From Psychrobacter sp. GP33 (GTDB lineage: Bacteria > Pseudomonadota > Gammaproteobacteria > Pseudomonadales > Moraxellaceae), in contig NZ_JACGYX010000004.1 of the NCBI RefSeq assembly GCF_014119005.1, positions 186,001 to 250,000 on the forward strand: DNA of 64,000 nucleotides. The letters run 5' to 3'. Below, one piece after another: positions 1-64,000 of this stretch. How positions within the stretch are numbered: position 1 is the first letter of the stretch; each line of letters begins with the position of its first letter. The notes under the pieces are model-generated. The model worked only from the letters and a program-made list of their open reading frames with translations. It was not told the origin of the DNA and did not search any database. The translations under genes and the position numbers were made by a program.

Positions 1-1
1 A

Positions 2-802
2 ACGGTGTTAGCGCTTGGCGTGTTTGGCTTGAGCGTCAGCGCTTGCCAGCCAAATTCTACGGACGCATCTGACATTGATGCTGAGCCTTGGTCATGTGAA
101 GAGGCATCATCACCCTTTACGTATAGCGTCTGTCATATCAGTGCCGATGCGGTTGCTGACACCAACGTAAATAACGGCAATTATGCTTTACAGTTATTTT
201 GGCAGAAGACTGATAACAAGACCCGGCTGCTCACCTTCGAGAACGTATTAAATACGTTACCCTCATCAAAAAACTTGGTTTTTGCCATGAATGCCGGCAT
301 GTATAACGAGGTTTATGCCCCAATTGGCTATACCGTTATTAAAGGTAAAGAGATACGCGCACTGAATACCAATAAAGGCGGTGGCAACTTTCATTTACTG
401 CCCAATGGCGTGATGTGGTGGGACAAAGCTGGTAGCGTGCACATTACAGAAAGTCGTGAGATGAAACGGCAGCTGGCTAAAGGTACAAAACCTTGGTTTG
501 CTACTCAATCAGGTCCCATGCTGGTTATCAACAACAAGATTCATCCGCAGTTTAATAAAAATGGCACCTCCACCAAATTCCGTAATGGGGCTGGCGTCTG
601 TGAGGATGGCAGCATACAGTTTGTCAATAGCAATGAGCCAGTGACCTTTTATCAGTTTGCCGCTTTATTTAAAGATAAGCTGAAGTGTCCGAACGCGCTA
701 TTTTTTGATGGCGGGATTGCTTCAGCGTTTTATGCACCAAGTATCGATAAGCACGATAAAAAAGATATGGGTGTCATCATCGGCGTGGTTAAGCGCCAGT
801 AA
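2..802 (+). CDS. Phosphodiester glycosidase-like (NAGPA/DUF2233) lipoprotein, 5' end missing
   Basis: The reading frame is open to the left edge of the window, so the true start is probably outside; the GTG at 5 would lie inside the signal peptide. The visible N-terminus is hydrophobic and ends in a lipobox (V-S-A-C, Cys about residue 14), which predicts a lipoprotein. The rest matches the NAGPA/DUF2233 fold: FAMNAGMYNE, then GGGNFHLLPNGVMWW, then FDGGIASAFY near the C-terminus. Family members cleave phosphodiester-linked sugars in known cases, but the substrate here cannot be told. Followed by a 205-base gap before ychF, with no evident operon partner in view. Family assignment is fairly sure; exact function is unknown. 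Confidence 0.75.
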   Translation, partial: TVLALGVFGLSVSACQPNSTDASDIDAEPWSCEEASSPFTYSVCHISADAVADTNVNNGNYALQLFWQKTDNKTRLLTFENVLNTLPSSKNLVFAMNAGMYNEVYAPIGYTVIKGKEIRALNTNKGGGNFHLLPNGVMWWDKAGSVHITESREMKRQLAKGTKPWFATQSGPMLVINNKIHPQFNKNGTSTKFRNGAGVCEDGSIQFVNSNEPVTFYQFAALFKDKLKCPNALFFDGGIASAFYAPSIDKHDKKDMGVIIGVVKRQ

Positions 803-1007
803 ATAGTCAGGCGGAACTGCCCAAGAAAGCTGCCCAAGTGCGTGTTTAGTTTGCTACAATAGCGCCAATTTTTGACGTAATTTTTTATACTTAACGCTTA
901 TGCTTTTATACTGAACGTTTATCCTTGCATCTCTGTATTGTCATTCACCTCCGTTATCAAATCACTGTTAAATAACAGGATTATTACATTAATAAAGCGA
1001 GACTATT

Positions 1008-2099
1008 ATGGGTTTTAACTGTGGCATCGTCGGTCTACCAAACGTGGGTAAATCCACCTTATTTAATGCCTTAACCAAAGCGGGTATCGCTGCTGAAAAC
1101 TTCCCGTTTTGTACCAAAGATCCCAATACAGGTATCGTACCCGTACCAGACCCACGCTTAAAGAAATTGGCTGATATTGTCAATCCTGAGCGCGTATTAC
1201 CAACGACGATGGAGTTTGTTGATATTGCAGGTTTGGTTGCTGGCGCATCAAAAGGCGAAGGCATGGGCAACCAGTTCTTAGCCAATATCCGCGAAACCGA
1301 TGCCATTGCTCACGTGGTACGCTGCTTTGATGATGATAATGTGGTGCACGTTGATGGTCGCGTCAGCCCGATTGATGATATCGAAACCATCAATACCGAA
1401 TTGGCGTTAGCTGACCTTGAAGCGGTTGAACGTGCCGTATTTAACTTGACCAAAAAAGCCAAAGGCGGCGATAAAGACGCAGCAGCCATGCTTGATGTGT
1501 TTAAGAAAATCGAGCCATTATTAGCAGAAGGTCAAGCCGCACGTGCTGCTAACTTAGATGCCGATGAGAAAAAACTGATTAGAAGTTATGGTTTAATTAC
1601 CCTTAAGCCGACCATGTATATTGCTAACGTCAGCGAAGATGGTTTTGAAAATAACCCTTATCTTGATGCGGTACGTGACTATGCGACTGGCGATGATTCT
1701 ATTGTCATTGCGTTATGCAACCAAATCGAATCTGAAATTGCCCAGCTTGATGAAGACGACAAAAAAGACTTTTTGGCTGAGATGGACATGGAAGAAGCGG
1801 GTCTTGACCAAGTGATTCGCGGTGGTTACGACTTACTTGATATGCAGACTTACTTTACTGCTGGGGTCAAAGAAGTACGCGCATGGACAGTAGCCGTTGG
1901 TGCAACCGCTCCGCAAGCAGCAGGCGTGATTCATACCGACTTTGAGCGCGGCTTTATTCGTGCCGAGGTCATTGCATATGATGATTTTATCGAAAATAAC
2001 GGTGAAAAAGGCGCAGCTGCCGCTGGTAAATCACGTTTAGAAGGCAAGACTTATATTGTGCAAGATGGTGATGTGATGCATTTCCGCTTTAACGTATAA
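1008..2099 (+). CDS. ychF: Redox-regulated ribosome-associated ATPase YchF
   Basis: A 363-residue protein, full length for YchF/OLA1, an Obg-like P-loop protein that prefers ATP and binds ribosomes. The G1 loop GLPNVGKST is at residues 9-17, G3-like [11 protein letters not shown] follows near residue 67, a helical region lies in the middle, and a C-terminal TGS domain ends in [11 protein letters not shown]. The ATG at 1008 gives the canonical N-terminus [10 protein letters not shown]. It stands alone between a 205-base upstream gap and a strong terminator downstream. The long antisense frame at 989-1306 is a shadow of this gene. Confidence 0.97.
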
Positions 2100-2158
2100 A
2101 TGCCTTGTAATACGCTTTGATATCTCTCTTTACACAGTCTTAGCATAGAACAACCAAA

Positions 2159-2184
2159 AGTCAGCCTTTGTGCTGGCTTTTTTT
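2159..2184 (+). terminator. Intrinsic terminator after ychF
   Basis: Stem AGTCAGC / GCTGGCT (one G-T pair) with a 6-base loop, followed directly by seven Ts. Confidence 0.85.
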
Positions 2185-2251
2185 ATTATACTGAATTCAC
2201 TATCAGCTCGAAGCAGACAGCATTCAAAATAATAAAAAGGAATATGGATTT

Positions 2252-3670
2252 ATGAGTACTCAGTTGCATAAGCCACTTAACGCCAATGAGCATTGGGCAC
2301 GATTGTTTAGCGCACAGCGTTTGGGCAGTGATAAGCTACCGCCTACTCAAAATAGCGCCCGTAGTGCCTTTCATAAAGATTATGATCGGCTGGTATTTTC
2401 GCACTCGTTTCGTCAACTCAATCAAAAAACCCAAGTCCATCCGCTCACCAATCGATTGGGCATTCATACCCGTTTGACTCACTCGTTAGAGGTTTCCTGT
2501 ATCGGGCGCTCTCTTGGCATGATGGCAGCAGAAAAGCTACATGATAAGCTGGAAGGTGGTTTACCTGACGGTGTTACCCCTGCCGATGTTGGCGTGATTG
2601 TACAAGCGGCTTGTCTTGCCCATGATATTGGTAATCCGCCATTTGGTCATGCGGGCGAATATGCGATTCGAGATTGGTTTTTACATCCTGAACGCGAGCG
2701 TCTTTTGCAGCATTTAAGCGTTGAAGAACGGCTAGATATCACCACCTATGAAGGCAATGCGCAAGGGTTTAGATTATTAGTCAACAATGAACATCACCCT
2801 GATAAAGGTGGTATGCGCTTAACCTGCGCAACTTTGGGTGCCTTTATGAAGTATCCGTGGCGCGCCATTCACAGCAATGCGACCCAGAATAAAGAGCTTC
2901 AAAGCAACACTCAAAAATTCGGTTGCTTTTCTAGTGAAGCTGCCCAATTAGAACAACTAGCTGTTTGTTTGCATCTGCCACGCTCCTTGCAGCATGAGGG
3001 TTACGCTCGTCATCCGTTAGCGTATTTATTAGAAGCAGCGGATGATATTTGCTATGCGCTGATTGATTTAGAAGATGGCGTGCATTTAAATATGCTCAAT
3101 TATGATGAGGTTGCTGCTATTCTGCAGACCTTGATTGGTGAATCATCAGATGCTATCCGCTTACCCTCGCACATGTCAGTACGTCAACGCCTAGCAGCAT
3201 TACGGGCACGAGCGATGATGCGCTTAGTTAATACAGTTACCGATGCATTCGTCGCCAATAGCGATGCCTTACTAGCGGGTACATTGATAGGTAGTTTGTT
3301 CGCGCATTGTGATGCAACAGTACAAAATGGCATTAATAATGCTAAGCAATTGGCACGTGAAAAAATCTTTAATCATCCCAGTAAAGTGCGTATGGAGCTG
3401 ATGGCTAATCAATGTCTACATCGGCTACTGGACGCCTTTATGCCACTGGCGTGGATGGGTATCGCGCAATTACAAAGCGCGCCCATGTCATTTGAACAAC
3501 AGCGTCTACTACGCTTGCTACAACCGCATCTTGATGAGCAGCAGCGCTTATTGAGCAATAACCTTTATCATAATATCCTAATTATATTAGACTTTATCAC
3601 CGGTATGAATGATCATGAAGCCTATCGCTTAGCTCAAGAGCTGCAAGGTCATTGGGGCAACATGGTTTAA
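2252..3670 (+). CDS. dgt: Deoxyguanosinetriphosphate triphosphohydrolase (dGTPase)
   Basis: A 472-residue HD-domain nucleotide hydrolase that converts dGTP to deoxyguanosine and tripolyphosphate, affecting dNTP pools and mutation rate. The metal-binding residues are recognisable: H in HTRLTHSLE (about residue 77), the HD pair in CLAHDIGNPPFGH (124-125) and a downstream Asp in LEAADDICYALID. The N-terminal FSHSFRQLNQKTQVHP is typical of the family. An AAAAAGGA Shine-Dalgarno lies about 10 bases before the ATG. The stop codon is the first of three in-frame TAA codons made by a 12-base tandem repeat. Confidence 0.95.
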   Translation: MSTQLHKPLNANEHWARLFSAQRLGSDKLPPTQNSARSAFHKDYDRLVFSHSFRQLNQKTQVHPLTNRLGIHTRLTHSLEVSCIGRSLGMMAAEKLHDKLEGGLPDGVTPADVGVIVQAACLAHDIGNPPFGHAGEYAIRDWFLHPERERLLQHLSVEERLDITTYEGNAQGFRLLVNNEHHPDKGGMRLTCATLGAFMKYPWRAIHSNATQNKELQSNTQKFGCFSSEAAQLEQLAVCLHLPRSLQHEGYARHPLAYLLEAADDICYALIDLEDGVHLNMLNYDEVAAILQTLIGESSDAIRLPSHMSVRQRLAALRARAMMRLVNTVTDAFVANSDALLAGTLIGSLFAHCDATVQNGINNAKQLAREKIFNHPSKVRMELMANQCLHRLLDAFMPLAWMGIAQLQSAPMSFEQQRLLRLLQPHLDEQQRLLSNNLYHNILIILDFITGMNDHEAYRLAQELQGHWGNMV

Positions 3671-3700
3671 AAGACGGTTTAAAAAATGGTTTAAAAAAAC
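3665..3700 (+). repeat. Three 12-base tandem units carrying successive stop codons at the dgt 3' end
   Basis: GTTTAA recurs at 3665, 3677 and 3689, exactly 12 bases apart; units read GTTTAAAAGACG, GTTTAAAAAATG and GTTTAAAAAAAC. Because 12 is a multiple of three, each unit adds an in-frame TAA behind dgt. Confidence 0.8.
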
Positions 3701-3703
3701 CAG

Positions 3704-3739
3704 TGAGATTTGAGCTTTTAGAACTTCAATCTCATTTTT
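3704..3739 (+). terminator. Intrinsic terminator after dgt
   Basis: Imperfect 11-base stem TGAGATTTGAG / CTTCAATCTCA (one mismatch, one G-T) with a 9-base loop, followed by five Ts. Confidence 0.7.
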
Positions 3740-3823
3740 ACGTTAAAATGAGTAACATATCCTTTTATAAACAACATAGCTTTCTATAAATAACATACTC
3801 CCTATTAGGTAATATTAGATATT

Positions 3824-4504
3824 ATGAGCAGTCGCGAACAAAAAAAGCTCCAAACCCGTCATGCCTTTTTTAATGCCGTACTTGATTTATGCATGACCGG
3901 ACAATCTTTTAGCTCAATCAGCTTACGTCAAGTGACGCGTGAAGTTGGCGTCGTACCCACTGCATTTTATCGGCATTTCGATGATATGGAGTCGCTTGGG
4001 CAAGCATTGGTAATTGAAGAGCTCGGCAGTACGCTGGCAATATTAAGTCAGGGCTTACAAATTGGGCGTAAACGCAGCTTTGATCGGCAAATTGCCAAAA
4101 GTATTCAGTTATTTTTATATACCGTCAGCGATAAGCCGCGCTACTGGCAGTTTTTGGTCAGCGAACGTTTTGGTGGCTCAGAAGCGGTGCGTAAAGCCAT
4201 TGGCAATCTGATGAAATTGCATGCACAAAGTTTAAGCGAAGATTTGGCATTGCAGCCAGCATTTGCTCATATTAATGCTTTTGATCGGCGGCTGTTGTCT
4301 GAAGCTGGCGTCAATATGTTCTTTTCGTGGATTATTGATTGGCTCGAGTTGAGCTATTCTGAGGATCATGATGATGAAGCTGACTTGGCAGAGATTGAGA
4401 AAAAGAAGCAGTTAATGCTACATAACTGTACCCGTCAGGCACAAATGTTGTTTTATGGCGCATACAATTGGAAATCGAGTGAAGAGACGCGCTTGAACGA
4501 TTAG
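3824..4504 (+). CDS. FabR-like TetR-family transcriptional regulator
   Basis: A 226-residue TetR-type repressor. The N-terminal helix-turn-helix (residues about 8-55) reads SISLRQVTREVGVVPTAFYR followed by HFDDM, very close to FabR, the repressor of unsaturated fatty acid synthesis genes in gammaproteobacteria. The C-terminal ligand domain is compatible with FabR (WQFLVSERFGG, FFSWIIDWLELS). No fab gene lies beside it, so the regulatory target is inferred from family likeness only. It is transcribed toward the minus-strand gsp operon and the two genes converge across a 50-base gap. Confidence 0.75.
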   Translation: MSSREQKKLQTRHAFFNAVLDLCMTGQSFSSISLRQVTREVGVVPTAFYRHFDDMESLGQALVIEELGSTLAILSQGLQIGRKRSFDRQIAKSIQLFLYTVSDKPRYWQFLVSERFGGSEAVRKAIGNLMKLHAQSLSEDLALQPAFAHINAFDRRLLSEAGVNMFFSWIIDWLELSYSEDHDDEADLAEIEKKKQLMLHNCTRQAQMLFYGAYNWKSSEETRLND

Positions 4505-4554
4505 TTTTTTCTTTCACGCGCACCATCTATCTAAAACATCATGAGTATTATGCT

Positions 4555-5601
4555 CTAAAAACTGGGACGAAATGCCCATAACCGTTGCGACACAACTTTA
4601 ATCACTTTAGCGTTTTGCTCATTACCGTTAGCATTACCATTGCCATTAGCAACATTATTATTCTCAGTAGCGGGCGCAGCGTCAATTTTACTAATGAGTA
4701 CCGTCGCATACCGTTGCCGTGCTTTGTTCGTATTGGCATTATCTGTTGCAGTGATCAATGCCATAAACGCGCCGCTATCGACTGCCAGTAATGTCGCTAA
4801 AGCTTTGCGCTGCTCGCTATCAAGCGTCATAAACGGTGGTAATTGCCAAATATCATTTACCAAAGCAATCGGCTGCTGTTGACGTAATGTTATCAGTGGT
4901 TGCAGTTGCTCAGCGCTACTGCCTTCTATCAACGCTGCCAATACAGCCGGACTTGCTGTATTGATATTAATAGGCAAATAATAAGGAACAGCGGTTAGAT
5001 AAGGACGCAAGGTTACTAACGCTTCAGTAGTCACGCCGCGCACCTCTTGCAGTTGCTCAATACTGACAAACGGCTGATTGGGCAGCGTGGTAGTCGTGCC
5101 AGAACTTGCAGCCTGCCTATATACCACGTTTTCATCACCACCATCTTTATACACTTCGGCATCGGCATCTTGCCAATCAAGTATCGCAACAGCAATCTCA
5201 GGCGCTAGATTGAGCTGGGTCAATAACCGCTGCAAGACTTCAAGCGCTACGGTATCCGTCTTGCCATCATGATACAAATTATTAATGTTAAAGCGGCTGG
5301 CTTCATCGCGTAATTCAGCGCTAATGCTATGCGTACCCAAGCTATAAGGCAGTAATGGCTGCGCCCAGATATCTTGTGCACTATCAGTCTCATTTAGCGT
5401 GTTATCGGCGCGAATCAACGTTATTGCCAGTTGTTGACCGGCATTGATGTCTTGTGAGAGCTGGTTTTGATCAAACAATACCCCACTACGGCGGATGGCA
5501 ATTTTTTGACTGGCAAGCATCGCCCCTGCAACCACAGTGATGCTAACCACCAACAGTAAAATGGTTAATAATGCCACGCCGCGCTGAGAGGTTGCTGTCA
5601 T
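4555..5601 (-). CDS. gspK: Type II secretion minor pseudopilin GspK
   Basis: A 348-residue protein, last gene of the gspHIJK operon. It starts with a short class III signal (MTATSQRG then VALLTILLLVVSITVVAGAM); cleavage by prepilin peptidase is expected after Gly8. As in other GspK proteins, position +5 is not Glu. A large periplasmic region follows, including the NINTASPAVLAALI segment typical of GspK. GspK caps the pseudopilus tip with GspI and GspJ. Near the C-terminus there is an Asn/Gly-rich stretch (NNNVANGNGNANGN). It begins 36 bases after the gspJ stop. Confidence 0.93.
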   Translation of the reverse strand: MTATSQRGVALLTILLLVVSITVVAGAMLASQKIAIRRSGVLFDQNQLSQDINAGQQLAITLIRADNTLNETDSAQDIWAQPLLPYSLGTHSISAELRDEASRFNINNLYHDGKTDTVALEVLQRLLTQLNLAPEIAVAILDWQDADAEVYKDGGDENVVYRQAASSGTTTTLPNQPFVSIEQLQEVRGVTTEALVTLRPYLTAVPYYLPININTASPAVLAALIEGSSAEQLQPLITLRQQQPIALVNDIWQLPPFMTLDSEQRKALATLLAVDSGAFMALITATDNANTNKARQRYATVLISKIDAAPATENNNVANGNGNANGNEQNAKVIKVVSQRLWAFRPSF

Positions 5602-5637
5602 TGCTCGTATTCACTTATTATGGATAGAGTGCCATGA

Positions 5638-6486
5638 TTAAGGTACAGGTGTATTGTCCAATGAGAGATTGCCTTGCCCATTACCTTCATCATTACCGTT
5701 AGGATTGTTATTAGCATTATTGCCATTGGGATTATTATTTGCGTTTTTTCCTGAATCTGTGTGGCGGTTTAAAGGAATGGCTTGTGGTGCTAACGCCCAT
5801 TGCCAAGTTATCGGTAGCTCTTGGTAAGTAAAACCAAGCCCGATACCTTTGGGAAGTAGCATTGGTGGTTTGTTAGCTGCACTATTTGCTTGACCTGATA
5901 CTGCGTTATTATTTTGATTGTCACTGTTTTTATTAGGAAAGGTTGCACTAACCTCTGGCAAAAAAGCTTGCCAGCGACCTGCTGTGACGCCTGCTAACAC
6001 GACGCTATCAAGACTAATACCATCTGCGCCGCCCTGAATACTGACATATTGGCGACGAATCAACTTTTCATCGGTGAAAATATAGGCAACACGCTGCAAA
6101 CTTGGACTGGTTTTATAGCGCGGATCGGGATCGGCAAAGCGAATAAAGCTCAGCTGTTCACCATCTAAACGTATAAAGGGTTCAGGAATAACAGCAGCAG
6201 TATTGGGGTTAGCACTGTTATTGGGGCTACTATTATTGGCATTGTTATTTAAGTTGTTGCTAATACTATCTTGCGCCATAAGTGAATGATAAGACACGAT
6301 TTGCCCCATATCTTGCTGGATTTGCAAATAAGCATATTGTAAGACCGCCAGCTGATCGGCATGAAATTGCGCCCGTTCGCGCGCACGATTGACACTATCA
6401 AATACTTGCCAACCAGCAACGGCAAGCACAGAAAATATCGCCATGGCTACCATCAGCTCAAGTAAAGTAAAGCCGCGCTGCTGCAT
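5638..6486 (-). CDS. gspJ: Type II secretion minor pseudopilin GspJ
   Basis: A 282-residue pseudopilin, part of the tip complex with GspI and GspK. The N-terminus MQQRG/FTLLELMVAMAIFSV has the prepilin peptidase site after Gly5 and Glu at +5. The ATG abuts the gspI stop codon (TAAATG), so translation is probably coupled. It is unusual in carrying three Asn-rich tracts (about residues 77-95, 185-205 and 247-273) on a family backbone; the last contains two exact copies of the nonapeptide NANNNPNGN. Compared with typical GspJ proteins of about 200 residues, these insertions explain most of the extra length. Confidence 0.93.
   Translation of the reverse strand: MQQRGFTLLELMVAMAIFSVLAVAGWQVFDSVNRARERAQFHADQLAVLQYAYLQIQQDMGQIVSYHSLMAQDSISNNLNNNANNSSPNNSANPNTAAVIPEPFIRLDGEQLSFIRFADPDPRYKTSPSLQRVAYIFTDEKLIRRQYVSIQGGADGISLDSVVLAGVTAGRWQAFLPEVSATFPNKNSDNQNNNAVSGQANSAANKPPMLLPKGIGLGFTYQELPITWQWALAPQAIPLNRHTDSGKNANNNPNGNNANNNPNGNDEGNGQGNLSLDNTPVP
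5692..5745 (-). repeat. Tandem 27-base repeat coding NANNNPNGN twice in GspJ
   Basis: Residues 248-256 and 257-265 of GspJ are identical nonapeptides. Their DNA differs at six of 27 positions, all synonymous. Confidence 0.85.
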
Positions 6487-6984
6487 TTATTGCCCTACCT
6501 TTTGCTCAGAACGACCCATATCCAAACTAGCAACTTCCTGCTTTGCATCACTTAATATTAAATTTATATCGTTAACAACTGGACGCGATTGCCTATCTAT
6601 AATGGGCGCAACGGTTATATTTACCTGTTTTAATGCAGGCGATAACGTGTCAGATAGGGTGGTGGTTACTTGCCAGTCTCGACCTTGTTCATTAATTGTT
6701 TGCACGCGATTGCTAGTCAGCCAAGTGTCTTGGATACGTAAGTCTGCCGCTGCATTTTGTGCGACAAAGTGGGCAAGCGTACGGGTTTTTAGCACATCTA
6801 CTGAGTTTAGATAGGCGCTACTGGCGCGACTAGCAGAAACCGCAACCACTGCTAAAATCGCCAGCGCTACCATCACTTCAATCAAAGTAAAACCTTGCTC
6901 GCGCGATGACATGGATAATGATGGTGGAGATAATAGTAAAGGTAATTTTTTCGGTTTATGCATCTTTTTTAAGGTATCGGACAT
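6487..6984 (-). CDS. gspI: Type II secretion minor pseudopilin GspI
   Basis: A 165-residue pseudopilin with the motif EQG/FTLIEVMVALAILAVVAV; cleavage is expected after Gly31. The leader is about 31 residues and basic (KKMHKPKKLP), much longer than the usual 5-10. An internal ATG at 6912 would shorten it to a typical length but has no clear ribosome binding site. The upstream ATG at 6984 has GGG about 9 bases before it and sits three bases after the gspH stop. I keep the long start at moderate certainty. Confidence 0.9.
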   Translation of the reverse strand: MSDTLKKMHKPKKLPLLLSPPSLSMSSREQGFTLIEVMVALAILAVVAVSASRASSAYLNSVDVLKTRTLAHFVAQNAAADLRIQDTWLTSNRVQTINEQGRDWQVTTTLSDTLSPALKQVNITVAPIIDRQSRPVVNDINLILSDAKQEVASLDMGRSEQKVGQ

Positions 6985-6987
6985 TAC

Positions 6988-7842
6988 TTATTGCCCTTTT
7001 CCAGTAATGATACTGCCATCCGGCATTATCGTAATCACCTCACCTACCAAGCGCGATTGGTGCCGCACCTCGATGGTAACCGGCGCCGCTTGCCCGGTGC
7101 CAAACCATAACACTTGCGGCACCAATTGCCCTGTAAACCACGGCTGTAGCACTTGCGCATCTGACGCGCTATTCATACCATTACTACCACTCGACGCCTC
7201 TAAACTTTGGATATTTAAGCTAACACCAGCTGGCAGTTCAGGTAAGGTAACATCCATTTCCCGCTCCCAGCTTGGTGTGGGTATTTGCGCGGTAGCTGTG
7301 TTCGAAAATTCTGTTAGCCCTGATATATCAGTAGATAGCTCCATCGCATTTTTAGGCACACTATCCTTATTATCACCTGTCTGAATCGGTGTTTGATAAT
7401 GCGCATAAGGATTAGACAACGTAATAATGACTGGTACGACTTGACCTTGCTTGTCGGCTTGCAAGCTCAGTCCCATCGGTTGCATACGCTCAGCAGATAG
7501 CAGACGAACGTAATTCAAAGAGTCGGTAAGATGCTCATAAAAAGCATGGTTTTTACGCGATTCACTGCTACCAACGGATAAACTTATCATGCCAGCAAAA
7601 ATAGAGATGATGACCACCACCACCACGATTTCAACCAAAGTAAAACCTGACTCTGAGCCAGATATCATTGATGGGCGCATTGGTAATGCTATTGATGATG
7701 GACGTATTAGCGAGGGAAAATTATGGACGTTAGGCGTTACAACAACAGGAGAGAATATTAAGGATGGATAGGAGAAAAATTGAGGCGTATAAGCTGGCAA
7801 AATAGGTGCGAAGCTGAACTGACGTTGGACAGTGAGCGGCAT
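6988..7842 (-). CDS. gspH: Type II secretion minor pseudopilin GspH
   Basis: First gene of the gspHIJK operon, 284 residues. The pseudopilin signature SGSESG/FTLVEIVVVVVIIS places the cleavage site after Gly66, an exceptionally long leader. Alternative starts at 7680 (M55) or 7668 (M59) would give a normal leader of 8-12 residues. However, the ATG at 7842 has AGGTG seven bases upstream and the shorter starts have no clear ribosome binding site. GspH is the minor pseudopilin thought to link tip to shaft. The rest of the secretion machinery is not in the window. Confidence 0.88.
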   Translation of the reverse strand: MPLTVQRQFSFAPILPAYTPQFFSYPSLIFSPVVVTPNVHNFPSLIRPSSIALPMRPSMISGSESGFTLVEIVVVVVIISIFAGMISLSVGSSESRKNHAFYEHLTDSLNYVRLLSAERMQPMGLSLQADKQGQVVPVIITLSNPYAHYQTPIQTGDNKDSVPKNAMELSTDISGLTEFSNTATAQIPTPSWEREMDVTLPELPAGVSLNIQSLEASSGSNGMNSASDAQVLQPWFTGQLVPQVLWFGTGQAAPVTIEVRHQSRLVGEVITIMPDGSIITGKGQ

Positions 7843-7918
7843 TATGCACCTATGAATAAGTATGTAGCCTATTATTTACGTAAGAGCCATTTAGGTGTAG
7901 CTATTAGATATAGCCATC

Positions 7919-8608
7919 TTAATAAGTGGTATTACGATGCGCTTCAGATTCAGTCTCAATCTGTTCAACCAGCTCTTGCATATCGACATCCAGCACGCCT
8001 TCATTCACCTCACAAAGTGGGTAATGACTGGGTAAATCGAGCATTTGCACCACAAGTGCATAGCGCAAAGTATCACGGCGACCCAAATAGCGCTGATAAA
8101 AACTAGAATTTAGCAGTCCTGCCCCGCCCTGACCCATTGCCCAAATCGAGGACAAATAATCTCGCGTCGTCATACTGCTCTGCTCATTTTTTAAATGGGC
8201 ACTGACAATATCAATCAGGCGTTTCATACGCTGACGGCGAATATCATATAGCTCGCCAAACAGACGATTAAGACCTGTGGCAGACGCCGCAAGGCGCTCT
8301 TCAATTTGATTGAGCAACATGGCTTTTTGCGGATTGAGCAGCTGCTGAAAAATCATCCGTGCTACGCCCGCTGAGGGGCAATCGTCAATCCGATTAATAG
8401 CAAACAACTGCTCTTCATAACGAATAATAATACGCAAATATAGTTCATCTTTACTGGAAAAATGCTTATAAAGCGTACCTTTTGCCAAATCCAATTGGTC
8501 AGCAAGACTGTCCAAAGTGATATCGCCATTGCCCGACTCTAGCAGTAACTGCTCAGCCATCGCTAAGATATTTTCTTCTCGAGCTTTGAACTGGTGTTGA
8601 CGACTCAT
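7919..8608 (-). CDS. TetR-family transcriptional regulator
   Basis: A 229-residue protein with an N-terminal TetR helix-turn-helix (residues about 10-58): ITLDSLADQLDLAKGTLYKH then FSSKDELYLRII. The remaining helical domain has no motif I can tie to a ligand. It is separated by 76 bases from gspH, transcribed the same way, and by 103 bases from tatD. Targets are unknown; no transport or metabolic gene is divergent from it. Confidence 0.8.
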   Translation of the reverse strand: MSRQHQFKAREENILAMAEQLLLESGNGDITLDSLADQLDLAKGTLYKHFSSKDELYLRIIIRYEEQLFAINRIDDCPSAGVARMIFQQLLNPQKAMLLNQIEERLAASATGLNRLFGELYDIRRQRMKRLIDIVSAHLKNEQSSMTTRDYLSSIWAMGQGGAGLLNSSFYQRYLGRRDTLRYALVVQMLDLPSHYPLCEVNEGVLDVDMQELVEQIETESEAHRNTTY

Positions 8609-8711
8609 GACTGCTCCAAAAATCCGTTAAGATATCGCCACTAACCACTATTATATAAGCGACTTGACGACTGCCATTGCTAAATGACTGACTGGTCATA
8701 GCATAACGACT

Positions 8712-9500
8712 TTAGAGATACTGTGCCAGTAAATTTTCAAAGTTTTTTGCTGTTAATGCACCAACTTCTTCAACATCCATACCGTACAAATCAGCAAGAC
8801 AACTTGCCACATAAGGCACATAAGCCGGCTCATTAGGACGACCCCGTTTGGGTACGGGCGCGAGATAAGGGCTATCGGTTTCAATCAATAATCTATCTTT
8901 GGGCATCTTTTGCGCGGCATCACGAATTATTTGTGCGGTTTTAAAGCTGACAATACCTGAAAATGAGATATAAAACCCCAAATCAAGGGCTTTTTTTGCC
9001 GTCTCCCAATCTTCAGTAAAGCAGTGAATAATACCGTGCTCTGCATTTTCTGCCTTTAAAATAGCAATGGTATCGTCTTTGGCTTCACGAGTATGAACAA
9101 CTAAAGGTTTTTTCAATTGCTTACTGGCTTGAATATGGCGAGCAAGGCTAGCTTGTTGCTCAATTTTATTATCCGTTGACCAATAATAATCCAGCCCCGT
9201 TTCGCCGATTGCCCACACTGAATCGTTGCCTGCCAACTCGACCAAGCGCTCTACCGTCGCCGATTGCAGCACGTTCATATCCTCACACGGGTGAATGCCC
9301 ACACTCATGCCCAAGTTTAACGACTCATCACTATAAGTGCGAACAATGTTAGCAATCTCGTCATACTCAGCAAAATCGCACATGATTGCCATTGCCCGTG
9401 TGACATTGGCTTCTTTCATCGCGGCAATCGCGCCGGACAAGTCACCATTGTGACGAGTCAAATCTAAACGGTTTAAATGGCAATGAGTATCGGTAAACAT
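8712..9500 (-). CDS. tatD: TatD-family metal-dependent hydrolase (3'-5' exonuclease)
   Basis: TIM-barrel amidohydrolase of the TatD family. From the chosen start, MFTDTHCHLNRL carries the H-x-H pair at residues 6 and 8; further metal ligands fall in GETGLDYYW, VVHTREA, HCFTEDW and IETDSPYLAP. E. coli TatD is a DNase implicated in repair; the YcfH/YjjV paralogues are hard to separate from it. I chose the ATG at 9500 because GAGAG lies five bases upstream; the ATG at 9512 lacks a ribosome binding site. Confidence 0.9.
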   Translation of the reverse strand: MFTDTHCHLNRLDLTRHNGDLSGAIAAMKEANVTRAMAIMCDFAEYDEIANIVRTYSDESLNLGMSVGIHPCEDMNVLQSATVERLVELAGNDSVWAIGETGLDYYWSTDNKIEQQASLARHIQASKQLKKPLVVHTREAKDDTIAILKAENAEHGIIHCFTEDWETAKKALDLGFYISFSGIVSFKTAQIIRDAAQKMPKDRLLIETDSPYLAPVPKRGRPNEPAYVPYVASCLADLYGMDVEEVGALTAKNFENLLAQYL

Positions 9501-9705
9501 AAAGGCTCTCATAGTTATAAAAATGCGATTATAAAATTTGTGCTCACAAAGCTTTCTGTAAAAAAAGTATATAGCTATAAAACTTAACGTTATAAAATAT
9601 AGTAACAGAGGACTTAATTGCCTTAATCATGCTATTTTTCAAGAGCATATATTTTAATTACCAATGGCTTTGTTTATAAACTTAAATACTATCTCATTAT
9701 AACTA

Positions 9706-10545
9706 TTACTCTATACCACCTACCCTAACAATATCCATAATTTGCAAATACTCGTCTTCTATCAGCCAAAAGTGAATATCGACCGACTTATAACGCATCA
9801 CAAAAGGCTGAAGCTGCTCCTTTCGGCGATACGCAGGACGTGGATCTTGAGCAATGAGTGCCGTAATAGTTTCTATATCTGCTGCTAATAGCTGCTGTTG
9901 CATCGTGTAAATAACGGCAGATATATCAAATTTACTATCTGCGTTTTTATCTTGCTGACTAATTTCTATTATATGTTCAAACTTTGCACGTGCCTGCTCT
10001 GTTATCGTTACCGTTAACGGTGCTGGCGCAGCTGGCGCAAAACCACTTTTTACGCCCTCCAGCGCATCGCTATAAGCCACGTATGGCTTAATATCGACTA
10101 TAGGCGTACCGTCAATCATATCAGCACCACTAATAATTAATAGTACCCGACCTTCTACCACCTCAATACGCTCAAGCTTAACCACAGACAAGCCTAAACC
10201 CGATGGACGATACATACTCCGGCTGGCAAATACACCTATTTTTTTATTGCCACCGAGGCGTGGTGGTCGAACTTGAGCGCGAAATGCATGCTCATTGTTA
10301 GCAGATTTAGTAGACGAATTGGCTTTATTAATAAAATTATGATGAAACTGCCAGCTTATCCAAATGTGACTAAACGCATCTAAACCTACAAATGCCGCTG
10401 GCGTATCATAAGGCGCGCGCATTTCAATCACGCTAGTAAGCGCTACTAGATTTGGTTGTCTTGGTGCGCCAAATTTTTGTGATAAGGGCGCACGGTGATA
10501 GCCAATAATCGGCATAGCATGGCTAGTTTCCGGACAACAGGACAT
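9706..10545 (-). CDS. trmO: tRNA (N6-threonylcarbamoyladenosine(37)-N6)-methyltransferase TrmO
   Basis: A 279-residue member of the TsaA/UPF0066 family, which methylates t6A37 in tRNA-Thr using S-adenosylmethionine. Diagnostic segments are IGYHRAPLSQKFGAPRQP, the SRSMYRPSGLGLSVVKLERI loop and the C-terminal AQDPRPAYRR. A strong ribosome binding site (GGAGAGG, five bases from the ATG) supports the start, although MPIIGYHR at residue 11 resembles the usual family N-terminus. Monocistronic by position. Confidence 0.9.
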   Translation of the reverse strand: MSCCPETSHAMPIIGYHRAPLSQKFGAPRQPNLVALTSVIEMRAPYDTPAAFVGLDAFSHIWISWQFHHNFINKANSSTKSANNEHAFRAQVRPPRLGGNKKIGVFASRSMYRPSGLGLSVVKLERIEVVEGRVLLIISGADMIDGTPIVDIKPYVAYSDALEGVKSGFAPAAPAPLTVTITEQARAKFEHIIEISQQDKNADSKFDISAVIYTMQQQLLAADIETITALIAQDPRPAYRRKEQLQPFVMRYKSVDIHFWLIEDEYLQIMDIVRVGGIE

Positions 10546-10938
10546 AAAGCCTCTCCGTAAAGCATTAAATGAGGATAAATCAGCGACGATAACCTTATAT
10601 AATCCTCTATACAGAGTTTTTCGCTAACGATATTCCATTTTATCATGCTATGACTGAGCAGCTTGGCGGATTTTTATTTTAAATTTTGGTATGATAAGCA
10701 ACCATATTTATTGAGAATGGCTTGCATTCATCTGAGTATAGCGCTGCTGTAGCTTTATAACTGGCTGACTTACGTCATTGTTAAAACACGAAAGTTGCTA
10801 AGATATACTTTACATTTACTACTGTGCCAATGCTATTTTCATATTTACTATGATGAGCGCCATACCCTCTAATTTTATAGCAAAATTATTTTATTATTAT
10901 AGCTTTTAAACCAATAACGAGAAATTAACGGGGACTTT
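10546..10938. other. Intergenic region between trmO and fpr
   Basis: 393 AT-rich bases between divergent genes. No credible coding frame. It must hold the promoters of both genes. A short inverted repeat GAATG-gcttg-CATTC is present, but no confident -10/-35 pair was picked. Confidence 0.5.
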
Positions 10939-11712
10939 ATGTCAAAACTTCGCACCGAAACGGTCACAGAGGTTCATCATTGGAATGACGCCTTATTTAG
11001 CATCAAGACCACACGCGACGATGGCTTACGCTTTCGTAATGGTGAGTTCGCCATGATTGGTATCGTGGTTGATGGTCGCCCATTGCTACGCGCCTACTCG
11101 ATTGCTAGCCCCAATTATGAAGAACATTTAGAATTCTTTTCTATCAAAGTTCAAGATGGCCCATTAACCTCACGCCTCCAGCACATCAAAGTGGGCGATG
11201 AGCTATTAGTGAGCAAAAAACCAACGGGTACTTTGGTATTAGATGACTTACTGCCAGGTAAACACTTATATATGCTCTCAACAGGCACCGGACTTGCGCC
11301 ATTTTTAGCATTAGCACGTGATCCTGAAGTTTACGAGCGCTTTGAAAAAATTATTTTAGTCCATGGCGTACGCTGTGTTGGCGACTTAGCATATCGCGAT
11401 ATGTTCGAGAACGAACTGCCAAACGATGAAATATTTGGCGAGTGGTTCCGTGAAAAATTCATCTATTACCCAACCGTCACCCGTGAAGAATTTCGAAACC
11501 AAGGTCGCGTGACTGACTTAATGAAATCAGGCAAGCTATTTAAAGATATCGGTCTGCCTCCAATTAATAAAGATGACGATCGTGTAATGTTATGCGGTAG
11601 TATGCCATTTAATGCTGAAGTCTCTACAATTTTAGATGACTTTGGGCTGACGGTCTCTCCAAGAATGGGTGTACAAGCAGATTACGCTGTTGAGCGTGCC
11701 TTTGTTGGTTAA
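10939..11712 (+). CDS. fpr: Ferredoxin/flavodoxin-NADP+ reductase
   Basis: A 257-residue FAD enzyme that exchanges electrons between NADPH and ferredoxin or flavodoxin. The FAD-binding RAYSIASPN motif is at about residues 54-62, the NADP-binding GTGLAPFLA near 116-124, and the C-terminus ends in YAVERAFVG, matching the bacterial subclass I Fpr type of Azotobacter and Pseudomonas. An ACGGGGA ribosome binding site precedes the ATG. Its product could feed redox enzymes nearby, including the flavin-linked mes operon, but that link is only positional. Confidence 0.93.
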   Translation: MSKLRTETVTEVHHWNDALFSIKTTRDDGLRFRNGEFAMIGIVVDGRPLLRAYSIASPNYEEHLEFFSIKVQDGPLTSRLQHIKVGDELLVSKKPTGTLVLDDLLPGKHLYMLSTGTGLAPFLALARDPEVYERFEKIILVHGVRCVGDLAYRDMFENELPNDEIFGEWFREKFIYYPTVTREEFRNQGRVTDLMKSGKLFKDIGLPPINKDDDRVMLCGSMPFNAEVSTILDDFGLTVSPRMGVQADYAVERAFVG

Positions 11713-11789
11713 CATGACGCTACATCAGTCAGTAATTGCACATTTTATGTCTATTAGATAATTTAATCGCTAATTGTGATAAATAATTC

Positions 11790-11817
11790 TTGACGGTTAA
11801 AAATAGGCTGCTATAAT
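11790..11817 (+). promoter_or_regulatory. Sigma-70 promoter of tRNA-Leu with a 9-base inverted repeat around the -10 box
   Basis: TTGACG (11790-11795), 16-base spacer, perfect TATAAT (11812-11817). The -10 is enclosed in ATAGGCTGC / GCAGCCTAT (11803-11811 and 11820-11828). The start of transcription would be near 11824, about 66 bases before the tRNA. Confidence 0.8.
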
Positions 11818-11889
11818 ACGCAGCCTATACAGTAACTACTGTAGCCCAATTCAATAATGTTTAGCTAAAGTAACATTATTACCTAACAC

Positions 11890-11976
11890 GCCGGTGTGAT
11901 GGAATTGGTAGACATGACGGATTCAAAATCCGTTGCCTTTAAAAGCGTGTCGGTTCGAGTCCGACCACCGGTACCA
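11890..11976 (+). tRNA. tRNA-Leu (anticodon CAA)
   Basis: 87 bases with encoded CCA. The acceptor GCCGGTG pairs with CACCGGT; the D-loop contains GGTAGA; the anticodon stem ACGGA/TCCGT encloses TTCAAAA, giving anticodon CAA for UUG codons. The long variable arm TGCCTTTAAAAGCGT is as expected for a type II tRNA, and the T-arm is GTCGG-TTCGAGT-CCGAC. Confidence 0.97.
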
Positions 11977-11985
11977 CTATACGAA

Positions 11986-12018
11986 ACCCTTATAATCTAT
12001 GGATTGTAAGGGTTTTTT
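11986..12018 (+). terminator. Intrinsic terminator after tRNA-Leu
   Basis: 12-base stem ACCCTTATAATC / GATTGTAAGGGT (one G-T pair), 4-base loop, then six Ts. Confidence 0.9.
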
Positions 12019-12087
12019 ATTGCGACTAATTTTTGCTTTTTAAATTTACTGATGAAAAGTATCAATTTATTTGTTGATGTATGCTAG

Positions 12088-12623
12088 ATTCAATTATTAC
12101 TGCTTGTTTTTGGATACGCTATAAAAGTAAAACTAACTAAAAATTTCGTCGATTCAATAGATTATACTGAAAGTGGAATTGATGTATACCGAGAAAATAT
12201 TAAATCGACCCGTGATTATCGAAGACTGAACATTCTTATAGAATGCGACAATGAAAAGATAAAATTAAACTTCTCAGATTAAAGAAAACGCCACTCATAT
12301 GCTGATTGAAGCATTAAACGACCATCCTTCCCACATGATTAACTATCCAAGTTATAGCATGGCTGTACGCCTAAAACGCTACGATCGTGTCATAGAAAGC
12401 GTATAGATAAAACCATTCGTGCATCGTTGTAAACCCAAAGCCAAGAGATACTCATTAAAAAGTTTAAACGAGAAAAAATACAATTCCCACTAAGTTTCGT
12501 GACGATCAGAAGCGAGCTAATGACTTATTCTATTGTCAGTTCACCGCTCATCGCCCTAATCCTTGCGAAGCAATGCTTCTTACAGTCGCTAATTTTATCT
12601 ATATCGAGACGATTATCAGCTAA
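12088..12623 (+). pseudogene. Decayed coding remnants downstream of tRNA-Leu
   Basis: Three successive open stretches in different frames, none with a convincing start and ribosome binding site: 12088-12282, 12299-12406 and 12468-12623. Their translations look protein-like (for example INYPSYSMAVRLKRYDRVIE in the second and KFRDDQKRANDLFYCQF in the third). Stop codons and frame changes break them up. I do not recognise the parent protein or proteins. The position directly behind a tRNA gene suits remnants of an integrated element, but no integrase remnant or duplicated tRNA end was found. Could also be chance open frames. Confidence 0.35.
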
Positions 12624-12847
12624 GTTTGTATAGTCAAATATTTTACGGTCTTAATTCTTCTTTAAGTAAGTCGTCAAAATATCCCATATCCATTTTTTCC
12701 ATACAACAAATCCTCATACATGAATTTTACTCATCTTTAATTCAATTTAAGTCGTTTTTATTCATGGTTTGGTTCAGGTATGATTCATCTCATACAGACA
12801 TTTGGTTTTCTCTCAGACAATGAGAATAGATTAAGGGTGCAATCACC
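12624..12847 (+). promoter_or_regulatory. Upstream region of the mesX operon with two inverted repeats
   Basis: Contains GTATGA-ttcatc-TCATAC at 12778-12795, overlapping a possible -10 TATGAT, and TCTCA-gacaa-TGAGA at 12811-12825, both within 70 bases of the mesX start. They are candidate operator sites for a methionine regulator; the regulator cannot be named. A 65-codon frame here (12626-12823) has no coding character. Confidence 0.4.
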
Positions 12848-13867
12848 ATGAGTAATGAATTCAGCTGTTCAATTTCGAGCATTCGTTTTGATGAAAACTA
12901 TCAGCCTGCAGACAGCACACGTCTGACGACTAACTTTGCAAATTTAGCTCGTGGCGAGCATCGCGAAGAGAACTTATGCAAAACGTTAAGAATGATCAAT
13001 AATCGTTTTAACGCGTTGGCGCATTGGGACAATCTAACAGCAGACCGTTATTCTGTAGAAATTGATATTATTTCTGCAAACATGGATATTGAAGGTAATG
13101 GTAATACCTTCCCTGTAATCGAGATGTTGCAAACCACGATTGTTGACCACAAAGATAACACGCGTATTAACGGTATGATTGGCAACAGTTTCTCGTCTTA
13201 TGTGCGTGATTATGACTTTAGTGTCGTCCTGTTAGAACATTATAATAAAAATCCAACATCAAAATCACCTGCGCATTTTGGCGATTTGCATGGCAAACTA
13301 TTTCAATACTTATTAAATTCAGAAGCATATCAAGCCAACTTTAATAAAAAGCCTGTGATTTGCCTCAGTGTGTCAACCAGTAAAACCTACCACCGTACTG
13401 CCAATCAGCATCCGGTATTAGGGGTTGAATACAGACAAGATGACTATTCGTTAACTGATGAGTATTTCCACAAAATGGGCTTAACCGTTCGCTACTTTAT
13501 GCCTGTCGGTAGTGTTGCGCCATTCGCGTTCTATTTTGCGGGTGACTTGCTGAGTGATTACACGGATCTTGAGCTGATCAGTGCGATTAGTACGATGGAG
13601 ACGTTCCAAAAGATTTATCGTCCCGAGATTTACAATGCCAATTCTACGGCTGCTCAAGTGTATCAACCCAGCTTGAAGTACCAAGATTATTCACTGACGC
13701 AAGTAGTATACGACCGTGAAGAGCGCAGCCAGATGGCGGTAACTCAAGGTAAATTTACTGAAGAACAGTTTATTAAGCCTTACCAAGCCATTCTTGAGCA
13801 ATGGGCGGCAAGCTATTCTGTGAAAAAAAGTGACGTTAAAAAAACAAGCTGCCTAAGTTACTTATAG
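12848..13867 (+). CDS. mesX: MesX (DUF1852), partner protein of core methionine synthase MesD
   Basis: A 339-residue DUF1852 protein: it opens SCSISSIRFDENYQPADSTR and contains NLCKTLRMINNRFNALAHWD and RYSVEIDIISANMDIEGNG. Published genetics on aerobic bacteria (the MesD work of Price and colleagues, cited from memory) showed that this family is required by MesD for methionine synthesis that needs oxygen but neither methyl-folate nor cobalamin. Its biochemical role is not established as far as I know. No signal peptide, so cytoplasmic. First gene of a three-gene operon, 55 bases before mesD. Confidence 0.9.
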   Translation: MSNEFSCSISSIRFDENYQPADSTRLTTNFANLARGEHREENLCKTLRMINNRFNALAHWDNLTADRYSVEIDIISANMDIEGNGNTFPVIEMLQTTIVDHKDNTRINGMIGNSFSSYVRDYDFSVVLLEHYNKNPTSKSPAHFGDLHGKLFQYLLNSEAYQANFNKKPVICLSVSTSKTYHRTANQHPVLGVEYRQDDYSLTDEYFHKMGLTVRYFMPVGSVAPFAFYFAGDLLSDYTDLELISAISTMETFQKIYRPEIYNANSTAAQVYQPSLKYQDYSLTQVVYDREERSQMAVTQGKFTEEQFIKPYQAILEQWAASYSVKKSDVKKTSCLSYL

Positions 13868-13922
13868 TCATACTATAAAAATATAAGAAAAGTCTAATAT
13901 AAAATATAAAAAGTGAATAAAT

Positions 13923-14951
13923 ATGAAACTATTATTACCCACGTCAACCGCTGGCAGCTTACCAAAACCATCTTGGCTTGCAGAACCTGAGACCCTGTGG
14001 TCACCTTGGAAACTAGAAGGTGACGAATTGATTGAAGCCAAACAAGATGCACTACGTTTATCATTGCAAGAACAAGTGCATGAAGGGCTGGATATTGTCA
14101 GTGATGGCGAGCAGACCCGTCAGCATTTTGTAACCACCTTTATTGAGCACCTTGATGGTGTCGATTTTAAACAGCGTGAAACCGTGCGCATTCGCAATCG
14201 CTATGATGCGAGTGTGCCGTCAGTCGTTGGTGCGGTAAGCCGTCAAAAACCAGTGTTCGTTGATGATGCGAAGTTTTTACGTCAGCAAACCAATCAACCG
14301 ATCAAATGGGCGCTGCCAGGTCCGATGACGATGATTGACACGCTATATGATGGTCATTATAAAAGCCGTGAAAAATTGGCTTGGGAATTTGCTAAAATTC
14401 TAAATCAAGAAGCGCGAGAATTAGAAGCTGCTGGGGTTGATATTATCCAATTTGATGAACCAGCATTTAACGTGTTCTTTGATGATGTGAACGACTGGGG
14501 TATCGCCACGTTAGAGCGCGCTATTGAAGGTCTAAAATGTGAAACGGCTGTGCATATTTGTTATGGCTATGGTATCAAAGCCAATAATGATTGGAAAAAA
14601 ACACTGGGTTCGGAGTGGCGCCAATATGAGCAAGCCTTTCCTAAACTACAACAGTCTAAAATTGATATTATCTCGTTAGAGTGTCAAAATTCACATGTAC
14701 CGATGGATTTGATCGAATTGATTCGCGGTAAAAAAGTGATGATTGGTGCTATTGATGTGGCGACCAACACCATCGAGACTCCTGAAGAAGTGGCAAACAC
14801 GCTACGTAAAGCGCTGCAATTCGTTGATGCTGACAAGCTGTATCCGTCGACCAACTGCGGTATGGCACCCTTGCCTCGCGAAGTAGCACGAGGTAAGCTA
14901 AATGCGTTAAGTGCAGGTGCGGAAATCGTTCGTAAAGAACTGACTGCCTAA
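13923..14951 (+). CDS. mesD: Core (folate-independent) methionine synthase MesD
   Basis: 342 residues, equal to only the C-terminal catalytic half of MetE; the N-terminal folate-binding barrel is absent. The zinc and homocysteine site is intact: His211 and Cys213 (AVHICYGYG), Glu253 (ISLECQNSH) and Cys312 (STNCGMAPL). The N-terminal LPTSTAGSLPKPSWL is typical of MetE-like barrels. The direct DUF1852 neighbour upstream assigns it to the MesD family. It methylates homocysteine from an unidentified donor. 55 bases after mesX, 35 bases before the flavin reductase gene. Confidence 0.9.
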   Translation: MKLLLPTSTAGSLPKPSWLAEPETLWSPWKLEGDELIEAKQDALRLSLQEQVHEGLDIVSDGEQTRQHFVTTFIEHLDGVDFKQRETVRIRNRYDASVPSVVGAVSRQKPVFVDDAKFLRQQTNQPIKWALPGPMTMIDTLYDGHYKSREKLAWEFAKILNQEARELEAAGVDIIQFDEPAFNVFFDDVNDWGIATLERAIEGLKCETAVHICYGYGIKANNDWKKTLGSEWRQYEQAFPKLQQSKIDIISLECQNSHVPMDLIELIRGKKVMIGAIDVATNTIETPEEVANTLRKALQFVDADKLYPSTNCGMAPLPREVARGKLNALSAGAEIVRKELTA

Positions 14952-14986
14952 GCGCCATCTAAAGACAAGCGATAGTCAAATTTGGG

Positions 14987-15487
14987 ATGCAAGAGATGAT
15001 TGAAGCAAGCGATTTTAAAAATGGCATGGCGTTGTTAACCACTGCAGTTAGTGTGATCACCACAAAAGGTGCCTCGGGTGCTCATGGATTTACGGCATCT
15101 GCGGTATGTAGCGTCACCGATACACCGCCAACTTTGCTTGTTTGCATGAATCATGCGTCACGTTCACATGCCCATTTTATTGATAATAAAACTTTAAGTG
15201 TCAATGTGTTAGGCGCACAGCACGAAACCATATCCAATGCCTTTGCCTCCAAATTAGGTTCAGAGGAACGGTTTGAGCAGGGCTCTTGGGCTGAACTAGC
15301 AACGGGTGCCCCTGTATTAGAAGATGCACTGGTCAGTTTTGATTGTGAGATTGAGGACATTCAGCAAGTTGGCACGCACAGTATTTTTATGTGCCGTGTT
15401 GTGGCCATCAAACAAAGTGAACAAAGTGAAAGTTTAATTTATTTTAATCGGGCTTATCATCATGTTGCTCAAGTAGAAATCGCTTAA
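14987..15487 (+). CDS. Flavin reductase (HpaC/RutF-like) in the mes operon
   Basis: A 166-residue FMN-binding split-barrel protein of the flavin reductase-like family: GMALLTTAVSVITTKG near the start, HGFTASAVCSVTDTPPTLLV in the flavin pocket, LSVNVLGAQHETISNAFASK, and the C-terminal AYHHV. Such proteins use NAD(P)H to reduce FMN or FAD for an oxygenase. Located 35 bases after mesD with no terminator between them, it may supply reduced flavin to the oxygen-dependent MesX/MesD reaction. That role is inference. Either ATG at 14987 or 14996 could be the start. Confidence 0.85.
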   Translation: MQEMIEASDFKNGMALLTTAVSVITTKGASGAHGFTASAVCSVTDTPPTLLVCMNHASRSHAHFIDNKTLSVNVLGAQHETISNAFASKLGSEERFEQGSWAELATGAPVLEDALVSFDCEIEDIQQVGTHSIFMCRVVAIKQSEQSESLIYFNRAYHHVAQVEIA

Positions 15488-15644
15488 TTTAGGTGTCTAA
15501 TTATTAGCAATAATAATTATCTTATTATGAAAAAATATTATGCACATCATAATGCGTACTAATTCATATTTTAATCAAAATATCAGACAAAATAATAAAA
15601 TTAATAGGATAGAACAGTTCTGACCATCGTTAATACTTATAGCA

Positions 15645-15672
15645 AAAAAGCCTCCCTATTCGGAGGCTTTTT
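15645..15672 (+). terminator. Intrinsic terminator after the mes operon
   Basis: AAAAAGCCTCC / GGAGGCTTTTT stem with a 6-base loop; A and T runs on both sides make it usable from both strands. Confidence 0.85.
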
Positions 15673-15726
15673 CGTATCTACTATTTTTTATCAAAAATGC
15701 ATTCTATCAATAAACTTTAACCCAAT

Positions 15727-15757
15727 AAAAAACCTTACCACTTAGGTAAGGTTTTTT
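15727..15757 (-). terminator. Intrinsic terminator of the minus-strand gene at 15785
   Basis: Symmetric AAAAAACCTTACC / GGTAAGGTTTTTT hairpin with a 5-base loop, 28 bases past the stop of the unknown acidic protein. Confidence 0.85.
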
Positions 15758-15784
15758 ATTAATAAATGACGCTCATTTATTATC

Positions 15785-16480
15785 TTATTCAGCGTTATCT
15801 AATAATGTATTAAGCGCGTCTATCATCTCGTCATCAATGATACTGTCGTCGACATATTCGACTATCTCATTGATGGTAGTCACATCCATACTACGAATCC
15901 CTAAACCTGCTAACTGCTCATTAATGGATTGTAAACTTGCTGTCTCTTGCGCTTCATCTGTTTCAGTTTCATTTTTAGCTTCGGTTTCGTCAAACCTATC
16001 ACTAACAAACCAATACAGTTTTTCTAAAATACTCTCTTTTTCTGGCAATACTGAATAGCTGTCGCCATGAATAAATAGGTTAAAATGGTACGGCAGCTCA
16101 ACATCATTAATAAAGAAAATACGTCTACAGTCTAAACTATAAGCTTGTGCTTCACTGCCTTCTTCTTGCTCAACATCTTCTTTTAACAAGCCACCTAGAA
16201 TTTCATATCCGCCTACTTTAATTTTATGATTATAAATGATACAAAAATCAGCAATAGCATCGAAGATAACAGCGCCAATATCCAAGGTATGGCCATCAAT
16301 ACCATAAAACGCTTTTAGCGCGGGTAAAAATTCTGTGATTTTATCCTCTGGCACTTCAGTGAGAAACTGCTGTTCATATATCTTAATCATGTCATCAGGG
16401 GTGTAGGTATTGGAAGTATTGGTCTCATTTCTGCCAGTTGGCTGTAAGGGCACGAAATTATAAGGGTTGCTAGATGTCAT
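15785..16480 (-). CDS. Acidic protein of unknown function
   Basis: 231 residues, not recognised. Soluble and strongly acidic, with Glu/Asp-rich stretches (LKEDVEQEEGSEAQAY; DETEAKNETETDEAQE) and no signal peptide or membrane segment. The middle (residues about 50-130) looks like a compact mixed alpha/beta domain: IDGHTLDIGAVIFDAIADF and RRIFFINDVELPYHFNLFIH. The C-terminus is helical and acidic. It has its own terminator and stands between the mes operon and dinB, facing away from dinB. Real by length, codon order and terminator; function unknown. Confidence 0.7.
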   Translation of the reverse strand: MTSSNPYNFVPLQPTGRNETNTSNTYTPDDMIKIYEQQFLTEVPEDKITEFLPALKAFYGIDGHTLDIGAVIFDAIADFCIIYNHKIKVGGYEILGGLLKEDVEQEEGSEAQAYSLDCRRIFFINDVELPYHFNLFIHGDSYSVLPEKESILEKLYWFVSDRFDETEAKNETETDEAQETASLQSINEQLAGLGIRSMDVTTINEIVEYVDDSIIDDEMIDALNTLLDNAE

Positions 16481-16650
16481 AATGGACGACCTTTTTGGTG
16501 GATATAGTGAGGCATTAACAGGTTCTCATCGGCCAAACGTTATAGTATTTAGAGATGATTACGAGATACCAAGCTTTATGCAGGCTATTATCGCTTATTA
16601 CATCATTTTTAGATATATCGTTGCGCTTGTCAGCATTTATTTACGGCTAT

Positions 16651-16663
16651 TGAATACCATTCA
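16651..16663 (+). promoter_or_regulatory. Palindrome upstream of dinB
   Basis: TGAAT-acc-ATTCA lies 30 bases before the dinB ATG, a likely operator position. It is not a classic LexA box (no CTG-N10-CAG), and its spacing does not match the UmuDAb-type palindrome known in Acinetobacter. Confidence 0.3.
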
Positions 16664-16693
16664 CATGAGGCAATTTCAGGTAAAATACCACCT

Positions 16694-17782
16694 ATGACTG
16701 CACTTATAAAACCGACTCCCCGCAAAATCATCCATATTGATATGGATGCATTTTATGCCAGCGTTGAACAGCGCGATTTCCCAGAATTGCGTGGTAAGCC
16801 GTTAGTGGTTGGCGGTGATCCGAGTGGGCGCGGTGTGGTCGCAGCTGCCAGTTACGAGGTGCGTCAGTTTGGTGTGCGCTCAGCGATGTCTTGTTATGAG
16901 GCGCGCAAACGCTGTCCTGACGTCATTTTTGTACTGCCACGTTTTGATGTGTATCGTGCAGTCAGTGCCCAAATTAGGGCAGTTATGCTCAGCTTAACAG
17001 CGCATGTAGAACCTTTGTCATTAGATGAAGCTTATTTGGATGTTACAGGACTACAAGTGCATCGTGGTTCAGCCACTTTAATGGCAAACTGGGTACGGGC
17101 GCAAATCTTTGAGCAAACAGGTCTTACAGCGTCGGCTGGGGTATCCTTCAATAAAATGCTGGCAAAAATTGCGTCTGATATCAATAAACCTAATGGCACA
17201 GCCGTCATTACGCCAGATGAAGCCGACGCCTTTATCAGTGCGCTACCGATCGAACGTTTTCACGGCATTGGCAAAGCCACGTCAGCACGCATGCATGCTC
17301 TTGGCATTTCCACTGGAGCAGACTTACGGGCAGTATCAGCGGCAATATTGGTCGATGAATTTGGCAAGCGTGGGCAATTTTATCATGATATTGCTCATGG
17401 TCGTGATGAGCGTCCAGTCAAAGCGGAACGTCAGCATAAATCGGTAGGTTCTGAGACTACCTTTCGAGAAAATTTAAATAATGATAAAGCGTTATTAAGC
17501 TACATTTATGAGCAGAATGCTGATGCTTTTACACAATTGACCCATAAACAGCTGACTGCCTATACCATTACCCTTAAAATTAGATACGCAGATTTTAGCC
17601 AAATAACACGTACACATACGTTATCGACTGCCTTTACTGAAAGTCAAGCCGCTCATTATTGGTTGGACAAATTATTTGCAGATATTCCACGCCTACTACC
17701 GATTAGATTGGTCGGCGTTACCTACTCCTCTTTGTGTCCTGCTAACCAATTGTTAACTCAGCTGGATTTGTTTAGCTCTTAA
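16694..17782 (+). CDS. dinB: DNA polymerase IV (Y-family translesion polymerase)
   Basis: A 362-residue Y-family polymerase. The catalytic acidic residues are present: D16 in HIDMDAFYASVEQRD and D111-E112 in SLDEAYLDVTG. The HhH segment IERFHGIGKATSARMHALGI is in the thumb, and the little-finger domain follows. The C-terminus holds a beta-clamp-binding QLDLF. The polymerase performs error-prone bypass and is usually part of the DNA damage response. It is monocistronic; a palindrome 30 bases upstream is the only regulatory hint. Confidence 0.95.
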   Translation: MTALIKPTPRKIIHIDMDAFYASVEQRDFPELRGKPLVVGGDPSGRGVVAAASYEVRQFGVRSAMSCYEARKRCPDVIFVLPRFDVYRAVSAQIRAVMLSLTAHVEPLSLDEAYLDVTGLQVHRGSATLMANWVRAQIFEQTGLTASAGVSFNKMLAKIASDINKPNGTAVITPDEADAFISALPIERFHGIGKATSARMHALGISTGADLRAVSAAILVDEFGKRGQFYHDIAHGRDERPVKAERQHKSVGSETTFRENLNNDKALLSYIYEQNADAFTQLTHKQLTAYTITLKIRYADFSQITRTHTLSTAFTESQAAHYWLDKLFADIPRLLPIRLVGVTYSSLCPANQLLTQLDLFSS

Positions 17783-17939
17783 GTTATTTAGTAAAATATA
17801 TATAAGCCTCTTAGTAATGTCGACTGTAAGATTCAATTTACTAACTTACATTAAAATTAAAGGACATCCACTTAGGCTATTCTAAAGAGCAACAGTACAT
17901 TAAACTACTTTTTATTTAAATAAATACCAGTAATAAATT

Positions 17940-17970
17940 CAGAAATGGTGCTGACAACACACCATTTCTG
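17940..17970 (+). repeat. Perfect 11-base inverted repeat upstream of queA
   Basis: CAGAAATGGTG (17940-17950), 9-base spacer CTGACAACA, CACCATTTCTG (17960-17970). No T-run follows. The spacer begins with CTGACA, and TACAAT stands at 17972-17977, so the repeat may straddle a promoter -35 and act as an operator; alternatively it is a transcript hairpin after dinB. Confidence 0.6.
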
Positions 17971-18011
17971 TTACAATTATGACAAAATTATTTGCTATAT
18001 AATGAGCTACG

Positions 18012-19181
18012 ATGACTGATGCTTTAGATTTCGTTTCCCCTGAAAATACAGATGCACAAGAGGATAAGATTGGCTATTTAAGTGTCGCTGATTATGATTA
18101 TGAACTGCCTGATAATCTTATTGCCCGTTATCCATTAGAACAGCGCTCAGCATCTAAACTATTATACGTGCCAGCCAGCATTGATGCAGAAAATCCTGAT
18201 TCACCTGAAGACCATATATTTACAGCGCTGCCTGATCTCTTAAAGACCGGTGATTTGATTATCTTTAATGACACGAAGGTGATGAAAGCTCGCTTATTCG
18301 GTAAAAAAGACACAGGCGGTCGGGTCGAGGTATTGGTTGAACGTTTGATTGATGACAGTATTAATACTAATGATGAATTAGCAACTACTCAACACAATGT
18401 GGCACTTTGTCATGTCAAAGCCAGTAAAGCGCCGAAGCTGGGTCAGCGTTTATTATTAGCCGATGAACAAATGGGCTGCGTAATGATAGGACGGCAAGAG
18501 AATTTGTTTATTCTAGCTTTTGATGCGCCTATTTTACCCGACTTAGAATCTTATGGTGAGCTGCCGATTCCACCCTATTTTGAACGTCATGCTGATGAGA
18601 CCGATAACGTGCGCTATCAGACAGTGTTTCATGACCCAGCCAAGCTTGCTAGTGTTGCTGCCCCCACCGCGAGTCTACATTTTGATGACGGTATTTTACA
18701 GCGTTTAGCTAATAAGGGCGTACAAACTGCTTTTGTGACCCTGCATGTAGGTGCAGGAACATTTGCACCGGTTAAAACTGAAAATCTACTCAACCACACC
18801 ATGCACAGTGAATACGCACATTTGCCGCAAGCAACTGCTGATATGATTAATCAAACCCATACCAATGGCGGTAATGTGATCGCCGTAGGTACAACAGTCA
18901 CCCGAGTGCTTGAAACCGCTTACCAAAAAACCGCTCAAAATGGTATGCCGCTGTCTGCTTGGTCGGGAGATACCGATATCTTTATTTATCCAGGATTCAA
19001 ATTTGGTGTGATTGATCGGCTATTAACTAATTTTCACTTACCCAAATCAACCTTATTAATGTTGGTATCAGCATTTGCTGGCAAAGCGGCAATTGAACAA
19101 GCTTATCAACACGCTATCGCTAATCAATATCGTTTTTTCAGCTATGGTGATGCCATGCTTTTAGATAATATTGCGGGTTAA
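18012..19181 (+). CDS. queA: S-adenosylmethionine:tRNA ribosyltransferase-isomerase
   Basis: A 389-residue enzyme making epoxyqueuosine in the tRNA queuosine pathway. The family core starts at about residue 24 (YLSVADYDYELPDNLIARYP), so there is an N-terminal extension of about 23 residues rich in acidic residues. Typical motifs: DLIIFNDTKVMKARLFG, GELPIPPYF, TASLHFDDGIL, HVGAGTFAPV and FHLPKSTLLMLVSAFAG. No tgt follows; the next genes are fimV-like. Confidence 0.95.
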   Translation: MTDALDFVSPENTDAQEDKIGYLSVADYDYELPDNLIARYPLEQRSASKLLYVPASIDAENPDSPEDHIFTALPDLLKTGDLIIFNDTKVMKARLFGKKDTGGRVEVLVERLIDDSINTNDELATTQHNVALCHVKASKAPKLGQRLLLADEQMGCVMIGRQENLFILAFDAPILPDLESYGELPIPPYFERHADETDNVRYQTVFHDPAKLASVAAPTASLHFDDGILQRLANKGVQTAFVTLHVGAGTFAPVKTENLLNHTMHSEYAHLPQATADMINQTHTNGGNVIAVGTTVTRVLETAYQKTAQNGMPLSAWSGDTDIFIYPGFKFGVIDRLLTNFHLPKSTLLMLVSAFAGKAAIEQAYQHAIANQYRFFSYGDAMLLDNIAG

Positions 19182-19426
19182 TGTTGCTGGTCAAAACAGC
19201 GATTATTTATTAGCAGATTTCTGGTTTTTACTGATGAGATACTTTACGATCATTTATTGTTGTAGGAAACTATTCGAGATATCTAAGGATTAAATAGTAT
19301 AAGATATTGCTTTCGGAAGTTTACTTGAACTTAAAAACTTTAACTGTATTTAAAAGTAGGAAGATTTAATTATCGCGCTACTTTAGATTCGATAATCTGT
19401 AAGCCAGTATTAAAAAAGGGTGATAT

Positions 19427-20356
19427 ATGTTTGGGCATCTAACTAGTCGTATCCCAACTTCACATCATACGATTGCGGTCGCGCTTTTACATTCAGTCAG
19501 CCTAATAGCCCTACCAATTTCCGGATATGCAGTAAGCTTTGGTCAGACGATTATTACTTCAGCTCAGCATGAACCGCTTAAGGCAAGTATATCAATAACG
19601 GATTTTAAACCGCACAACTTTTCTGTTGCTCTAGCCAACAGTGATGTTTACCAACAATTTGGACTGACGTACCCTACTTCGCTATCAGCGCGCTTTGTCC
19701 CCTCCTCAGCGACATCCGGTCACGTTATTATTCGTACCAGTCAGCCTGTGGCGGCACCATTTGCTGATTTGGTGTTGAGCATTAATGAGCAAGGACAACG
19801 TACGATGGTGCCAAAGACTTTGCTATTACCACTAAGCAGTAATGTTATGCTTAATTCTTTAAAAAGTGAATCAGGCAGTTATCCTATTTTGTCACAAGGC
19901 ACTAGCCTTCAATCAATAAATTCCTCAAATATCCAGGTTCTAACTGTAACTCGCGGTGTGCCACCACCGTTATTCACAACACCTGATACTCAAAAGCCAA
20001 TGCCGTTGCAAGTTCAAATATTGACGACTGAGGCAAGTCTCCCTTCTTTAACAAAGAGTACAGTGCCGCTCGATCAAGAGCTCAATGCTATTAATAATAC
20101 TGACCGCAATAACAGCACTAATCGCCAAGTTTCCAATACCGATAATATTCAAGCATCAGAAAATCTACCTTCAGACCCAATGAAAGATAAGCCGCTTGGT
20201 ACTCTCAACATACAAGTAAAACGGTATATCCAAGTTGCTAATAAAAAAGCGATTGATAAAAATACGAGCCAGCCCAAAATCTTAGTAGATGCGACAAACG
20301 AGTCAAGTAAACCGTATGAGCTTGAAGCTCGTCTTATAAAACCATACCATCAATAA
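19427..20356 (+). CDS. FimV N-terminal-domain protein (first half of a split FimV)
   Basis: A 309-residue exported protein. After a signal-like N-terminus (TIAVALLHSVSLIALPISGY) comes the FimV N-terminal domain: FGQTIITSAQHEPLKASISI, then a block with SDVYQQFGLTYP, then VIIRTSQPVAAPFADLVLSI. In single-chain FimV proteins this region is followed by LysM, a membrane segment and a cytoplasmic TPR part. Here a Ser/Thr/Asn-rich tail of about 150 residues ends in a stop, and no LysM domain is visible. FimV-type proteins bind peptidoglycan and support polar localisation and type IV pilus and type II secretion assembly. Confidence 0.7.
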   Translation: MFGHLTSRIPTSHHTIAVALLHSVSLIALPISGYAVSFGQTIITSAQHEPLKASISITDFKPHNFSVALANSDVYQQFGLTYPTSLSARFVPSSATSGHVIIRTSQPVAAPFADLVLSINEQGQRTMVPKTLLLPLSSNVMLNSLKSESGSYPILSQGTSLQSINSSNIQVLTVTRGVPPPLFTTPDTQKPMPLQVQILTTEASLPSLTKSTVPLDQELNAINNTDRNNSTNRQVSNTDNIQASENLPSDPMKDKPLGTLNIQVKRYIQVANKKAIDKNTSQPKILVDATNESSKPYELEARLIKPYHQ

Positions 20357-20418
20357 AATAAAAACTCACTGCTCAGCATAATATGTTGTGAACAGTATCG
20401 ATAGGCGCGAGAATATTT

Positions 20419-22074
20419 ATGGACAACATGCTATACATCATTGCAGGCTTAATAATCATTCTACTGATAGGCGTCTGGATACTGCGGAAAAATAAAGCGC
20501 AACGACCGCTTAATCAGTCTATTAGACAAGACAGCTCAGCACCTTCATTAGCACCAATCCATCATATAGCAGCAGCTAACGCCACTACGAGCACGGCAAC
20601 TATGTTTGATGACATTACAGTTGCTCAGCGCTTTATCGATCAGCAACGATATGACAAGGCGATTGAAACCTTAGAGCGAGGGCTAAGCCAGAAACCGAAT
20701 GATAGTGCACTGTCTCTTAAGCTACTTAATGTCTATGCGCTAAGCAACAATAACGAGGCATTTTATAACACGTATGCTGCTATTACTGCTCATGGGGATA
20801 TGGCCACCATTGAACAAGCAAGCCAGCTAAAAGAGTTGTTGGATGAAGATCAAGGTACACAAGCTTCAACAGCTTTTACTCAAAATCATAAAGCTGATAT
20901 AGATTTAGATAGTGTAAGTAAGGCTGCTGATTCTAGTATAGCAACGCTCGTTCCAGCTCATCCTAACCGTACTCCTGATGCCAATAATATATCATTAGAC
21001 TTTGACTTTCCTACATCTACTGCTAATAAGGAGTCAGCTGCCACTCCTGTCGTTGATAACAATATTAAGCATCAAGATAATACCCTCAATAATACCTTCG
21101 ACCTCACATTAGATGACCTAGAATCTACTGATGAGACTACAGTATTTGAGCAAGATTCTTTATTAGATACAGAAAATTTAGATATAGAAAATAATGCGGT
21201 TACTTTAGATTTTTCAGCGATTCAATCGCCTGATGCTGTCGCTAATACAGAAAATAATGCAATAGATAACTTGATATTAGACTTTGACACCATTAAAAAT
21301 GGTAACCAAATACAACCTGTTATTGACAGTTCTTTTAATAGTCATTCTGACACCCATAGTGAATCTGACTTTGCGCTTGATTTTGAGAGTTTATTAAATG
21401 ATGTCGTAGACACAAAATCTATAACAGAGCAAGTGGACACTTTTATTGATGATTTTATTCTTAATTCTGATGAGTCGTTAGCCCCAGATATAGGAAACAA
21501 AACATCTATAGATGCTTCAGTGCCAAGCATAGAGAATACTCAGGTAAAAAGCGTTGATAATGACTTCTCATTATTTTTTGATGAAGTAGCTGATGAAGAA
21601 ACTGGTTTTGATGCTATGGGCAATGATGCCACTAGCACCGACAGCGTTACTAGCACTGATATTAATCAGCATGGCGTACAGAACACAACTCCACCTAACA
21701 TAAACATAGCTCATGAAAACACGCTGACATTTGGTGATGATAGCGATATTGAAGCACTCGACTTTAATATTGATTCAAATGAGCAAGCTCCCATTCTATC
21801 ACTTGAGACAGTATCAACCGATTCTATCAGCAGTCCTGTACCTCTTAGTGAAGACAAAGACGTTGATCTATCAACCAACTTTGATGCGCAATTTGCGGCA
21901 GATTTTGCATTTGTGGATACCTTAGACAGCCATCAAATCACTCTGGATCTAGCAGATCAATATCTACAACTTGGTGAATACGACAGTGCCAAACGTCTGC
22001 TCAATGAAGTAGTTGCCCAAGGCAATTCGGAACAACAACAGCAAGCTCAATTGCTTCTAGCTCGTACTGCTTAA
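20419..22074 (+). CDS. FimV C-terminal-domain protein (membrane segment, acidic linker, TPR end)
   Basis: 551 residues. A single transmembrane segment near the start (MLYIIAGLIIILLIGVWIL) is followed by a basic stop-transfer (RKNKAQR). Then comes a TPR-like block (VAQRFIDQQRYDKAIETLER), a very acidic linker of about 350 residues with recurring LDFD/LDFS-type motifs, and the FimV C-terminal motif ITLDLADQYLQLGEYDSAKR. It begins 62 bases after the preceding FimV-like gene in another frame with its own start; an in-frame stop at 20389 rules out a simple read-through. Likely the cytoplasmic half of a two-gene FimV. Confidence 0.75.
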   Translation: MDNMLYIIAGLIIILLIGVWILRKNKAQRPLNQSIRQDSSAPSLAPIHHIAAANATTSTATMFDDITVAQRFIDQQRYDKAIETLERGLSQKPNDSALSLKLLNVYALSNNNEAFYNTYAAITAHGDMATIEQASQLKELLDEDQGTQASTAFTQNHKADIDLDSVSKAADSSIATLVPAHPNRTPDANNISLDFDFPTSTANKESAATPVVDNNIKHQDNTLNNTFDLTLDDLESTDETTVFEQDSLLDTENLDIENNAVTLDFSAIQSPDAVANTENNAIDNLILDFDTIKNGNQIQPVIDSSFNSHSDTHSESDFALDFESLLNDVVDTKSITEQVDTFIDDFILNSDESLAPDIGNKTSIDASVPSIENTQVKSVDNDFSLFFDEVADEETGFDAMGNDATSTDSVTSTDINQHGVQNTTPPNINIAHENTLTFGDDSDIEALDFNIDSNEQAPILSLETVSTDSISSPVPLSEDKDVDLSTNFDAQFAADFAFVDTLDSHQITLDLADQYLQLGEYDSAKRLLNEVVAQGNSEQQQQAQLLLARTA

Positions 22075-22134
22075 GCGTTTATATTACAATAATTTATTGG
22101 ACAATAATTAATTCTACAGAGTTAGGAGTCATTA

Positions 22135-22163
22135 CAAGCATTCTATTACAATAGAATGCTTGT
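22135..22163 (+). terminator. Hairpin after the FimV-like gene pair
   Basis: Perfect 12-base stem CAAGCATTCTAT / ATAGAATGCTTG with a 4-base loop; the downstream T tract is broken (TTTCAATTTTT), so termination may be partial. Confidence 0.65.
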
Positions 22164-22226
22164 TTCAATTTTTGCTATTATCATTTATATTATTCTCGTC
22201 TTCCTTATTGGTCTTACGGTATTCTC

Positions 22227-23333
22227 ATGCACGCGCACTCAGCTCCAACACCCTTTATCTCTTCAACTATTCAACTAATTTACGCTGGTGGTACTTTTGG
22301 CAGTTATGGTAAACCGCTTGCACCCCTATCTGCGGCAGAATTTTTACCAGCTATGCAAACGCTATTAGCTGATCGAGATAACCCAAATAATCAGCTGACA
22401 ATCTCTTGGCTGGATAATACGTTGATTAAAGACAGTAGCCAATTTAATGCGCGCGACCTTGTGCATTTTTATGCGCTTTTATTAGATGCTTATGCAACAG
22501 GTCATCGTCAGTTTGTTTTAATTACTGGAACCGATACTTTAAGTTATTTGGGCGCTTTTTTAGCAGAAGCGTTTGCTGGTAGTGACTTGTGTCTTGTGGT
22601 TACGGGCAGTATGCGTCCGCTACTTAATAGCGAGATTATTGACGTTTACTGTGTCGATGCCAGCAGCGATGCATGGGACAATTTTAATGATGCGCGACGC
22701 TTAGCAGCAGCTGGCGAACCCGGTGTAAAAATAAGCTTTGGCGGAGAATCGTGGGCGGCGCAAACGGTACAAAAAATTCATAGCCATGACTTCATGGCAT
22801 TTACAGGGCACTCGCGAGCAGCATATCCTGCGAACAGCTATGTCAAAAATTTACCAGATACCCGTAAGCAGCATTGGTTGGATGATCAGCGCGCCATTGT
22901 CGATAGCATTCAAACTCGTGCCGAGCAAGCGACGATTCATGCACTATATTGCCTACCAAACGATCCAGAAGTGCTGTGCCGTCAACTACAAGCTTTACTC
23001 AATCATCCCCCATGCGGAATTATTTTATTAGGCTTTGGTGCAGGTAACATTCCTTATTCACCAACACTAGCAGAAGCATTACAGCAAGCGCATGACTGTG
23101 GACATATGGTAGTATGCGCAAGCCAATGCCCCTTTGGCGGCGTGAGTGACAGCTATGCGGCAGGAAGCTGGCAGTATGAATATCAAGTGATTGCAGGAGG
23201 TCGTCTGACCATCGCAGCTATCTATGCCCGCTTATTGTGGCTACTATTACGTTATGATAGTCCTGCTCGTAGAAGGCAGCGCTGGACGCATACGGTTAAT
23301 CAAACCTCAACGACAGTGCGTAAAAATCGTTAG
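22227..23333 (+). CDS. Asparaginase family protein (type I-like)
   Basis: A 368-residue protein of the asparaginase/glutaminase family without a signal peptide, hence the cytoplasmic type. Motif 1 is IQLIYAGGTFGSYG, where the usual TGGT reads AGGT; the Thr of GGT is kept. Motif 2 is LITGTDTLSYLGAFLAEA, followed by VVTGSMRPL. The C-terminal domain has IILLGFGAGNIP and QCPFGGVSDSYAAG. It should hydrolyse asparagine to aspartate and ammonia. 50 bases before truA on the same strand, so possibly cotranscribed. Substrate preference among Asn and Gln is not decided from sequence. Confidence 0.85.
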   Translation: MHAHSAPTPFISSTIQLIYAGGTFGSYGKPLAPLSAAEFLPAMQTLLADRDNPNNQLTISWLDNTLIKDSSQFNARDLVHFYALLLDAYATGHRQFVLITGTDTLSYLGAFLAEAFAGSDLCLVVTGSMRPLLNSEIIDVYCVDASSDAWDNFNDARRLAAAGEPGVKISFGGESWAAQTVQKIHSHDFMAFTGHSRAAYPANSYVKNLPDTRKQHWLDDQRAIVDSIQTRAEQATIHALYCLPNDPEVLCRQLQALLNHPPCGIILLGFGAGNIPYSPTLAEALQQAHDCGHMVVCASQCPFGGVSDSYAAGSWQYEYQVIAGGRLTIAAIYARLLWLLLRYDSPARRRQRWTHTVNQTSTTVRKNR

Positions 23334-23383
23334 CAAATTGCTTAAGATTCCAACCCCATACTTAATTATCGCTGTGAACTATT

Positions 23384-24232
23384 ATGCCTGACCCTATTTT
23401 ATCTGACGAACAAACGATATCAGCTCTACCCACTTATACTCTAGCCATTGGCATTGAGTTTTTAGGGACTCATTATCATGGTTGGCAACGACAGAAAGAA
23501 GTGTTGGGCGTTCAGGAAGCGTTAGAGACAGCCATTAGTAAAGTCGCTAATGAGCCAGTTGAGGTTATTGCCGCAGGACGTACCGATTCTAGCGTTCATG
23601 CCAGCAATATGATTGCGCATTTTGTCACTCACGCCTATCGCCCCACGCACAATTGGTTGCGTGGGGTTAATAGTCTATTGCCTGATGACATCTCCGTGCG
23701 CTGGATCCAACCGATGCCAACAGACTTCCATGCACGCTTTGGTGCCATTGCCCGTCGTTATCGCTATATTACTTTAAATCAGATTCAGCGCCCAGCGATT
23801 TTAAATCATCAAGTAACACATATCCATGAACCGTTAGATTTAGCCGCCATGCAAAAAGCCGCTGCTGATATTATAGGTACGCATGATTTTAGCAGCTACC
23901 GCGCAGCAGCTTGTCAATCTAATCAGCCCGTACGCAATGTGAGTCATGCTAAATTATTCGAGCATGGTGCTTTTATTGTTTTTGATATTCAAGCCGATGG
24001 CTTCTTGCATCATATGGTTCGCAATCTAATGGGGACGTTATACGCCATTGGCAGGCATGATTTGCAGCCTGCTGACTTTCTTAATATTCTAGCAAAAAAA
24101 GACCGTACCATAGCCCCGCCTACTGCTTCCGGAGATGGTCTATACTTTATCAATGCGTACTATCCTGAGCATTATCAGAAGTTATTGCCTGTGCTGCCAC
24201 TAACGCCTCTTTGGCTCAATCTGCCTAACTAG
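23384..24232 (+). CDS. truA: tRNA pseudouridine(38-40) synthase TruA
   Basis: A 282-residue pseudouridine synthase. The catalytic Asp68 lies in VIAAGRTDSSVHA. Other family blocks are FLGTHYHGWQRQ, FHARFGAIARRYRYI, GTHDFSSYRAAACQS and DGFLHHMVRNLMGTL. It modifies the anticodon arm of many tRNAs. The first 17 residues form a short non-conserved extension. Confidence 0.96.
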   Translation: MPDPILSDEQTISALPTYTLAIGIEFLGTHYHGWQRQKEVLGVQEALETAISKVANEPVEVIAAGRTDSSVHASNMIAHFVTHAYRPTHNWLRGVNSLLPDDISVRWIQPMPTDFHARFGAIARRYRYITLNQIQRPAILNHQVTHIHEPLDLAAMQKAAADIIGTHDFSSYRAAACQSNQPVRNVSHAKLFEHGAFIVFDIQADGFLHHMVRNLMGTLYAIGRHDLQPADFLNILAKKDRTIAPPTASGDGLYFINAYYPEHYQKLLPVLPLTPLWLNLPN

Positions 24233-24282
24233 ACTAACATACATAACACTTACACGCTGTCAAGTAAAAATCATATATTTTG

Positions 24283-24311
24283 TTGCTTTAGCGCGCCAAC
24301 TTACGTATAAT
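24283..24311 (+). promoter_or_regulatory. Sigma-70 promoter of infA
   Basis: TTGCTT (24283-24288), 17-base spacer, perfect TATAAT (24306-24311); expected start near 24318, leaving a leader of about 27 bases. Confidence 0.75.
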
Positions 24312-24344
24312 ATGGTCTTATTTTTCACTGATTGATATATAATT

Positions 24345-24569
24345 ATGGCCAAAAAAGACGACATTATTGAATTTGAAGGCGAAGTCATTGACACCCTTCC
24401 AAATACTTTGTTTAAAGTTCGTTTAGAAAACGGACACGAAATCATTGCGCACATCTCAGGTAAGATGCGTAAACACTATATCCGTATTTTAACCGGTGAT
24501 AAGGTTAAGGTTGAAATGACCCCTTATGACCTATCTAAAGGTCGTATTACTTATCGCGGTAAAACCTAA
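24345..24569 (+). CDS. infA: Translation initiation factor IF-1
   Basis: A 74-residue single S1/OB-fold protein, close to the usual 72. [20 protein letters not shown], then [20 protein letters not shown] and ending [12 protein letters not shown] match IF-1 throughout. It blocks the A site during initiation. It has its own strong promoter and a terminator further down. Confidence 0.97.
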
Positions 24570-24746
24570 TTTACTTTATATATCATCTACTTTGTATATT
24601 ATAGAGTGAGCCTGACGATACTCCGCGTTTTTGATAACGATTTAACATAAAAGTAATGAGTCAAAGCGGTCAGACTATTATGAGCGTTAATCATACATGT
24701 CTCTGATTCTGCCACTCTATTGCTCTATATAAAATTGTGATACATA

Positions 24747-24777
24747 AAAAATACCGCTTATGATTAGCGGTATTTTT
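24747..24777 (+). terminator. Bidirectional terminator between infA and the L,D-transpeptidase gene
   Basis: AAAAATACCGCT / AGCGGTATTTTT, 7-base loop. It can serve infA (plus) and the converging gene at 24870 (minus). Confidence 0.85.
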
Positions 24778-24869
24778 GTTTTTAGATTTTGGTCATTTTA
24801 ACTAAAAACTATATTAAAAGTACGTTGACTTAAGTTTGGCAATCAATTTTTGACTACCTTATTAAGTAC

Positions 24870-26159
24870 TTAGATAAATTCAACTGTCGCTTCATCGTTA
24901 ATCGTACTTAACAATGTCAATGCATCCCAATTGGTTAAGCGAACGCAGCCTGCAGAAGCTTGACGACTGATGCGCGATGGATCTGGTGAACCATGAATAC
25001 CGTACGAGGGTTCACTCAGCCCAATCCACACTGAGCCAACTGGATTATTCGGACCAGGTGGTAAAATATATCTGCTGCCTTCGGGACTGGTGTAGGTATA
25101 GTTTGGTTCATGAACTTTTACCTTTATTGTATGCTTACCAGTCGGTGATGGCGTGGCCGTACTTCCTACTGTTGTAGGATAACTTGCAATCAGCTTATTG
25201 TTATCATCATAAGCATATAACGTTTGGGTAGTCTTGTCTGCTACCACTCGGCTGACCGGAACAGTATTGGCTCGGCTCGAGTTGTATACGGTAATGGACT
25301 CGCCACTTTCAAAGGTTGCCTTAGGATTTAAAAAACGTAAATAACTTTCATCCATCCGGAACTTCTCTGCCAGTCCTTCAACAACGGATTCATAATACAT
25401 ACCCTCAAGCTTAGACTTCTCGACGGCAGTGCTAGGAATCGTGGCAGTTTTGATATGCACATCATCGTCTGTTAAAGTGTAATTCACCAATACTGGCTGA
25501 CTGCTGAGTGTGCTATTTTTATTTAATGCATTCCAGGTTGCCTCATCTAGAGATTGAGTCACTTGTAATCCTTGCGCTGTTTGAAACGCTTGCATTGCTT
25601 TACGGGTATTTTTACCCCAATATCCATCAACCGCGCCGATACCATGTTGATGCCAATTTAATAATGCTTGCAATTTAGTTCCAATCACGCGATCTATGGG
25701 TTCGTCCTTTTTCCAACTGGATGTATTGACCTGCTGAGCTACTGCTTGCAAATTTGCGGTATGATAAGGAATTATAGGTAAAAACTTATTAAGCAATCGC
25801 GCTGATTTACGACTGTTCATCGATTGCTGCTCTGGATTAGAGGCTATTCTAGTGGCTGGGCTTACATTCTCATTAATTTCTACATTTGTTACTGGGCTGG
25901 CGGCATCTGCCATTCTGATAGCATCCTGAGTATTTTTATCATTACTAATACTTGACGATGCAACACTTGATGATATATCTTTATTTTTAATCATCTCCGC
26001 TGGCGTTACTGCTGATGTAATTATTGGCTGAGTGTATGTCGCTACTATATCACTAGCCAGCATATCAACAGGCGTCTCTGCCATGCTTTGGTTAATAAAT
26101 AAGGTGGTCGATAAACTCACTAGCCATATGGCAGTACTCATCTTATTTAATAAAGGCAC
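24870..26159 (-). CDS. L,D-transpeptidase with peptidoglycan-binding domain
   Basis: 429 residues. Signal peptide (AIWLVSLSTTLFINQSMA), a low-complexity stretch of about 100 residues, a PG_binding_1 domain (IGAVDGYWGKNTRKAMQAFQ, about 175-215), then a YkuD catalytic domain from about residue 310 (VVADKTTQTLYAYDDNNKLI). The active site is His in YGIHGSPDP and Cys405 in QASAGCVRLTNWD. Such enzymes form 3-3 peptidoglycan cross-links or attach proteins to the wall in the periplasm. The arrangement resembles YbiS/ErfK-type enzymes but with an added binding domain. Confidence 0.92.
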   Translation of the reverse strand: MPLLNKMSTAIWLVSLSTTLFINQSMAETPVDMLASDIVATYTQPIITSAVTPAEMIKNKDISSSVASSSISNDKNTQDAIRMADAASPVTNVEINENVSPATRIASNPEQQSMNSRKSARLLNKFLPIIPYHTANLQAVAQQVNTSSWKKDEPIDRVIGTKLQALLNWHQHGIGAVDGYWGKNTRKAMQAFQTAQGLQVTQSLDEATWNALNKNSTLSSQPVLVNYTLTDDDVHIKTATIPSTAVEKSKLEGMYYESVVEGLAEKFRMDESYLRFLNPKATFESGESITVYNSSRANTVPVSRVVADKTTQTLYAYDDNNKLIASYPTTVGSTATPSPTGKHTIKVKVHEPNYTYTSPEGSRYILPPGPNNPVGSVWIGLSEPSYGIHGSPDPSRISRQASAGCVRLTNWDALTLLSTINDEATVEFI

Positions 26160-26355
26160 AAGTTACTCCTAAAATGATTTTTATTATTTTTTAACTTTTT
26201 ATTTTAGAGATGATGCCATATACACCAGAAAGGCTGTAATGGATTTATGTTAATAAGCACTGACTCATACGGTCACTGCGTAACTTTCCACATTTAAGGC
26301 AGCTTGTCTTTATAATAGCCTTACTCACATAGGCTAAATTTATTAGTAAACATAA

Positions 26356-26390
26356 AAAACCCATAAACTGCTCAGCAATTTATGGGTTTT
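26356..26390 (-). terminator. Intrinsic terminator after leuB
   Basis: AAAACCCATAAA / TTTATGGGTTTT, 11-base loop, with a T tract on the minus strand; 51 bases past the leuB stop. Confidence 0.8.
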
Positions 26391-26440
26391 AATATAATAA
26401 ACGCAACGCTAAAAAAGCAGGCTTATGTGAAAAAGAAAGC

Positions 26441-27550
26441 CTATTGCAATTTAGCCAATACGGCTTCGCCCATTTGCTGACAGCCAACTTGAATAAGACC
26501 AGATTCATTTTTATCTAGAATATCAAGGGTACGCAGACCATCATCAAGAACATCGCTAACTGCTTGTTCAATCGCTTGTGCGGACTCTTCATGTTTAAAG
26601 GTATAGCGCAGCATCATGGCCACCGATAAAATCGTCGCTAATGGATTGGCTTTATCCTGCCCTGCAATATCAGGTGCTGAACCATGGCAAGGCTCATACA
26701 TGCCTTTGCCTTGCTCATCAAGACTGGCTGATGGCAACATACCTATAGAGCCGGTTAACATTGCTGCTTCATCAGACAAAATATCGCCAAACAGATTACC
26801 CGTCACCATGACATCGAATTGCTTAGGATCACGAATGAGCTGCATACAAGCATTGTCGGCATACATATGCGACAAGCTTACATCCGTATAGTCCGCTTCT
26901 TGCATAGCAGTAATGGTCTGTTTCCACAGCTCCGTCACTTCTAAAACGTTGGCTTTATCTACTGAACATACTTTAGCAGGGTTACCTGACGCTTTTGCAC
27001 GGGTTTGCGCCAGATCAAACGCCACTTTACCAATACGCTGAATCTCGCTGGTGCTATACACCATGGTATTGTAGCCTTGCTGTTCACCATTTTCTAAAGT
27101 GCGAATACCACGTGGCTCGCCAAAATAAATACCACCGGTCAGCTCACGTACGATAAGTAAATCGAGACCTTTGATAATTTCAGGCTTAATACTAGAGGCA
27201 TTTACCAGCTGTGGATACAGCTTGGCGACGCGTAAATTGGCAAATAATCCAAGCTCGCTACGAATTTTAAGCAAACCACGTTCAGGACGTTTGCTACGCT
27301 CGATACCATCCCATTTAGGACCGCCCACTGCACCTAATAATACGGCGTCTGCTGCGCGTGCACGTGCTAACGTTTCTGCGGGTAGTGGCTCGCCCGTTGC
27401 ATCAAATGCCACGCCGCCGATCAGTCCCGACTCCAGCGTCAGGTCTAACGCAAATTTTTCATTGACGGCTTGTAGCACATTAATTGCTTGGGTCATAATC
27501 TCAGGACCAATGCCGTCGCCTGCTAAGGTTAATATCGTTGCCATACTCAT
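26441..27550 (-). CDS. leuB: 3-isopropylmalate dehydrogenase
   Basis: A 369-residue NAD-dependent oxidative decarboxylase, third step of leucine synthesis. Recognised blocks: [30 protein letters not shown], the substrate loop [49 protein letters not shown] and [14 protein letters not shown]. Last gene of the leucine cluster, separated from leuD by a lipoprotein gene. Confidence 0.97.
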
Positions 27551-27632
27551 CCTTGTGGGTAAATGATATAAAAAATATTCTACTTAAAACATAAAGGTAT
27601 TTTACGATTTATTTACTTTTAAACTCTAGTTT

Positions 27633-28328
27633 TTATTTAGTTACTGCTTTAGTAGCTATTTTCGTTTCTACAAATTCGCCTTGATGCTTAGTATCTGACT
27701 GCTTACAAAAACGTCTCACGACCTTATTACCTTGCAACAAGTCAACGCATAATGGCTCAGGTGAGGCAGTGTCTAATAGGCTGCCTGTTTCTTGTAACGA
27801 CTTTTGGCGATAGGCGCGCAGCTGATATGTGCCCGGCTGCATAAAGTCATGAATCATCGCAAAACGTTCAACATAATCAAGATTATTTTCAGGATAAAAA
27901 CTAATGTGTACTTCACGCTTAGCGGGCTTGACGCGCGCGTAATAATTGGTCAAACCTTTCATATTAGAGCCAATTAATGGCACTATTTTTACTGATTTTT
28001 GGTTTAATAGTGGTGTCATTGGCGTTTGCGATGAAAGTTGTTTCGTCGCAAGTTCTTCCTGATTCAACTTCGCAACTACTGATGCATTAACTGGTTTATG
28101 TGAATTAGGAGCAATCAGCAGCGTTTGACCAATTTGGGTGATTTCGCAATGATAGGTGCCAGCACACACGATATTCACCTCACCCGCAACAGGATAAACT
28201 TTACCTACCAACGCATCCGGACTTTCTGCCTTTTCTATTTGCTGATAGCCGGTCAGTGATTGACAGCCAGACATTAAGCTGACAGCAACAACGGTACTTG
28301 CAAATAGAGCATAACGTTTTTTATTCAT
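27633..28328 (-). CDS. Putative lipoprotein of unknown function inside the leu cluster
   Basis: With the ATG at 28328 it is 231 residues and starts MNKKRYALFASTVVAVSLMS/GCQ, a textbook lipoprotein signal; a longer frame to 28394 would bury this signal. The mature part has a block with GEVNIVCAGTYHCEITQIGQ and later VHISFYPENNLDYVERFAMI and PEPLCVDLLQGNKVVRRFC, with cysteines that could pair. I do not recognise the family. It lies between leuD and leuB in the same direction, so it is probably cotranscribed, although no role in leucine synthesis is apparent. Confidence 0.75.
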   Translation of the reverse strand: MNKKRYALFASTVVAVSLMSGCQSLTGYQQIEKAESPDALVGKVYPVAGEVNIVCAGTYHCEITQIGQTLLIAPNSHKPVNASVVAKLNQEELATKQLSSQTPMTPLLNQKSVKIVPLIGSNMKGLTNYYARVKPAKREVHISFYPENNLDYVERFAMIHDFMQPGTYQLRAYRQKSLQETGSLLDTASPEPLCVDLLQGNKVVRRFCKQSDTKHQGEFVETKIATKAVTK

Positions 28329-28536
28329 AATGGCGGCTACTATAGATAAGTGATGAAAGATAAGTGATAAAGGTGAGAAGGCATTTGAAAGCAATTATAG
28401 CCTATATATTGCTGTTCAATATAGCCAGTTCGACGTTATAACTCAACGCTATAGGCTACCTTGTCACCTTTTATTCGCACTTATTTCAACGATTATAGTG
28501 GCAGGTCACCCTCACTTATCGCATTTACTGTAATCG

Positions 28537-29187
28537 CTAAGCATGAACTTCATTAAATATCCATGGAGTTTGCTGTTGCATCTTTTGCTCATACATTTTT
28601 ATCGCCTCTGCGTGCTGTAGCGTTAAGTCGATATCGTCAAGACCGTTTAGCAAACATTGCTTGCGAAAGGCATCAACTTCAAACGGATACTCTTTACCGG
28701 TTGGCGTAATGACTACTTGGCGCTCAAGATCAGCAGTCAGCTCATAGCCTTCAGTTGCTAATGTTGCTTTCATTAATTCATCGACAATTGCTTCATCAAG
28801 CACGATAGGCAGCATGCCATTTTTGAAACAATTATTATAAAAAATATCGGCAAAACTTGGTGCAATAACAGTACGGAAGCCATATTCTGATAATGCCCAT
28901 GGCGCATGCTCACGACTAGAGCCACAACCAAAGTTCTTACGCGCAAGCAAAATGTTAGCGCCTCGATAACGTGGTTTATTTAAGACAAAATCTGGATTGA
29001 TGATACGTTTGCTGTTGTCTTGACCAGGATAGCCATCATCAAGATAACGCCAGTCATCAAACAAGTTGACCCCAAAGCCCGTACGTTTGATAGATTTTAA
29101 AAACTGCTTGGCAATAATTTGGTCAGTATCGACATTTGAGCGATCAAGTGGGCAGACGATACCGGTTTGGATACGATAGGCTTGCAT
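28537..29187 (-). CDS. leuD: 3-isopropylmalate dehydratase small subunit
   Basis: 216 residues. The swivelling aconitase domain starts [20 protein letters not shown], with [20 protein letters not shown] and the substrate-binding [18 protein letters not shown]. It pairs with LeuC to isomerise 2- to 3-isopropylmalate. It follows leuC by 57 bases. Confidence 0.97.
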
Positions 29188-29243
29188 AAATAATTCCTAT
29201 AAATAAGAGGTCTTCTAAAAGGTTAAACGGCTAGTACAGATTG

Positions 29244-30662
29244 CTAGTACGTGCGCACGTCGACGAAATGTCCAGCCAACGCTGCTGCGGCTGCCATTGC
29301 TGGACTCACCAAATGCGTGCGTCCGCCATTCCCTTGACGACCTTCAAAGTTGCGATTAGACGTTGAGGCACAATGTTCCTGTGGTTCAAGTTTATCGGCA
29401 TTCATTGCTAAACACATCGAACAACCTGGCTCACGCCATTCAAACCCTGCATCCGTAAATAAGACATCTAAGCCTTCGGCTTCGGCTTGCAATTTCACTT
29501 GCCCTGATCCTGCAACCACAATAGCTTCTTTGATATTATCCGCAACTTTACGACCTTTAATCACTGCTGCGGCATCGCGTAAATCTTCAATACGCGAATT
29601 GGTACATGAGCCAATAAATATTCTATCTAACTGAATATCAGTAATTTTTTGACCAGCTTCCAAGCCCATATAAGTATAAGCGCGCAACCACCCTTCTTCT
29701 TGCGCCTCATCCGCTGCTTGATCTAGCGTTGGTACTGACTGGGTGATATCAACAACCATTTCAGGCGATGTACCCCAAGATACTTGTGGCGCTATTTGAC
29801 TGCCGTCAATCTCAATGATGCTATCAAATACAGCATCAGCGTCTGAATATAAGGTACACCAGTAAGCTTCTGCTTGATCCCATTGCTCAGCGGTTGGTGC
29901 ATATGGACGACCTTTCACGTAATCAATAGTGGTGTCATCCACTGCGACCATTCCCACGCGCGCGCCCGCTTCAATTGCCATATTACAGACGGTCATGCGC
30001 CCTTCCATGGTCATTTCTTCAAACACCTGTCCTGCAAATTCAATTGCATGACCGGTGCCACCAGCCGTGCCAATCTGGGCAATAATAGCAAGTACCACAT
30101 CTTTTGAGGTCACGCCAGTGCCAAGCTTACCGTTGACACGGATTTGCATGTTTTTCATTTTTTTGGCAATCAAGCACTGGGTTGCAAGCACGTGCTCAAC
30201 CTCAGACGTACCGATACCATGAGCCAAACACCCAAGTGCGCCGTGCGTTGCGGTATGTGAATCACCACATACTACGGTCATACCCGGCAATACCAAGCCT
30301 TGCTCAGGACCAACAACATGCAAAATACCTTGACGCGCATCATTAATGGTAAATTCAGCAATATTAAACTTCGCACAGTTATCATCCAACGTGACCACCT
30401 GTAAACGCGACACTTCATCTTTAATACCTGCCACGCCTTCTAACCGCTCTTTCGTCACGGTCGGCACATTATGGTCGGGGCTGGCAATATTAGCCGACAA
30501 TCGCCACGGTGCTCTATTGGCAAGCTCTAAGCCTTCAAACGCTTGCGGGCTTGTTACCTCATGTAGTAAATGACGGTCAATATAAATAAGGCTCGAGCCA
30601 TCATCTCGTTTGCTGACTTCGTGAGCATTCCAAAGTTTGTCGTATAAAGTTTGACCGGCCAT
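29244..30662 (-). CDS. leuC: 3-isopropylmalate dehydratase large subunit
   Basis: A 472-residue aconitase-family protein. The three 4Fe-4S cysteines are Cys353 (IGSCTNSR), Cys414 and Cys417 ([11 protein letters not shown]). The N-terminus [12 protein letters not shown] and the substrate block [20 protein letters not shown] are typical. First gene of the leuC-leuD-lipoprotein-leuB cluster; a LysR gene is divergent upstream. Confidence 0.97.
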
Positions 30663-31064
30663 GTTGCTATCCTTTATTGGTTGCTAATTGCTTAAAACAT
30701 CATTACAGATTATCACCTGATAAACCTACTTTTTAAGCGTTGGCGCCTGCTGTTTTTCTATATTTGGTTGTCTATATCTGGTTATCTACATAATAAGGCT
30801 TAATTGGGCATTTATCTTTTACTTGCTAGATACGGCGCAACGTTAGCGTAAAATAAATACCTTTATTAAATGGATATTAAAATATCATAAAGTGAACACA
30901 ATAAATATCTTAAAAACTGCCTTCTATAGCTTGTGATTATAACAGGCTAATTCTATAATAATAATTGATGATTTTTATCTATTCGCAAACTTTTATTTCT
31001 AATACTTTATTAATAATATAGCCAACTTTTAATTATAGCTAGATTAACAGCTAAGGACACCGGA
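30663..31064. promoter_or_regulatory. Divergent leuC/LysR control region with a 14-base tandem repeat
   Basis: 402 bases without a gene. TCTATATTTGGTTG (30757-30770) is directly followed by TCTATATCTGGTTA (30771-30784), 12 of 14 bases identical, about 100-120 bases upstream of leuC. Closely spaced direct repeats of this kind could be a LysR-type or other regulator site. No Leu-rich leader peptide was found. Confidence 0.45.
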
Positions 31065-31937
31065 TTGAACACCACTAATTTGACAACGTTTGTGACCGTT
31101 ATGCAAGTAGGCAGCATCTCAGGTGCAGCAGAAAAACTGTTTATTACCCAACCGGCGGTAAGTAAGCGTATTAAAAATCTAGAAGATGAGTTTAAAATCA
31201 CGTTATTTGATACCGTCGGACGCGGTATTGTGCCAACACAAGCAGCTAATGAGATGCTGCCACACGCTAAACGCTGGCTGGATGATTACGAAAATTTTAA
31301 GATCAATTTGCAGCATTCCCAAAAGATCATTTCTGGTAAATTAGTCATAGGTACCAGTCATCATATTGGGCTACATCATTTAGCACCGGTACTCAAGCAT
31401 TTTATTCAAAGTTATCCTGCCGTACAGCTAGAAGTGCATTTTGTTGACTCAGAAGAAGCACACAAAGCGGTACTTGATGGAGATTTGTCTCTTGCCTTTT
31501 TAACTTTGCCGCCTGTCTACGACAAGCGCTTGACCTATCAGACCTTATGGTCAGATCCACTTTACTTCATGACGGGCACCTTATCACCATTGGCACAAAA
31601 GACCAATGTGACTTTGGAGCAATTGGCGCGTTACCCTGCTATTTTGCCGTCTGCTAATACCTTTACCAGTCAAATTACCTTAGCCGAATTTGCTAAACAC
31701 AATCTAAAACCTTATGCCACAATGAGCACCAATCCATTAGAATCTATTCGTATGTTAGTGTCTGTTGGGTTGGGCTGGTCAGTACTACCGCAAACAATGA
31801 TTAGCCAAGATTTAGAACGTATTGATATGGCAGATAATATTGAGCTGCAGCGTTATTTGGGCGTGGTTATTAATCCAAAACTTACGCCTTCTAATAGCGT
31901 GACGGCATTGCTAGATATGCTTACCCCTATTGATTAG
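31065..31937 (+). CDS. LysR-type transcriptional regulator divergent from leuC
   Basis: 290 residues starting at TTG, chosen because AAGGA lies 7 bases before it and the winged helix-turn-helix begins at once: TTFVTVMQVGSISGAAEKLF then ITQPAVSKRIKNLE. The effector domain begins near residue 90 (GKLVIGTSHHIGLHHLAPVL). The divergent position suggests control of the leu genes, sensing a pathway intermediate or product; this is positional inference. Confidence 0.9.
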   Translation: MNTTNLTTFVTVMQVGSISGAAEKLFITQPAVSKRIKNLEDEFKITLFDTVGRGIVPTQAANEMLPHAKRWLDDYENFKINLQHSQKIISGKLVIGTSHHIGLHHLAPVLKHFIQSYPAVQLEVHFVDSEEAHKAVLDGDLSLAFLTLPPVYDKRLTYQTLWSDPLYFMTGTLSPLAQKTNVTLEQLARYPAILPSANTFTSQITLAEFAKHNLKPYATMSTNPLESIRMLVSVGLGWSVLPQTMISQDLERIDMADNIELQRYLGVVINPKLTPSNSVTALLDMLTPID

Positions 31938-32443
31938 CCTATAATTATTAATAAATAAGCGTCGATAGTCAGTGGCTATTAATATATAGACGTTACCATA
32001 TAAAGTATTTATTCTAGTGTGATGTAAGCGATTTATCTACATCTGAGCCTTTCTATATTCGCTATTTTCATAATTTTTCAAGTCCTTATTCGCAATTAAA
32101 ACATCTATACGTTATAATTCAATCATAGTTGCTTTATAACGTACTGTTACTACAACCGCACTGAAGATTACACTTTGCATGTTTTCAGTAAGGTAGTATG
32201 GCGTAATGGTTGTTTAGGGCTTACCAATGCCTTAATAGTTAGTTAAGCACTATCAATCTTATAAAACTTACTGCAAATAATTGAAAAAAGCCATTACGTC
32301 TTACTTAATGGCTTTTTTTGTCTTTAGATATTGTCTTTTACAGATAGTATCTTCTAACACTTTTTAAGCGCTATCATTTTTACGAATATGGTTTTGCCGT
32401 TAAATATTATTACCACCAACACGGTTGGTTAAGGACAGTTTAT
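31938..32443 (+). other. Intergenic region before putP with a possible small RNA
   Basis: 506 bases. A perfect TATAAT at 32113-32118 (weak -35 TTCGCA at 32089-32094) is followed about 165 bases later by a strong terminator. A CGTTATAA / TTATAACG inverted repeat (32110-32117 and 32134-32141) overlaps the -10. No coding frame. It may encode an RNA of about 195 nucleotides, or the terminator may simply end the LysR transcript. Confidence 0.35.
32284..32319 (+). terminator. Intrinsic terminator upstream of putP
   Basis: AAAAAAGCCATTA / TAATGGCTTTTTTT with a 9-base loop. Confidence 0.85.
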
Positions 32444-33943
32444 ATGAACGGAGTTTCTAGTGGTGTGCTGATATCCCTTGGCGCCTATTTTTTAGTTATG
32501 ATTGGAATTGGAATTTATGCTTATTTTAAGCAATCCAATGATTCAGAAGGCTATATGCTTGGTGGTCGTAGTCTTGGTCCTGCCGTAACAGCCTTATCAG
32601 CAGGCGCATCAGACATGTCAGGCTGGTTATTGCTTGGTCTGCCCGGTTACATGTATGCAGATGGCGTGGTCAGCGCTTGGATTGCGATTGGCTTAACGAC
32701 GGGTGCATTTTTAAACTACATTATCGTCGCGCCAAGATTGCGGGTATACACCGAAATTGCGGACAATGCCATTACCCTGCCAGATTATTTTGCCAATCGC
32801 TTTGAAGATAAGTCGCATATGCTGCGCGTTATCTCAGCCGTGGTTATCATTTTATTCTTTACCGTCTATACCGCAGCCAGCTTAGTTGGTGGTGGTAAGT
32901 TGTTTGAGAGTTCGCTTAACTTATCCTATAGTACTGGACTTTGGGTAACTGCCGGTGTTGTAGTGGCTTATACTTTATTCGGTGGGTTTTTAGCAGTATC
33001 GATGACCGATTTTGTTCAAGGGGTCATCATGCTCTTTGCCATGGTTATTGTACCAGTAGTGGCGTTTACCGACTTAGGCGGTGTATCAGCTACGACAGCA
33101 GCCGTTCGGAATATTGATCCGAATTTACTCAACATTACCAGTGGTATGACGATTATTGGTATTATTTCGTTATTGGCATGGGGCTTAGGCTATTTTGGAC
33201 AGCCACATATTATTGTTCGTTTTATGGCGATTCGCTCGGTAAAAGATATTCCAACTGCGCGTAACATTGGTATGAGCTGGATGATTGTGAGTTTGCTTGG
33301 TTCTTTAGCTACGGGTTTTGCTGGTCGCGCTTATGTGCAAAAAACAGCAATGACATTAGAGGATCCTGAAACTATTTTCTTAGTATTTACTCAGTTTTTG
33401 TTTACACCATTGGTTTCAGGATTCTTATTAGCCGCTATTTTGGCTGCTATTATGAGTACTATCTCTTCACAATTACTGGTTGTGTCAAGTTCATTGACAA
33501 AGGACGTTTATAAGCTATTTTTGGATAGAGAAGCGCCAGAGTCTCGCCAAGTATTGGTAGGTCGTATTTCGGTTGTATTGGTCGCTATCATATCGATTAT
33601 GTTGGCATCTAATCCTGAAAGTTCGGTCTTAAGCCTCGTGTCACATGCATGGGCTGGTTTTGGTGCGGCGTTTGCACCATTAGTAATCTTTAGCTTAACG
33701 TGGCGTCGTATGAACCGTAACGGCGCGGTTGCTGGCATGGTAGTTGGTGCCTTAACCGTAATTTTATGGGTATATGGTGGTTTTGAGCACAATGGTATGC
33801 CGCTTAATGATTGGTTATACGCCATTGTTCCAGGCTTCGTGCTTAGTACCATTGCTATCTTTGCTGTGAGCATCATGACTGGCGACCCTAAACCTTCAGT
33901 GTTAGCGAAATTTAAAGAGATGGAGCTGCATTTAAATAAGTAA
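32444..33943 (+). CDS. putP: Sodium/proline symporter PutP
   Basis: A 499-residue member of the sodium:solute symporter family with about 13 membrane segments. Close to PutP over its length: GYMLGGRSLGPAVTALSAGA, then SDMSGWLLLGLPG in segment 2 (sodium site region), GYFGQPHIIVRFMAI, and AAILAAIMSTISSQLLVVSS. Imports proline with Na+ for nutrition or osmotic protection. No putA nearby. Has its own terminator; preceded by a possible RNA gene. Confidence 0.93.
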   Translation: MNGVSSGVLISLGAYFLVMIGIGIYAYFKQSNDSEGYMLGGRSLGPAVTALSAGASDMSGWLLLGLPGYMYADGVVSAWIAIGLTTGAFLNYIIVAPRLRVYTEIADNAITLPDYFANRFEDKSHMLRVISAVVIILFFTVYTAASLVGGGKLFESSLNLSYSTGLWVTAGVVVAYTLFGGFLAVSMTDFVQGVIMLFAMVIVPVVAFTDLGGVSATTAAVRNIDPNLLNITSGMTIIGIISLLAWGLGYFGQPHIIVRFMAIRSVKDIPTARNIGMSWMIVSLLGSLATGFAGRAYVQKTAMTLEDPETIFLVFTQFLFTPLVSGFLLAAILAAIMSTISSQLLVVSSSLTKDVYKLFLDREAPESRQVLVGRISVVLVAIISIMLASNPESSVLSLVSHAWAGFGAAFAPLVIFSLTWRRMNRNGAVAGMVVGALTVILWVYGGFEHNGMPLNDWLYAIVPGFVLSTIAIFAVSIMTGDPKPSVLAKFKEMELHLNK

Positions 33944-33973
33944 TTGATAACAGATAAAGGTGTTTTAATTATT

Positions 33974-34011
33974 AAAAAAGCCCTGTTACTTGATAGTAGC
34001 GGGGCTTTTTT
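33974..34011 (+). terminator. Intrinsic terminator after putP
   Basis: GCCCTGTTACT / AGTAGCGGGGC stem (two G-T pairs), flanked by AAAAAA and TTTTTT. Confidence 0.85.
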
Positions 34012-34067
34012 GTAGCGTTAATCTTATAGATATTAATAGTTAAATATTTAAGCTTAAAATTCTTATT

Positions 34068-34099
34068 AAAAAAGCGACCCATTATGGATCGCTTTTTTT
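34068..34099 (-). terminator. Terminator of the FadL-type gene at 34137
   Basis: AAAAAAGCGA ... TCGCTTTTTT around CCCATTATGGA. The core GCGACCCATTATGGATCGC recurs behind the paralogous gene at 35934. Confidence 0.8.
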
Positions 34100-34136
34100 A
34101 CTTCAATACTTCTTTAACTTTAATATAGAAAGTAGA

Positions 34137-35591
34137 CTATTTTGCTTGGTAAGATACTTTTACACCCAATACATAGCCATCGTTATCTTGGAAGTCACCA
34201 ACGATTTTCTGAGTTGGCAGCTGACCTTTGGCATCACCGAACCAAAGATATTTACCACCAGCAGATACTGCCCAATTTTCAGTTAAATTATACTTAGCCC
34301 CTAAACCTGCACTGTAATAACCCTCGATCGGACCTAAAGAAGTAGTTGGATCACCTGCACCACTGTCCCAACCGACCGTACCACTTAACGCCAATGCTGG
34401 TGAGAGACGCTTCGCCAAACCAAGCTCTACCTGCCACTGATCTTCATCATAGCCGACTAATGCTAGTCCGTCAGGACCATACGAGCCTTTACTAACGTCA
34501 TTGTATAGTGGCGGTACGATGGCAAAATCGCTCCACGGAACCCAGCGCACTTTAGCAGTCGCTAACACGGTAGGATTAAGACCTGTTTGGAAGTCAAAGT
34601 TCACAGATTTAGGGGTAGTCACTTCAAAAACACTGTTTCTATTTGCAGCAGCAGCAGCGGCAGCTATTTCTGCTTGTGAAGCTCCTGCTGGAAGACGACC
34701 AACAGCACCAATACCTACAATAGGATAGGTCTCAGAAATCTTTGCATTATGGTCAATTTCAGATCGGTAAGTTAGCGCAGCTTTTAAAGCGATTTCAGGC
34801 TTACTATAGGATACGCCAGCCAGCCAGCCATAATCTTGATCTGGGCTAACATGCGCAGTATAACCACTAGCAGGACCATAAGCCAAACCACGTAACTTTA
34901 CATCTGCTTGTAGACGCTGAGCGACTGGACCACCGTACACTTGAAAAGCTTTATTAGGCCCAAATTTTGCGCCTAGAATAGCTGTGATGTTTTCAGTACG
35001 CACTTCAACATTAGTGCCTTCACCTACCGTACCGGCTTCAGCACGTGCAATTCCTACAGCTGTAGATAGATTTGTAGCACCAGCTGCAGCTGCAGCTCTC
35101 TCTTGTGGAGTTAGCGTTGTATCACCGGCAATCCCCGTTAATCTAGTAATCTCGCCCTCAACGGTTGCACCATTAAACTGACCACCAGTTAGCTTCGTAA
35201 TAGAACCATTAGGGTCACCTTTCGCCACAAAGTTATTATCACCCCTATAATCAGCGGCGGCACCAAAAGGCTCGTCATATAAGATACCGACACTAAAAGT
35301 GTCATTGATATCTGCCTTTACGCCATAACGGAAAAAGTCATAAGACTCAGCGATATCGCCAATTTTATTACCCTGAACATAGCCATTGCTATTAGGAACA
35401 TTATTAGCACTGTCATAACCGCTCACATCAGCATCAATATAAGTATAGACAGCCTCAGCATATACACCGTCTTGCAGGAATGCAGTGATGTCTTGACCTG
35501 AGCGATCGAGACCAGCAGCATGACTCATGCCAGCAACTGATAGCGCAGCAGCAGCTAATACAAGGGGTTTTAAATTAAAAGTTGGGTGCAT
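34137..35591 (-). CDS. FadL/OmpP1-family outer membrane transport protein, copy 1
   Basis: 484 residues from the ATG at 35591 (GGAG seven bases upstream; the frame extends to a TTG without a ribosome binding site). The signal peptide ends GMSHA, then AGLDRSGQDITAFLQDGVYA as in FadL-type channels; the strand-rich barrel ends in VSYQAK. It takes up hydrophobic compounds such as fatty acids across the outer membrane. Compared with copy 2 it carries two Ala-rich insertions, around TPQERAAAAAGA and SQAEIAAAAAAANR, likely extended extracellular loops. Confidence 0.88.
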   Translation of the reverse strand: MHPTFNLKPLVLAAAALSVAGMSHAAGLDRSGQDITAFLQDGVYAEAVYTYIDADVSGYDSANNVPNSNGYVQGNKIGDIAESYDFFRYGVKADINDTFSVGILYDEPFGAAADYRGDNNFVAKGDPNGSITKLTGGQFNGATVEGEITRLTGIAGDTTLTPQERAAAAAGATNLSTAVGIARAEAGTVGEGTNVEVRTENITAILGAKFGPNKAFQVYGGPVAQRLQADVKLRGLAYGPASGYTAHVSPDQDYGWLAGVSYSKPEIALKAALTYRSEIDHNAKISETYPIVGIGAVGRLPAGASQAEIAAAAAAANRNSVFEVTTPKSVNFDFQTGLNPTVLATAKVRWVPWSDFAIVPPLYNDVSKGSYGPDGLALVGYDEDQWQVELGLAKRLSPALALSGTVGWDSGAGDPTTSLGPIEGYYSAGLGAKYNLTENWAVSAGGKYLWFGDAKGQLPTQKIVGDFQDNDGYVLGVKVSYQAK

Positions 35592-35933
35592 ATATTTCTC
35601 CAAATATCCTTATTATGTACCGCTTTATCCTTTACAGATGCCTATTAAAGAACATTTGCTCACTAAAAAAACGGTTTCCTATCTAGAATAGTAATGTCTT
35701 TCTGACAGTAAGACAACAATTAAAGCGCTTTATTTCCATAATATGACCGTACAGTACAAATTATATATCGTATTATTTCTATAAAATATTGTTTATAGAA
35801 TAAGAAATATTTTATAGAAAAAAGGCGACCCATTATGGATCGCCTTTTTATAATTATTAAATATCTCACTTTAAAATATATTAATTACTTTATTTAATAG
35901 CCGCTTGTTGTAGTTTTTTATAAAATCGCTACA
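35592..35933. other. Intergenic region between the two FadL-type genes, with a perfect 15-base inverted repeat
   Basis: 342 AT-rich bases. TTTCTATAAAATATT (35776-35790) and AATATTTTATAGAAA (35806-35820) form a perfect inverted repeat with a 15-base spacer, directly next to the terminator of copy 2. The rest should contain the promoter of copy 1. No gene. Confidence 0.6.
35815..35851 (-). terminator. Terminator of the FadL-type gene at 35934
   Basis: AAAAAAGGCGA ... TCGCCTTTTT around CCCATTATGGA, almost the same element as behind copy 1, consistent with tandem duplication of a whole transcription unit. Confidence 0.8.
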
Positions 35934-37172
35934 TTATTTGGCTTGGTAAGACAGTTTCATACCTAAGATATAACCGTTATTGTCTTCAAAGTTACTGACG
36001 ATATTTTTAGTCGGAATTTGTCCTTTAGCATCGCCGAACCATAGATATTTACCACCTGCAGATACTGCCCAATTCTCAGTAAGATTATATTTCGCGCCAA
36101 GACCAGCGCTGTAATACCCTTCAATCGGACCCAGAGAGCTCACTGGATTACCAGCACCGCTATCCCAACCGATATTACCGCTAATTGCTAAAGCGGGAGT
36201 AAAACGCTTGGCAAGACCCAATTCTACCAGCCATTGATCTTCATCATAGCTCACTAATGCACGACCATCAGGACCATTAGTTGGATCAAGTTTAGTCACT
36301 TTGTTATACAAGGACGGCACAATGGCAAAATCGCTCCACGGAACCCAGCGCACTTTAGCCGTTGCTAACATAGTAGGCGTGATACCAGTCTGAAAGTCAA
36401 AGTTCACAGACTGAGGCGTCGTGATGTCAATGGTATTACCTTGTGCTTCATAACCCGGTCTTGCTGCCACTGCAGGGAAACTTTCAAACGTTTTCGAGCT
36501 GTGATCAATTTCCGAACGATAAGTCAGTGCCGCCTGTAACGCAATTTCAGGCTTACTATACGATGCTCCAGCCAGCCAACCGTAGTCTTGACTAGGGCTA
36601 ATATGAGCCGTATAGCCATTTGCCGCACCATAAGCCGTTCCACGCAATTTCACATCGGCTTGCACACGCTGGGCAACTGGCCCACCATACACTTGGAAGT
36701 TTTTCTGTTGACCAAATTTTGCCCCGATAATACTGGTAATATTTTCACTGCGGACTTCAACATTTGCACCCTCGCCATTTCGTGGTGAAAGCGGATTTTG
36801 GTCTACAAATTTATTGTCGCCACTATAGTCAGCTGCTGCACCAAAAGGTTCGTCATATAAAACACCAACACTAAAAGTATCGTTGATATCGGCTTTTACG
36901 CCATAACGAAAGAAGTCATAAGACTCAGCGATATCATTAACTTTATTACCTTGTTGATAAGCATTTTTATCAATTGCAGTACTGGCATTATTATCATAAC
37001 CACTGACATCTGCATCAATATAGGTATACACCGCTTCTGCATACAAGCCATCTTGCAAAAATGCTGTGATATCTTGACCTGAGCGATCAAGACCGGCAGC
37101 AGAAGACATACTGGTTATAGAAAAAGCAGCGACAGCCACCGCTAGGGTTTTGGCATGAAAGGTAGGGCGCAT
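35934..37172 (-). CDS. FadL/OmpP1-family outer membrane transport protein, copy 2
   Basis: 412 residues, paralogue of the gene at 34137. The signal peptide ends near TSMSSAAG, and the N-terminal plug AGLDRSGQDITAFLQDGLYA is nearly identical to copy 1. Shared blocks include DINDTFSVGVLYDEPFGAAA, KVRWVPWSDFAIVP and NLTENWAVSAGGKYLWFGDA. Without the Ala-rich insertions it probably shows the ancestral loop lengths. GGAG seven bases before the ATG supports the start. The two genes have separate terminators. Confidence 0.88.
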   Translation of the reverse strand: MRPTFHAKTLAVAVAAFSITSMSSAAGLDRSGQDITAFLQDGLYAEAVYTYIDADVSGYDNNASTAIDKNAYQQGNKVNDIAESYDFFRYGVKADINDTFSVGVLYDEPFGAAADYSGDNKFVDQNPLSPRNGEGANVEVRSENITSIIGAKFGQQKNFQVYGGPVAQRVQADVKLRGTAYGAANGYTAHISPSQDYGWLAGASYSKPEIALQAALTYRSEIDHSSKTFESFPAVAARPGYEAQGNTIDITTPQSVNFDFQTGITPTMLATAKVRWVPWSDFAIVPSLYNKVTKLDPTNGPDGRALVSYDEDQWLVELGLAKRFTPALAISGNIGWDSGAGNPVSSLGPIEGYYSAGLGAKYNLTENWAVSAGGKYLWFGDAKGQIPTKNIVSNFEDNNGYILGMKLSYQAK

Positions 37173-37424
37173 GGTATATCTCCGAACATCTTTATTATTG
37201 TGCTGCTACGTTGCTATTAAACAATAGGCAGTGGACCGCGCTGCATCATAAAGATTATTCAGTTTCAAAACAACATAAAGAATACATAATTCGCTATTTA
37301 TGACTTATTAGTCACAGATTGGTAACTTTATAAATCCTAATTATATTTACCCCCATAAAGTAGATGTCTTTATCACTTCGTGTAAATAAAAATTTTGATA
37401 AAAGTCAAAGCGAGCAGCATAAGC

Positions 37425-37739
37425 CTAATAATGGGGTGGACGATCAGCATTCACATCAAACGGCGCAATGCCCTCATCAGCACTTTGACTTTCGACTTGT
37501 TTATAAATCAGCTGAAGCTGGCGCTGTAAGGTACGAATATGCTTGTCTTGCTGAGTAATGACATCATCAAGGCGTTCAACGGTTAGCTCCAGATGCGCCA
37601 TGCTCATTTGGAGCTCAATCATCTGTTGTTGTAGCTCATGCTCTACTACTTTACTTTCTGAGTTGGCGTTGGTATGAATACTGGCACTAACCTTGGCACT
37701 GTCATTTTGTGGTTGCGGCGATTGTTGCGGTTGCATCAT
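37425..37739 (-). CDS. slyX: SlyX family protein
   Basis: A 104-residue coiled-coil protein. After a Gln/Asn-rich leader of about 30 residues, the SlyX region runs EHELQQQMIELQMSMAHLEL, VERLDDVITQQDKHIRTLQR and ends in PPHY, the family's hallmark C-terminus. Function is unknown in general. The N-terminal leader is longer than in most SlyX proteins (about 70 residues). Divergent from uup. Confidence 0.85.
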   Translation of the reverse strand: MMQPQQSPQPQNDSAKVSASIHTNANSESKVVEHELQQQMIELQMSMAHLELTVERLDDVITQQDKHIRTLQRQLQLIYKQVESQSADEGIAPFDVNADRPPHY

Positions 37740-38006
37740 GGGTATCTCGCTATGGTTAATCTATTATCGGTGAATAATGTCGTTTTATAGCTCATGCTGC
37801 GATATCTCTAAATATCAATAATGAGCATATCGAATGGTAATATATATAGTATGAATATTCCGATTAGAAAATCATAGCGATAAAAAATATCAGCCATCGT
37901 TAAAGTCAGGTAACAGCATGTTATACTGATGACCCTCTAGTAACATCCTTTATCTGATAATCATTTTATCCCCTCTTCTTCCCTATATATAAGCTTAAGA
38001 TACCCT

Positions 38007-39947
38007 ATGGCACTGATACATTTAAAAGATATTCATCTCGCTTTTGGCGTCGCGCCTGTTCTTGATGGCGTTGATTTTAGCATTGACGCTGGCGAGCGTG
38101 TGTGTTTGATTGGCCGCAATGGCGAAGGCAAATCGACTTTATTTAAACTGATTAATGGCACATTGTCACCTGACAGTGGCGAAGTTATCATTAATAATAG
38201 CGTGCGCGTGGCGATGCTTGAACAGGATGTGCCCGAGACTAGCGGTAAAATCTTAGATATCGTCATGGGTGGTAGCAAACGTACGGCAGAGCTACTAATC
38301 AATTATAATGCCCAAACTGATTTATGTGCGAATGGTGACATGGATGCCTGCGAGCGTATGGCAGATTTGCAGCATGATATTGATGCCGTGCATGGTTGGG
38401 ATTTGGAACGCGAAGCGACACGCCTGATTACTACCATGGGTCTAGATCCGGAAGACGATTTATCCTCTCTATCTGGCGGTCGTAAGCGCCGTGTATTATT
38501 AGCACGCTCGTTAGTGACCAAACCTGATGTATTGCTCCTTGATGAACCGACCAACCATTTGGACGTCGACAGCATTGAGTGGCTAGAACGCTTTTTATTA
38601 GAATGGCAAGGTTTGACGTTATTGTTCGTGACCCATGATAGAGCGTTCGTTAATAAACTATCGACTCGCATTATTGAGCTGGACCGTGGTCAATTGACCA
38701 GCTATGACGTGACGCAAGGTGAAGGTGGGTATGCACGCTACCAAGAGCTAAAAGAGCTGCAACTATTAGCAGAAGAAAAAAACAATGCCAACTTTGATAA
38801 AAAATTAGCACAAGAAGAAGTTTGGATTCGCCAAGGTATTAAAGCCCGCCGTACCCGTAATGAAGGTCGTGTCCGTGATCTAAAAGCATTGCGTGAAGAA
38901 CGTGGTGAACGCCGTGAGCAAGTTGGTAATGTTAATATTACCATGGGTCAAGGCGAGAAAAGCGGCAAGCTGGTCTGTAAAGTCAAAAATCTACATCTAC
39001 AGTATGATGACCATGTATTAGTCGATAACTTTAGTACCACCATCATGCGTGGCGACAAAATTGGTATCGTTGGTCCTAATGGTGCGGGGAAAACCACGCT
39101 TATTAAAGCCCTACTCGATATGTCAGACGATGACGTCATCAAAACGGGCAGCGTTGAGCTCGGTACGAACTTAAAAATCGCCTTCTTTGATCAATTACGC
39201 GATCAATTAGACCTCGAAGCCACCGTGGCACAAAACGTCTCAGAAGGCTCAGACTTCGTTGAAGTTGGTGGTCGTAAGACGCATATTATGAGCTATCTGC
39301 AAGACTTCTTATTTGCTCCAGAGCGTGCACGTACGCCTGTAAAAGCGTTATCAGGCGGCGAACGTAATCGCGTGCTACTTGCCAAACAATTATTAAAACC
39401 TGCCAACATCCTCGTGCTCGATGAGCCAACCAACGACTTGGATATGGCAACCCTAGAGCTATTAGAAGAGTCTGTTGCAAGCTTTGGCGGTACGATTCTA
39501 TTAATTAGTCATGATCGCTCATTTATGGATAATGTCGTTACATCGACGTGGGTATTTGATACTGATGAAGATGGTAAAGGAACTGTTAGCGAATATGTTG
39601 GCGGCTATCAAGAATATTTGGTACAAAAAAACCGCAGCGATGCGGCAAATGCAGCCAAGACTAATAATAGCAATGCTCAAAACAAAACTACCAAACCTGC
39701 CTTTACTGCCCCAAAAGTATCGACAGCAGCCAAAAAACTAAATTTCAATGACCAGCGCGAACTTGATAACTTGCCAAAAGAAATTGCAGCATTAGAAGCA
39801 GAACAAGCTGAATTACAAGAAAAGCTTGCCGACGGTTCATGGTTTATTAAAGACTTCGATGCCGCAACGGTAGCCAGTGAGCGCCTGTCCGTTATTGAAG
39901 ATGAAATGATGCATAAGCTTGAGCGTTGGGATGCACTTGACGGCTAA
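38007..39947 (+). CDS. uup: ABC-F ATPase Uup
   Basis: 646 residues with two ATP-binding cassettes and no membrane segments. Walker A sites GRNGEGKST (36-44) and GPNGAGKTT; signatures LSGGRKRRV and LSGGERNRV; Walker B LLLDEPTNHLD and LVLDEPTNDLD. The C-terminal region from about 575 is a coiled coil, as in Uup. ABC-F proteins act on ribosomes; Uup is also linked to tolerance of transposon excision and branched DNA. The linker before the coiled coil is Asn/Ala/Lys-rich. Confidence 0.93.
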   Translation: MALIHLKDIHLAFGVAPVLDGVDFSIDAGERVCLIGRNGEGKSTLFKLINGTLSPDSGEVIINNSVRVAMLEQDVPETSGKILDIVMGGSKRTAELLINYNAQTDLCANGDMDACERMADLQHDIDAVHGWDLEREATRLITTMGLDPEDDLSSLSGGRKRRVLLARSLVTKPDVLLLDEPTNHLDVDSIEWLERFLLEWQGLTLLFVTHDRAFVNKLSTRIIELDRGQLTSYDVTQGEGGYARYQELKELQLLAEEKNNANFDKKLAQEEVWIRQGIKARRTRNEGRVRDLKALREERGERREQVGNVNITMGQGEKSGKLVCKVKNLHLQYDDHVLVDNFSTTIMRGDKIGIVGPNGAGKTTLIKALLDMSDDDVIKTGSVELGTNLKIAFFDQLRDQLDLEATVAQNVSEGSDFVEVGGRKTHIMSYLQDFLFAPERARTPVKALSGGERNRVLLAKQLLKPANILVLDEPTNDLDMATLELLEESVASFGGTILLISHDRSFMDNVVTSTWVFDTDEDGKGTVSEYVGGYQEYLVQKNRSDAANAAKTNNSNAQNKTTKPAFTAPKVSTAAKKLNFNDQRELDNLPKEIAALEAEQAELQEKLADGSWFIKDFDAATVASERLSVIEDEMMHKLERWDALDG

Positions 39948-40411
39948 GTTTTACTATTTATAACTATATATCAATTAAAGCTATAGAGAGTGTTTTCATA
40001 AGCATCATTGGAAATATCGCGATGATGCCTATCGCTTTTACTGCCCTCAATACGAGAAGGGAGTGAAAGTTAGTGAACATTAGGCTTATTTCAAGTATCA
40101 TTCCGTATTGTTTAATACCTTAACAATTTTAAGGTAATGATTACATTACTCTCAGTCATTTAAACTTAGCAGCTACGTATATCTATCAAGGCGGCTACGG
40201 TCATTTTTATCTGGTTTAACTACCCGGAATGTCCGAGTGAGAGTGTTTTATTTTTAACACTATAATTTATTTTATGACCAAAATAGCTTAGAATAGCAAC
40301 AATTAGCAAAATTAGGCACAGCTAACGTGGCTTGACAGTGACATTGTAAATTTTCTAAGCCACAAACCCAGTGTGGGATAATCCCATTTCATTCACCTGG
40401 AGGAAGTATTA
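39948..40411 (+). other. Intergenic region between uup and petA
   Basis: 464 bases, no gene. Inverted repeats: GCATCAT / ATGATGC (40002-40008, 40022-40028), TACCTTAA / TTAAGGTA (40116-40123, 40129-40136) and AGTGTT / AACACT (40242-40247, 40256-40261), the last overlapping a TATAAT at 40261-40266. TTGACA at 40332-40337 is another promoter candidate for petA. None is decisive. Confidence 0.4.
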
Positions 40412-40996
40412 ATGAGCCATGCCGAAGGCGTTAATGTACAACGCCGTAGAGTTCTTATTGCCTCGACTGCTGCGATTGGAGCAGCTGGGGTAGCTGCCGT
40501 GGCAACACCTTTTGTCCGTTCATGGTATCCAAGTGCCAAAGCGGAAGCTGCTGGTGCTGCCGTGACCCAAGATATTGGTTCAATCGAAGACGGTCAAATG
40601 ATCGTTGTGAAGTACCGTGGTAAACCTATCTACGTGGTTAAGCGTACCAAAGAGATGTTAAGCAAGCTTGAATCAGTAAAGCCATTATTATCTGACCCTG
40701 ATTCCGATGCATCTTTGCAACCTGAGTATTGTAAAAACCCTGAACGCTCTTTAGAACCAACGGTGTTGGTTGTAGAAGGTGTGTGTACGCACTTAGGCTG
40801 TGCACCCAACTACCGTCCTGATGTAGGCGCGGCAGACTTAGGTGGTAATGACTGGTATGGTGGGTTCTTCTGTCCTTGCCACGGATCCAAGTATGACTTA
40901 GCGGGTCGCGTCTATAGTGGCGTTCCAGCACCGCTTAACTTACCCATCCCAGATTATAGTATGGATGGCACCATCTTGACGGTTGGGGAGGCTTAA
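40412..40996 (+). CDS. petA: Ubiquinol-cytochrome c reductase Rieske iron-sulfur subunit
   Basis: 194 residues. A twin-arginine type N-terminus (QRRRVLIAS at 10-18) with one membrane segment keeps the protein anchored in the inner membrane. The 2Fe-2S ligands are Cys125/His127 in CTHLGC and Cys154/His157 in CPCHGS; Cys130 and Cys156 form the stabilising disulfide. First gene of petABC, the bc1 complex. GGAGGAAG precedes the ATG. Confidence 0.97.
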   Translation: MSHAEGVNVQRRRVLIASTAAIGAAGVAAVATPFVRSWYPSAKAEAAGAAVTQDIGSIEDGQMIVVKYRGKPIYVVKRTKEMLSKLESVKPLLSDPDSDASLQPEYCKNPERSLEPTVLVVEGVCTHLGCAPNYRPDVGAADLGGNDWYGGFFCPCHGSKYDLAGRVYSGVPAPLNLPIPDYSMDGTILTVGEA

Positions 40997-40997
40997 T

Positions 40998-42224
40998 ATG
41001 AGTATGGGTAAAAAATTGATGCATTGGGTGGACGCTCGCTTTCCAGCGACTGAAACCTATGAATATCATATGTCAAAGTATTACGCACCAAAAAACTTTA
41101 ACTTTTGGTACTTCTTTGGCGTGTTGTCAATGGTGGTATTGGTCAACCAATTGGTGACTGGTATTTGGCTTACCATGATGTATAACCCAAGTGCCGAAGG
41201 GGCATTTGCGTCTGTTGAATATATCATGCGTGACGTTAAGGGTGGCTGGCTCATCCGTTATATGCACTCAACGGGCGCTTCAGCGTTCTTCGTTGTCGTG
41301 TATTTGCACATGTTTAGAGCGTTACTCTACGGTTCATACCAAAAACCACGTGAGCTTATTTGGCTCATCGGTATGGGTATTTACTTAGCATTAATGGCTG
41401 AAGGCTTCTTCGGGTATCTACTACCATGGGGCAACATGTCATTTTGGGGTGCACAGGTTATCTTGAACTTACCTGCAGCCTTACCTGTTATTGGTGATGG
41501 TCTTGCTGAATGGGTTCGTGGTGATTATATCATCTCAGGTATTACCCTAAACCGCTTCTTTGCTTTGCATGTTGTAGCGATTCCCTTGGTACTAGTTGGC
41601 CTAGTCTTTATGCATTTAGTAGCACTACATCATGTGGGTTCTAACAACCCTGATGGTATTGATATTAAAAAGCTAAAAGATAAAAACGGTGTGCCATTAG
41701 ACGGTATTGAGTTCCATCCATACTATACTGTGCATGACATGGTTGGTATTGTGGTGTTCTTTATATGCTTCTTTGCAGTGGTGTTCTTCTTCCCAGAAGG
41801 CGGCGGCTTCTTCCTAGAGCCACCAAACTTTGAGGCAGCAAACTCTCTGAAAACACCGGCGCATATTGCACCTGTTTGGTATTACACCCCCTTTTATGCA
41901 ATCTTACGTGCAGTTCCTGATAAGCTTGGTGGTGTTATTGCTATGGGCGCAGCTATTGCCGTATTGTTCTTAATACCGTGGCTAGATAGATCACCTGTAC
42001 GCTCAATGCGCTACAAAGGTATGTTATCAAAAATTGCTTTAACGGTATTTGCGATTAGCTTCTTAGTATTAGGTTATTTGGGCGCAACACCAACGACGCC
42101 AACAGCGACGTTGATGGCTCGTATATTCACGGTCTTATACTTCTTGTTTTTCTTATTGATGCCAATTTATACGTCAATTGAGAAGTGTAAACAGCCACCC
42201 GAACGCGTTACCGGAGGTCACTAA
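40998..42224 (+). CDS. petB: Ubiquinol-cytochrome c reductase cytochrome b
   Basis: 408 residues from the ATG at 40998, one base after the petA stop, with GGGGAGG seven bases upstream; the longer frame from a TTG at 40983 overlaps petA and is not needed. Cytochrome b features: MHSTGASAFFVVVYLHMFRA and FALHVVAIPLVLVGLVFMHL with the heme-ligand histidines, GYLLPWGNMSFWG at the quinol site, and a PEWY-type position reading PVWYYTPFYAILR. Eight membrane segments fit the length. Confidence 0.96.
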   Translation: MSMGKKLMHWVDARFPATETYEYHMSKYYAPKNFNFWYFFGVLSMVVLVNQLVTGIWLTMMYNPSAEGAFASVEYIMRDVKGGWLIRYMHSTGASAFFVVVYLHMFRALLYGSYQKPRELIWLIGMGIYLALMAEGFFGYLLPWGNMSFWGAQVILNLPAALPVIGDGLAEWVRGDYIISGITLNRFFALHVVAIPLVLVGLVFMHLVALHHVGSNNPDGIDIKKLKDKNGVPLDGIEFHPYYTVHDMVGIVVFFICFFAVVFFFPEGGGFFLEPPNFEAANSLKTPAHIAPVWYYTPFYAILRAVPDKLGGVIAMGAAIAVLFLIPWLDRSPVRSMRYKGMLSKIALTVFAISFLVLGYLGATPTTPTATLMARIFTVLYFLFFLLMPIYTSIEKCKQPPERVTGGH

Positions 42225-42934
42225 TGAACACGCTAATAAAATACCTAACAGGTTTAGGCTTAGGCGCGGCATTAACATTGACTGCTGGTACCGCTATGGC
42301 AGATGGTGGTTGTGGCACGTTCACCAATGCCGATGGTGTGGAAGAACATTTGGCTTGTAGTACAGCGCCTATTGATTTTACCAATAAGGGCTCGCTACAG
42401 AACGGCGCAAAAATGTTTATGAACTACTGCGCTGGGTGTCACTCAGCAAAGTATGTTCGTCATTCACAAATTGCAAAAGACTTAGAGATTCCGCCGGAAT
42501 TGGTTGAAAAGTATCTAATGGTGACGACCGATCAAATCGGTGATCATATCAATGCTGAAATTGATCCAGACGTCCAAGCCGCATGGTTTGGCGCTGCGCC
42601 ACCGGACTTGTCACTTGAGACTAGATTGCGCGGTGATGACTGGGTATATACCTACTTACTATCCTTTTACGAAGATCCAAATCGACCTTGGGGCGCTAAT
42701 AACTTAGTACTTCATAATGTTGCGATGCCTCATGTGCTTCATAACTTGCAAGAAGACTTGAGTAAAGAAGAATTTGAGTCTGAAGTGGGTGACTTGGTGA
42801 ACTATATGGCATGGATGGCAGAGCCTGTCCGTCATGATCGCCAAGTGATTGGTTTCTTTGTTATCATCTTCTTACTGGTTTTACTAATTCCAGTATACTT
42901 ATTGAATAAAGAATTCTGGAAAGATGTGAAATAG
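42224..42934 (+). CDS. petC: Ubiquinol-cytochrome c reductase cytochrome c1
   Basis: 236 residues. Signal peptide to about AMA-26, heme site CAGCH (69-73), a Met ligand in the NVAMPHVL region, and a C-terminal membrane anchor (VIGFFVIIFLLVLLIPVYLL). The start overlaps the petB stop by one base (TAATG), showing translational coupling. It passes electrons from the Rieske protein to soluble or bound cytochrome c. Confidence 0.96.
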   Translation: MNTLIKYLTGLGLGAALTLTAGTAMADGGCGTFTNADGVEEHLACSTAPIDFTNKGSLQNGAKMFMNYCAGCHSAKYVRHSQIAKDLEIPPELVEKYLMVTTDQIGDHINAEIDPDVQAAWFGAAPPDLSLETRLRGDDWVYTYLLSFYEDPNRPWGANNLVLHNVAMPHVLHNLQEDLSKEEFESEVGDLVNYMAWMAEPVRHDRQVIGFFVIIFLLVLLIPVYLLNKEFWKDVK

Positions 42935-42963
42935 AAAGCTAAAAAGATACTGGTTTTAAATCT

Positions 42964-42993
42964 AAAAAAGCACTACTTCGGTAGTGCTTTTTT
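42964..42993 (+). terminator. Intrinsic terminator after petABC
   Basis: AAAAAAGCACTAC-TTCG-GTAGTGCTTTTTT: a stable stem with a TTCG tetraloop. Confidence 0.92.
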
Positions 42994-43148
42994 ATTGACT
43001 GGTATTTTGCAAAGCAATGATTGGTAGCTTATGTTCTGACCTGTTTGCTAGCCTAAAGCCAATACTGGGCACTGTTTACGCATCCTAGCTTGATAAATAG
43101 AGCGACATTGTTTACGATGACAGCCTTACTATATAACCCTAGGCTGCT

Positions 43149-43763
43149 ATGATTGATGCGAATGACATTCCAAGTAGTCAGCTGATTTTATATGCTGATG
43201 ATGGCTACGACAGTCATGTTGTACGCTTACTACTTGAAGAGAAAAAGCTGGCCTACTATTTGTCTCGTCTGCATTCTGAGCGCCCTGAAGACTTAACTGA
43301 GCTGAATCCTTATCATACGTTGCCAGTGCTGCAACAGCGTGACATTTCTCTGTATGAGATTAATGTCATCTTTGAGTATTTAGAGGAGCGCTACCATACT
43401 AATAAATTGCTCCCAGAAACACCGCAAGAGCGTGCGCAATTTCGCCAGTTAGCATGGCGCATTCAACGCGACTGGCTGCTACTGGGCAAACGCTTGCTGA
43501 TGCATCCAGACAGTTTTAACAAGGCACAAGCAGCGTTGGCAAGAAAGCAATTGACTGATTCGCTGATTACCTTATCGCCGTTATTTGCTCATAAACCTTA
43601 TTTTATGGCAGATGATTTTGGCTGGTGTGATGTGCTACTTGCCCCGTTATTATGGCGTTTAGATGAGATGAAAATTGTCTTGCCGCCTGCAATTAGCCGA
43701 CCTTTAATTGAGTATCAAACCCGCCTTTTTGAGCGCGGCAGCTTTCAAAAAAGCATCAAATAA
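43149..43763 (+). CDS. sspA: Stringent starvation protein A
   Basis: A 204-residue GST-fold protein that binds RNA polymerase in E. coli. The N-terminal thioredoxin-like part has LILYADDGYDSHVVRLLLEE and TELNPYHTLPVLQQRD; the C-terminal helical domain ends in FGWCDVLLAPLLWRLDEM. Located after petABC and before sspB, the usual gammaproteobacterial order. Confidence 0.92.
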   Translation: MIDANDIPSSQLILYADDGYDSHVVRLLLEEKKLAYYLSRLHSERPEDLTELNPYHTLPVLQQRDISLYEINVIFEYLEERYHTNKLLPETPQERAQFRQLAWRIQRDWLLLGKRLLMHPDSFNKAQAALARKQLTDSLITLSPLFAHKPYFMADDFGWCDVLLAPLLWRLDEMKIVLPPAISRPLIEYQTRLFERGSFQKSIK

Positions 43764-43837
43764 GTTACCAATTTCATTAACAACACTGTTATAAATTTCA
43801 TGATATTAATAATAGTACTCGTATAGGACACAATCAG

Positions 43838-44284
43838 ATGAGTGATGACAGCATTGCAACTACTCCCACCCGCCCTTATATGGTGCGCGCGCTTTATCAA
43901 TGGATAGAGGACAATGCGCTCACTCCTTACTTGATGGTCGATGCCACTGCTGACAATGTGCAAATACCGACTGAACATGTGCAAGATGGGCGGATTGTAC
44001 TCAATATTGCCAGTCGCGCGACAGGCAATATGACAATGGCAAATGAATATATTAATTTTAGTGCCCGCTTTGGTGGTGTATCGCAAGAAATTTGGGTACC
44101 GCTCCAAGCCGTCATTGGCATTTATGCCAAAGAAAATTCACAAGGAATGTTCTTTGACGCTAATGAATATGATAATTATGAGCCAGAAGATTTTGAGTCT
44201 GCACCTATTGCTAATGATAAGTCACCAACTGATGCGCCAAAACCTAAGCGCGATAATAAAGCCGGTCTCAAAGTTTTAAAATAA
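43838..44284 (+). CDS. sspB: ClpXP protease specificity-enhancing factor SspB
   Basis: 148 residues. The substrate-binding domain is clear: RPYMVRALYQWIEDNALTPY, LMVDATADNVQIPTEHVQDG and SARFGGVSQEIWVPLQAVIG. An acidic linker follows, and the short C-terminal tail PKRDNKAGLKVLK is the ClpX-binding module. It delivers ssrA-tagged proteins to ClpXP. Confidence 0.94.
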   Translation: MSDDSIATTPTRPYMVRALYQWIEDNALTPYLMVDATADNVQIPTEHVQDGRIVLNIASRATGNMTMANEYINFSARFGGVSQEIWVPLQAVIGIYAKENSQGMFFDANEYDNYEPEDFESAPIANDKSPTDAPKPKRDNKAGLKVLK

Positions 44285-44328
44285 CTGCTATTACAATGCT
44301 TGTTTTAAACATCAGCCATAGAAATGGC

Positions 44329-44368
44329 AAAAAAAGCTGAACATATGTGATATGTTCAGCTTTTTTTT
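44329..44368 (+). terminator. Bidirectional terminator between sspB and dcd
   Basis: AAAAAAGCTGAACATAT / ATATGTTCAGCTTTTTTT with a 3-base loop; serves the converging genes on both strands. Confidence 0.9.
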
Positions 44369-44426
44369 GATTGTCTTATTAATGGTCTTATAGCTGTTTA
44401 AAAATATAAGAGAGCAGTAGATTCCC

Positions 44427-45002
44427 TTACGTTTTTGGTAGCGTTACCCCAGTTTGACCTTGATATTTGCCGCCCCGGTCTTTATAACTCGTCTCACAAA
44501 CATCATCAACATCACTTTGGAAAAACAACATTTGTGCCACGCCTTCGCCTGCGTAAATTCGTGCGGGTAGATTGGTAGTGTTACTAAATTCTAAAGTCAC
44601 ATGACCTTCCCACTCGGGCTCAAGTGGGGTGACGTTGACGATAATACCGCAACGCGCATAAGTCGATTTACCAAGACAAATGGTTAATACGTCACGCGGA
44701 ATGCGGAAATATTCTACAGTACGTGCCAGCGCAAAAGAGTTCGGAGGAATAATGCATTCGTCGCCAACGATATCAATAAAGCTTCTTTCATCGAAATTTT
44801 TGGGATCAACCACAACAGAATGTACGTTGGTAAATACCTTAAATTCAGGGGCGCAGCGCACATCGTAGCCATAGCTTGACGTACCATAGCTGACCAGACG
44901 CTCGCCTTTATCATTAAAGCGTACTTGACCAGCTTCAAATGGTTCAATCATGCCATGTTCTTCGGCTTGCTGACGTATCCAGCGGTCAGATTTGATAGAC
45001 AT
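44427..45002 (-). CDS. dcd: dCTP deaminase
   Basis: A 191-residue trimeric deaminase making dUTP from dCTP. Family blocks: [57 protein letters not shown], the catalytic Glu in [17 protein letters not shown], and [11 protein letters not shown]. It supplies the dTMP pathway. Confidence 0.96.
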
Positions 45003-45145
45003 TGTTTTTCCTTAGCAAAGGGTAAATAGCGACGATTATACGAAATTATGGCTAAAATTTATAGGGTCGCCATTATTTAAAAAATACAACGTTGAAAGCG
45101 CACAACATTTGAAACAAATAATCTAAGTTAACGACCTTTTAGCGT

Positions 45146-46387
45146 TTAAAAAATGCGCTTTTGATCGACTGGCTTAGCAAATTTCTCAATATGAGCATCA
45201 ATATTTTTAGCAATATTAAGATAATACGGCGCAAACTCATCATCTACTAAGACACTAGGCTCACCTTTATCAACTTGCGCGCGAATACCACTAGCAAGGG
45301 GTAATTGACCCAATAGTGGCACATGATACTGCTCAGCAATACGCTCACCGCCACCCACCCCAAAGATAGCTTCGGTATGCTGACAGTTACTACAGGTGTG
45401 CAGTGCCATATTTTCAACCACGCCTATTACCGGAATCTTGGTTTTATTAAACATCTCAATGCCTTTTTGCGCATCTAATAAGGCAATATGCTGCGGAGTG
45501 GTGACAATGATGGCACCCGTCACTGGAATACGCTGCGCCAGCGTAAGCTGAATGTCACCTGTACCCGGTGGCATATCAATTACCAAATAGTCTAGCTGCG
45601 GCCAGTTGGTTTGATTGTACAGCTGCATTAGCGCGCCGGTTGCCTTGGGACCACGCCAAGCGACAGGAACATTATCACCCTCAAGTAAACTTCCAATAGA
45701 CAACATTGCTAAGCCATGCGCCTCAATCGGCACAAATTGCTCATTTTCTAGCTCAGGTCTTACTCCAGCGACCCCAAGCATCGCAGGCATACTGGGTCCG
45801 TAAATATCAGCATCAAGCACACCAACGCGATGACCAAGCTTTTGTAATGCCAGCGCAATATTTACTGTCGTCGTTGATTTACCAACGCCACCTTTCCCCG
45901 ATGCCACCACAATAATATGACGAATATGCGGATGCGGACTTAGCGAGGCTTGAGTCGGTGCAGGCTTAGTAATAGGCACTTCTGCATCGGTTTTTGGTGT
46001 CGTATTTGGCATAGAACTGGGTATGGCAGAAGCACTCGGCTGACTACTCATGGCATCAGTAGTTTTTGGCATATGTTTTGGCAATGTTGTAGCCGCCCCT
46101 TTAGCAGGCGCAGGCAAGCGTACATTCATATGAATGGCTTTGATACCATGCAGATGTAGTAAAGCTCCTAGCTCTTGCTGAATGACTTCAGGTTCAGCGT
46201 GATGTGGCAAGCGTAAATCGAGGGTCAAATCGTCAACATCACGATTGATACCGATGACCATGGTAGCAATGCTTGTTCCAGAAACTTGATAATCATGCAA
46301 CACCTTATCAACCGCACTATCACGTGCGACTTTTTGTTGCGCAGTTTCAGGCTTTGAACCGGTTCTTTTTTTTATAAAGTTAAACAT
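45146..46387 (-). CDS. apbC: Iron-sulfur carrier protein ApbC/Mrp (P-loop ATPase)
   Basis: 413 residues from the ATG at 46387, preceded by AAAGG; a longer frame to 46423 has no ribosome binding site. An N-terminal MIP18/DUF59-like domain (DKVLHDYQVSGTSIATMVIG) and a Pro/Ala-rich linker precede the Mrp ATPase domain: deviant Walker A SGKGGVGKST, LDADIYGPSMPAMLG and LVIDMPPGTGD. CSNCQH holds the CxxC that binds the Fe-S cluster. It assembles and transfers Fe-S clusters. Confidence 0.94.
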   Translation of the reverse strand: MFNFIKKRTGSKPETAQQKVARDSAVDKVLHDYQVSGTSIATMVIGINRDVDDLTLDLRLPHHAEPEVIQQELGALLHLHGIKAIHMNVRLPAPAKGAATTLPKHMPKTTDAMSSQPSASAIPSSMPNTTPKTDAEVPITKPAPTQASLSPHPHIRHIIVVASGKGGVGKSTTTVNIALALQKLGHRVGVLDADIYGPSMPAMLGVAGVRPELENEQFVPIEAHGLAMLSIGSLLEGDNVPVAWRGPKATGALMQLYNQTNWPQLDYLVIDMPPGTGDIQLTLAQRIPVTGAIIVTTPQHIALLDAQKGIEMFNKTKIPVIGVVENMALHTCSNCQHTEAIFGVGGGERIAEQYHVPLLGQLPLASGIRAQVDKGEPSVLVDDEFAPYYLNIAKNIDAHIEKFAKPVDQKRIF

Positions 46388-46586
46388 GGCGACCTTTATT
46401 GTGATAATAATGATGAAAATCATTTATTAATGAGTGTTAACGATACGCTTACCAGTGTAGCCGAATTGACCTAATAAAAAAACCACAACGCTATTAAATA
46501 TACGGGCTGACCTTGCTATTAGATGCGCGCTATGCTGCTAAATGAATATGCTATTTTAAAATGGCTTTTTCGTGCTTAGCTAATAC

Positions 46587-47924
46587 TTAAATTGCTAAGA
46601 ATTTTGAGGCAATAAATAGATAAATAATAACCCCGGTGGCATCACACACAGAGGTGATTAAAGGAGCGCTGGCAGTAGCCGGGTCAAAGCCCATTTTATT
46701 AAGCACAAAAGGTAAACTCATACCAATCACACAGCCTATCATCACCACAGACATCATGCTCAGCGCCAATACTAACGACACCATCTCATCACCGCGAATA
46801 TAACCAATGATAGCAATAGCCACTGCCATCGTCCCACCTAACAACAACGCTACCATTGCCTCACGACCCAGTAGTGAGAACCAATCGCGCATGACCACAT
46901 CGCCCGTTGCCAATGCTCGTACCATTAATGTTGCTGACTGCGAGCCAGCATTACCACCACTATCAACTAACAGTGGTAAAAAAAACACCAATACCAAATT
47001 GGCGGCAATTAGGTCTTCAAAGTGCGAGATACCAATACCAGAGAGCAAATTGCCAAACACTAGAAATACCAACCAAAAGACACGCTTGCGATATAACACT
47101 CGAATACTGACGTCTTTTAATTTGCCTACCATGGTCGAGACACCGCCCGACTTATGGAAGTCATCGGTGGCTTCATCGCTTGCCACATCCATCGCGTCAT
47201 CGTGGGTTACGATACCAACTAACGCGCCAGTGTCATCGATAATGGGCAGGGCAATTAAGTCATAACGGGCGACCGTTTTGGCAACGTCTTCTTGGTTATC
47301 ACTTACCACACAAGAAACAATAGAGCGCACCATAATATCGCTAATTAGCTGTTCTGGCGCTGCTAATATTAATATTCGTAATGACACCACGCCCAACAGT
47401 TTGCGTTGCTCATCAATCACATAAGCATGATAAATGGTTTCTGCATCTGGTGCTTCTAAGCGTAGGGCTGCCAGCGCCTCCGTCACATTCATTTGTGCGC
47501 CTAACGTGGCGTAATCCGACGTCATCAGCGCCCCAGCAGTACGCTCATCATAAGCTGCTAATCGGCGAATATCTTCACGTTCAGCTTGGGCAAGCGCTGG
47601 CAATAAGGCATCACGCTGATCTTGATCGAGACATTTATACAAATCTGCCCGCTCATCCGCTGGCATCTCACCCATCAATTTTGCCATATTATCTCGTGGA
47701 AACGTCTGCGCGAGTGCCACTTGAATATTGGGTTCTGAATAAGAAAATATCGTCGAGCGATTGGGCAGCCGCTCTAATAACTGCCAAGCAAGCTTCGGCT
47801 CTATTAATGCTAAAATATCCGCAATATCAATCGGACGGAGGCTTTGAACGTATTGTATAGCCTCATCAAAGTTTTGTTGCTCAATGGCATTGCTAACTAC
47901 TAACGCCGAGGCTTTATTATTCAT
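46587..47924 (-). CDS. mgtE: Magnesium transporter MgtE
   Basis: 445 residues from the ATG at 47924 with GGAG upstream; the frame extends to a TTG at 47963. It has an N-terminal superhelical MgtE_N domain (PKLAWQLLERLPNRSTIFSY to about residue 125), a pair of CBS domains (MTSDYATLGAQMNVTEALAA; IMVRSIVSCVVSDNQEDVAK) and five C-terminal membrane segments with the pore motif LPLLVDSGGNAGSQSATL. The CBS domains gate the channel by sensing Mg2+. Confidence 0.93.
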   Translation of the reverse strand: MNNKASALVVSNAIEQQNFDEAIQYVQSLRPIDIADILALIEPKLAWQLLERLPNRSTIFSYSEPNIQVALAQTFPRDNMAKLMGEMPADERADLYKCLDQDQRDALLPALAQAEREDIRRLAAYDERTAGALMTSDYATLGAQMNVTEALAALRLEAPDAETIYHAYVIDEQRKLLGVVSLRILILAAPEQLISDIMVRSIVSCVVSDNQEDVAKTVARYDLIALPIIDDTGALVGIVTHDDAMDVASDEATDDFHKSGGVSTMVGKLKDVSIRVLYRKRVFWLVFLVFGNLLSGIGISHFEDLIAANLVLVFFLPLLVDSGGNAGSQSATLMVRALATGDVVMRDWFSLLGREAMVALLLGGTMAVAIAIIGYIRGDEMVSLVLALSMMSVVMIGCVIGMSLPFVLNKMGFDPATASAPLITSVCDATGVIIYLFIASKFLAI

Positions 47925-48097
47925 GATAATGATACTCCATACGCTGCCACAGTCGTGTAGCAAACGCCATTAACGAGGGCTATATATAAATTTATATCAA
48001 AACAACGTAACAATAATGGTTATAAAAAACACTATCTCATTTTTGATTATTCATTCTGAACCTGTCTAACCAGACAGTGTAACCGAGTCGCACCCAT

Positions 48098-48133
48098 AAA
48101 AAAACCACAATGCCAGACCTACCGACATTGTGG
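48098..48133 (-). terminator. Intrinsic terminator of the dehydrogenase gene at 48198
   Basis: On the minus strand CCACAATG / CATTGTGG is followed by seven Ts; 65 bases past the stop. Confidence 0.75.
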
Positions 48134-48197
48134 ATAACTAAACGTAGTTTTTGTTTTTTATAATTGTTATGTTATAACTAATTAAATATAAATCAGC

Positions 48198-48998
48198 TTA
48201 TCTCATGCACCAACCATGACTAGCATTGATAGACTGACCGGTAAAGACGTTAGTTGGGAATGCTGCTAAGAATAGCGCCGTTTGTGACACATCTTCAATG
48301 GTCGTAAATTCTTTATTAAGCGTATTGGCAAGCAAAATATCATTAACAACTGCCTCTTCGCTGATACCTTTTTCTTTAGCTTGTAGCGGAATTTGATCAT
48401 TAACCATAGCCGTTTTCACAAAGCCTGGAGAAATCATATGCGAGCGCACATTATGCGGGGCACCTTCTTTAGCTACCGCGCGACATAAGCCAAGCAAGCC
48501 GTGCTTAGCCGTGATATAAGGGGCTTTAAATAATGAAGCATCATGAGCATGGATTGAGCCGATATAAATAATCGTGCCACCTTTATTGTCTTTATACATA
48601 TACTCTACAGCTGCTTTAGTGGTCAAAAAGCCACCATCTAAATGCGTTGCTAATAGATTTTTCCAGTTCTCAAAAGTCATTTTAGTAATTGGGTCAATCA
48701 GCTGAATACCAGCGTTCGATACCAAAATATCAATACCACCGAACGTATCAACCAGCAGCTTAACACCATTATTCACAGCATCTTCTAAGCGGACGTCCAT
48801 ATCAATTACAAGGGCTTTGCCGCCTGCTTTAGTGATGATATCAACGGTTTCTTGTGCGCCTGCAACATTGATATCAGCAACGCCAATGGCGGCACCAGCT
48901 TTGGCATAAGTTTCTGCGATATCACGTCCGATACCTGCTGCTGCGCCAGTAATTAAGGCTACCTTGCCCGTTAAGTCTTGTTGTATTTGGGTCGCCAT
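48198..48998 (-). CDS. hbdH: 3-hydroxybutyrate dehydrogenase (SDR family)
   Basis: A 266-residue short-chain dehydrogenase. The NAD-binding GAAAGIG is at about residues 18-24, NAGIQLIDP in strand 4, the catalytic Ser in IYIGSIHAH, and Tyr-Lys in [26 protein letters not shown] and the ending [10 protein letters not shown] resemble bacterial D-3-hydroxybutyrate dehydrogenases, which oxidise 3-hydroxybutyrate to acetoacetate. No polyhydroxybutyrate genes nearby, so the substrate rests on similarity alone. Confidence 0.85.
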
Positions 48999-50008
48999 AT
49001 ATTGTCCTTATTATGGGTAGAGGTGGTGATAACAGTCATACGTCAGAGTTGTGGCAGACGATTTACGGATGCCACCATGATCGCGTATAGACGCTATACC
49101 AAGGGTTAACACGCAATGTGTTGCGCGGTTTTGAATAAAAAAACAGGCTGTTAAGCACTGTTATTAGAATAAATATGTGATGCAATTTTTTGATTTTTTT
49201 TGATAACATCTTGCTCGATATTTTGCTCAGCGCATGGCAAATGATACGTGCTAAAAATCGTTAGCGTTGAATACTTATGAATTGTTAATTACGAACAGTG
49301 TTGAATCATTACGGATCAGATAACGATTTTAAATGTATTAAAGAACGCTAGATAATAGGTTGCCTACTAATAAAATAAGCATGTGCAAGCAAATGAGTCA
49401 ATGTTACTAGGTGCGAGGAATCAGGCGTTGGTTGCGGTATGCTGGATACGATGTGGAGCTTCAATATAATAGGATTGAATAGTGTTAAACATGCAAAGGT
49501 GTAATCAACGTAGTCGAGAGCATCTGATATAACAAGAAGTTAAATAGCGTGTGGCACTGATATCCGTCCGTTGGATGACGCGCTCAGTTAATATAAACCA
49601 TTTATCAAACGTTTGCAGGTTAATTTTTACTTATTATGCCCTAAACAAAGTTATTAAGAACAAAATAAAAAGTTATGATTGCCAGTTCTCGATATTGAAG
49701 TACCCTCTCAGATACTTTTATTAACCCTGAAAATCGCGCTAATAAGTGTACGCTGGCGTTAATTGTGCCGCAACGTCACAAATTTTATCCAAATTACGGT
49801 ATCATAGGCACAATTTTTTAACGTTTATAAACTCGTTTTTAGAGTATAGATTTTATAGCTTAACTTTTGTATATAACCTAGCTTGCATATACAGCTTAGT
49901 TTTTAGCATAACAACAGCGCGTCTGCCAATAGCTAGCCATACATAGATGGAATAGCTGATTGAGACGCTTGATAATTAATCGGTTCATACTTTGATATAG
50001 GTGATTTT
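48999..50008. other. 1-kb region without a recognisable gene before metG
   Basis: Stops are frequent in all frames; the only frame over 60 codons (49746-49946) lacks coding character. A hairpin AATTGTGCC / GGCACAATT (49761-49769, 49807-49815) followed by TTTT stands about 190 bases before metG. The rest holds promoters and possibly a decayed gene or a small RNA. Confidence 0.45.
49761..49819 (+). terminator. Terminator-like hairpin in the metG upstream region
   Basis: Perfect 9-base stem AATTGTGCC / GGCACAATT with a 37-base loop, then four more Ts. The long loop makes it weaker than a usual terminator; it could end an upstream RNA or attenuate metG. Confidence 0.4.
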
Positions 50009-52111
50009 GTGCGTGAGATTTTAGTAACCAGTGCCTTGCCCTACGCCAATGGCGACATTCATTTGGGGCATCTTGTAGAATATATCCAAACCGATATCTG
50101 GGTGCGGGCGATGAAGGCACAAGGTCATAAGGTTACTTATGTCTGCGCGGATGATGCTCATGGTACTGCCATCATGCTCAAAGCTGAAGATAATGGCATA
50201 ACCCCAGAACAACAAATTGCCAATGTACAAGCCGCTCATGAAGCAGATTTTACCAAGTTTTTAATTAACTTTGATAATTATCACTCAACCCATTCTGTCG
50301 AAAATAAGGAATGCGCTGAGCTAATTTATCGTCGCCTAAGAGATGCGGGTCATATCTCTACCCGTGATGTTGAGCAGTTATTTGACCCTGAAAAACAGCT
50401 ATTTTTAGCGGATCGCTTTGTCAAAGGCACGTGTCCTAAATGCGCTGCACCAGACCAATACGGTGATAACTGTGAAGTCTGCGGTACCACCTATGACGCA
50501 ACCGATCTAAAAAATCCGCATTCTACCTTATCTAACGCCACGCCTGTGCTCAAAACCTCCAAGCATTACTTCTTTGATTTGCCAGAGTTTGAGCAATTCT
50601 TAAAAGATTGGACGCGCAGTGACAATCGCTTGCAGGTATCGGTTGCCAATAAATTGCAAGAATGGTTTGATGCTGGCTTGACCAGTTGGGATATTTCACG
50701 CGATGCGCCCTATTTTGGTTTTCAAATCCCTGATACGCCAAGTGATGAGCCAGAAAAATACTTTTATGTATGGCTAGATGCACCGGTCGGCTACATGGCA
50801 AGCTTTAAAAACTTATGCGAGAAACGTGCTGGCACCGATGAAGCACTTGATTTTGACCATTACTGGATGCAAGAAAACGAGCATAAAACCGAGGTGTATC
50901 ACTTCATTGGTAAAGACATCGTTTACTTCCATGCGCTATTTTGGCCAGCAATGCTTGCCGGTAGCGAGTTCCGTACCCCAACCGGCGTCTTTGCTCATGG
51001 CTTCTTGATGGTCAATGGCGAAAAAATGAGTAAGTCACGCGGCACCTTTATTAAAGCGGACACATACGCTCAATATCTGCATCCTGAATATCTGCGCTAT
51101 TATTTCGCCAGCAAACTGTCTGACAAAGTCGAAGATATCAACCTAGATTTAGAAGACTTTATGCAAAAGGTTAATTCTGACTTGGTCGGTAAAGTAGTCA
51201 ATATTGCCAGTCGCAGCGCTGGATTTTTGGTTAAAAAATATGATGGCATGCTAACAGACGTCTGCGCTGAGCCAAATTTATTAGCAGACATTACCAAAAC
51301 CGGTGATGAGATTGCCGCCGCTTATGAAAACCGCGAGTTCTCTCGTGCCATGCGTTTGATTATGCAATGTGCTGATAAAGCTAATGAATATATTGATGAG
51401 AAAAAACCTTGGGCACTTGCAAAAGTTGAAGGCGCAGAGCAAGAAGTACAAGACGTCTGTTCAGTAGCTATTAATATTTTCCGTCAATTGATGGTTTATC
51501 TTGCGCCTGTATTACCTGAACTGACTGAAAATGCTAGAGAGTTTTTGAATATTGACAGTTTAAGCTTTACTAGCCGCAATGAATGGCTACTTGGACATCA
51601 AATCAATAAATTTAAGCCACTGATGCAGCGTATTGATGAAAAAGACGTTGCAGCGATGGTTGAGGATTCTAAAGCCTCATTAGGCGTAACGGCGACACCA
51701 ACCGCTACCCAAGACATAAAATCAGTGGCTAAAAACAAGCAGCCAGCAGCGAAAGATGTCGATGCAAATGCAGAGCAAACTGATTACATTGGCATTGAAG
51801 ACTTTGCTAAAGTTGAGATGAAAGTCGCTCATGTCGTGTCGTGTAGTTATGTAGAAGGGGCGGATAAGCTGTTGCAATTTACCTTAGATGTCGGTGAAGC
51901 GCAGACGCGCAATGTGTTTAGCGGTATCCGCAAATTTTATGAGCCTGAGCAACTTCAAGGTAAAAAAGTCATTTGTGTCACCAACCTTGCTCCGCGTAAG
52001 ATGAAATTTGGTATATCAGAAGGCATGATACTATCCGCAGGCGATCCAAAAACCGCACTTGTCGTGATTACCCTACCGGACGCTGCGGTCATTGGTGATA
52101 CGCTGGCGTAA
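50009..52111 (+). CDS. metG: Methionyl-tRNA synthetase
   Basis: 700 residues starting at GTG with AGGTG six bases upstream. Class I features: [20 protein letters not shown] (HIGH-type HLGH), a zinc knuckle with CPKC and CEVC (about residues 145-162), and the KMSKS loop in [12 protein letters not shown]. After an Ala/Lys-rich linker, the C-terminal tRNA-binding domain (about 590-700: [40 protein letters not shown]) supports dimerisation and tRNA binding. Followed by a terminator. Confidence 0.97.
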
Positions 52112-52154
52112 TGTAAGTAAAATATCCGCTTTAATACCTACAAGTAATAAATGC

Positions 52155-52184
52155 AAAAAAGATGTCTATATGGCATCTTTTTTT
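52155..52184 (+). terminator. Intrinsic terminator after metG
   Basis: AAAAAAGATGTC / GGCATCTTTTTTT, 5-base loop, one G-T pair. Confidence 0.85.
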
Positions 52185-52363
52185 ATAAGCGGCTAAGAGT
52201 GTTAGTATCAAGACGGATGTGGTTGAATTTTTGATTGCGATAAGTAGCATTACTGTCATAATATAACAATCTTAATCATATGCCTCACCCCTTTTATGTT
52301 AGTCCGCTCAGCTTATCTTGACGGGTCTAGCTTGCACCTTCTAACCGACGAGTTAAACTAATA

Positions 52364-53410
52364 ATGACTATTGCCGCAACCCTACGCCTTAGCCTGTGCG
52401 CAGCTGCTATTAGTGCCCTTGGGCTAATTGGCTGCTCGAAACCCTCGACCGATAATACTGCAACTACTGAGAGTAATACGACAGCAGATAAACCTGCCAA
52501 AACTTTGGCAATTACCCAAATTGTCGAGCACCCCTCTTTAGATGATATGCGCCGAGGTATTATCGATGAGCTGGCGGACAATGGTTATGTTGAAGGGAAA
52601 AATCTAACGGTCAACTTTCAAAGTGCGCAAGGCAATACGGCAACGGCAGGTCAGATTGCTAAGCAATTCGTCGGTGATAATCCTGATGCGATTGTGGCGA
52701 TATCTACCCCATCTGCGCAGTCTATTGTATCCGCTACGCGCAGTATTCCTATTGTGTATACGGCAGTGTCAGACCCAGTAGGCGCAAAATTACTCACCGC
52801 TGATGGCAAGCCGTTTCAAGATAATTTAACCGGCTTATCAAGTCAATTACCATTAGAACCGCAGCTTGATTTATTACAAAAGATTAAACCTAATCTTAAA
52901 ACCATCGGTTATGTGTACAGTCCGGGCGAGGCAAATTCAGTATCGCTACGGGACGAGCTAAAAAAAGCATTACCCGCCCGTAACTTAGCTTTGTTAGACA
53001 TTCCAGCCAACCGTCCAACCGATATTGGCATGGCAACGCGCAGCTTGCAGGGACGCGCGGACATTATTTATACCTCATTTGACAATAATGTGGCATCTGC
53101 GTTTGAAGCCATGACCCAAGCGGCAAATGAGATACGTTTGCCAATTGTGGCATCTGATGAATTTAGCGTGCAACGCGGAGCAACAGCAGCACTTGGGGTC
53201 AATGATTATGACTTTGGGCGCGTTACCGGAAAAATGGTGTATCGCATTTTAAACGGTGAGGCAGTGACTACTGTTAAGCCTGAGGTTATGAATGAGCTGA
53301 CTTTATATATCAGCCCAAAACACGCCAAAGCGCAGGGCGCAACCTTATCAACCGATATGCTCAAAAACGGGGTTAACGTCGATACCAAAGCCCAAGCTGC
53401 TACTAAGTAA
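52364..53410 (+). CDS. ABC transporter substrate-binding lipoprotein (PF04392), copy 1
   Basis: 348 residues with a lipobox (ALGLIGCS, Cys about 25) and an Asn/Thr-rich tether. The binding domain follows the TrpX-like PF04392 family: ITQIVEHPSLDDMRRGIIDE, NFQSAQGNTATAGQIAKQFV and KTIGYVYSPGEANSV. In characterised relatives the ligands are aromatic amino acids. It shares long near-identical blocks with the next gene, so the pair arose by duplication. The Shine-Dalgarno is weak. Confidence 0.88.
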   Translation: MTIAATLRLSLCAAAISALGLIGCSKPSTDNTATTESNTTADKPAKTLAITQIVEHPSLDDMRRGIIDELADNGYVEGKNLTVNFQSAQGNTATAGQIAKQFVGDNPDAIVAISTPSAQSIVSATRSIPIVYTAVSDPVGAKLLTADGKPFQDNLTGLSSQLPLEPQLDLLQKIKPNLKTIGYVYSPGEANSVSLRDELKKALPARNLALLDIPANRPTDIGMATRSLQGRADIIYTSFDNNVASAFEAMTQAANEIRLPIVASDEFSVQRGATAALGVNDYDFGRVTGKMVYRILNGEAVTTVKPEVMNELTLYISPKHAKAQGATLSTDMLKNGVNVDTKAQAATK

Positions 53411-53525
53411 CTGCTTATAAAGCAGCGCTTGTCAGTAGACACTTGTACAGCAACCTTATTCATATCGCACTCAATTTATATCTTATTTGTCGTATGGACA
53501 CATTATTATTTTTAGGAGTTACACC

Positions 53526-54548
53526 ATGTTGTATCAAAATCGTTTTGCCAAAGCCTTATTGTGGGGCGGTGTTTGTACCGCTATTTTAACGGGCTGTAGC
53601 CAACCTGCCAATGACGGGGCAGCAACGGATAACGCCACTGGTACAGATGCAACAGCAGCAAAAACCGTTGCGATTACCGCTATCGTTGAGCATCCAGCCC
53701 TAGACGCTGTACGCAAAGGGGTGATTGATGAACTGGCTGAAGCAGGCTTTAAAGAAGGCGAAAATTTAAAGGTTAATTTTCAAAGTGCGCAAGGCAATAC
53801 CGCAACCTCTGGGCAGATTGCTAAGCAGTTTGTCGCGGACAATTCAGACGTTATCGTCGCCATTGGTACGCCATCAGCGCAATCGGTTGCAGCAGCGACC
53901 AGCACCATTCCATTGGTATTTTCAGCAGTGACTGATCCGGTTGAAGCCAAATTAGTATCTAAACTTGATGGCTCAGGCACCAACGTTACAGGTGGTTCTG
54001 ATGCCCTTCCTTATGAGCCACAAATTGAATTGATGCGCCAAATTATTCCCAATCTAAAAAATGTTGGCTATGTATATAGCCCTGGTGAAGTCAATTCAAC
54101 CATTATTCTAAAAAACCTTAAAGAGAAGCTGACGCCACTAGGTATCAAAGTGCATGAAGCCCCTGCCCAGCGTAGTACAGATATTGCTATGGCAGCGCGT
54201 AGCTTGGAAGGCAAGGTCGATATGATCTACACCTCAACTGATAATAATGTGGTGTCTGCATACGAGTCGCTGTTTCAAGTAGCAAAAGAGAGTAAGATCC
54301 CATTGATTGCTTCTGATACTAGCTCAGTAGCACGAGGTGCTGTTGCTGCCCTTGGCGTTGATTACTACGCACTTGGTCGCGAAACTGGTAAAATTGTCGT
54401 GCGTATCTTAAATGGCGAAAAAGCAGGTGAAATTCCAGTATATACCCCGCAAAAGCTTGATTTATTTGTCAGTCCAAAAAATGCGTTGGCTGAAGGCATT
54501 ACTTTGCCACAAGCCATTATCGATAAAGCAAAAGAAGTGGTAGAATAG
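53526..54548 (+). CDS. ABC transporter substrate-binding lipoprotein (PF04392), copy 2
   Basis: 340 residues from the ATG at 53526 (TAGGAG eight bases upstream; the frame extends to 53487 but would disrupt the signal peptide). Lipobox AILTGCSQ. Matching blocks with copy 1: ITAIVEHPALDAVRKGVIDE, NFQSAQGNTATSGQIAKQFV and NVGYVYSPGEVNST. It follows copy 1 by 115 bases. A terminator lies between it and the permease gene, so binding-protein expression may exceed that of the membrane parts. Confidence 0.88.
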   Translation: MLYQNRFAKALLWGGVCTAILTGCSQPANDGAATDNATGTDATAAKTVAITAIVEHPALDAVRKGVIDELAEAGFKEGENLKVNFQSAQGNTATSGQIAKQFVADNSDVIVAIGTPSAQSVAAATSTIPLVFSAVTDPVEAKLVSKLDGSGTNVTGGSDALPYEPQIELMRQIIPNLKNVGYVYSPGEVNSTIILKNLKEKLTPLGIKVHEAPAQRSTDIAMAARSLEGKVDMIYTSTDNNVVSAYESLFQVAKESKIPLIASDTSSVARGAVAALGVDYYALGRETGKIVVRILNGEKAGEIPVYTPQKLDLFVSPKNALAEGITLPQAIIDKAKEVVE

Positions 54549-54914
54549 CGCCTGCTTATTAGCCGCTAGTATAAGACAGACGAATAACGGATGTAATAAA
54601 CAGTTATTCATCTGTCTTTAGGGCGTTAATGCTTTTCTTAATGACAAACACCCAGCGATTACTCAATCAGCTGGGCTTATTTTTAAAGCGCTTAAAGTAT
54701 TAAATTTGCTTTAAGGGTTAAAATTCAAGTTTTAGCTCTAAGCTTTAAATCAAGGGAGTTTATGTTTATTCCTCATTGTAAGCTGTTTTGGTTTACCCTA
54801 ACTGCAGATTGCTTAATCTGTTAAATTCACCGCTTAGCCGTTTGACATGTAAAGTATGCTGGTACATGCAGTAATTTATGTGCAAGACGCTTGGTTATGA
54901 CTTGCTGATTTCTT
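54549..54914 (+). other. Intergenic region between the binding-protein and permease genes
   Basis: 366 bases, no gene. Holds an imperfect 14-base inverted repeat (54575-54588 / 54603-54616, one mismatch) and a terminator, followed by about 230 bases of AT-rich DNA that may carry a second promoter. Confidence 0.5.
54651..54684 (+). terminator. Terminator after the second binding-protein gene
   Basis: CCCAGC / GCTGGG stem, 13-base loop, then CTTATTTTT. Confidence 0.6.
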
Positions 54915-55814
54915 ATGTCTTTAATTGCTTTTTTTGGTGCGCTTGAAAGTGGTCTGATTTATGGCCTGGTTGCACTTGGTGTTCTTATCTCGTTTCGAAC
55001 ACTTGATTTTCCTGACTTAACCGCTGATGGTAGTTTTCCGTTAGGGGGCGCTGTCGCTGGTATCTCCATTGTTGCCGGTATTAATCCGTGGCTTGCTTGT
55101 GCTTTTGGCATGCTTGCAGGGTCGGTTGCCGGTATTGTGACCGCATGGCTACACGTTAAGCTGGGTATTTTACAGCTGCTTGCCAGTATTTTGGTGATGG
55201 TGGCGTTATATTCGGTCAACTTACGCATTATGGGTGCGCCAAACTTACCCTTACTGGGTGAGACCACCGTTTTTAGCTCATTGGTCAGTGATGGTAATGG
55301 CTATTGGATGCGCTGCGTGATTATTGGCGCGGTGGTGATAGTCGCCAAGCTGTTATTAGACTGGTTTTATAATACTGAAACGGGTCTATCCATGCGTGCG
55401 ACTGGCTCTAACTTGCGTATGGCGCAAGCGCAAGGCATCAATACCTCATGGATGACCATCGTTGGTATGGCAGTCTCTAACGGTTTGATTGCCTTGGCTG
55501 GTGCGCTATTTGTACAAACGCAAGGCGGCGCAGATATCTCGATTGGCATTGGCACTATTGTTATTGGTTTGGCAGCGGTGATTATTGGTGAAACCATCAT
55601 TCCAGCTAAACGCATTTGGCTTATTACCTTAGCCGTGATTATTGGTGCCATACTTTATAAGCTGTTTATTCAAGTGGCGTTGTCGAGTGATGCATTGCGC
55701 AGTATTGGTTTCGGTCCACAGGATTTAAACTTGATTACAGCATTGCTAGTGGTACTTGCATTGGTATTGCCAAAGGCGAAATCTAAATTTTTAACCCGTA
55801 AAGTTCGGGCGTAA
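54915..55814 (+). CDS. ABC transporter permease
   Basis: 299 residues, about eight to nine hydrophobic segments; a BPD_transp_2-type permease related to LivH, as usual beside PF04392 binding proteins. ESGLIYGLVALGVLISFRTL at the start, LTADGSFPLGGAVAGI, and the EAA-like loop MRATGSNLRMAQAQGIN that should contact the ATPase. 66 bases before the ATPase gene. A single permease gene implies a homodimer. Confidence 0.9.
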   Translation: MSLIAFFGALESGLIYGLVALGVLISFRTLDFPDLTADGSFPLGGAVAGISIVAGINPWLACAFGMLAGSVAGIVTAWLHVKLGILQLLASILVMVALYSVNLRIMGAPNLPLLGETTVFSSLVSDGNGYWMRCVIIGAVVIVAKLLLDWFYNTETGLSMRATGSNLRMAQAQGINTSWMTIVGMAVSNGLIALAGALFVQTQGGADISIGIGTIVIGLAAVIIGETIIPAKRIWLITLAVIIGAILYKLFIQVALSSDALRSIGFGPQDLNLITALLVVLALVLPKAKSKFLTRKVRA

Positions 55815-55880
55815 TGTCAACTGATAAATGCTGATTCGCCTTTATCATTTAGCATAGAGCAAACATAAGGAATAACGATT

Positions 55881-56675
55881 ATGATGCAAGCCACAGATTT
55901 ACGGTTGACCTTTAATCCTGGCACGCCGATTGAAAACCCTGCTTTGCGCGGTATCAATATGAATATTGCAGATGGCGAATTTGTCACTGTTATTGGTACT
56001 AATGGCGCAGGCAAATCTACATTTTTAAATGCAGTTAGCGGTACGACGCGCGTTGATAGCGGCTCGATTTTACTCAACGGCATTGACGTTACTAAAAAAA
56101 CCGCTCATCAACGTGCCCATTGGGTCGCCCGTGTTTTTCAAGATCCAATGGCTGGCACTTGTGAGGCGCTAACCATTGAAGAAAATATGGCGCTCGCCTA
56201 CAAACGTGGTGGCAAACGTGGCTTAAGCTTTGCGCTCAATCCCAATAATCGTGAACTGTTTCGTGAAAAGTTATCTGTTCTTAAATTGGGGTTAGAAAAT
56301 CGCTTGACTGACCGTATGGGTCTATTATCTGGCGGTCAACGCCAAGCCGTGAGCCTATTGATGGCATCGCTGCAACCGTCTAAAATCCTATTATTGGATG
56401 AACATACGGCAGCACTTGACCCAAAAACAGCGGCTTTTGTATTGGAATTAACCGACAAAATCGTCACTGATAATAAACTAACTACCATGATGGTTACTCA
56501 CTCCATGCAACAAGCATTGGCACATGGCACACGCACCGTGATGCTGCACCAAGGACAAGTGGTACTCGATGTGTCTGGCGATAAGCGTCAGGGCATGACT
56601 GTACATGACTTACTAGATATGTTTGAGCAAACACGCGGTGAAAAAGTTGAAGATGACAGTTTGATTTTGAGTTGA
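55881..56675 (+). CDS. ABC transporter ATP-binding protein
   Basis: 264 residues. Walker A GTNGAGKST at about 45-53, signature LLSGGQRQAVSLLMAS, Walker B KILLLDEHTAALDP (Glu after Asp, His in place of the more usual Pro), and a switch His in MVTHSMQQA. AAGGAATAA precedes the ATG. Energises the transporter with the adjacent permease and the two binding proteins. Confidence 0.92.
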   Translation: MMQATDLRLTFNPGTPIENPALRGINMNIADGEFVTVIGTNGAGKSTFLNAVSGTTRVDSGSILLNGIDVTKKTAHQRAHWVARVFQDPMAGTCEALTIEENMALAYKRGGKRGLSFALNPNNRELFREKLSVLKLGLENRLTDRMGLLSGGQRQAVSLLMASLQPSKILLLDEHTAALDPKTAAFVLELTDKIVTDNKLTTMMVTHSMQQALAHGTRTVMLHQGQVVLDVSGDKRQGMTVHDLLDMFEQTRGEKVEDDSLILS

Positions 56676-56704
56676 TTGTCTTTAAAACAGTATATATATG
56701 AATC

Positions 56705-56736
56705 AAAAAACGCCTGTCTATTAGCAGGCGTTTTTT
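56705..56736 (+). terminator. Bidirectional terminator between the ABC operon and the response regulator gene
   Basis: AAAAAACGCCTG / CAGGCGTTTTTT with an 8-base loop, between converging genes. Confidence 0.9.
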
Positions 56737-56747
56737 ATAGCGAGCAG

Positions 56748-57425
56748 TTAAGAGTCAATCAACACGAGCTTTTGTATCAACTCACTAACATGCTGCGATT
56801 CCATCTTTTTCATTACCTGCGAGCGGTGCACTTCTACTGTCCGCACCGACACCTCCAAATGATCCGCAATAATTTTATTTAAATTGCCTTGCATCAGCTC
56901 GTTTGCCACTTGTTTTTCTTTATTGGTTAACTGCGAATAAAGTGTTCGAATATAATAAAGCTTGGCACGTTTGAGTGTTAACGCTTGCGCACGAATAATC
57001 GCCTCTTGTAATCGCCGACTGTTCACTGGCTTTTCTAAATAATCTGCCGCCCCTTGTTTAAGCATATTGACCGCATCAGTAATCTCACCATTCCCTGTCA
57101 AGGCAATCAATGCCAGTGGACTATTATGTGTATTCAAATGTGCTTGTAGCGCCTGCCCGCTCATGTCTGGCAGCATTAAATCACTAATGACTACGGCTGG
57201 CATGTAAATATCAACCTGTTGCAGAAACGCCACAGCGCTTGACCAAACTTGAGTCGTAAGCCCTAAGCTGCTGACTAAGAAGTCACACGAGGTACGCACA
57301 CTTTCTTCATCATCTATAATGTGAATCATCAGCTGCTCAGCATCAGTCTCATTATACAAGCTATCATTACTATAATCAGCGACTTGCGAATTAATATCTT
57401 GATTAGGTATCTGCAAAAAAGTCAT
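56748..57425 (-). CDS. FixJ/TtrR-like response regulator
   Basis: 225 residues. The receiver domain starts after a 32-residue N-terminal stretch: acidic pocket D39-E40 (IIDDEESVR), phospho-acceptor Asp82 (ISDLMLPDMSG), Thr110 and Lys132 (LEKPVNSRRL). The C-terminal LuxR-type helix-turn-helix (about 165-215) has LTNKEKQVANELMQGNLNKI and VSVRTVEVHRSQVMKKM. This layout is that of FixJ, TodT and TtrR. 37 bases after the sensor kinase gene, so one operon. Confidence 0.92.
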   Translation of the reverse strand: MTFLQIPNQDINSQVADYSNDSLYNETDAEQLMIHIIDDEESVRTSCDFLVSSLGLTTQVWSSAVAFLQQVDIYMPAVVISDLMLPDMSGQALQAHLNTHNSPLALIALTGNGEITDAVNMLKQGAADYLEKPVNSRRLQEAIIRAQALTLKRAKLYYIRTLYSQLTNKEKQVANELMQGNLNKIIADHLEVSVRTVEVHRSQVMKKMESQHVSELIQKLVLIDS

Positions 57426-57462
57426 AACCTACCTTTTATCTTGTTTACTATTTTTAGCAGGA

Positions 57463-59643
57463 TTAACATTGAGTATTATTGTTTGTATCAACAATAATAC
57501 TCAACGGTAGATAGACTGCCACTTGCGCCCCAGACTTATTTTTTGGAGAAGACGTGCCCTCCGTTCCGCTCAATTGTACTTTACCATTTAATAAGCGCTT
57601 GATCCGCTGATACTGATGACCATGTATTGCCTTGACATGATTGAGTTCAATGGACACATCAACATTCTTCAGCTGCATAAAACCTCCAAGTGATTTGCAT
57701 AAACGCTGACAAATCCTCAATCCTAATCCTAGTCCATCTGCTTTGGTCGAGCTCAGATTATAGTGGGGTTGCTGATTGTTATTATAATTATAGTTATGAC
57801 TGCTATTTTGGTGACTGTTTTGACTGGCTGCCAATTGTGGCTCATCGAAGCCACCGGCATCATCAGTAATAAATAATCCCAGCCAGCGCGTGCCATTAAT
57901 GTCTACAGCCTGACAGCGAAATAAGATTTGGGTCGCGCCTTGCTGCTGGGCGTTCAATAGTCCATTAATCAATAACTGGTCGAGCACTAAATTGGGCAAT
58001 CGTAGCTGTGAACACTCACTAGCAAACCAAAAGCTCATGCCTCCTACCTTTTCACTCAGCAATAGCACACACTGCTGATGAATGTCGGCAATACTCACGT
58101 CAATCTCTGTAGGCTGCGACCTGCCTGCCCAACGTCTGATATTGCTAATCACCGCAGCGACACGTTCAGTCTCTGTGATGATTTGCGCCAATGCACTCTC
58201 GGTGCTACTTTTATCATCACGGTTATGTTCACTGCGAATGAGTAAGCCTTGGGCGTAGTTTTGAATCGTCGCTAATGGCTGATTAATTTCATGGGCAATC
58301 GCACCACTCATCTCACCAATAACTGCAAAACGCTCCGACTGTTGTAGCTTGTAATCATAATCACGAATCAGCTGATTTTGCTTGATGATTTGTTGCCGAC
58401 GTCGCAATGCCAGCCAACTCATCCAGCCATAATTAATTGTTGAGATGACAATCATAAAAAATAACACACCGACCCACAACCGATGCGACTTTATCCAATC
58501 TATAATATGAGCACCAAACTGTTTTTGTGACGGATGTTTTCGCATTTCATACAGAATACGCTCAGCATCGCTATTAGATTCAGGCGCTAACCAGCGTAAA
58601 TCCACACTCTTATTATTATCAAAATTATCAAATTTGGCGTTACTGTCACTACCTTGCTGAACGGCTGTAAATAAATGCTGACTCATTTGCTCTGTTAGTT
58701 CAACTGGCGCTTGACGGGTTGCCGCCAGTGTCCAATTTGGATAAATCTTAGTCGAGGATTGGCAATTAGAATCTGTCGTGACGGGATTAATCAGTCGATA
58801 TTGTGACCGCTCTATCTTGCCTTGATTTGCCATCTCCTCCATCAAGCATAGTGGCGCTATTGCCGCCTCGACTGCCCCACTTGCCAGCGTACTCAGTGTC
58901 AGCTCAATCGGATAACCGACAAACTGGGTATCATAATCACTTGAAGACACTCCGTTTTGTTGTAATAAATGCGCAATTAATAAATAACCGGCAAACGCAT
59001 CGGGGTCAACCGCCACCACTTTACGATGCTGTATATCTTGCAGTTGCTGAATGTCACTATCAGCTTTGACCCACAACGCACTAGCAATCTGCTCCATAGC
59101 ACTGGGCTGATTGATGTTGTCCGCTTTCGCCTGCTGAGTTGTTGCAAGCTCATGCTCCAACTGCTTATATAATTTATATTGCTCATCGGTTTTAAAATCT
59201 GCTTGCTTGACGTCAGATATTTTAAATTCTTGATTATTCACAGGTGTTGTATTCGCTTGCAAGGTCGCAAGCCAGCGCCAACCGGCGGTATCCATTTTTA
59301 CAAACTGTACTTGTGGACCCAATACAAAAGCAAATTTCTGCGCTTCTATTTGTTGTTGCCAATTCTCTAACGCCAATGGCACCAATATCACCGTATCGTC
59401 TTTAAGTTTTTTATTCAGTTCACTTAACCACGGCTGCCAACGTTGTTGTGCAGCAACCTCGCCCTGCGGGGCAAGCACGCCCAAATAGTAGATCTCGGCT
59501 AACGCCTGCCTTATCGGCACTATTAACAATAGCGCAAGCCCAACACTATTAAAAAGGACCGCTCTTTTTAATAATATCTTTAAATATTTTTTTAACAACG
59601 CATGCTTGATTAGCCGCTGCTTTTTATCCCACCAAAATCGCAT
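57463..59643 (-). CDS. TtrS-like sensor histidine kinase
   Basis: About 726 residues from the ATG at 59643 (the frame extends to a GTG at 59679; neither start has a good ribosome binding site). After a basic leader and a first membrane segment comes a PhnD/TtrS-type periplasmic domain (IYYLGVLAPQGEVAAQQRWQ; ASGAVEAAIAPLCLMEEM), a second membrane segment (LWVGVLFFMIVISTINYGWM), and a kinase core with GEMSGAIAHEINQPLATIQN (phospho-His about residue 450). The ATPase domain has GGFDEPQL and GLGLGLRI boxes separated by an unusual Asn/His/Tyr-rich insertion. TtrS relatives sense tetrathionate; the divergent tsdA operon supports a sulfur-oxyanion ligand. Confidence 0.85.
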   Translation of the reverse strand: MRFWWDKKQRLIKHALLKKYLKILLKRAVLFNSVGLALLLIVPIRQALAEIYYLGVLAPQGEVAAQQRWQPWLSELNKKLKDDTVILVPLALENWQQQIEAQKFAFVLGPQVQFVKMDTAGWRWLATLQANTTPVNNQEFKISDVKQADFKTDEQYKLYKQLEHELATTQQAKADNINQPSAMEQIASALWVKADSDIQQLQDIQHRKVVAVDPDAFAGYLLIAHLLQQNGVSSSDYDTQFVGYPIELTLSTLASGAVEAAIAPLCLMEEMANQGKIERSQYRLINPVTTDSNCQSSTKIYPNWTLAATRQAPVELTEQMSQHLFTAVQQGSDSNAKFDNFDNNKSVDLRWLAPESNSDAERILYEMRKHPSQKQFGAHIIDWIKSHRLWVGVLFFMIVISTINYGWMSWLALRRRQQIIKQNQLIRDYDYKLQQSERFAVIGEMSGAIAHEINQPLATIQNYAQGLLIRSEHNRDDKSSTESALAQIITETERVAAVISNIRRWAGRSQPTEIDVSIADIHQQCVLLLSEKVGGMSFWFASECSQLRLPNLVLDQLLINGLLNAQQQGATQILFRCQAVDINGTRWLGLFITDDAGGFDEPQLAASQNSHQNSSHNYNYNNNQQPHYNLSSTKADGLGLGLRICQRLCKSLGGFMQLKNVDVSIELNHVKAIHGHQYQRIKRLLNGKVQLSGTEGTSSPKNKSGAQVAVYLPLSIIVDTNNNTQC

Positions 59644-59679
59644 CAACAACAAAACCTTATAATTAATGTGGTTTTCCAC

Positions 59680-59855
59680 AATATCACTATGTTACGCTTT
59701 ATCCTATACTGTATAGCAAGATTGTATCTTTTCATAAGTTCGCTTAAAAATACCCATGCTCAAAAGTACTTGTTCTTAAAAATATTTATGATAAAGCACT
59801 TATGGCTAAGCTAATGAAAAAGAGCAACAACTATTTTATTATGGAGGGCGTGCTT
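59680..59855. promoter_or_regulatory. Divergent control region between the sensor kinase and the cytochrome-tsdA operon
   Basis: The 13-base palindrome CTATAC-t-GTATAG is at 59704-59716, with a second short palindrome AAGTACTT at 59764-59771. Either could be the site of the adjacent FixJ-type regulator. Confidence 0.4.
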
Positions 59856-61232
59856 GTGAAAAAGTGGTCATCAATTATACTGATTGCAGCGGTCATCGGC
59901 TTAGCGTTGGCATTTATGATTGGGCAAATGCTGCCCAATATGCGCACATCGCATAGCGATCTTGAGGTCAATATCGCTGACCCTGCGTTGATTAAGCAAG
60001 GTGAATATGTGGCGCGTACCGCCGACTGTGTGGCATGTCATACGGTACTCGGTGGCGAAGATTATGCCGGTGGTCTGCCGATGCTGACCCCACTTGGCGC
60101 GATTTACTCTACCAATATTACCCCTGATAAAGCGACTGGTATCGGCAACTATACCTTTAATGACTTTAAAAATGCGGTGAAACACGGTGTCGCCCCAAGT
60201 AATAAAGCGCTATATCCTGCCATGCCTTATCCTTCTTATCAAATCATGCCAGATGATGACATGGCAGCGATGTATGCTTACTTTATGTCGGATGTTAAAG
60301 CTGTTAACAAGCCAAACTTAAAAGGTGAATTACCTCCAGTTGCCAACTGGCGCTGGCCATTGGCGTATTGGCAAGTATTGTTTGACCGTAAACGCGATTT
60401 TGTCCCAGAAACCGATGATGCGGTTATCGCTCGTGGTCAGTACCTCGTTGAAGGTCCTGGACATTGTGGCTCTTGCCATACCGAGCGCGGAATTGGTTTC
60501 CAAGAAATTGCTTTGACCAATGCCGATTCAGATGAATATCTAAGCGGTGCGGTCATCGATGGTTGGCGCGCCAAAAGTATTCGCGGTGAACATCGCGGCT
60601 TAGGAACATGGACAATTGCCGAGCTCAATGACTTCTTTAAAACCGGTCGCACCGATACCACTGCCGCCTTTGGCGCGATGGCGGAAGTGGTTGAGCACAG
60701 TACCCAATATATGACAGACACAGACTTAAATGCTATGTCAACCTATCTAAAAACGCTTACACCTGCACCAAATAAAGAAGTAAAACTACCGGTGAAAAAA
60801 GACGTTACCACTGAAAAGTTATTAGCAGGTAACTACGATTCACGCGGCGCTCTGCTTTATGTTGAATACTGTACCGTTTGTCACCGTGCCGATGGCAAAG
60901 GCGTGCCACGTATCTTCCCAGCCCTTGATGGCAATAGTGCTGTTTATGCCAAAAATGCAGACTCGGTATTACAAATCACCCTCGGTGGTGGACGCATGCC
61001 AGAAACACCGCATGACCGCATGGCATTTACCATGCCAGAATTTACCAACCTTGCCGATGCCGATATTGCAGAAGTGGTGAATTACGTGCGCAACAGTTGG
61101 ACGAATCAAGCGCCTGAAATCACGGTTACTGATGTGGTGAAAATGCGCGCATTCCTTGCCAAAAAGCCAAAAACAGGGACGGATATCGCCCCAGATTTAA
61201 GCCTTGATGCTGCTGTAAAAGGAGCAAAATAA
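59856..61232 (+). CDS. Membrane-anchored triheme cytochrome c, partner of TsdA
   Basis: 458 residues from the GTG at 59856, chosen because GGAGGG lies exactly seven bases upstream and the protein then opens with a clean signal anchor (KKWSSIILIAAVIGLALAFM); the frame extends to an ATG at 59802 without a ribosome binding site. Three c-type heme sites, CVACH (58-62), CGSCH (204-208) and CTVCH (339-343), sit in three cytochrome domains, a layout seen in alcohol and gluconate dehydrogenase cytochrome subunits. No dehydrogenase partner follows; tsdA overlaps its stop by one base. It probably exchanges electrons between TsdA and the quinone pool or oxidases. Confidence 0.88.
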   Translation: MKKWSSIILIAAVIGLALAFMIGQMLPNMRTSHSDLEVNIADPALIKQGEYVARTADCVACHTVLGGEDYAGGLPMLTPLGAIYSTNITPDKATGIGNYTFNDFKNAVKHGVAPSNKALYPAMPYPSYQIMPDDDMAAMYAYFMSDVKAVNKPNLKGELPPVANWRWPLAYWQVLFDRKRDFVPETDDAVIARGQYLVEGPGHCGSCHTERGIGFQEIALTNADSDEYLSGAVIDGWRAKSIRGEHRGLGTWTIAELNDFFKTGRTDTTAAFGAMAEVVEHSTQYMTDTDLNAMSTYLKTLTPAPNKEVKLPVKKDVTTEKLLAGNYDSRGALLYVEYCTVCHRADGKGVPRIFPALDGNSAVYAKNADSVLQITLGGGRMPETPHDRMAFTMPEFTNLADADIAEVVNYVRNSWTNQAPEITVTDVVKMRAFLAKKPKTGTDIAPDLSLDAAVKGAK

Positions 61233-62149
61233 TGAACACTTTACCTAAAAACTTATCTAACGTTGCCGTATTGACTGCCGCTGTGTTCGTCATTGGTATT
61301 AGTGGTTGCTCGCAACCTGAACCGACCGAGCGTAACCCCGTTGAATATAGACTGGTCACCGCTGACGATGCCAATGAAGATATTGGCTCCTATGTGTTGC
61401 CACAAGACACCTCGATTGCCGATGAGCCAAACGCCAAGCAAATTATGTATGGCAAACGCTTACTCAATGAAACCAAGCGTTTATTGCCTGACAATGTTGG
61501 CGCTCAGATGAACTGCAACAGCTGTCATATTGGTCAAGGTAAAATTCCACTAGGCGACCCATACATCAACAGTCATAATTTTTATCCTCGCGTCATGCCA
61601 CGTGCCGGTGTAGAAATTGATTTGACCAAGCGTATCAACGGCTGTTTCCAACGCTCCATGAATGGCAAGCCGTTAAAGCCTGACTCAGAAGAAATGCTAT
61701 CAATTTTAGCTTATATGGAATGGTTGGCACAAAAAACGCCAAAAGCCCAAAAGGTCAACATTGATAACGCGGGTAAAGTGGATGAATCATTGATACCCGA
61801 CCCTGTACATGGTGAAAAAATCTACCATGCCCAGTGTGCCACCTGTCATGGTGACAATGGCGAAGGCATCAAAGACAGCCGCGGTGATATCGTCTTCCCA
61901 CCGCTGTGGGGCGATGAATCCTTTAACATTGGCGCCGGTATGGCACGTACTTATAAAGCTGCAGCATTCGTTAAGTACAACATGCCAATGGGCATCCAAA
62001 CCCAAGGTTTATGGGGTCATGGCAACGTCTTAAGCGACCAAGACGCTGTCGATGTTGCAGAGTTCTTTACCCACATGCCACGCCCTGACTTTGCTAAAAA
62101 GGACGGTGACTGGCCAACTGCGAAAAGACCAAAAGATGCGCGTTATTAA
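61232..62149 (+). CDS. tsdA: Thiosulfate dehydrogenase / tetrathionate reductase TsdA
   Basis: A 305-residue diheme cytochrome c with a lipobox (IGISGCS, Cys26), so probably a periplasm-facing lipoprotein. Heme 1 is CNSCH (95-99), and the characteristic axial cysteine is Cys138 in RINGCFQRSMNGKPL, the His/Cys ligation unique to TsdA. Heme 2 is CATCH (202-206), with the candidate distal ligand Met251 in VKYNMPMG. VFPPLWGDESFNIGAGMART is also diagnostic. The enzyme couples two thiosulfates to tetrathionate and can run in reverse. Its start overlaps the cytochrome stop (TAATG) and GGAG precedes it. Confidence 0.93.
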   Translation: MNTLPKNLSNVAVLTAAVFVIGISGCSQPEPTERNPVEYRLVTADDANEDIGSYVLPQDTSIADEPNAKQIMYGKRLLNETKRLLPDNVGAQMNCNSCHIGQGKIPLGDPYINSHNFYPRVMPRAGVEIDLTKRINGCFQRSMNGKPLKPDSEEMLSILAYMEWLAQKTPKAQKVNIDNAGKVDESLIPDPVHGEKIYHAQCATCHGDNGEGIKDSRGDIVFPPLWGDESFNIGAGMARTYKAAAFVKYNMPMGIQTQGLWGHGNVLSDQDAVDVAEFFTHMPRPDFAKKDGDWPTAKRPKDARY

Positions 62150-62206
62150 ATTCTACTCATAGCTTCATAACGCAGTCTTATAAAGCAACCTATTAATATA
62201 GTCCAC

Positions 62207-62244
62207 AAAAAATCTCAAGTGTTTAATAACCTTGAGGTTTTTTT
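62207..62244 (+). terminator. Intrinsic terminator after tsdA
   Basis: AAATCTCAAG / CTTGAGGTTT stem, 11-base loop, then a T tract; separates tsdA from the oxidoreductase gene. Confidence 0.82.
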
Positions 62245-62377
62245 ATTTCCTAAATGTCTATTAGTACAAAACTAACAATACGATAAAGTTGCAATTTTTT
62301 ACTGGTTATTCTATAGATATCATTTAGTATTATTTAGTAATCACCATTTATCTATTTACTCACTTACGAGGTCTATC

Positions 62378-64000
62378 ATGCGCAAAATTCCTGTTTATAC
62401 GCACCCTGCAGCGGGCTGGCCTGCGCTGATTGCCTCCACTCGTAAGCTGATGGATTACAAGGCGTTTTTACGCGGTAGTATAAGCGTATTAGGCAGCAAT
62501 CAACCCAAAGGCGGATTTGATTGCCCGGGCTGCGCATGGCCTGATCACAAAAGTCATAAAACACTCGATGTTTGTGAAACTGGTATTAAAGTAATTGCCA
62601 GTGAAGCCATGTCAACACGTGCTGATGCGGCATTTTTTGCAAAGCATACGGTGACTGAGCTACAAGGGTGGTCGGGTTATGAGCTTGAGCATAGCGGACG
62701 TTTATCAGAGCCACTTTATTATAATGCGACAGAAGAGCGTTACTTGCCCATTTCTTGGCAGAGCGCTTACACACTTATCGCGGAGCAGCTAAAGGGTCTC
62801 AACTCACCGAATGACGCTTTATTCTATACTTCAGGGCGCGTCACCAATGAGCCGGCTTTTATGTATCAGTTGTTTGTCCGTCGTTTTGGGACGAATAATT
62901 TGCCCGATTGCTCCAACATGTGTCATGAACCGACGTCGGTAATGTTAGGTAAGCAGTTGGGCATTGGCAAAGCGACTGTGGTGTTAGAGGACTTTGAGCA
63001 AGCCAAGCTGATTATCATGTTTGGGCAAAATCCAGCAACCAATCACCCACGAATGCTAGAGATGCTCGCCCATGCACACAAGCAGGGCTGTCGGATTATT
63101 TCTGTCAATCCTATGCGCGAACAAGGCTTACGTAAATTTAGAAACCCACAAAAACCAACTCACATGGCAGCAGGTCAAAGCGATGACATGGTCGATGAGG
63201 TGATTCAAATCCAAATCGGCGGTGATGCCGCACTATTAACCGGCATGGCAAAATGGCTGATTAAGAATAATAAAATTAATAACGATTTTATCCAAATACA
63301 TACCTCAGGATTTGAGCCGCTAAAGCAGTGGCTTGAGCAGCAATCTTGGGCAGATATTGAGCGGGGCTGTGGTATCGCTCAGGCAGATATTATTAATCTC
63401 GCACGCTTGGTTGCCAACAGTCCAGCAACCATTTGCACGTGGGGTATGGGCATTACTCAGCACGTGCAAGGCGATGACAATGTCGCCATGATTACCAACT
63501 TATTGCTATTGATGGGTATGATTGGCATTGACGGTGCAGGCGCATCGCCAATTCGCGGACATTCCAACGTGCAAGGCGATCGGACGATGGGTATCCATGA
63601 GCGCCCTAAACAGAGCTTACTCGACACCCTTGAGCGCGTTTTTAACCGTCCAATGCCGCAAGAGGACGGTCTTGATGTCATTGCGGGAGCAAAGGCAATG
63701 ATAGCGGGTGATATTAAAGTCTTTATGAGTATGGGCGGCAACTTTTCGGTTGCTGCGCCTGATACCAGTACCATTCAACAGGCATTAACCCAAAATCAGC
63801 TTAATATTTTTGTGGCGACTAAGCTTAATGAAACCATGCTCTATCCAGGTAAGAATAATCTGATTTTACCTTGCATTGGTCGTACCGAACGCTTAATCAC
63901 CGCTCATGGCGAGCAGTTTGCCACCATTGAAGATTCTATGTGCAAGATTGTGCGCACTCAAGGTAGTCTAAAACCCATTAGCGATACGCTAAAATCTGAG
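62378..64000 (+). CDS. FdhF/YdeP-type molybdopterin oxidoreductase, 3' end outside the window
   Basis: 541 codons are visible with no stop before the window edge; family members are about 750-800 residues. GAGG lies eight bases before the ATG. Diagnostic features are GGFDCPGCAWPDHKSH near residue 50, as in the YdeP subgroup, ALFYTSGRVTNEPAFMYQLF, NLPDCSNMCHEPTSVMLG where other formate dehydrogenases carry (seleno)cysteine, and IRGHSNVQGDRTMGI in the cofactor-binding part. Substrate is uncertain; a formate dehydrogenase would often be paired with fdhD. Its own promoter should lie in the 62245-62377 gap. Confidence 0.88.
   Translation, partial: MRKIPVYTHPAAGWPALIASTRKLMDYKAFLRGSISVLGSNQPKGGFDCPGCAWPDHKSHKTLDVCETGIKVIASEAMSTRADAAFFAKHTVTELQGWSGYELEHSGRLSEPLYYNATEERYLPISWQSAYTLIAEQLKGLNSPNDALFYTSGRVTNEPAFMYQLFVRRFGTNNLPDCSNMCHEPTSVMLGKQLGIGKATVVLEDFEQAKLIIMFGQNPATNHPRMLEMLAHAHKQGCRIISVNPMREQGLRKFRNPQKPTHMAAGQSDDMVDEVIQIQIGGDAALLTGMAKWLIKNNKINNDFIQIHTSGFEPLKQWLEQQSWADIERGCGIAQADIINLARLVANSPATICTWGMGITQHVQGDDNVAMITNLLLLMGMIGIDGAGASPIRGHSNVQGDRTMGIHERPKQSLLDTLERVFNRPMPQEDGLDVIAGAKAMIAGDIKVFMSMGGNFSVAAPDTSTIQQALTQNQLNIFVATKLNETMLYPGKNNLILPCIGRTERLITAHGEQFATIEDSMCKIVRTQGSLKPISDTLKSE

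Follow-up and report, generated by a model that had tools for sequence, protein, structure and literature searches.

The mesX-mesD-flavin reductase operon of Psychrobacter sp. GP33 is genuine and intact and adds a complete example to the known MesX/MesD system. Its attached flavin reductase appears to act as a replaceable helper and not to be a missing part. The main interpretation of this operon, including the flavin-based guess for MesX, is already in print, as documented in the available parts of Price et al. 2021 (PMC7857596), the study in which MesD and MesX were named. Two points are new, both inferred from sequence: the reductases adjoining mesX in separate lineages are unrelated kinds and not one inherited gene, and Psychrobacter features a MetR-type box together with a MetR-like gene.

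Operon structure and role in the genome

The operon was analyzed within a window of 64,000 nucleotides, representing the whole stretch of DNA under study, from a genome assembly of 2.87 Mb in 29 contigs. The following features were recognized:

12720..12734, forward strand: MetR-type operator ATGAA-N5-TTCAT with one mismatch (ATGAATTTTACTCAT), a palindrome conserved in Psychrobacter loci
12779..12784, forward strand: candidate -10 element TATGAT without a good -35 element, located in a partly conserved block of the Psychrobacter upstream alignment
12848..13867, forward strand: mesX (PF08908, formerly DUF1852), encoding the MesD partner protein, a putative oxygenase of 339 amino acids; Pfam 582 bits
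13923..14951, forward strand: mesD, encoding a core methionine synthase of 342 amino acids with the zinc/homocysteine domain only
14987..15487, forward strand: RutF/HpaC-like flavin reductase (PF01613) of 166 amino acids; Pfam 140 bits, sole PF01613 match of the genome
15642..15675, forward strand: hairpin with U tract at the operon end, a probable terminator; -17.7 kcal/mol, z -5.3

In agreement with the first-pass annotation, the three reading frames are open, follow each other on the same strand in the order mesX, mesD and reductase gene, and are separated by gaps of 55 and 35 bases. No stable hairpin was found in these two gaps (folding z -0.64 and -0.17), and the main stem of the strong hairpin at 15642-15675 starts at 15645, the position given in the first-pass annotation. 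The pattern scanner did not list this hairpin and flagged only one weak hairpin inside mesD. Similarly, the candidate -10 element was not picked up by a scan for the sigma-70 consensus. A tRNA gene is located at 11890-11973, approximately 0.9 kb upstream of the operon.

The MesD protein contains Meth_synt_2 (PF01717; 128.7 bits) as its only Pfam domain, covering the catalytic half, was named ‘methionine synthase’ by NCBIfam (PRK09121; 705 bits compared to a cut-off of 392) and matched the solved MesD structure PDB 3rpd with 666 bits. Its residues His211, Cys213, Glu253 and Cys312 align with H641, C643, E665 and C726 of Escherichia coli MetE and, together with Ser12, Glu63 and Asp178, are invariant in 121 of 121 aligned MesD sequences (from loci L056 to L179, counting those in which over 320 residues aligned; L001-L055 and shorter pieces were excluded). 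The earlier statements that MesD keeps the zinc/homocysteine residues and lacks the folate-binding half were hence both upheld. The catalytic domain without an N-terminal folate domain, the zinc/homocysteine residues and MesX encoded 55 bases upstream are those of the MesD class. Furthermore, mesD was located beside mesX in all 44 fetched loci (43 from the phylum-wide sample and G427), three of which (L143, L150, L154) encode a divergent MesD of 55-58% identity.

MesX encoded in the window is 77-89% identical to MesX from other genomes of the genus, and the 28 closest named MesX loci all belong to Psychrobacter. Across 72 MesX sequences, 94 residues are invariant. Two AlphaFold models of MesX are confident, and their comparison with solved structures yielded no convincing fold match; a relationship to known flavoenzymes, sought by sequence and by structure, was not recognized. 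In genome G082, a second, broken mesX was observed in two fragments, one with an in-frame stop (G082:C1:2175963-2176446).

In the whole-genome search, MetE was not found, because MesD is the only PF01717 match, and genes for MetH and MetF were identified. Therefore, MesX/MesD represents the only recognized B12-independent route from homocysteine to methionine in this genome. According to the available parts of PMC7857596, MesX and MesD convert homocysteine to methionine in a reaction requiring oxygen, with MetF being dispensable; both proteins are needed, and the pair is sufficient when E. coli lacks metE or metF: there, mesX and mesD of Sphingomonas koreensis, without the reductase, rescue either deletion in air only. 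The same parts infer substrate oxidation by MesX, predict a flavin cofactor in the conclusions and mention that the gene pair is often located near a putative flavin reductase (ACIAD3522, Ga0059261_2931). The current Pfam name of PF08908 is ‘Putative oxygenase MesX’. In the accessible sections of a study from 2026 on Acinetobacter baumannii (PMC12892962), the DUF1852 gene is among those most lowered by methylcobalamin (log2 -8.3), and a flavin reductase gene two locus tags away responds with log2 -2.5; these two genes presumably form the same operon type as described here. Moreover, PMC13059711 reports an apparent protection of two bacteria against nitrous oxide by MesD homologs.

Flavin reductases adjoining mesX and mesD

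MesX was detected in 44 of 398 genomes sampled phylum-wide, including the window genome, and in G427 originating from a search among relatives, resulting in 45 genomes. A PF01613 gene adjoins mesXD in three of them, namely the window genome, G074 of the same genus and G316, and two further genomes (G228, G342) showed no PF01613 match at E<=0.001. PF03358 is present in all 45 genomes and part of the mesX operon in at least four: it precedes mesX in the congeneric G094, G302 and G393 and separates mesX from mesD in G082. Screening of the fetched loci with an MsuE-type profile, which could miss other PF03358 kinds and covered a few short loci, revealed no further case of PF03358. In total, a reductase of either family adjoins mesXD in at least seven of the 45 genomes, and none was seen in the other 38 among the matches listed. 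A scan of 66 same-strand neighbouring reading frames from 57 loci plus the window reductase assigned six of 67 to PF01613 and three of 67 to PF03358.

The 80 named loci over-represent relatives of the window. Among them, mesD is followed by the PF01613 reductase gene in 27 of 29 loci from Psychrobacter, both exceptions being cut contigs, and in 29 of 30 from Acinetobacter, the exception being L099 with mesX alone. Among the other named loci, it follows mesD in four of 21 (L107, L124, L128, L135), and PF03358 is located upstream in three of 21 (L125, L126, L131). The reductase is thus a constant feature of the operon in Moraxellaceae but not across the MesX/MesD family, and for this reason the suggestion that the third gene encodes the missing component fails in its strict form. 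Co-occurrence of all three genes, proposed as a check of that suggestion, is not conserved across the sampled genomes, as a PF01613 gene adjoins mesXD in three of 45; moreover, E. coli rescue requires no more than mesX and mesD, as reported in the available text of PMC7857596.

Further observations concern individual loci. Acinetobacter sp. S54 harbours, in addition to L099, where neither mesD nor a reductase gene was found nearby, a complete set of the three genes (L100). The mobilizable Acinetobacter lwoffii plasmid pALWVS1.1 carries a complete mesX-mesD-flavin reductase set (L182, 6001-8671), preceded upstream by queH and a gene annotated as methylenetetrahydrofolate reductase C-terminal domain protein. 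In the plasmid collection, MesX matched 209 records, some of which are chromosome-sized. Neighbour clustering of 57 loci placed related genes near mesXD in 12 of them (L171:10824-11741 and 11 other loci), mostly on the opposite strand; the one member scanned is a TauE/SafE sulfite exporter.

The adjacent reductases differ in kind. The window reductase is RutF-like, with 207 bits falling below the RutF cut-off of 254.75 (TIGR03615), as does the adjacent reductase of Rhizobium with 202 bits, whereas that of G316 is HsaB-like (180 bits, cut-off 230) and scored 72 bits for RutF. PF03358 neighbours scored above the MsuE cut-off in six of seven upstream or inserted reading frames scanned; the seventh (L131) was the wrong reading frame and gave no match, the true L131 reductase being seen by our own profile only. 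In G082, the MsuE-type FMN reductase gene between mesX and mesD (L143:10282-10968, forward strand) accompanies the gene for a divergent, 58% identical MesD. Seven adjacent cases, falling into four lineages after collapsing by hand, were observed in the 45 genomes, compared to 0.20 expected from the number of reductase genes per genome and genome sizes (P ~6e-5 for at least four). This estimate is rough, since it followed inspection of the neighbours and assumes random positions.

The first-pass annotation had proposed that the flavin reductase feeds reduced flavin to MesX. The recurrence of unrelated reductases beside mesX makes such a link plausible, although it is not new; a role of flavin in the MesX/MesD system is still likely on the basis of these gene neighbourhoods. 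E. coli, the rescue host, encodes both PF01613 and PF03358 proteins, which served as search controls, and therefore the sufficiency of mesX and mesD in this host is compatible with a need for some reductase. The recurring exchangeable reductases thus narrow the published question of the methyl source of MesD, in that MesX would need reduced flavin, not a particular protein.

MetR-type control and cobalamin riboswitches

In the available parts of Leyn et al. 2014 (PMC4239095), ‘PF08908-metE2’ is assigned to the MetR regulon for between five and seven taxonomic groups, with ATGAA-N5-TTCAT as the printed operator consensus. This operator is present upstream of mesX in the window with one mismatch. 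Searching the 250 bases upstream of mesX, and allowing at most one mismatch, the palindrome was found at -113 to -144 in all 28 named loci from Psychrobacter, 22 of them with an exact match, compared to a shuffle mean of 0.97; L112 was excluded from this count because its mesX match was short. The corresponding counts, referring to related and hence not independent sequences, were 18 of 30 for Acinetobacter (shuffle mean 1.63), 32 of 43 for other genera of the genome sample (0.95) and 16 of 21 for other named loci (0.74). Accordingly, no box with at most one mismatch was found in 12 of the 30 Acinetobacter upstream regions, and three of the 18 boxes (L085, L088, L102) are located more than 220 bases upstream instead of at approximately 100-120. 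Outside the Moraxellaceae, the distance to mesX ranges from approximately 104 to 249 bases. Considering the window alone, TGAA-N5-TTCA, the 13-base core, is no commoner than chance predicts, with 29 occurrences at up to one mismatch compared to 39.7 expected.

Screening of the genome with E. coli MetR identified a protein of 46% identity (265 bits), the next LysR protein reaching 64 bits, and a MetR-like protein (45-47% identity) was present in six of six genomes of the genus tested. Its best NCBIfam family is MetR with 284 bits, which is below the cut-off of 382, followed by the next family with 93 bits. Furthermore, a one-mismatch MetR box is located approximately 35 bases upstream of the MetR-like gene itself (L195:5460). 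These findings suggest that Psychrobacter possesses a MetR, calling into question the statement in the consulted parts of PMC4239095, referring to four Moraxellaceae genomes, that MetR occurs in all gamma- and beta-lineages except Moraxellaceae. Box and MetR-like gene together would plausibly explain how Moraxellaceae could shut down mesX in response to B12 in the absence of a riboswitch. MetR-like genes (>150 bits) were located near mesX in seven of 44 fetched and five of 80 named loci, none of the latter five in Moraxellaceae.

No cobalamin riboswitch (RF00174) was detected before mesX in the window, nor at a relaxed threshold on 11700-12900. In an Rfam scan of 36 sources, two genomes being given twice and most of the first 20 holding only about 1.5 kb on each side, such a riboswitch was found by mesX in five of 34 distinct loci. 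In G371 and G277 it immediately precedes mesX in the same orientation (at L177:10409-10600, reverse strand, and L176:8731-8929, forward strand), and it is divergent in Rhizobium (L124), Shinella (L184) and Acetobacter (L183). At L124, the divergent riboswitch (7469-7678, reverse strand) lies upstream of a MetR-like gene (6168-7055, reverse strand), suggesting that B12 may control the MetR-like regulator there. The gene behind the divergent riboswitch of Acetobacter (L183:4313-5059, reverse strand) lies beside transposase genes; its product looks Rieske-like, judging by eye from a motif.

Proposed mechanism, alternatives and comparison with known systems

We consider it rather probable that the operon constitutes a B12- and folate-independent methionine route that is switched by MetR, in which MesX uses O2 and reduced flavin and the reductase is replaceable. 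When B12 is lacking, MetH would stall, homocysteine would rise and MetR would turn on the operon. MesX would then use oxygen and reduced flavin on a common metabolite to generate an activated methyl group, which MesD would hand to zinc-bound homocysteine. Reduced flavin would be provided by the flavin reductase, which other cellular reductases could replace. In the presence of B12, MetH would draw down homocysteine, MetR would lose its co-activator and mesX expression would fall. More tentatively, and less likely than not, MesX may be the first member of a new flavin-dependent oxygenase fold, in which O2 and reduced flavin from whichever reductase is available turn a common central metabolite into an activated methyl donor. 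If true, MesX would supply one-carbon units under aerobic conditions without relying on folate, B12 or S-adenosylmethionine.

Alternatively, MesX could be an oxygenase working without flavin, either metal-dependent or cofactor-free, the reductase being co-regulated for another purpose. This rather unlikely explanation would fit the 38 of 45 genomes in which, among the matches listed, neither reductase family was seen beside mesXD, the lack of a recognizable flavoenzyme relationship, and several His, Glu, Asp and Tyr residues that are invariant and could form a metal or catalytic site; it is at odds with the finding that different flavin reductases have been placed in this operon repeatedly and, as it appears, independently, including the one between mesX and mesD (G082, L143). 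It appears very improbable that the reductase serves MetH, e.g., by flavin or cobalamin reduction reactivating the B12 enzyme, and owes its location to the shared topic of methionine synthesis. The genome indeed encodes MetH, which requires reductive reactivation. However, the reductase gene stands behind mesD in the window, as it does in almost every Moraxellaceae locus seen, and the A. baumannii reductase gene near the DUF1852 gene drops with B12, the opposite of expectation, according to the available data of PMC12892962.

The reductase may also be a bystander, i.e., a lineage trait of Moraxellaceae and some other bacteria without a part in methionine synthesis. Its limited spread (PF01613 beside mesXD in three of 45 genomes), the sufficiency of mesX and mesD in E. 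coli described in the available parts of PMC7857596, and a plasmid copy of Acetobacter ascendens, for which an incomplete gene table lists no reductase, agree with this explanation. It is nevertheless judged improbable in view of the retention of the gene after mesD in Psychrobacter (27/29) and Acinetobacter (29/30), where two of the three exceptions are cut contigs, and in the plasmid copies of A. lwoffii and Shinella.

Compared to known systems, the closest counterparts of the operon are MesD/MesX of Acinetobacter baylyi ADP1 (ACIAD3523/3524, reductase ACIAD3522) and S. koreensis, which share families and conserved residues with the window. The A. baylyi locus (L104) has the same order of mesX, mesD and reductase gene, its MesX is 72% identical, and no difference of kind was found. 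MesD shares with MetE the catalytic-half residues that bind zinc and homocysteine but differs from it by the missing folate-binding half. The small separate reductase beside an oxygen-dependent partner recalls two-component flavin monooxygenases (HpaBC, HsaAB, MsuDE, SsuDE), as do the RutF/HpaC-like reductase of the window and the HsaB-like or MsuE reductases at other mesX loci; in contrast, MesX is not recognizably related to any oxygenase component, and its use of flavin is putative. Finally, the operon shares the operator type before mesX with the MetR regulon member ‘PF08908-metE2’ of PMC4239095, in the available parts of which no MetR ortholog is reported for Moraxellaceae, whereas a MetR-like gene and the box were both found here in Psychrobacter.
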